Positions 1 to 24,060 of a DNA stretch of 24,060 nt are shown piece after piece. The stretch comes from a virus: positions 1 through 24,060 of the IMG/VR virus record IMGVR_UViG_3300047557_004310, one strand, 5' to 3'. A program made the translations under genes and the position numbers. Under the pieces are notes generated by a model that saw nothing but the letters and a program-made list of their open reading frames with translations, had not been told where the DNA came from and did not search any database. The first letter of the stretch is position 1; every line of letters begins with the position of its first letter.

Positions 1-20
1 ACAAAATACTTCTCGTCCAT
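1..20 (-). CDS. 5' end of a further gene in the virion block (partial)
   Basis: A minus-strand ATG at 18-20 opens a frame reading MDEKYF and runs off the left edge of the window. It begins 4 bases after the stop codon of the prohead protease gene, on the same strand, which is the spacing seen elsewhere in this block. In T4 the gene after gp21 encodes the gp22 scaffold, but six residues are too few to identify this protein. The call rests on position and on an open frame only. Confidence 0.4.
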
Positions 21-24
21 ATAA

Positions 25-744
25 TTATTTTCCTAAATAATGAGTAAGTTTTTTCATCAAGTCAATAGATTTATCCATTGGCTCAATTGATTTTTCACGG
101 TTCTTTTTTTCTTCTTCTAAGTTTTCTTCATATTTTGACCTATCGTCAGGATTGGTAAAAAGGTAAGCTCCAGGTGTTGACGGTGAAGACACTAAGTCAA
201 AACAAATTAATTCAAAATCGTCTTGTACTTCGTTTCTTTCTCCTACTTTTTTAAGTGAACCTACACCCCTCGATGATATACCAAGTGTAACTCCTTGTCT
301 CATTAAGTTTGCCGCCACATCTCCCTTGGATGAAACTATACCTCTTTCATGAAATCCTGGCGTAGTTAACAATTTTAATTTACCCATTAGAATATTTTTA
401 TCCCACCATATGTCTGTTATAAGATGTGAAACTCTATCTAAATCTATTAAGGATGACTCAGGGTGATTCAGTTCTGAAGTTGAAAGTCCTTTGGATATAA
501 TTTTTTTGTAATTATCCGCTTCTCTTTTGAGAATTTTTTCAGGGTAAAATCTACCATTTCTGTTTGGTGTATCGTATTTCTGAAGAACCGCATAGAATTC
601 AAAAGGATTTCTATAATCTAAATTTGCGGCTTCCTGTAAAACTTTTATATTTTTTTCATCTTTAGGTGAAACAAACCCAGCATCCATTTCAATCAAAATT
701 CCATGACCAAGTTCATTTGCTTCTAATATTCTCAAATTTTTCAT
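25..744 (-). CDS. Prohead core protease, T4 gp21-like
   Basis: This 239-residue protein looks like the T4 gp21 family of serine proteases that mature the capsid by cleaving scaffold and head proteins inside the prohead. Seen in the sequence: a likely catalytic histidine at residue 94 in the motif ELNHP, a likely catalytic serine at 157 or 158 in GISSRG, and the family-typical stretch FDLVSSPSTPGA at about 182-193. The last 40 residues are charged and probably helical, as expected of a self-cleaved tail. It lies downstream of terminase and portal on the same strand, as in T4-like head modules. The start at 744 is the only good one: a TATTTATC element lies 12 bases upstream. It is separated from the preceding gene by 26 bases. 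The family call is confident; the catalytic residues are assigned by motif, not by alignment. Confidence 0.88.
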   Translation of the reverse strand: MKNLRILEANELGHGILIEMDAGFVSPKDEKNIKVLQEAANLDYRNPFEFYAVLQKYDTPNRNGRFYPEKILKREADNYKKIISKGLSTSELNHPESSLIDLDRVSHLITDIWWDKNILMGKLKLLTTPGFHERGIVSSKGDVAANLMRQGVTLGISSRGVGSLKKVGERNEVQDDFELICFDLVSSPSTPGAYLFTNPDDRSKYEENLEEEKKNREKSIEPMDKSIDLMKKLTHYLGK

Positions 745-770
745 TAAGCTTTTTTAGATAAATATATTGG

Positions 771-1220
771 TTAGTCAACTTTATTAACCTCTGTCTTTTT
801 GGTTAGGGAAAATTCAAAGTACTTGTTGTTAGAAATATTATCTTTGAAAATAGATTTTATAACATTTTTGACTGAATCTTTAACCTCTTTGGATTTAAAA
901 TCCATTTCTGTTTTTACGTATAAATTTACTTCTAAGTTGAAAAAAGACTTTTTCCCTGACGCAATACCGCTTGTTCTCAAGTCTAAATCTACGATGCTTT
1001 GTTCTCTGAAATAATCAGTATTTATTGAGCTAAAAACTGAATGTTTTATTTCTCTACTCAATATACCAACAACTCTATTCCAATTGTCGGTATCATATTT
1101 AGGTGTTACCCAAGATTGTATGTTTATGTATAATGATTTTAAATTTTTGGAATCTACCGTTCCGTAACTAGATTTGATTGGAGTGAATAGCTTTAACTTT
1201 ACACTTTTTCCCTTCTTCAT
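771..1220 (-). CDS. Hypothetical protein between bS21 and the prohead protease
   Basis: I do not recognise this 149-residue basic protein. The N-terminus is Lys-rich (MKKGKSVKLK). A middle part, about 45-110, has alternating hydrophobic residues that suggest beta strands, and the C-terminal third is Lys-rich and helix-like. There is no signal peptide or membrane segment. It shares strand and direction with portal and protease and lies directly upstream of the protease gene, so a role in head assembly is plausible but inferred from position only. A plus-strand frame over the same bases (799-1014) is treated as a shadow, because the minus frame is longer and fits the operon. Confidence 0.7.
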   Translation of the reverse strand: MKKGKSVKLKLFTPIKSSYGTVDSKNLKSLYINIQSWVTPKYDTDNWNRVVGILSREIKHSVFSSINTDYFREQSIVDLDLRTSGIASGKKSFFNLEVNLYVKTEMDFKSKEVKDSVKNVIKSIFKDNISNNKYFEFSLTKKTEVNKVD

Positions 1221-1291
1221 TAATTTTCATGTTATGTAGTTTATTTTTATAAAAAATACCACATATAATCATGATAGTCAAAATTTTCTTG

Positions 1292-1310
1292 TAAATTTGA
1301 AATATTTGTA
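1292..1310 (+). promoter_or_regulatory. Possible promoter / start-region elements of the bS21 gene
   Basis: TAAATTTG at 1292-1299 matches the Bacteroidota -7 consensus TAnnTTTG. TATTTGTA at 1303-1310 is one base off the TATTTATA octamer found before many genes here and lies 4 bases before the ATG. No TTTG lies at the right distance upstream for a -33 box, and no Shine-Dalgarno sequence is visible. Confidence 0.35.
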
Positions 1311-1314
1311 ATAT

Positions 1315-1500
1315 ATGCTAATAGTCAACATTCAAAATACCGATAATCTTGAGAGAGCTTTAAAAACTTTGAAGTCAAAGGTAATTAAAACAAAACAAAA
1401 TCAGGAACTTCTTTATAGAAAGGAATACGTAAAACCTTCAGTAAAAAAGAGGAAAAATCTCTTAAAAGCGATTTATACAAATAAAGTTAAAAATTCTTAG
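1315..1500 (+). CDS. rpsU: Phage-encoded small ribosomal subunit protein bS21
   Basis: This 61-residue, strongly basic protein matches bS21 of the Bacteroidota along its length: an N-terminal beta segment MLIVNIQNTDNLERALK, then KTLKSKVIK, a conserved-looking ...EYVKPSVKKRKN stretch at about 37-48 (cellular homologues have xxxKPSVxxR), and a C-terminal helix LLKAIY. bS21 sits on the 30S platform near the 3' end of 16S rRNA. In Bacteroidota it helps to hide the anti-Shine-Dalgarno sequence, so a phage version could change start-site choice on host ribosomes. It is the only plus-strand gene inside the minus-strand virion block, and its stop overlaps the stop of the convergent gene at 1497 by 4 bases. 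Phage bS21 genes are known from other large phages. The family call comes from pattern recognition on a short protein. Confidence 0.85.
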   Translation: MLIVNIQNTDNLERALKTLKSKVIKTKQNQELLYRKEYVKPSVKKRKNLLKAIYTNKVKNS

Positions 1501-2195
1501 AGAGAACTTTCCAAGTTTTTAAGTTTCAAAAAATTCAATTGGTCGAATTTTTCATCTTTCAACTTGTTAATAGTCTCGTTAATTTTTGTCTTTACATCTC
1601 CTTCATTCTCATTTTCCAAAATAGATTGTAATTTGGAAATTGCGCTTGTTTTCAACTCTTCAAATTTACCCTCTAAGTTTTTGTTATCTTCAGAAACAAT
1701 TTGGAAAAATTCCTTTTTGGAATTTTCATCCATAGTTTCAATGTAATTCCTCAGAGTCTGATTTGCAATTTTTACCATTGAAGTCACGGGTATATTGATT
1801 GACTCCTTCATCGAACTTTTTTGTTCTTTCAAAACTGACTCAATACTCTTCTTTGCATTAATTCTATCTTTAATACTTGTATTCTTTGTATAAACTAAAG
1901 TATCAATGTGTTTGTAATTGTTTTCTACTTCTTCTTCCAATGACTTTGGAAGTTTGATTGAAGGTAGAATTCTTTGGAGTAGACTTACTCCTTCATCAAT
2001 AAATTCTTTGGCGTCAGACTCACTTAGTCCTTGTGGAGTACTTAATTGGTCGTAAAGGTTATAAACTTTAGAAATTGATTTATTATTCAAAACATTATGT
2101 TTGAATTCGCGTAGTCTTTTCTTAAACTCATTCTCATTTTTGTAAGACTCGAGAAGGTTTTTTTCGATGAGGGATTTGATTTGGCCGAAAGTCAT
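1497..2195 (-). CDS. Hypothetical coiled-coil protein downstream of portal
   Basis: I do not recognise this 232-residue protein. It is rich in Lys, Glu, Asn and Ser and almost wholly helix-like, with heptad-type stretches at about 1-40, 75-130 and 165-232. It has no cysteine-rich, membrane or signal segment. It follows the portal gene by 23 bases on the same strand and has an exact TATTTATA octamer 15 bases before its start. T4 carries small prohead core proteins (gp67, gp68) between portal and protease, so a scaffold or core role is possible. That is inference from position and helix content only. Confidence 0.75.
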   Translation of the reverse strand: MTFGQIKSLIEKNLLESYKNENEFKKRLREFKHNVLNNKSISKVYNLYDQLSTPQGLSESDAKEFIDEGVSLLQRILPSIKLPKSLEEEVENNYKHIDTLVYTKNTSIKDRINAKKSIESVLKEQKSSMKESINIPVTSMVKIANQTLRNYIETMDENSKKEFFQIVSEDNKNLEGKFEELKTSAISKLQSILENENEGDVKTKINETINKLKDEKFDQLNFLKLKNLESSL

Positions 2196-2210
2196 TTTAT
2201 TTATTTATCC

Positions 2211-2218
2211 TATAAATA
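2211..2218 (-). promoter_or_regulatory. TATTTATA octamer before the coiled-coil gene
   Basis: On the minus strand this reads TATTTATA, begins right after the portal stop codon and ends 15 bases before the ATG at 2195. It is one of seven exact copies placed in gene orientation upstream of starts in this window. Confidence 0.45.
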
Positions 2219-4057
2219 CTATGACTTTAACAACTTTTCAAGTTCCTTTTCAATTTCTCCCAAAGATTGTTGTGCATTACCTAAATCAATGGCTTTAGAC
2301 CTCTCAAAAAGACTATTTTCCAATAAAATATTCATGTCCTTTTTGGTTGATTCTGGTGTTACTGCCGCGGGTGCCTCACCCCCTGGTGGAGGTGGTGGTA
2401 ACGGTTCTTCACCCCCTGGTGGTGGAGGTGGTAGAGGAGCTCCTCCTAATTCTTCAGTACCTCCTGGTGTTGTTGCCGCTCCTGCAGTTGGTGTTCCACC
2501 TGAGGTACTTCCATATAATTTATCAATATTATCAAATAATCCTGTTTTACTGATTACTGTTGGTGTTGCTTTAAGTTCTTCACCTACAGCTCTTTCAATT
2601 CTTTGTTGTTGTAAATCAAGTCTAATTTCTTCATCTGACCAACCAAATATGTGTTTCTTAGCCCATGTTGATGATGTTGCTTGGATACCATTTCCAGGGT
2701 CTGCAACCAAATCTTTATACAACAATATTTTTTCTTTCCAAACGTCAATTTTAAGAAGGTCGGCTTGAGTTGACGGGTTAGTTAATCCAAGAGTGAAGTT
2801 TTGTAATTCATCTTCAAAACCTAAGAGGAATAGGTGTACGATGGCGATTTTATTAAGTTCTGCCAACATACTTTTTTGGATTCTATTAATTGTTCTCGCG
2901 AATCTGATATCTTGTAGAGACAAGTTTTTACCATCACCTACAACTTCTTCGAAACCTAAAAATGCTTTAGGAACACGAAGAGCGGTCAATAATTTCTTCT
3001 GAATATATTCGATATCCGCAATCTCTGATAAGTTTGTGGCACCTGGTAAAGTTGTAATTGGGTCAGGTGCTGCAGGGTCACGTACAGGAATGAAATAATC
3101 TTGGTCAACCGCCATCTGATTAAATCTCATATCAACGTTACCTGTCTTTGAGTCAACAATTTGTTCTCTCTTAAACTTGTTTGCAACACGTTGTACGTAT
3201 GCCTCAACATCATCGTCGTTCATATTTCCAACAAATACTTTGAACATTCTTCTTTCAGGTGCTCTTGAGGTACGATAAATTAACATCGCATCTTCAGATA
3301 ACAAAAGTTGTTTCCAAATGCGTCTTGCTTTTTCCAACATAGAAGTTCCATAAGGGAGTTTTCTATCGTCACCTAAAAGTCTAAAGTGAGCAATTTCCCA
3401 GGATTGGAATTCCATATTCTTATTCTTCCAAGTGAAATGTAAGGCTTTCTTATCTTTGTCTAATTCCTGTGTGATATCAACAGAAATTTTTGCACTAACC
3501 CCAACTTCGTGTCTTTCAATTTCAATTGTTGGTAGCTGTTGGCATCCAACTACCCCTTTTTCAGGGTCTAATTTTAGGTATACAAAGTTATCACCATACT
3601 TACATGTGTTTCTTGTCCACATTGGTAAGTTAGTATTGATATCAAGATTGTTGTTGAATAAATCGGCTAATACCCCTTTTATCCTTTTAGATTCAGAGTA
3701 GATTTGTAGTATGAAACCATCTTCGTTTGTTGTTGTAGATTCTTCTGCGTAGATATCTAATGCTGCGGAAATTTCAGGAGTATACTCCATAGACTCGTAG
3801 TCGTACTGAGCCGATAAACGAGTTGGTTCATAGTAGATGGCTTGAGAATAAAGATTGTTTTCAACCTTTGCCCATTGATTAGTGAGATAGTAAGTTTGTT
3901 GCGCTTGCAACTTCTCCATCTCATACTCTTCCCTACTTTTAGTACGTAGTAATTCCTTTTTATCAAACTTGAATGTTGGATAATCTTGTCCGAGTAATGA
4001 GTTGGGACCAAATGTTTGTGATAACCTCTGCCAAACCGTTAAATTCTTTTCAGCCAT
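2219..4057 (-). CDS. Portal vertex protein, T4 gp20-like
   Basis: This 612-residue protein is a T4-type portal, the ring at the unique capsid vertex through which DNA is packaged and to which the neck attaches. Seen in the sequence: an N-terminal region with QWAKVENNLYSQA at about 61-73, the family-typical YRTSRAPERRMFKVFVGNM at 261-279, and a helical crown-like region through about 500. T4 gp20 is about 524 residues; here the extra length is a Gly/Pro-rich segment at about 515-570 with two PPPPPPGG-type blocks, followed by a charged helical tail (572-612). At DNA level that segment holds two near-identical copies of a CACCCCCTGGTGG unit. The gene follows terminase on the same strand after a 37-base gap holding an exact TATTTATA octamer. 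Confidence 0.93.
   Translation of the reverse strand: MAEKNLTVWQRLSQTFGPNSLLGQDYPTFKFDKKELLRTKSREEYEMEKLQAQQTYYLTNQWAKVENNLYSQAIYYEPTRLSAQYDYESMEYTPEISAALDIYAEESTTTNEDGFILQIYSESKRIKGVLADLFNNNLDINTNLPMWTRNTCKYGDNFVYLKLDPEKGVVGCQQLPTIEIERHEVGVSAKISVDITQELDKDKKALHFTWKNKNMEFQSWEIAHFRLLGDDRKLPYGTSMLEKARRIWKQLLLSEDAMLIYRTSRAPERRMFKVFVGNMNDDDVEAYVQRVANKFKREQIVDSKTGNVDMRFNQMAVDQDYFIPVRDPAAPDPITTLPGATNLSEIADIEYIQKKLLTALRVPKAFLGFEEVVGDGKNLSLQDIRFARTINRIQKSMLAELNKIAIVHLFLLGFEDELQNFTLGLTNPSTQADLLKIDVWKEKILLYKDLVADPGNGIQATSSTWAKKHIFGWSDEEIRLDLQQQRIERAVGEELKATPTVISKTGLFDNIDKLYGSTSGGTPTAGAATTPGGTEELGGAPLPPPPPGGEEPLPPPPPGGEAPAAVTPESTKKDMNILLENSLFERSKAIDLGNAQQSLGEIEKELEKLLKS
2376..2436. repeat. Tandem Pro/Gly-coding repeat inside the portal gene
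   Basis: Two adjacent copies of a roughly 30-base unit starting TCACCCCCTGGTGG encode the two PPPPPPGG(E) blocks of the portal C-terminal extension. Such repeats expand and contract easily and probably form a flexible linker. Confidence 0.7.
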
Positions 4058-4085
4058 ATTACAATTTTACTTCTTACCTTGATAA

Positions 4086-4093
4086 TATAAATA
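4086..4093 (-). promoter_or_regulatory. TATTTATA octamer before the portal gene
   Basis: An exact TATTTATA in minus-strand orientation lies 28 bases before the portal ATG, in the 37-base gap after the terminase stop. The longer spacing would suit a promoter -10-like element with a short leader. Confidence 0.45.
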
Positions 4094-4094
4094 G

Positions 4095-5852
4095 TTATTT
4101 GGCACCAAATAACCACCCATATTTTTGGTAGTCCTGTTTAGTAGGACCTTGGGAATTTGGGTTTTGTCTACCCATTTGTGGGACCATTGGGTTGAAAAAT
4201 TCAGAGGTATTTTTGTTTTCATTGATAGCTGTCGACCAAGAATTCAACATAGCCTTTGTATGGTTTACAACTTTCTGTAATGATTGGAAGGATTTTTCTC
4301 CGATGTAGATAGCCATAGACATTGCCATTATACAATCATCGTGATGTCCTTTTTGGTGGTCAGGTCTTCCATTAACATAAATGAAAGTATTCATTTCATT
4401 GTACAATCTATGAGAGTAAGTTTTAAATCCATGTCTTACGGCTTCTTCAAATGCAGAGATAATTTGTACTCTTTTTGAGTTGAAATTTATTCCTGGAATT
4501 TTCTCATTCAGTTTTGGGTCCCATTTCCACTTTTTTGATGGGTCAACATTATCTACATATAAACCTGATGGATAGGACATCTCTTGCATTTTTCTAGCGG
4601 TTGAAACACCCATACCTCCTGTAATATCAATCACACAAAATGCATTATACATTGAACCCCATTTGAATGCAATTTCAGCAATTACATCAGGTGGAACCTT
4701 ACCTACATACTCCAAAACCTGTTCTCTTTCATCAAAATCAATGATTTCAATACAAGAGAAATCTTCCGAGTCTCCTCTTGAAACGTCCACCCCCATCACA
4801 TACTTGTGACTATTTTCAGGTTCTTTGAAAATCCAAAGGGAACCACCCATCAATTTTGCGGATGGTTCTCTGAGTTGGTTTTTGGCTATAGTTTGCATCA
4901 ACTCAGATTCAAAAACGTTATCACCTGAACCCAAGAAGTTACATTCCAATTCCTGCGCAACTTTTCTCCTATCAAATTTGAGTTTTTTGACCATTCCTTC
5001 AAACCAAGCTGAACAAGGTTTGTAACCCTTTTCAATGTAATCTGTTGTTATTGAATGGTCTCTTTCATAAGGATTATCAATAGATAAATCTACAACAGTA
5101 TCTGAGGGATAGTCTTCTCTATTCAATAAGAAATGAACCAAATCATTAGTTTTGACCATGTACAAATCACGAGTATATCGTGGGTCACGATACCAAAACA
5201 TTTCTGAGATTTTAAACTCATTCATGTTTCTTAAGGCTTGGTCGTAGATATCGTAATAGATTGCATCGTAACCGTTTGGTGTAGATATCACAATAACCTT
5301 ACCACCTGTAGAAAGTGATGCCATACAGGCAGACCAGAAATCATTATCCGCCTCAATGAACGCCGCCTCATCAAAAATCAAAATTGTGGGGGTATAACCA
5401 CGAAGTGCGTCTTTTGAAGTTGCAACCGCTTTTACCTCACAGTCATTTGTTAATTTGAAATGTCTTTGTGAATTTTTTTCCGCAGAAAAACCAACACCAA
5501 CCCAAGAAGGCCACTGTTCAGTAAACCCTCTAACTTTATTAGCCATTTCAACTGATGTGTCTAGTTTGTTGGCAATTATTAGTATTTTTTCAGGTTTGTT
5601 TTTCTTTGCGAAGACGAGTTTTTTTGAAGCCCATGCTGCGGTGACTGTAGAAACACCTGCCTGTCTATATTTTAGGGCAATATTTTCGTTGTAGTTATCG
5701 TAGTCTTCAATTAGTGAAACTTGGTCAGGAAACAAATCTAATGGGACATATTTCTGAACTGTGTTGTCGTAAGTCTGTAAATAGGTTTTTAATGCATAAG
5801 GAGTACTCCTCATGCATTTTGTAACCTCTATAATTAATTGTTCTTTAGTCAC
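4095..5852 (-). CDS. Terminase large subunit, T4 gp17-like
   Basis: This 585-residue protein is the DNA-packaging motor: an N-terminal ATPase that docks on the portal and a C-terminal nuclease that cuts concatemeric DNA. Seen in the sequence: a deviant Walker A, KYRQAGVST at 61-69, as is usual for gp17; Walker B ILIFDE at 157-162; the coupling motif STPNG at 190-194; and an RNase H-like nuclease with acidic residues in GVDVSRGD (D356), VIDITGG (D409) and HHDDCIMAMS (D505/D506). The length is close to T4 gp17 (610). It starts 8 bases after the stop of the preceding acidic-protein gene and precedes portal directly. The T4 sheath and tube genes (gp18, gp19), which lie between gp17 and gp20 in T4, are not here. 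Confidence 0.96.
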   Translation of the reverse strand: MTKEQLIIEVTKCMRSTPYALKTYLQTYDNTVQKYVPLDLFPDQVSLIEDYDNYNENIALKYRQAGVSTVTAAWASKKLVFAKKNKPEKILIIANKLDTSVEMANKVRGFTEQWPSWVGVGFSAEKNSQRHFKLTNDCEVKAVATSKDALRGYTPTILIFDEAAFIEADNDFWSACMASLSTGGKVIVISTPNGYDAIYYDIYDQALRNMNEFKISEMFWYRDPRYTRDLYMVKTNDLVHFLLNREDYPSDTVVDLSIDNPYERDHSITTDYIEKGYKPCSAWFEGMVKKLKFDRRKVAQELECNFLGSGDNVFESELMQTIAKNQLREPSAKLMGGSLWIFKEPENSHKYVMGVDVSRGDSEDFSCIEIIDFDEREQVLEYVGKVPPDVIAEIAFKWGSMYNAFCVIDITGGMGVSTARKMQEMSYPSGLYVDNVDPSKKWKWDPKLNEKIPGINFNSKRVQIISAFEEAVRHGFKTYSHRLYNEMNTFIYVNGRPDHQKGHHDDCIMAMSMAIYIGEKSFQSLQKVVNHTKAMLNSWSTAINENKNTSEFFNPMVPQMGRQNPNSQGPTKQDYQKYGWLFGAK

Positions 5853-5860
5853 TATGTGGA

Positions 5861-7165
5861 TTATTTAGGCATCGATATACCTAAACCACCTAAGAAATCA
5901 TCCAAATCATCCTCATCGTCCTCATCCTCAGAGTCTGAACCATTCTCTTCCTTGTAGTCATCATACTCTCTTTTGAGTTCTTGAGCCTCTTTCATAATTT
6001 CATCGAATCTTTGTGTAGCCTTTTTGACTTTGGATTGGTCTTCGGAAATAGCATTTCCTATAATCTCTAAAAATTCTTCGGCAGGTATTTGGTATAACTG
6101 AATGTGAAACCAGTTTATCAGACCTTTGTTTTCGTCGTCAAACATTGCATCAGGTAACGCAAATCTAATTTTTTCAACAATTTCAGGACCTATTCTCAAT
6201 TGCATTGGTTCGTTTGAAAGTATATCTACTTGACCTTGAACCTTTTGTCTCATGCCTTGGTCTTGAGGTAAACCATATCTACCTTTGGCTTCTTCAACAC
6301 CTTTGATAATTTCATGGCATAAAATTGGAAACATCATACCGAAAGCTTTAATAACGGTATCAGGTTTTTCTTCTGAACCTTCACCATCTTCTTCATCATC
6401 AGGGTCACTATCACTTAATTCAACTTTTCCTGCAACTCCTTGACCTGTTTGACTCATCATCTCAATCATTTGCTCCATAGTGAAATAAAGGAAATCATTG
6501 ATTGCCATTATACCCAAATAATCTCTGTATAGAGAAGGGTCAATGGCATCAAGTCTAGCCTTTACCTCAGGTTTTTGAAAAAGATAGTGTCCTTTCTTTG
6601 CAGCACCTTGGATGATTGCATTAATGATATTTCTCTTATGTTTTTCCAATTCCAAAATCTCCTCATCAGTCAAATCTTCAACATCAAAAGATGGAATAGA
6701 TAGTTTTGCTTTTTCCTCATCCTCTTCTTCCTCATCATCTTCATCAGGTTGGTATCTGAAATTGGATGTATCTATTGGGGCTCTATTCAAATAAGGTTCG
6801 ATTGTAAACCAATCTTCAGGTATCTGTAACTCATCTAAAGAAGCCTCAACAGCTAATTGTTCAAGTTCGTCTCTGTGTCTACTCTCAATTCTCATGATGT
6901 TAGGAACACGACTCATCATTTCTTGATAAATCATTTGTTGAATTTGTTTTGAACCTATATTCTGATTTCCTGTGACTTGCTTCAATTTATCAGCAACTTT
7001 ACCAAATCTGGAGCTCACCAATCTCTGAACGTCAGAAACACCCTTTTTCATGGATGGATTTTTAGCATATAAACCTTCTGGGTCTCCAAGTTTCCTTTCC
7101 AAATTTGGGTCCATTCTTTCGGGTCTATCCCCGTAATTGATTTGTTCTTTTAACTTCTTTGCCAT
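5861..7165 (-). CDS. Hypothetical acidic protein upstream of terminase
   Basis: I do not recognise this 434-residue protein. It has three highly acidic patches, at about 141-153 (EDDEEEEDEE-type), 243-257 and 413-428, separated by helix-rich segments. One segment, about 175-240, holds the repeated hydrophobic pattern of a folded domain. No membrane segment or signal peptide is seen. Its start is 1 base after the stop of the preceding gene, and its stop is 8 bases before terminase, so it is almost surely co-expressed with the packaging genes. It could be a head, neck or packaging accessory protein; the T4 small terminase (gp16) is far shorter (about 164 residues), so equating the two would be unsupported. 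Confidence 0.8.
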   Translation of the reverse strand: MAKKLKEQINYGDRPERMDPNLERKLGDPEGLYAKNPSMKKGVSDVQRLVSSRFGKVADKLKQVTGNQNIGSKQIQQMIYQEMMSRVPNIMRIESRHRDELEQLAVEASLDELQIPEDWFTIEPYLNRAPIDTSNFRYQPDEDDEEEEDEEKAKLSIPSFDVEDLTDEEILELEKHKRNIINAIIQGAAKKGHYLFQKPEVKARLDAIDPSLYRDYLGIMAINDFLYFTMEQMIEMMSQTGQGVAGKVELSDSDPDDEEDGEGSEEKPDTVIKAFGMMFPILCHEIIKGVEEAKGRYGLPQDQGMRQKVQGQVDILSNEPMQLRIGPEIVEKIRFALPDAMFDDENKGLINWFHIQLYQIPAEEFLEIIGNAISEDQSKVKKATQRFDEIMKEAQELKREYDDYKEENGSDSEDEDDEDDLDDFLGGLGISMPK

Positions 7166-7166
7166 C

Positions 7167-8033
7167 TTATTTTTCTAATAATTTCATAATCAAATCCATT
7201 ACTTCATCTTTAGCAACTTCAGGGGATACCCTTTTCGCTTTTGGTGCAGGATTTTCACCAGGATTTGGATTCTTACCAGGATGTTTAGGTCTCGGTCTTG
7301 GGTCTGGTTTACCAGGTTTTGTTGTTGGTTTCGTACCAGGTGCTGGTTTTGTTGGAGCCGTTGCAGGTCCCGCTTCAGAAAGATATTTTACTAAATCACC
7401 TTTAGTAATTCTTGGTGGTAAATTTTTTTCTACAATTTTCATGATTTCATTTTCGAGAAATAAAGATACAGGATTTTTACCTTCTTTCAAAGATTTTTTT
7501 ACGTCCTTCACACATCTTTCATACTTGTTTTTTTCCTTAGCTGACCACATGTGCCTTTCTCTTGTACCAAATTCTTTACCTAATTGAGCAGTACAAATAG
7601 CCCAAGGATTCTGTTCTTTTTTCTTTTCCTCCGACATACCCATCATATTTCTGTTATTGTCTGAATCATCATCCATACCGTCAGGTGCCATATCATTAGC
7701 GTCGTGTGGTGCATCTTGACCTGTAAGGTTTTGGAGTGCGTCAGCACCTAAAGCATTTTTGTTTGTAACATCATCCGTCTCATCCTCAGTCATTTCAGTT
7801 TCCGTTGTTACAATTACCTCTTTGGTGTTAGGGTCAGTAGACACCATAACATTGCCAACTTTTCCACCCTTAGGTCCTACTTTGTAAGTTTTTTTTGTTG
7901 GGACTTCTGTTACTTGTTCAGAAATAACCAATTTTTTATAAAGTGTTTCAATCTGTGATTCATTCAATTTTGAAACAGTTTTGGCTGATAGGCCTCTTTC
8001 AATCAATTCGTATGCTTTAATGTTATTTTTCAT
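7167..8033 (-). CDS. Hypothetical protein with Pro/Lys-rich linker
   Basis: I do not recognise this protein of about 288 residues. I chose the ATG at 8031-8033 over the one at 8049-8051: it shortens the overlap with the upstream gene from 29 to 11 bases and follows the purine-rich stretch AAAGAGGTTT. The N-terminus (MKNNIKAYELIERGLSAKTV) looks like a short helical domain. A middle domain contains PWAICTAQLG and YERCVKDVKK, a pair of cysteine-bearing segments. A Pro/Lys/Gly-rich linker follows at about 227-266, then a final short helix (VMDLIMKLLEK). The arrangement of small domains joined by low-complexity linkers resembles its neighbours in this block. It probably belongs to the virion, by context only. 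Confidence 0.78.
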   Translation of the reverse strand: MKNNIKAYELIERGLSAKTVSKLNESQIETLYKKLVISEQVTEVPTKKTYKVGPKGGKVGNVMVSTDPNTKEVIVTTETEMTEDETDDVTNKNALGADALQNLTGQDAPHDANDMAPDGMDDDSDNNRNMMGMSEEKKKEQNPWAICTAQLGKEFGTRERHMWSAKEKNKYERCVKDVKKSLKEGKNPVSLFLENEIMKIVEKNLPPRITKGDLVKYLSEAGPATAPTKPAPGTKPTTKPGKPDPRPRPKHPGKNPNPGENPAPKAKRVSPEVAKDEVMDLIMKLLEK

Positions 8034-8418
8034 AAACCTCTTTCTTTTCAAATTCTAAGATTAAATCTCTTTCATAGAGTTTATCTTTTATTTCTTGTTC
8101 TGTCTGACCGAATCTGAATACTAATCTTCCTTTGTTATTCTCATCTTCGGATTCCCAGGCTAACGCAACTACATCATCCATTGCGTCCATTATAGAAAAA
8201 AAATCGGAGTTCTGAATCAATTCCAATTTTATATCGGTATTTCTCAGAACTCCCACTTTTTTGATATATTTTAACTCGGGTGGAGTTGGATAACCATTTG
8301 ATGGTTTGCTCTCCCAAGAATCTCCCCAAACGTCTGTTGTATCCGAGAAAATGAATTCGTAAAGATTATCTCCTTTATAGTTAGGTCCTAATCCATTTAC
8401 GTATATCAATTTACTCAT
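8023..8418 (-). CDS. Hypothetical protein in the virion block
   Basis: I do not recognise this 131-residue protein. It starts MSKLIYVNGLGPNYKGDNLYEFIFSD in part, has many aromatic residues and alternating hydrophobic residues that suggest a beta-rich fold, and ends in a charged helix. Its ATG overlaps the TGA stop of the upstream gene in the form ATGA (8415-8418), and its own end overlaps the next gene by 11 bases, so the three genes are probably translationally coupled. A compact virion component is likely from context. Confidence 0.78.
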   Translation of the reverse strand: MSKLIYVNGLGPNYKGDNLYEFIFSDTTDVWGDSWESKPSNGYPTPPELKYIKKVGVLRNTDIKLELIQNSDFFSIMDAMDDVVALAWESEDENNKGRLVFRFGQTEQEIKDKLYERDLILEFEKKEVYEK

Positions 8419-9686
8419 ACTAACAAACCTTCTGGTGAAATTTTAACTTGTTTACCTTTGTTTTCGAAAACTAAATTTTTCTTGTTAGTTTTCCCAACAA
8501 TAGTTGCTTTAGTGTTTTCTTCCAAAAACTTTTGAGCCGCCAATTTTTGTTCAACACTCTCAACCAATCTTTGAACCTCCACCATTTGTCTTTTAACCGA
8601 AATAGCGCTTTGTCTTTTCTTCTGTACAAATTTCTCTCTGTTTTCAAGAATTTCTTTTTTACTTACTTCAAAATACTTTGAAATTACTTTATCTACTTTT
8701 GATTCTCCGAAGATACTATCAAAAATTGCTCCGTTACCAATTCTCTCTTGCATTTCACCTTCTACAGGTACGTCCATATTAGCTTGAATATCTTCTACTT
8801 CTGTATCTGATGTAATATCCTCTTCAGGTCCCATATCTTCCATTCCACCCATTTCATCTTCTGATTCAACCTCGTCAAATTTCGACATGATGTCCTCTTT
8901 ATCTTCTTCAGAGAGTAAACCCAAATCAAGTGATGATAAAACCATGTTAATTACATACTTAATATTTTCAGAAGTCATCCCTTCTTCATTATTAAGAGTT
9001 CTAATTTTCTGAGTTAACTTTCCTGTAAGTTTTTGAATTGTTTTGAAGGTTACTTTTTCTTCTACGTCACCGCCCATTTCTGTATCAACCTCAGCGTCCA
9101 TCGAAACTTCTTCACCTTCAGGAGCATCCATACCTTCATCAGGCATATCCATTCCCATATCCATCGGCATTTCTGCACCCATTCCTAAGTCACCACCTTC
9201 AGGTGAAGGAGGCATAGCATCAGGAGATGGAGGAAGTTCAGGTGAAGGAACTGGTGGTGGAGCCATTGGTGGTGCCATTGCTTCAGGAGCGGGTTCCGCT
9301 GCTGGTTTTGGAGTTTTAAGAACAAATTTCTTTTGTTCTCCAAAAAGTGAAACACCTTCTTCGTTTTCGTTTAATCTATTTAACTCGGCAGCAAATAAAT
9401 TCAATCTCTTGAAAGCTTGTGAATATGAAGAATAGTATTTTCTATTTTTCATAGGTTCAATGTATTCTGTAACTCCTTCAGTCACAACTTTCTTAATGAT
9501 GTATCCTTGTCTTTCTTTTACAATTTCATAGGACTTCCCATCAGCAAGATTGATACCGTATTCGCTTCTACTAGTCTCATTCAATGTATTAGGAATATTC
9601 TCTTTGAAACGAGCAATTTCCATAATTCTTTTTATCTTGTCTTGGCCTGTGAGCTTTTCACTTCCAATTGGTTTTAAGTCTGCCAT
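8415..9686 (-). CDS. Hypothetical acidic, Met/Pro-rich protein
   Basis: I do not recognise this 423-residue protein. An N-terminal domain (1-125) is followed by a Pro/Ala-rich segment (127-163), then a Met/Asp/Gly/Glu-rich segment (164-209, with MDMGMDMPDEGMDAPEGEE-type composition). A helical part (210-270), a second acidic stretch (271-310) and a C-terminal coiled coil with a beta tail ending KQVKISPEGLLV complete it. The composition suggests a flexible, highly negative protein such as a scaffold or internal head protein. The next gene overlaps its stop as ATGA. The start follows 19 bases after the previous gene. Function is unknown and the structural role is inferred. Confidence 0.78.
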   Translation of the reverse strand: MADLKPIGSEKLTGQDKIKRIMEIARFKENIPNTLNETSRSEYGINLADGKSYEIVKERQGYIIKKVVTEGVTEYIEPMKNRKYYSSYSQAFKRLNLFAAELNRLNENEEGVSLFGEQKKFVLKTPKPAAEPAPEAMAPPMAPPPVPSPELPPSPDAMPPSPEGGDLGMGAEMPMDMGMDMPDEGMDAPEGEEVSMDAEVDTEMGGDVEEKVTFKTIQKLTGKLTQKIRTLNNEEGMTSENIKYVINMVLSSLDLGLLSEEDKEDIMSKFDEVESEDEMGGMEDMGPEEDITSDTEVEDIQANMDVPVEGEMQERIGNGAIFDSIFGESKVDKVISKYFEVSKKEILENREKFVQKKRQSAISVKRQMVEVQRLVESVEQKLAAQKFLEENTKATIVGKTNKKNLVFENKGKQVKISPEGLLV

Positions 9687-9705
9687 ATTATAAACTATTG
9701 TTTTT

Positions 9706-10722
9706 TTAACTATTTAATCCGTTTACTCCTCCTAAGAGTACTGCGTTTAGTTGGACTGCTATACCGTTCTCTGTTGCAAATCCAGGGTGTGGTACTTGTA
9801 CACCTGCAGGTAATGTACCTCCACTGAAGGAACCTTCCATTGCTGCGGTGTATTCATAGAACTGATTTACTGATGTACCTGTGTAAATAACTCCACACTC
9901 GGCACAATCTACGTAAGGACCACTTAGGTATGTTGCTGTTGCAACTATTGGACCATAGCTGGTATCAGTAACGAAGTAACAGTTATAGTCTAAATTATTA
10001 TTATCAAATGTGAAGATATACATATCTCCAATTGTTGGAGATACGCCCGTAATTTCTACACTCCATGAAGTACCAATACAATCGGTAATCAACCAATAAC
10101 CTGGAGGTGTTGGTGTAGGTGTCGGGGTTTTAGTTGTTGTTGGCGTTGGGGTTGAGGTCACTGCTGCTGTAGCTGTTGCAGTTGGTGTAACCGCTGGTGT
10201 TCCTGTTTGAGTTGCGGTAACTGATGGTGTTGGTGTGTTGGATGCTGTTAAAGATGGAGTTACTGTTGAAGTTGGGGTAACAGCTGGTGTATTACTTGGG
10301 GTATCCGTTGGAGTGTTACTTGGTGTAACATTAGGAGTACCTGTAGGAGTTGCTGATGTAGTAACTGATGGTGTTGGTGTTACACTCGGAGTGTCCGTTG
10401 GTGTACTTGTAACATTTGGAGTATCTGTAGGTGTTGCAGTTTGTGTTGGAGTTTTTGTTGGAGTAGTTGTTGCTGTTGGGGTTGGAGTAACTACCGCTTG
10501 GCATGTAGCACAATCACCATAATCGGTTGATAAAGTAGCAACTAAATCAACACCTGTTGCAGGTTCAGCATTATCGATTATATCATAACAACCTTCACTT
10601 GTTGCACCCGTGAAAGTAAGATAATAATTTCCGTTGACTGCTGGTAAATTGCTACTATCGAAATCAACAAGTATTGCAGGACCACCAGAACACGAACCTA
10701 CGAGATATGTTACTAAAGCCAT
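9706..10722 (-). CDS. Two-domain surface-type protein with long Thr/Pro linker
   Basis: This 338-residue protein has a duplicated domain of about 73 residues, at 5-77 and 209-281, joined by a Thr/Pro/Ser/Val-rich linker (78-207). The two copies share four cysteines at nearly the same spacing: C11, C45, C71, C74 and C215, C248, C273, C276, with the last pair in a DCATC / DCAEC motif. Both copies also share a Y-x-L...G...Y-x-F-T pattern. The C-terminal 55 residues form a separate Gly-rich tail. Thr/Pro-rich linkers are typical of extracellular fibres and are possible O-glycosylation targets. There is no signal peptide, which fits a virion protein better than a secreted one. It is the first gene of the minus-strand virion block and has an exact TATTTATA octamer 12 bases upstream. 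Head decoration or adhesin is a reasonable guess. Confidence 0.82.
10102..10491 (-). repeat. Degenerate repeat encoding the Thr/Pro linker
   Basis: About 130 codons encode irregular repeats of TPTxTP, TDTPxVT and TPSVTPT type. On the plus strand this appears as recurring GTTGGTGTTGGAGT-like units. It is a coding low-complexity repeat without regular spacers and is not a CRISPR array. Confidence 0.85.
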
Positions 10723-10734
10723 TTATTTTTTCTT

Positions 10735-10742
10735 TATAAATA
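10735..10742 (-). promoter_or_regulatory. TATTTATA octamer before the Thr/Pro-linker gene
   Basis: An exact TATTTATA in minus orientation lies 12 bases before the ATG at 10722. It is the first such element of the virion block, so it may mark the start of that transcription unit. Confidence 0.45.
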
Positions 10743-10778
10743 TACGACTACACAGAATAATTGTTATTATTCGTCGTA
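10743..10778. other. Imperfect inverted repeat between two minus-strand genes
   Basis: TACGAC (10743-10748) pairs with GTCGTA (10773-10778), and GAATAA (10755-10760) with TTATTC (10767-10772), with a 6-base bulge on the left arm. It lacks a clear T-run, so it is a weak terminator candidate for the nucleotidyltransferase gene or a leader hairpin of the next gene. Confidence 0.3.
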
Positions 10779-10795
10779 ATCAAATAAATATCGGA

Positions 10796-11545
10796 TTAGA
10801 AAGATTCTTCTATTTTTCTTTCAACTGATAATTTTTTATCCACTGCTTTATTGGTTGAGTCAAACAGTTTTTCTATATGACCCGACCTTCTCAAAAATTT
10901 GAAAACTAAATTTTCATATGAGAGTTCCCCTTTACCTTCCAACCCAGATTTTCTGTACTCCTTAAGTTTCTTTTTCAAATTATCCAAAACTTCGATGTTA
11001 TCATCTATAGTTTCAGTATCTGTGGCTTTTTCTATTTTTTCAACCCAACAATCAATTTTGTTTTTAAGAACCTTCTTGTCTATTTCAAATTTCATTTTTT
11101 CAGGTATGTTCAACCATTCGTCATTCATAACTGAATAAACACCAGAACTGGTATGAATCTCTTCTGTATCTTGTGCATACAGTTCTACATCATATCCATA
11201 TATCTTTATATTATGTCTTTCGTTGAACACAAACTTTTTCAAATCAAATAGTTCTTTGTATAAGTCAGCGTCTTTTTCATACTGTTGTAAGTCAACCAAT
11301 ACATGTAAATCGAAATCTGAAAATTCTGACCAATTGAAATTTGATAAAGACCCTGTAAGCACTACATCATCAACGAATACATCATCTCCCAAATAGTCAA
11401 TAAACTCTTCAGCGATACGCGTGAGAGCTTCTCTAACTTTTGGTTTCATGACTGCCTTCTTCGGGTCAGAAGGGTTTGTCCAAATTTTTGGATTTAAAGT
11501 ATCTTGGACTGAAAAACTATCTATAATCTTATTGAAATTACTCAT
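10796..11545 (-). CDS. Nucleotidyltransferase-fold protein
   Basis: This 249-residue protein has the signature of the DNA polymerase beta-like nucleotidyltransferase superfamily: LTGSLSNFNWSEFSDFDLHVLVD in part, that is GS at 65-66 followed by DxD at D77 and D79 on a beta strand, with a possible third acidic residue at D119 or E121 in YGYDVELYA. These residues bind two metals and the NTP in active members. The C-terminal half (about 150-249) is helical and Lys-rich, as in RNA- or protein-binding tails. The substrate cannot be told; members transfer nucleotides to RNA, antibiotics or proteins. A TATTTATT element lies 4 bases before the start. The gene follows the KTSC gene by 21 bases on the same strand. 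Confidence 0.8.
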   Translation of the reverse strand: MSNFNKIIDSFSVQDTLNPKIWTNPSDPKKAVMKPKVREALTRIAEEFIDYLGDDVFVDDVVLTGSLSNFNWSEFSDFDLHVLVDLQQYEKDADLYKELFDLKKFVFNERHNIKIYGYDVELYAQDTEEIHTSSGVYSVMNDEWLNIPEKMKFEIDKKVLKNKIDCWVEKIEKATDTETIDDNIEVLDNLKKKLKEYRKSGLEGKGELSYENLVFKFLRRSGHIEKLFDSTNKAVDKKLSVERKIEESF

Positions 11546-11566
11546 CCTAAATAAATAGTCAGAGTG

Positions 11567-11809
11567 TTATAGTTTTTTGTATTTGAATTTTTTGGAAATA
11601 TCTGTTGTGAAAAACTTACCTTGTGACTCTGCCATTCTGAATTTGGTGTAAGTCTGATGAGGTACTTCGTCGTATTCATATTTGAAACCATTGTTGAATT
11701 CAACAATAAGTTTTTTTGATTCAGTATCGTATTCTGCAGATTTAATATTAGAAGATTTAATCTCGTTGATAATCTTCGTCCCTTGAATTGTTTCTCTTGT
11801 TATCGCCAT
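11567..11809 (-). CDS. KTSC-domain protein
   Basis: This 80-residue protein matches the KTSC domain pattern: SSNIKSAEYDTESKKLIVEF at about 19-38, then FKYEYDEVPHQTYTKFRMAES and a closing GKFFTTDISKKFKY. The domain is a small, mostly beta unit often found alone in phages and bacteria. Its function is not established; a link to nucleic-acid enzymes has been suggested from fusions. The start lies inside the end of the upstream gene, a 53-base overlap, and no better internal start exists. It is the middle gene of a three-gene minus-strand set. Confidence 0.8.
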   Translation of the reverse strand: MAITRETIQGTKIINEIKSSNIKSAEYDTESKKLIVEFNNGFKYEYDEVPHQTYTKFRMAESQGKFFTTDISKKFKYKKL

Positions 11810-12098
11810 CTTTTAAAGGTGTTAATTCGTTTATTTTGAGAAGTAGTGGTTGTACATAATCTACCAACTCATCACGTTCAATATTAAATCCATAATCACT
11901 TATCATACGATGTAAAGAATTTAGTCTACTGGTAAATTTATCATGTAAATTTATCATCTTTGCAGTATAAGTTGGAGGGTCATCTAAATCGGACTCACTG
12001 AAACCTAATTCTTGGAAATGCTTCCTCATTTCCAAATAAACATCTAACAAATTTCTAAGGGCTAAACTATCTTGAATTAACTCGAAATATGGTTTCAT
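11757..12098 (-). CDS. Small helical hypothetical protein
   Basis: I do not recognise this 113-residue protein. It is nearly all helix-like (for example LRNLLDVYLEMRKHFQELGF) with a charged C-terminal tail, KRNNSRDEDYQRD. That tail is encoded in the 53 bases shared with the KTSC gene in another frame, and its polar composition may reflect that constraint. An exact TATTTATA octamer lies 3 bases before the ATG. Confidence 0.72.
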   Translation of the reverse strand: MKPYFELIQDSLALRNLLDVYLEMRKHFQELGFSESDLDDPPTYTAKMINLHDKFTSRLNSLHRMISDYGFNIERDELVDYVQPLLLKINELTPLKDGDNKRNNSRDEDYQRD

Positions 12099-12101
12099 AT
12101 C

Positions 12102-12109
12102 TATAAATA
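12102..12109 (-). promoter_or_regulatory. TATTTATA octamer, 3 bases before a start
   Basis: An exact copy in minus orientation ends 3 bases before the ATG at 12098. At this distance it cannot be a usual -10 box unless the mRNA is essentially leaderless, so it may act in translation instead. Confidence 0.4.
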
Positions 12110-12110
12110 C

Positions 12111-12139
12111 AAAACCCCCACCAAAATGATGAGGGTTTT
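12111..12139. terminator. Intrinsic terminator between two minus-strand genes
   Basis: AAAACCC (12111-12117) pairs with GGGTTTT (12133-12139) around a 15-base loop. Flanking A and T runs make it work in either direction. It most likely ends the Hsp20 transcript, which stops at 12161. Confidence 0.65.
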
Positions 12140-12160
12140 ACGGATGTCCATTATTGAATC

Positions 12161-12556
12161 TTAAAGAATACTAATTCTTTTCTTATCTTGTTTTTTGTAG
12201 TTGGGTACAAACACAGTTAACATACCATCTTCGATAGTTGCTTCGATTGACGACGCATTATAACCATCACCGATTTTGAATTCCTTGTTAATTGTTTTTG
12301 TTTTTTCTTCACCATTTAATTTGTAGGTTCTTTTACCATTAATGTAGAGGACTCCGTCTTCCATTTCAGCCTTCAAATTGGTTTTGTTGAAACCTGGTGC
12401 CTCAAAGAATAGGTATGCACCATCTTTTGTGTGATTAATTTCATAAGTTTCGTCTGAACCATTTTTCAAGACTGTTGTGCTGTAATTAAAATTGTTACGA
12501 CCTCTGTTGTTAAAGAATGTGTCGAATAGGTCATTAAATTCTGAAGCGTACATCAT
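12161..12556 (-). CDS. Small heat-shock protein, Hsp20/alpha-crystallin family
   Basis: This 131-residue protein has a clear alpha-crystallin domain, about 35-125: EAPGFNKTNLKAEMEDGVLYING near 53-75 in part, and EATIEDGMLTVFVPN near 104-118, where the G-x-L signature of the family appears as GML. A short Phe/Asn-rich N-terminus (FNDLFDTFFNN) and the C-terminal ISIL, which fits the I-x-I/V oligomer anchor, complete a normal small heat-shock protein. These ATP-independent chaperones hold unfolding proteins; related genes occur in marine T4-like phages. It is transcribed divergently from the ClpC-like gene across a 169-base gap with an inverted repeat. A second Met directly follows the first, so the start could be 12553. 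Confidence 0.92.
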   Translation of the reverse strand: MMYASEFNDLFDTFFNNRGRNNFNYSTTVLKNGSDETYEINHTKDGAYLFFEAPGFNKTNLKAEMEDGVLYINGKRTYKLNGEEKTKTINKEFKIGDGYNASSIEATIEDGMLTVFVPNYKKQDKKRISIL

Positions 12557-12577
12557 GTTTTTAATTTTTGTTTTTTA

Positions 12578-12657
12578 AGTTTATTATTTATCTTTGTGAT
12601 AGTCAACTTTTATGCCGTGAGACTAATCACGACAAAAAGTCAGTTGATAAATAAACT
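12578..12657. promoter_or_regulatory. Long imperfect inverted repeat between hsp20 and the ClpC-like gene
   Basis: The outer arms AGTTTATTATTTATC (12578-12592) and GATAAATAAACT (12646-12657) match apart from a 3-base insertion. The inner arms are AGTCAAC (12601-12607), CGTGA (12616-12620) and TCACG (12627-12631), AGTCAGTTGA (12639-12648). The CGTGA/TCACG pair closes a 6-base loop, GACTAA. It lies midway between two divergent chaperone genes, so it may be a shared operator or leader structure. It does not resemble CIRCE (TTAGCACTC-N9-GAGTGCTAA). Confidence 0.55.
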
Positions 12658-12660
12658 ATA

Positions 12661-12673
12661 AGACATTTTGTCT
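12661..12673. other. Short hairpin before the ClpC-like gene
   Basis: AGACA TTT TGTCT (12661-12673) is a perfect 5-base inverted repeat 53 bases before the ATG. It could be an RNA hairpin in the leader of the ClpC-like mRNA or part of the adjoining operator. Confidence 0.3.
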
Positions 12674-12725
12674 CAAAGTTTGGTTAAGTCCAAAATTTGA
12701 TACATCTTTACAAAAATTAATTACT

Positions 12726-14738
12726 ATGAATGATTTAATGGACGACGACGAAAAAATGAGTAAAAAACAAAAACAGAACTCAGAAAGTAGTACACCCGTA
12801 TTAGACAATTTCAGTAGGGATTTGAATAAGTTAGCAGAACAAGGCAAACTTGACCCTGTGATTGGAAGAGACCGTGAGATTCTGAGAATTGCTCAAATCT
12901 TATCTCGTAGAAAGAAAAACAATCCAATTATCATTGGTGAACCTGGTTGTGGTAAAACTGCAATTGTCGAAGGTCTTGCAATGAAGATTGTAAGTGGGGA
13001 ATGTCCGAGAAATTTAATAGACAAAAGATTGGTCAATTTGGATTTGACTTCAGTTGTTGCGGGAACGAAATACCGTGGTCAGTTTGAAGAAAGAATGAAA
13101 GTTATCATTGAAGAACTTCAAGCTAATCCCAATATCATTGTATTCATCGATGAGGTTCACACTTTAGTTGGTTCAGGTAACTCTGCAGGTTCTATGGACG
13201 GTTCCAACATCTTTAAACCAGCTTTATCTCGTGGTGAGATTCAAATTATTGGAGCAACCACTTTGGATGAGTTCCGTAAGAATATTGAGAAAGACGGTGC
13301 TTTGGAACGTAGATTCCAAAAAGTAATGGTTGACCCATCCTCTGTTGTTGAAACAATTCAGATTCTAAAAAACATCAGAGACAAATATGAAACATATCAT
13401 AAAGTTTCTTATTCTGATGAAGTTATTGAGACCTGTGTAAAACTTGCTGACCGTTATATTACTGACCGTGAGTTCCCTGATAAGGCTTTTGATATCATGG
13501 ATGAAGTTGGTGCAAGAATGCAAACTGAACTAAAAGTTCCACCTTCAATCGAAGAGTTGAAAAAGAAAGCCGCGGAAATCCGTAATCAGAAAATCGAAGT
13601 TGTGAAAAAACAGAACTACGAACAAGCGGCACAACTTAGAGATAAAGAGAAAAAACTTTTGGATAAGTTGGACAACGAGAAAAAGAAGTTTGAGGAAGAA
13701 ATGATTAACAACAAAAAACAAATTTCTTTGGAAGATGTTTATGATGTTGTTTCAAACATGACCAAAATCCCTGTTAACAAAATGAGTGTTGACGATACAA
13801 AAGCTCTTCTCAACTTGGACAAAGAGCTTATGGGTAAGGTTATTGGACAAGACGATGCGGTGAAGAAAATTGCAAAAGCAATCAAAAGAAACCGTTTGGG
13901 AATTAAAGACCCGAATCGTCCAATTGGTTCCTTTGTATTCTTGGGTTCAACTGGTGTGGGTAAAACTCACTTAGCTAAACAATTAGCTAAAGAAATGTTC
14001 GGTTCTGAAGATTCACTTATTCGTGTGGATATGTCTGAATACCAAGAGAAACACACAGTATCCAAATTGGTGGGGGCTCCTCCAGGTTATGTTGGATATG
14101 AAGAAGGTGGTCTACTCACAGAAAAGGTGAAGAACAAACCCTACTCAGTGATTCTTTTTGACGAAGTGGAAAAAGCTCACAAAGACGTGTTTACTGTTTT
14201 ACTTCAGATTCTTGATGACGGACACGTTACAGATAGTTTGGGACGTAAGATTAATTTCAAGAATACTTTGATTATTCTCACTTCAAACTTGGGTGTGAAA
14301 AAACTTCAAGATTTTGGAACAGGTATCGGTTTCGGTACAAGTGCTTACGGAAACGAAGAAGCTAAAAAACAGGTGTTAATGAAAGAAATGAAAAATTTCT
14401 TCTCTCCTGAATTCATCAACCGTATTGACGACACAATCGTGTTCAACAGTTTGAGTAAAGATGATATCAAGAAGATTACTGAAATCGAACTTAAGAAGTT
14501 GATTGGTAGACTTGAGGATATGAACTACAAAGTGTCTTATGATGAGACATTGGTTGAGTATCTTTCTAAAGTTGGTTTTGATGAACTATATGGAGCTCGT
14601 CCTCTTAAAAGAGCAATTCAAGATAAAATCGAAGATTTACTCTCGGAGGAAGTGTTAACAGGAAAAATGTTAGAAAATAAAAACTACAAGTTAAAAGTTG
14701 ACGGTGAAAATGTAGTTATAGAAAAAAAGGGACGATAA
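12726..14738 (+). CDS. ClpC-like AAA+ unfoldase lacking the N-domain
   Basis: This 670-residue protein has both AAA+ rings of a Clp/Hsp100 unfoldase. D1: Walker A GEPGCGKT (71-78), Walker B VFIDE (139-143), pore loop region GTKYRGQF (113-120). Middle: a UVR-like helix pair at about 283-320, which marks ClpC and not ClpB. D2: Walker A GSTGVGKT (407-414), pore loop GYVGY (454-458), Walker B ILFDE (476-480). GIGFGTS at 533-539 aligns with the ClpP-binding tripeptide loop, so it can probably dock on ClpP. Cellular ClpC has about 810-850 residues; here the N-terminal substrate/adaptor domain is replaced by some 22 charged residues before TPVLDNFSRDL. It is divergent from hsp20 and ends in a terminator over its stop codon. 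Confidence 0.94.
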   Translation: MNDLMDDDEKMSKKQKQNSESSTPVLDNFSRDLNKLAEQGKLDPVIGRDREILRIAQILSRRKKNNPIIIGEPGCGKTAIVEGLAMKIVSGECPRNLIDKRLVNLDLTSVVAGTKYRGQFEERMKVIIEELQANPNIIVFIDEVHTLVGSGNSAGSMDGSNIFKPALSRGEIQIIGATTLDEFRKNIEKDGALERRFQKVMVDPSSVVETIQILKNIRDKYETYHKVSYSDEVIETCVKLADRYITDREFPDKAFDIMDEVGARMQTELKVPPSIEELKKKAAEIRNQKIEVVKKQNYEQAAQLRDKEKKLLDKLDNEKKKFEEEMINNKKQISLEDVYDVVSNMTKIPVNKMSVDDTKALLNLDKELMGKVIGQDDAVKKIAKAIKRNRLGIKDPNRPIGSFVFLGSTGVGKTHLAKQLAKEMFGSEDSLIRVDMSEYQEKHTVSKLVGAPPGYVGYEEGGLLTEKVKNKPYSVILFDEVEKAHKDVFTVLLQILDDGHVTDSLGRKINFKNTLIILTSNLGVKKLQDFGTGIGFGTSAYGNEEAKKQVLMKEMKNFFSPEFINRIDDTIVFNSLSKDDIKKITEIELKKLIGRLEDMNYKVSYDETLVEYLSKVGFDELYGARPLKRAIQDKIEDLLSEEVLTGKMLENKNYKLKVDGENVVIEKKGR

Positions 14739-14751
14739 GTCCCTTTTTTTT
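14722..14751 (+). terminator. Intrinsic terminator overlapping the ClpC-like stop codon
   Basis: AAAAAAAGGGAC (14722-14733) pairs with GTCCCTTTTTTT (14739-14750) around the loop GATAA, and the T-run continues. The stop codon TAA lies at 14736-14738, inside the loop end. It should end the ClpC-like transcript and separate it from the peptidase gene. Confidence 0.85.
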
Positions 14752-14752
14752 A

Positions 14753-14760
14753 TATTTATA
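14753..14760 (+). promoter_or_regulatory. TATTTATA octamer before the HExxH peptidase gene
   Basis: An exact plus-strand copy directly follows the T-run of the terminator and ends 3 bases before the ATG at 14764, the same spacing as at 12098. Confidence 0.4.
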
Positions 14761-14763
14761 AGA

Positions 14764-15372
14764 ATGAGTAATCTCTCGAGACTTTTAAATCAGTTCAAAG
14801 AAAATTTTCCAAGTGAATATAAATCCAAGGTTGGTGAAATCGAAACCTTTGTTAAAAATTATATTCAAAAACGAAAAGTTAATGTGAAATTTTTAAATTC
14901 ATGTACAACAGGTTTTGCTGGTGTAAGAACAAGAGACCAAGTTATCATTTGTTCACCAATGAACATGAAGACAATTGGTGATTTTTTATATACGATTTTT
15001 CACGAAATAAGGCACGACCAACAAGTCCGAGACATAAAAATGCCAAATCCCTTTACCGATTTCGATTTGAATGATTTGGAAAAATTATATGAACACTATT
15101 GGGAAATGGAGCTCGACGCAGACCAATTTGCTAAAAATATGGTGGCAAAACTGGTTATTAAATTGGGTATACCAATAGAAATTGCAAAACAACAATTTAG
15201 ACTTTCAAGTTATATAGAGAATTACCCTATGATGTCTCAGGGTGTTAGATTTCAACTTTCACAAATTATGAACCAAGTGAAAGAAATGAAAAAATCGGGG
15301 GTCGAATATAATGATATACAAGACCACCCGATGGTTAAAAAATATATAAGTCAGTTAGAAGACTTCATTTAA
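14764..15372 (+). CDS. Predicted zinc metallopeptidase (HExxH)
   Basis: This 202-residue protein carries a gluzincin-type zinc site: HEIRH at 80-84 within YTIFHEIRHDQQ, and a downstream WEMELDADQFAKN segment (113-125) where a glutamate (E114 or E116) would be the third ligand. The E-x-x-AD-x-FA pattern is typical of ImmA/M48-like peptidases. The N-terminal part (1-45) is helical; the C-terminal part is helical with no membrane span. It is probably a soluble cytoplasmic enzyme of unknown substrate. The gene lies between the ClpC-like gene and a convergent M20-like peptidase, whose stop codon it overlaps by 4 bases. Peptidase activity is inferred from the ligands; the exact family is not certain. 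Confidence 0.78.
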   Translation: MSNLSRLLNQFKENFPSEYKSKVGEIETFVKNYIQKRKVNVKFLNSCTTGFAGVRTRDQVIICSPMNMKTIGDFLYTIFHEIRHDQQVRDIKMPNPFTDFDLNDLEKLYEHYWEMELDADQFAKNMVAKLVIKLGIPIEIAKQQFRLSSYIENYPMMSQGVRFQLSQIMNQVKEMKKSGVEYNDIQDHPMVKKYISQLEDFI

Positions 15373-16208
15373 AAAGTGTAAGACCTCTGAACATAATCTT
15401 GTGACTTCTTATAGTGAAGATTATACCCTAATTTCTCAATCATTTTTTTTCCCATTTCAATTCCGTTAAAAACGTCATCAACAACAACATATTCATTAGC
15501 GGTGTGATAGTTGTAATAACCAATTGAAAAGTTTATACAAGAAAAATCGAATTTTCCTCTCAAGGCATAAACATCAGTATAGGGATGGACCATATATTGC
15601 ATGTTTTCTTTCACCATCCCTTCAGTTAATACTTCATCACAAGATTTAAAAAATTCAGAATCACGGTCAAACAAAACTTGTCCAAAACATTTCTCAGTAA
15701 TCATCCAATTCTCAGGTGCATCAAATTGAATTCCGTAACCCACGTTCTCGAAAAACTCAGGGTCTGCACTACGCGAACCGTGGCACCCTGTTTCTTCAGA
15801 AACGAAGAAAGCAGCCTTAAGATAAGGTAATTCACGAAGTAAGGTCATACAAGCGAAAACTCCACATTTGTCGTCACCACCAATACCTGTCGGTCTTCCC
15901 AAATCATTATAACCTTTGAGAGATAATTTCAATTCGTCCTGTGCATTTGGAAGTTGTTCTTCAATGACGTTGATAACATCCAAACTGTGAACGGTGTCTG
16001 TGTGTGAGATTACACAAGGAAAATAAAAATCTTTTGGTAATTCACCTTGGGGTTTTTTTGTTGCGTAGATATTTCTTTTATCGTCTAAATAAAATTCAAT
16101 ATTATTAGCAGCCAACCACTTAGAAAGATATGAAATCATCATATCCTCTTTGTAAGTCTTGGTTGGGATACTCAAAACTTGTTTTAGTAATTCTATATTT
16201 TTAGTCAT
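15369..16208 (-). CDS. M20/M28-like di-zinc peptidase
   Basis: This 279-residue protein has the metal site of co-catalytic zinc exopeptidases: SHTDT with H69 and D71, GIGGDDKCGV with bridging D112, VSEETG with catalytic E138 and ligand E139, an acidic residue near D163, and H235 in YNYHTANEY. Members of this clan trim amino acids from peptides or cleave N-acyl amino acids. It is shorter than peptidase T (about 410), and the segment between the last two ligands is too small for a usual lid domain. It is therefore probably a minimal monomeric form. It is cytoplasmic, with no signal peptide. It is convergent with the HExxH gene and lies 23 bases downstream of another minus-strand gene. Such peptidases are unusual in phages. 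Confidence 0.85.
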   Translation of the reverse strand: MTKNIELLKQVLSIPTKTYKEDMMISYLSKWLAANNIEFYLDDKRNIYATKKPQGELPKDFYFPCVISHTDTVHSLDVINVIEEQLPNAQDELKLSLKGYNDLGRPTGIGGDDKCGVFACMTLLRELPYLKAAFFVSEETGCHGSRSADPEFFENVGYGIQFDAPENWMITEKCFGQVLFDRDSEFFKSCDEVLTEGMVKENMQYMVHPYTDVYALRGKFDFSCINFSIGYYNYHTANEYVVVDDVFNGIEMGKKMIEKLGYNLHYKKSQDYVQRSYTF

Positions 16209-16231
16209 TAAACAAAAGTACGAATTATTCC

Positions 16232-17275
16232 TTAAAATTCCAAACGAAATAATTCTGGTTGGTATAGTAATCTATAAAAAGTTTCTTCTGTAACAGCAAA
16301 ATCTTTGAAATCTCCAGACCCCCTTTTTTTCAAACTTATATCAATTTTCCCATCTTTTCTATCAAACCCTCTAATCTTAAAAATAACCTTATCATCTTTT
16401 GGTAAATCATACCAAACATTTATTTTATATTTGTTTGATATTTTATCAACCATTTTTACAAAGTCTTGAAGTGAGTTACCATCCTCCTCTTCTTCAAGTT
16501 TTTCAAGTATATCTTCTAATTCTCTTTCCACTGTTCTATTATAAGAGTCTTTATCGAAATGTTCATCATCTTGGTATTCGTACCTATCTTCGTCCCAACC
16601 ACCTATTGTTCTATTAGAATCTTTGAAAATTTCTTTGAAAAGTTTGGTTAGAGATAGATGAGGTACTCCAAATTGTAAGTATAGAGCAATCAAGTCAGCG
16701 ACGGTAGTTTTGATACTATCACCACCATATAAATTCAACCCAAAATCTTTCAAGAAATTCTCAAGTTCACTTTCTACGTGTTCACGAGCAACATGATTCA
16801 TTTCTCTATTTTTTTCATGTGTCCAATCTTGAACAATATTAGTCACACTTTTCGGGAAAAATTTGTCCATTTTTTCACCAAAATCTCCCATACTATCATT
16901 ATCATTCCAATCAATTACAGTATTAAAATAATATTTGGCAATTTTTTCCATCAACTCCATATTTTCAGGACTAATATCATACCAAGCACCATAACCTTGT
17001 TTCCAATCATCGTCGGCTGTGTAAAAATCATAAGCCTCATATTGTTGATATGGTGATGTGACCATTTGATAAAACCAAATATCATCGTCACTCAATCCTA
17101 TCATTTTACCTAATTTCTCGAATGATTCAAAGTTAAGTATTACAGTGGATTGTGCTGGATTTGTAGAATTCAAACTTATTCTATCAATTGCAGGGTCAAT
17201 ACCCTCCAATTCATATTTGGAAATTCTACCTTTAACAAAATTTCTCAATCCATAAAAAGAATCACCTAATTCCAT
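16232..17275 (-). CDS. Hypothetical acidic protein next to tmRNA
   Basis: I do not recognise this protein of about 347 residues. The frame stays open up to an ATG at 17392, but that start would lie inside the tmRNA on the other strand. I prefer the ATG at 17273-17275 (MELGDSFYGLRNF), which has TATTTATG 4 bases upstream, the spacing seen at other starts here. The protein is rich in Asp, Glu, Tyr and Trp (for example DDIWFYQMVTSPYQQYEAYDFY). A helical acidic stretch lies near 250-270, and a Lys-rich beta-like C-terminus ends PELFRLEF. No membrane segment or signal is seen. It shares its upstream region with the tmRNA promoter, from which it is divergent. Function unknown. Confidence 0.72.
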   Translation of the reverse strand: MELGDSFYGLRNFVKGRISKYELEGIDPAIDRISLNSTNPAQSTVILNFESFEKLGKMIGLSDDDIWFYQMVTSPYQQYEAYDFYTADDDWKQGYGAWYDISPENMELMEKIAKYYFNTVIDWNDNDSMGDFGEKMDKFFPKSVTNIVQDWTHEKNREMNHVAREHVESELENFLKDFGLNLYGGDSIKTTVADLIALYLQFGVPHLSLTKLFKEIFKDSNRTIGGWDEDRYEYQDDEHFDKDSYNRTVERELEDILEKLEEEEDGNSLQDFVKMVDKISNKYKINVWYDLPKDDKVIFKIRGFDRKDGKIDISLKKRGSGDFKDFAVTEETFYRLLYQPELFRLEF

Positions 17276-17296
17276 ATCACATAAATAGAAGTTAAG

Positions 17297-17327
17297 TTTG
17301 GAAATAGAATATTTATACCTATATTTG
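17297..17327 (+). promoter_or_regulatory. Bacteroidota-type promoter for tmRNA
   Basis: TTTG at 17297-17300 and TATATTTG at 17320-17327 are separated by 19 bases. This matches the Bacteroidota housekeeping consensus, -33 TTTG and -7 TAnnTTTG. Transcription would begin about 7 bases later, roughly 14 bases before the mature tmRNA 5' end, leaving a short leader for RNase P to remove. Confidence 0.7.
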
Positions 17328-17347
17328 CTTTGTTCATTGAAATTATT

Positions 17348-17740
17348 GGGGAAGACATGGCATTGATTGGCGTGTGTAGGTATAAGTGGCACGTAGGAGC
17401 TGAATTAACTCCTTAAAAACTGATTTGAAACACAAACGGCAATACTTTTGCTAAAATGGCTGCTATCGGTTTAATCGCTGAAGAAGCTACAGTTGTTGCT
17501 TAATTAAGACACAACTATTCGGGTCGGTTAGGACATTAACCTAGGAACAGAAGTCCAATTTACGGGTCACAGGTCAGAGCTCGTTTAAAATAATTCTGAG
17601 ACCAAGTTGTTTGTAGGTGGGGTTCTCACAAATATCAAACCTAATATTTCGGAACATTGAGAAACAATGTTGTAATAAACGTGTAGTCATTTATAGTTAT
17701 CGCGAACAAGACACGGGTTCGAATCCCGTCTTCTCCACCA
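17348..17740 (+). ncRNA. ssrA: tmRNA (transfer-messenger RNA) with a long, divergent tag
   Basis: A 393-base tmRNA frees stalled ribosomes and adds a degradation tag to the unfinished protein. The acceptor stem GGGGAAG (17348-17354) pairs fully with CTTCTCC (17730-17736), including the G3-U70 wobble that alanyl-tRNA synthetase needs, followed by A and an encoded CCA. The T-arm ACGGG-TTCGAAT-CCCGT lies at 17713-17729. The long P2 helix is supported by TATAA/TTATA (17381-17385 with 17691-17695) and GCACGT/ACGTGT (17389-17394 with 17679-17684). A first pseudoknot stem GGAG/CTCC sits at 17396-17412, and a 7-base hairpin at 17653-17671. The tag frame ends at TAA 17501-17503. An in-frame TGA at 17426-17428 limits it to at most 24 codons, reading ...NGNTFAKMAA...EEATVVA. 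The exact resume codon is not settled (17429-17438). Confidence 0.93.
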
Positions 17741-17744
17741 GATT

Positions 17745-17771
17745 AACCCCAAGTCCAACTTGGGGTTTTTT
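17745..17771 (+). terminator. Intrinsic terminator of tmRNA
   Basis: AACCCCAAGT (17745-17754) pairs perfectly with ACTTGGGGTT (17758-17767) around a 3-base loop, followed by a T-run to 17771. It starts 5 bases after the CCA end of tmRNA. Confidence 0.92.
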
Positions 17772-17900
17772 GTTTGACTTCTTAAAGATTTCTTAATATA
17801 CTTTTAATGTTTTGTGTGAGTCAATGAATACTTATTTTTTGGAGAGGAATTTTATGAAAAATTTTTATTACCTGTACACGAACTTAACTTCGCGAATAGC

Positions 17901-17935
17901 AAAGTCCCGTCGGCTTATACCCACGGGATTTTTTT
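17901..17935 (+). terminator. Intrinsic terminator upstream of the receptor gene
   Basis: AAAGTCCCGT (17901-17910) pairs with ACGGGATTTT (17923-17932), with one G-T pair; GG/CC pairs inside leave a 6-base loop, and seven T follow the hairpin. It lies 28 bases before the receptor ATG, so transcription from upstream should stop here unless the hairpin is prevented from forming. Confidence 0.85.
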
Positions 17936-17942
17936 ATTTATA
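17935..17942 (+). promoter_or_regulatory. TATTTATA octamer before the TonB-dependent receptor gene
   Basis: An exact plus-strand copy overlaps the last T of the terminator run and ends 20 bases before the receptor ATG. It gives the receptor gene the same upstream element as the virion genes. Confidence 0.5.
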
Positions 17943-17962
17943 AACCAATAAACAAAAAAAAC

Positions 17963-20900
17963 ATGAAAAAAGCAATTTTCGCGTCGCTTTTATCCTTGTT
18001 AGTGACTCTAACATCTTTCGGGCAAATAACTACATCTGCCCTGTCTGGTGTTGTGAAAAATGAAAAAGGAGATGCTTTAGTGGGAGCATCGGTTCACGTT
18101 GTTCACCAACCTACGGGTTCTGAATATCGTGCATCCACAAACAAAGTTGGTAGCTTTACCATTCCCGCTGTTCGTCCTGGTGGTCCTTACGTAGTCCATG
18201 TATCTTTTGTGGGTTACAAAATGAAGGAACTATCTGATATCAATACTTCTTTAGGTATCACAACTACTTTGGAAGTAATTTTGGTTGAGGATATCAAGTC
18301 CTTACAGGAAGTTGTTGTTAGTTTCAATAGAAACAACACTTTCAGTATCGACAGAACTGGTGCGTCTCAGCAGTTTGGTAGAAAAGAATTAACTTCAGTT
18401 CCCATTACAGGTGCGAGAACAATCGACGGAATCACCAAGTACAATCCAATGGGTGATGGTCGTTCGTTCGGTGGAGCGGATAGTAGATTGAACAATTTTA
18501 CTATTGACGGTTCTCAATTTAATAATGGTTTCGGACTTGGTTCATCTGCTCAAGCGGGCGGTAGAACAGGTTCAAGTGCTATTTCTTTGGATGCGATTGA
18601 CCAACTTCAAATCAACGTAGCTCCTTTCGACATTCGTCAAAGTGGTTTTGTTGGTGCTGGTATCAACGCTGTAACAAGAAGTGGTTCAAACAAAGTTGAA
18701 GGTTCTTATTATCAATTCAACAGAGACAATCAGCGTTACGTAGGTAACAACGCTAAAGGAACAACAGTGACTGCTTCAAAATTTGAAGAGTCAATCAGAG
18801 GTTTCAGATTAGGTGCTCCAATTATCAAAAACAAATTATTCATTTTTGGTAACTACGAAAGTTTGGAGAAAACCGAACCAGGGACTACTTGGATTTCCCA
18901 AGGTTCACCTTTGGCGGGTTCTCAAATCTCAAGAGTACTTTATTCAGACATGAAAACTCTATCAGATTTTATGAGAACAAATTTCAACTACGAAACAGGT
19001 CCATGGGAAAATTATAATAACGCAAACACTTCTGAGAAATTCTTGGTAAGATTGGATTGGAACATCAACGACAAACACAAATTAACTGGTCGTTATGTAC
19101 ATCACAATTCATCTGCTGAGATTAATATCTCAAATTCACAATCAGCAGGTGCTGGTAACAGAACTACTCAGTTCAATGCAATGAGTTTCAAGAACAGTGG
19201 TTATATTATTCAAGATAACACTCGTTCCTCTGTATTAGAACTCAACAGTAAGTTCTCAAACACATTACACAACAACTTGATTGTTGGTTATGATGTTCAA
19301 ATTGAGGATAGAGCATATCTTTCAAATATGTTCCCAACTATTGATATCATGAATGGTACCGCAACTTACGCTTCTGTAGGTTTTGACCCATTTACTCCAT
19401 CAAACAAGTTGGACTACAACACATTCCACGTAACTAATAACTTAACCAAATTTTTGGATAAGCACACAATCGTTGCGGGTGTTAACTTTGAAAAGTATCG
19501 TTCTAATAACTTGTTTTATCCAGCATCTAATGGTGTTTACATCTTTAATTCTCTTAATGATTTCTATACAGCGGCAAATCAATCAATCGCTAACGGTGGA
19601 AGACCATCAACTCTTGCTCCTGCAAGATTTCAGTTAAGATATTCAGCTTTACCTGGTGGTATTGCACCAATGCAGGTTTTGGAAACATCACGTCTTGATG
19701 TTTACGCTCAAGATGAGTATCAACACAATGAGAATTTAAAAATTACTGGCGGTCTTAGAGTCGCTGTTATTGGTTTCGAAAACACAGCTTTAGAAAACAA
19801 AGCAGTAACTGCAATGACTTTTGCTGGTGGTGAAAAATTCAACACAGCTGTTCTTCCAAAGACTCAAGTACTATTCGAACCAAGAATTGGTTTCAATTAC
19901 AATCACAAGGGTAAAAACGATTTACAAGTAAGAGGTGGTTCAGGTGTATTCACAGGTAGACCTCCTTATGTATTCGTTTCAAACCAAGTGGGTAACAATG
20001 GTGTTCTAACAGGGTTTATTGATGTATCAGGTGCGGCAGCAGCAAACTACGGTTTTACTGCAAACCCTAATCAATACTTTATCCCACAAACTCCAACACT
20101 ACCATCTACATTTGATTTAGCTTTCACTGACCCTAATTACAAATTTCCTCAAGTATGGAAAACAAACTTAGCGGCAGATAAAAAGTTACCTCTAGGTTTT
20201 GTAGGAACAGTAGAACTTATGTACAATAGATTCTTAAACGCGGTTCATTACTATAACGCAAACCTTGACGCTCCTGTAGGAGTCTTCAATGGTCCTGATA
20301 AAAGAGCGGTATTCGCAAGAAATGATGCAGGTGTTAGAGTAAATGATAACGTTTCAATGGGCGCGGTATTAACAAACAAAGAAGGTGCTTTCAATACTTC
20401 AGCAACTTTTGAATTAAAATACCCAGCTCAGAAAGGATTATGGGGTTCATTAGCTTGGACTACCTCACTTTCTAAAGATTACATGAGTGCTGGTTCAATC
20501 GCTTCAGGTTCTTGGCAGTCAGCAAGAGCAATCAACGGTAACAATGATTTACCTTTAGCATTCGCGGATAACTGGATTCCAAACAGAGTCGTAGGACTTG
20601 TAGGATACAAGTTAGAAAACGGTGCTAAGAAAGGTGCAGGTGCAACAACAATCACATTAGGTTATGTTGGTCAACAAGGTAATCCATTTAGTTATTTTGT
20701 GGCAGGTGACCTTAATGGTGATAGAGTTAATAACAACGAACTTATCTTTGTTCCAAACAAAGGTTCTGATATCAAATTTATTCCAATCACAGTTTCAAAT
20801 GCATTACTTGCAAATGGAACAATAGGAACGAGAACCTTTACTGAAGCTGAACAACAAGCAGCATTTGATGCTTACATTGACCAAGACAAATATCTTTCTT

Positions 20901-21280
20901 CGAGAAGAGGTCAATATGCTGAAAGAAACGCTTCAGTAATTCCAATGTTACATAGATTTGATATCTCTGTACAACAGGATTTCTTCGTGGATATCAAAGG
21001 TCAAAGAAACACATTCCAACTTAGATTGGATATCTTGAACTTTGGTAACATGTTAAGCAACGATTGGGGTGTTTCTCAAAGAGCAACAAACCCAGCGATT
21101 CTTAGTTATTCATCTACTAACACAGCAGGTGAACCTGTTTACAGATTGTCTACTCAACCAATCTTAAATGCTAACGGAACCACTACTGTAGGTCTTATCA
21201 GAGACACATATCAGTGGAACTCCTCAGTATTTGACGTATGGCAAGCTCAACTTGGTTTGAGATATATTTTCGGTAGATAA
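17963..21280 (+). CDS. TonB-dependent outer-membrane receptor, Oar-like
   Basis: This 1105-residue protein is a full-length Bacteroidota TonB-dependent receptor. Such proteins import large nutrients through an outer-membrane beta barrel, powered by TonB. In order: a signal peptide (1-20, MKKAIFASLLSLLVTLTSFG, cut before Q21); a CarboxypepD_reg-like beta domain (about 25-110, with LSGVVKNEKGDALVGASV); the plug start LQEVVVS (about 113-119); a plug to about 235 with the Oar-type stretch GVRSGS-like NAVTRSGSNKVEGS; then a barrel of alternating strands ending in RYIFGR. No frameshift or truncation is seen. It is bounded by terminators on both sides and carries the phage octamer upstream. The substrate cannot be told. 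A receptor of this kind is very unexpected in a phage. Confidence 0.93.
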   Translation: MKKAIFASLLSLLVTLTSFGQITTSALSGVVKNEKGDALVGASVHVVHQPTGSEYRASTNKVGSFTIPAVRPGGPYVVHVSFVGYKMKELSDINTSLGITTTLEVILVEDIKSLQEVVVSFNRNNTFSIDRTGASQQFGRKELTSVPITGARTIDGITKYNPMGDGRSFGGADSRLNNFTIDGSQFNNGFGLGSSAQAGGRTGSSAISLDAIDQLQINVAPFDIRQSGFVGAGINAVTRSGSNKVEGSYYQFNRDNQRYVGNNAKGTTVTASKFEESIRGFRLGAPIIKNKLFIFGNYESLEKTEPGTTWISQGSPLAGSQISRVLYSDMKTLSDFMRTNFNYETGPWENYNNANTSEKFLVRLDWNINDKHKLTGRYVHHNSSAEINISNSQSAGAGNRTTQFNAMSFKNSGYIIQDNTRSSVLELNSKFSNTLHNNLIVGYDVQIEDRAYLSNMFPTIDIMNGTATYASVGFDPFTPSNKLDYNTFHVTNNLTKFLDKHTIVAGVNFEKYRSNNLFYPASNGVYIFNSLNDFYTAANQSIANGGRPSTLAPARFQLRYSALPGGIAPMQVLETSRLDVYAQDEYQHNENLKITGGLRVAVIGFENTALENKAVTAMTFAGGEKFNTAVLPKTQVLFEPRIGFNYNHKGKNDLQVRGGSGVFTGRPPYVFVSNQVGNNGVLTGFIDVSGAAAANYGFTANPNQYFIPQTPTLPSTFDLAFTDPNYKFPQVWKTNLAADKKLPLGFVGTVELMYNRFLNAVHYYNANLDAPVGVFNGPDKRAVFARNDAGVRVNDNVSMGAVLTNKEGAFNTSATFELKYPAQKGLWGSLAWTTSLSKDYMSAGSIASGSWQSARAINGNNDLPLAFADNWIPNRVVGLVGYKLENGAKKGAGATTITLGYVGQQGNPFSYFVAGDLNGDRVNNNELIFVPNKGSDIKFIPITVSNALLANGTIGTRTFTEAEQQAAFDAYIDQDKYLSSRRGQYAERNASVIPMLHRFDISVQQDFFVDIKGQRNTFQLRLDILNFGNMLSNDWGVSQRATNPAILSYSSTNTAGEPVYRLSTQPILNANGTTTVGLIRDTYQWNSSVFDVWQAQLGLRYIFGR

Positions 21281-21301
21281 TTTCTATCAATAAAATTAAT
21301 T

Positions 21302-21329
21302 AACCCTCATCTTCGGATGGGGGTTTTTT
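21302..21329 (+). terminator. Intrinsic terminator of the receptor gene
   Basis: CCCTCATC (21304-21311) pairs with GATGGGGG (21316-21323, one G-T pair) around a TTCG tetraloop, with AA/TT extension and six T. It lies 22 bases after the receptor stop. Confidence 0.93.
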
Positions 21330-21358
21330 ATTTCCTCAATTTTTACTATAATTCAGAC

Positions 21359-21709
21359 ATGAGTAAATTAGGTTCAATATTTTTTATTTTTTCGGTGTAT
21401 ATACTCTCACAGATATTCACTTTCTACCAACTTCAAGGTCATCTATGGAATAAATGGATTAAAGACCATCCATTCTTAATGTCTCTAATCGGAGTACCAA
21501 TCGGATATTTTGTTATTCTTGCAAGTAGGGAAATGGTACATTTATACGATGGTCAAACTTGGCCAAATCGAATAATTGGTTTTTCTATCGGAGTTTTGAT
21601 TTTTTCGATTATGGCTTGGATTATGTTAAAAGAGCCATTATCTCTGAAAACAATCATTTGTCTTATACTAAGTCTATCGATATTATTGATTCAGTTGTTT
21701 TGGAAATAA
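21359..21709 (+). CDS. Small membrane protein with four predicted TM segments
   Basis: This 116-residue protein starts at MSKLGSIFFIFSVYIL. An earlier in-frame ATG at 21317 lies in the receptor terminator stem and is rejected. Four hydrophobic segments are visible, at about 3-21, 38-55, 70-90 and 95-114, with short charged loops (for example KWIKDHP). The ending MLKEPLSLKTIICLILSL resembles half of a DMT/EamA-type transporter, but the protein is too short for a full one. Similar small proteins occur in marine phages, to my knowledge without assigned function. It is preceded by the receptor terminator, and the next gene begins 16 bases after its stop, so the two probably share expression. Confidence 0.72.
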   Translation: MSKLGSIFFIFSVYILSQIFTFYQLQGHLWNKWIKDHPFLMSLIGVPIGYFVILASREMVHLYDGQTWPNRIIGFSIGVLIFSIMAWIMLKEPLSLKTIICLILSLSILLIQLFWK

Positions 21710-21713
21710 TTGG

Positions 21714-21721
21714 TATTTATA
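21714..21721 (+). promoter_or_regulatory. TATTTATA octamer before the KWCT-motif gene
   Basis: An exact plus-strand copy lies in the 16-base gap between two genes and ends 4 bases before the ATG at 21726. Confidence 0.42.
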
Positions 21722-21725
21722 CCAT

Positions 21726-23204
21726 ATGAAGTTTTTCTCAATTTTACTTAAGGAAGGTCGAAAAGAAGACTTAAAGAAAAAATATTCAACTAAATTTAAT
21801 GATGAGGATTTAGATTATATTTTGAATATTTCTGATTTACAAGATTTTAATCACAAATACACTGACTTTGTGTTGAAAAATACAGATGGTGATGGTGAAT
21901 TAGATTTGAATGAATTGGAAAAACTTGTAGAACTTATCAAAGATTTTGATAAATTCCAATCCCAATTTCCCAAAAAAGATATCAATCAATACGTTTCTCT
22001 TGATGAGTTAGAAAAAGTAGTTGAATTCGCTAGAAGAAAAAAGAAAAATAAAGAATTAGAAAATCAGGTAGAAAAGATTTACGAAGATGATAAATTTTTG
22101 GTTGTTAAACCAATTTCTCATGCGGCTTCTTGTAAGTACGGTTCCAACACAAAATGGTGTACCACTGCACAATCACCTGACCATTTTCAAAGATACACGT
22201 CAGGAAGTCAGGCTTTATACTATATAATCAATAAAGCAAATTCGACAAACAAAGATTATTCAAAAATCGCAATTCATTTTGATAATTCAGGTTATCCAAG
22301 ATTTTGGGATAGTAAAGATAACGGAATGAACGACAGGGAAACTTCAGTTTTCAAATACGCATTCCCTGAGATTATAGATGCAATAGAAGAAAATTATAAA
22401 ACTTTCCGAGTTTCAGCAGAAGAAAAACATTTAAATGAAATCTTCAATTCCTTTGGTATAACAAAAAGAAGTGATAAAAGACTATTTGGAACTGAATCAG
22501 TATTAAGTGTGGTTATCGAAGGTTTTCAAACCATAAACGATTTGGGACCAGGACACGCTGAAGCAGGTTTGGCTGTAATATTAGACAACGTTCTAATTGA
22601 CGAATATCAGGTTTTTGTGACTTTCAAATCAACTAACAAAGAATATTTCGAAACGAGTATTGGTTTCATGGGTAAAGACAATTACATCGAGGAAGATTAT
22701 TTTATCGATTTAGGATTGGAAAATTTCGGAATTGATGTTAAGTTCAGAATAATGGACACAATAGGAAGTACTGCAGAGGGAGTTAGGGCTTACATTTCGA
22801 GTAAGTGTTTAGAAAAAGTTAAAGAAAACGCCCAACTTCGCGAAAAGATTGTAGGTACATCAAGTTTCTTTAGACCATCGTATGGTTACACTTTTGGTAG
22901 AAAAAAAGGTTGGATAGAAAAACTTGTGAAGTTTTTGGATTCAGGTAAAATAGGAACAAAACTTGATTTTCTCACAGACATTGGATACATAGAAAAAATA
23001 ACTGTAGACGGTAAGACACAGTATAGAAAAACTAAAGGTGGCTTTATTTACAAACCACGAGATTTGAGAGGTCAACACTCATCTTTCTTTGCAGCAGCAA
23101 AAAATGCGGGAATTTTGGGATATAGAAAAGTAGGAAAAGAATTCTTTTTGGTCAAAGGACCAAACTTCAATGCCTTCAAAGAGGGAAAACTTAAGGCGCT
23201 TTAG
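21726..23204 (+). CDS. Large phage protein with KWCT motif and an EF-hand-like loop
   Basis: I cannot name this 492-residue protein, but parts look like a family found in uncultured T4-like phages. Residues 1-120 are helical and charged and contain NTDGDGELDLNE at 52-63, a good match to the 12-residue EF-hand calcium loop. A central domain, about 121-200, has YEDDKFLVVKPISHAASCKYG, then TKWCTTAQ (142-149), RYTSGS, LYYIINK and a strand pair ending RFWDSKDNGM; this is the conserved block. The middle 235-370 is beta-rich. The C-terminal part (about 385-492) is basic and looks like a winged-helix-like DNA-binding region. It ends 14 bases inside the convergent membrane gene. The function is unknown. 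Confidence 0.82.
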   Translation: MKFFSILLKEGRKEDLKKKYSTKFNDEDLDYILNISDLQDFNHKYTDFVLKNTDGDGELDLNELEKLVELIKDFDKFQSQFPKKDINQYVSLDELEKVVEFARRKKKNKELENQVEKIYEDDKFLVVKPISHAASCKYGSNTKWCTTAQSPDHFQRYTSGSQALYYIINKANSTNKDYSKIAIHFDNSGYPRFWDSKDNGMNDRETSVFKYAFPEIIDAIEENYKTFRVSAEEKHLNEIFNSFGITKRSDKRLFGTESVLSVVIEGFQTINDLGPGHAEAGLAVILDNVLIDEYQVFVTFKSTNKEYFETSIGFMGKDNYIEEDYFIDLGLENFGIDVKFRIMDTIGSTAEGVRAYISSKCLEKVKENAQLREKIVGTSSFFRPSYGYTFGRKKGWIEKLVKFLDSGKIGTKLDFLTDIGYIEKITVDGKTQYRKTKGGFIYKPRDLRGQHSSFFAAAKNAGILGYRKVGKEFFLVKGPNFNAFKEGKLKAL

Positions 23205-23415
23205 ATAATTTTCGAAAGTAGAAATATAATCCAAAGAATAGCCCCGCAATACAATACAAAACGAAATTCGCTCTCCATAAACTTCCTGTCCAAAGTATTA
23301 GGGAATATTGAACGGCATCGAATCCAAAAGGATTGAAGAACAGAGCTAGCATTAAAAATATTTGAGACAGATTTTCTTGGAATGTCTTCTGCCACGTTTC
23401 CCTGTTTATTTGCAT
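23191..23415 (-). CDS. Small membrane protein with two TM segments
   Basis: This 74-residue protein has an amphipathic N-terminus (MQINRETWQKTFQENLSQ), one hydrophobic segment at about 18-42, a short loop with WTGSLWR, and a second at about 49-67 ending in a basic tail (YFYFRKLSKAP). The size and topology would fit a holin-like or inner-membrane accessory protein, but nothing specific shows that. It overlaps the end of the convergent KWCT gene by 14 bases. A second frame over the same bases (23201-23422) has less coherent composition and is taken as a shadow. Confidence 0.62.
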   Translation of the reverse strand: MQINRETWQKTFQENLSQIFLMLALFFNPFGFDAVQYSLILWTGSLWRANFVLYCIAGLFFGLYFYFRKLSKAP

Positions 23416-23451
23416 CGTCCATAAATTGGGGTTTAAAATTTATGTCCTAAG

Positions 23452-23475
23452 ACTATAATTTTATAGTTATAAATA
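23452..23475. promoter_or_regulatory. Palindrome and octamer between divergent genes
   Basis: ACTATAA-TT-TTATAGT (23452-23467) is a perfect 7-base inverted repeat between two divergent genes. It adjoins TATAAATA (23468-23475), which on the minus strand reads TATTTATA and faces the 2-TM gene 52 bases away. Either or both could regulate the divergent pair. Confidence 0.35.
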
Positions 23476-24060
23476 TGATATTTCAAAATTTTATTTATTC
23501 AAAAACATATGACCATTATTTGGTCTTACCTATGAAAACAGGTACGGTTAATGCCTCTTGGATATTCACCTATTTTGATTTCTACACATATACAAGAAAC
23601 TTCGATTCTAATGGTAACTTCACGGAAGTATCTAACCCTGCAATGTCTGCAATTCATAGTTATTATATTCCACCCGAAATCGATAATCCCAAAATTATTG
23701 TAACAACAAGAAATCCATACGATAAAGTTTTATCAAGATTTTTATTCACTTGGACCAAAAAAGAACCACCTTCCTATCATGATTTTCTAAATAACATTTT
23801 AAATTCAATTCAACATAATAATCCAATGTTAATTTATCCGTCAGAATTAATACCAACATACTCAATAAGATTGGAAAATATGTATGAAGATTACATGAAA
23901 ATTCCATTCATCAAGGATTCCAATCTTAACAAAACAGGTATTCTTTCAGAGATGTGTAATAAGAGAATTAATGAAGCTAGAATAAAGATAAAAAAAGAGG
24001 ATTTTCTTATTCAAGAAACCAAAGATTTGATTTATAATTTTCTTAGAAATCAATTTGAAC
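23475..24060 (+). CDS. Sulfotransferase-family protein (3' end beyond window)
   Basis: An open frame from the ATG at 23475 runs 195 codons to the window edge. Two sulfotransferase signatures are visible: LPMKTGTVNASWIF at 18-31, which fits the 5'-phosphosulfate-binding loop (P-K-T-G-T type), and KIIVTTRNPYDKVLSRFLF at 73-91, the 3'-phosphate-binding motif (RNPYDR-V-SR type). The enzyme would move sulfate from PAPS to an unknown acceptor, perhaps a glycan or lipid. The first motif has Met in place of the usual Pro-Lys start (PMKTGT). The C-terminus is cut off. Sulfotransferase genes are known from marine T4-like phages; a role in changing the host or virion surface is inference. Confidence 0.78.
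   Translation, partial: MIFQNFIYSKTYDHYLVLPMKTGTVNASWIFTYFDFYTYTRNFDSNGNFTEVSNPAMSAIHSYYIPPEIDNPKIIVTTRNPYDKVLSRFLFTWTKKEPPSYHDFLNNILNSIQHNNPMLIYPSELIPTYSIRLENMYEDYMKIPFIKDSNLNKTGILSEMCNKRINEARIKIKKEDFLIQETKDLIYNFLRNQFE

Follow-up and report, generated by a model that had tools for sequence, protein, structure and literature searches.

A Bacteroidota-type bS21 gene without host-type Shine-Dalgarno control in the head-gene block of a lake phage

Gene content of the locus and identity of bS21

The window analysed here covers 24,060 bp of a lake phage, recorded as a virus fragment in IMG/VR, and harbors a small plus-strand gene for the ribosomal protein bS21 within a block of minus-strand head genes. 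The features of the locus are as follows.

25–744 (−): prohead core protease, T4 gp21-like, Peptidase_S77 (PF03420, 1.3e-21; phrog_207, 6.8e-43)
771–1220 (−): divergent 149-aa gene, clade-specific, no assigned function
1303–1310 (+): promoter-like box TATTTGTA, a putative phage promoter; conserved, beginning at −12 relative to the bS21 ATG
1315–1500 (+): phage bS21 gene, 61 aa, ATG to TAG; Pfam, NCBIfam, and PHROGs matches, syntenic relatives
1366–1404 (+): phage-specific invariant patch TLKSKVIKTKQNQ, codons 18–30; fixed differences from host, variable synonymous sites
1474–1476 (+): Tyr54 codon
1497–2195 (−): convergent 232-aa gene, clade-specific, no assigned function
2219–4057 (−): portal protein, T4 gp20-like (PF07230, 7.6e-76)
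4095–5852 (−): large terminase subunit (PF03237, 1.3e-15; phrog_2, 1.4e-39)

The 61-aa ORF matched Pfam PF01165 Ribosomal_S21 (E 5.5e-10; 39.3 bits, cut-off 27), the NCBIfam equivalog TIGR00030 (32.5 bits, above the curated cut-off of 28.95), and phrog_21469 "ribosomal protein S21" (E 1.6e-4). Judged from its sequence, the ORF is a genuine bS21, and the identity put forward in the original prediction is borne out by these profile matches. The nearest solved structures were bS21 chains of the Bacteroidota type, namely, 9i5v and the F. johnsoniae chain 7jil, which together with the retained Tyr54 agrees with the earlier description of the protein as being of the host type. The predicted model (pLDDT 84, pTM 0.47) comprised helices at residues 12–24, 27–36, and 41–60, and the best eight Foldseek matches to it, although weak (E 0.34 or worse), were without exception short chains of ribosomes, in line with a bS21. 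Pairwise dN/dS values of 0.02–0.23 showed that the phage gene is under strong purifying selection. A recent capture from a host was ruled out, as the identity to Flavobacteriaceae bS21 was 36–48% among the matches listed for 199 genomes. Many of these 199 genomes gave two or three bS21 matches, possibly reflecting a second cellular bS21 beside the autoregulated rpsU. The MAG contigs L107, L126, and L139, which bear the labels Rhizobium, Limnohabitans, and Pelagibacter, also had flavobacterial-type rpsU, suggesting mis-binning.

bS21 is the sole plus-strand gene of the head block, every other likely gene between 25 and 12556 being on the minus strand, and its stop overlaps the convergent gene by 4 bases (1497–1500); both features had been noted in the original prediction. 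The same prediction placed the gene between two head-assembly genes, which holds only for its position between portal and prohead protease, as profile searches of the neighboring 149-aa and 232-aa proteins against Pfam and PHROGs gave no convincing family match. A search of IMG/VR with bS21 revealed relatives encoded on 569 stretches, and the 80 loci kept showed DNA-level collinearity with the window. A second sample was gathered through the prohead protease and was hence unselected for bS21. In this sample, bS21 was on the opposite strand in 75/75 informative loci, 570–592 bp from the protease start, the remaining five loci having too little flank. In 77 of 81 loci, bS21 and the convergent gene overlapped tail to tail by 4, 6, or 9 nt. 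Owing to the fixed opposite-strand position in the protease-anchored loci, the reversed arrangement is not due to chance. Both neighbors were present in 78/80 bS21 loci and in 0/81 loci of the nearest relatives (the protease being recognisable in 32 of these 81), and bS21 and its two neighbors therefore behave as a clade-specific unit. An assembly chimera or host DNA was ruled out, as dozens of phage contigs contain the same block, and the recurrence of a tmRNA gene and an outer-membrane protein gene of the window in a 321-kb relative also argues against it.

The tmRNA gene (17348–17740, +; Rfam RF00023, 83.8 bits) lies directly upstream of the outer-membrane gene. Its tag, AEEATVVA, was conserved in five related records and is devoid of the usual ALAA degradation end seen in six host tags (GENNYALAA or GEGNYALAA). 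The outer-membrane protein (17963–21280, +; 1105 aa) is of the Oar/TonB type with OMP_b-brl_4 and CarboxypepD_reg matches. Proteins with 73–98% identity to it are encoded in seven bS21-phage records, two of them 317–321 kb long, and the host homologues from a search of seven bacterial genomes were ∼38–39% identical. It was nearly absent from named phage genomes; it could possibly be a surface receptor made by the phage or a protein for exclusion. A 338-aa protein (9706–10722, −) contains a long Thr-Pro rich repeat (TPTPT), by appearance perhaps a virion or fibre linker. The 492-aa protein at 21726–23204 (+), of no assigned function, matched phrog_28193/17056, and at least two proteins of the 321-kb relative (G008) matched the same PHROGs.

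The bS21 of this phage group is an already known system, and the window is an instance of the clade reported by Chen et al. (2022; PMC9723584). Their set comprised 47 phage genomes in which bS21 is reversed relative to the surrounding terminase, portal, prohead protease, and capsid genes and is flanked by two hypothetical families. The hosts were inferred to be Bacteroidetes, an aromatic residue was present at position 54 in all, the N-terminal helix diverged from that of the host, and bS21 was expressed late, with capsid genes; substitution into host ribosomes (ribosome takeover) was proposed (PMC9723584). The window likewise has bS21 opposite to TerL, portal, prohead protease, and two hypothetical neighbors, and its bS21 is of the Bacteroidetes type with aromatic 54 and a divergent N-terminal helix. 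Complete genomes of their clades a–e are 293–331 kb; the window itself is a 24-kb fragment with the syntenic relatives G008 (321 kb) and G009 (317 kb). No essential difference between these clades and the window was found. Flavobacterium phage immuto (MW353176) shares the portal family, the TerL-portal-protease order, and a TATTTAT box with the window clade and differs in having a complete genome without bS21 and other proteins in the portal-protease interval.

Phage-only patch and the anti-Shine-Dalgarno contact

Comparison of 41 distinct phage with 70 distinct host proteins revealed fixed differences at positions 18, 19, 21, 23, 24, 28, 29, and 30, and outside this patch only at 53 and 60. 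The patch residues were nearly constant among phages while their codons varied, indicating purifying selection, and the host arginines 18, 21, and 30 are replaced. K40, S42, R46, K51, A52, and aromatic 54 are shared with hosts. The phage protein resembles the host bS21 of Flavobacteriaceae (rpsU; 7jil) in length, predicted helices, Tyr54, and the conserved basic C-terminal half, and differs from it in the replaced residues 18–30 and in the absence of an extended Shine-Dalgarno (SD) sequence on its gene. As the first bS21 search had been seeded with the query's own peptides, the patch could have been a product of search bias; this was ruled out by the protease-anchored sample, wherein the motif was kept in 39/40 distinct proteins. 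A hidden overlapping element was likewise ruled out, as synonymous codons are free to vary. In the earlier survey, divergence was reported at four positions of the patch region, and the N-terminal helix was placed above the anti-SD, in the expected position of the mRNA (Chen et al., 2022; PMC9723584).

Tyr54 of the phage protein aligned with Tyr54 of F. johnsoniae bS21 (7jil), which stacks on A1534 of the anti-SD tail. A comparison with host bS21 of the residues that contact the 16S 3' end had been proposed; Tyr54 is retained in the phage protein. Among the 41 distinct phage proteins, position 54 was occupied by Tyr in 37, His in 3, and Phe in 1.

Shine-Dalgarno pairing and the promoter-like box

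Pairing energies with the 16S tail CACCUCCUUUCU were computed for the start regions of genes (−22 to −3), with values below −13 kcal/mol defined as an extended SD. All 80 host rpsU loci, mostly of Flavobacteriaceae, showed pairing of −16.8 to −20.7 kcal/mol. The phage bS21 genes averaged −0.9 kcal/mol with a minimum of −3.8 (35 unique start regions), and those of the protease-anchored sample averaged −1.5 with a minimum of −6.4. The gene in the window paired at −1.6 kcal/mol, outside the extended-SD range. It encodes a Bacteroidia-type protein (aromatic 54) but is devoid of the host-type SD control. Host bS21 is known to be autoregulated through the extended SD on rpsU (McNutt et al., 2023; PMC9976891), and these phages are discussed in the same study. 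The bS21 of a 735-kb phage (L407; LR756501.1), with an equivalent of Tyr54, has a strong SD (GGAGG, −12.1 kcal/mol). SD absence is therefore a trait of the window clade and not of phage bS21 in general.

The paucity of SD extends to the phage genomes. Average pairing in five bS21 phages was −0.9 to −1.8 kcal/mol, and 0–3% of their genes paired at −9 kcal/mol or stronger. For the genes of the 321-kb relative G008, the value was close to that of shuffled sequence (−1.30 vs. −0.93), and the T4 late region with the E. coli tail, used as the comparison set, gave −5.4 vs. −2.8. Hence, these phages do not rely on SD in general, and their bS21 gene does not either. Host genes are likewise without SD, so the SD-less state alone does not favor phage over host mRNA.

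The original prediction had left it open whether the phage protein exposes or hides the anti-SD. In the former case, the anti-SD would be set free to the advantage of phage mRNAs with an SD, and the C-terminal residues past 54, which diverge from hosts, would be compatible with such exposure. It is nevertheless disfavored and very improbable, as Tyr is retained at position 54 in most phage proteins with an aromatic residue in the rest, few phage genes carry an SD, and the bS21 start has none; exposing the anti-SD would thus bring little. These sequence features favor that the anti-SD is kept hidden.

The 8-mer TATTTGTA was present at the identical position in 30/80 bS21-seeded loci and in 38 protease-anchored loci. 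Upstream of the G008 genes, no word was more enriched than TATTTAT, which occurred in sense orientation (92/319 vs. ∼10 expected) and was positioned at −14 to −10 (49 genes) or at −26 to −18 (29 genes), with almost none between. From its rate inside genes, 0.17 would be expected in the near group. The box at near spacing was found in 0/230 host genes and 0/36 T4 genes, and the variant TATTTGT at near spacing occurred 5 times in 5 positions vs. 3 times in 30 control positions. In the window, TATTTAT[AT] also occurs upstream of 11757–12098 (−), 14764 (+), 21726 (+), and many others at distances of about −12 and −21, and the head-block genes with a box mostly have the longer spacing. The TATTTAT[AT] box and its two preferred distances are common to Flavobacterium phage immuto and relatives.

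With gene starts predicted by a simple script, the near box preceded 95/688 genes of five bS21 phages and 22/957 genes of seven relatives in which no bS21 was found, immuto alone of these being a complete genome shown to be without it (Fisher p 3e-19). The near spacing was thus about six times commoner in the bS21 phages, and near to far ratios also differed (95:55 vs. 22:67; p 6e-9). One exception was G021, with 11 near to 9 far and no bS21 found. The contrast may reflect one evolutionary event and is a lead, not proof. Two relatives with no bS21 found, G019 and G020, had a different enriched upstream word, TTCGTATA, perhaps another promoter class.

With the spacing of −10 type promoters, such as T4 late promoters, transcripts driven by a box at −12 would begin with the ATG. 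By this analogy, the position of the box suggests that the bS21 mRNA is leaderless. The separate control that was predicted for bS21 from its orientation gains support from this promoter-like box of its own. A sigma-70 promoter and terminator scan around bS21 showed no promoter-like excess and no terminator at the junction, and PHROG scans of the near and far spacing classes yielded too few functions to name either early or late. In the text of Chen et al. (2022; PMC9723584) as searched, promoters and autoregulation are not mentioned; neither the leaderless-type spacing nor the absence of the feedback SD is described there, and the latter looks new.

Proposed supply of bS21 outside the host feedback loop

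The best explanation for the observations as a whole, which we consider probable by a little more than an even chance, is the supply of a Bacteroidota-type bS21 outside the host feedback with the anti-SD kept hidden. A jumbo myovirus of Bacteroidota would make its own bS21 of this type late in infection, and the phage protein would replace host bS21 in the 30S subunit, with the anti-SD tail kept tucked away through Tyr54. In the host feedback, the very strong SD of rpsU is read best by ribosomes without bS21. The phage gene, being without SD, would be translatable by ordinary bS21-replete ribosomes, and its supply would thereby be uncoupled from the host loop. Ribosomes would stay competent for the SD-less late phage mRNAs, host rpsU would be damped as well, and the patch at 18–30 may add a further phage-specific property. 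Three observations stand against this explanation, namely, the strong SD kept by the 735-kb phage, the SD-less state of host genes, which alone gives no preference to phage mRNA, and the behavior of one tested phage bS21 in E. coli ribosomes, which allows for inhibition. That protein is from pelagiphage HTVC008M, by description a likewise phage-encoded bS21 of an aquatic phage, and differs in its proteobacterial host and in having been demonstrated in E. coli ribosomes; this entry speaks for the replacement of host bS21, and the ribosomes with the phage protein showed about 5% activity on a GFP template in vitro (Mizuno et al., 2019; PMC6375957).

The low activity keeps alive the proposal of a shut-off, in which phage bS21 would poison the initiation of host mRNA translation in the course of takeover instead of supporting phage translation, and the replacement of three host arginines in the patch is in line with it. 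However, bS21 is expressed late, at maximal phage translation (Chen et al., 2022; PMC9723584), and the in vitro test spanned distant hosts; such a shut-off is considered improbable. The invariant phage-only patch has also to be weighed as the mark of a specialised ribosome, in which residues 18–30, beside the mRNA path, would make the ribosome prefer phage late mRNAs, many of them leaderless or with leaders of ∼10 nt. The excess of near-spaced TATTTAT in bS21 phages and the box of bS21 itself at −12 are in favor of such a preference. The spacing argument is made by analogy with −10 type boxes, though, and the single-event reading of the contrast, the ratio in G021, and the longer spacing of most boxed head-block genes in the window weigh against it, so that this possibility is doubtful. 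The fixed site between two clade-specific genes in the head block would be explained if a captured bS21 had a virion or RNA-binding role, e.g., in the prohead core, and packaging in the virion was also raised by Chen et al. (2022; PMC9723584). Such a role would not require the host-conserved K40, S42, R46, K51, A52, and aromatic 54, and it appears quite improbable, even more so than a shut-off. A wider version, tentative and rather unlikely, is that bS21 phages pair a modified bS21 with leaderless-rich transcripts, rebuilding the host ribosome for their own mRNA class while the gene escapes host feedback.

bS21 is by far the commonest phage-encoded ribosomal protein. Bacteroidota offer a sharp test case for the reason why phages keep it, as bS21 in this phylum both hides the anti-SD and uses it to regulate its own production. 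The extreme SD on host rpsU as against none on the phage bS21 gene leads to a concrete prediction, i.e., that the phage gene would escape the feedback. The excess of leaderless-type spacing in bS21 phages may provide a second testable link, from a phage ribosomal protein to a class of mRNA.
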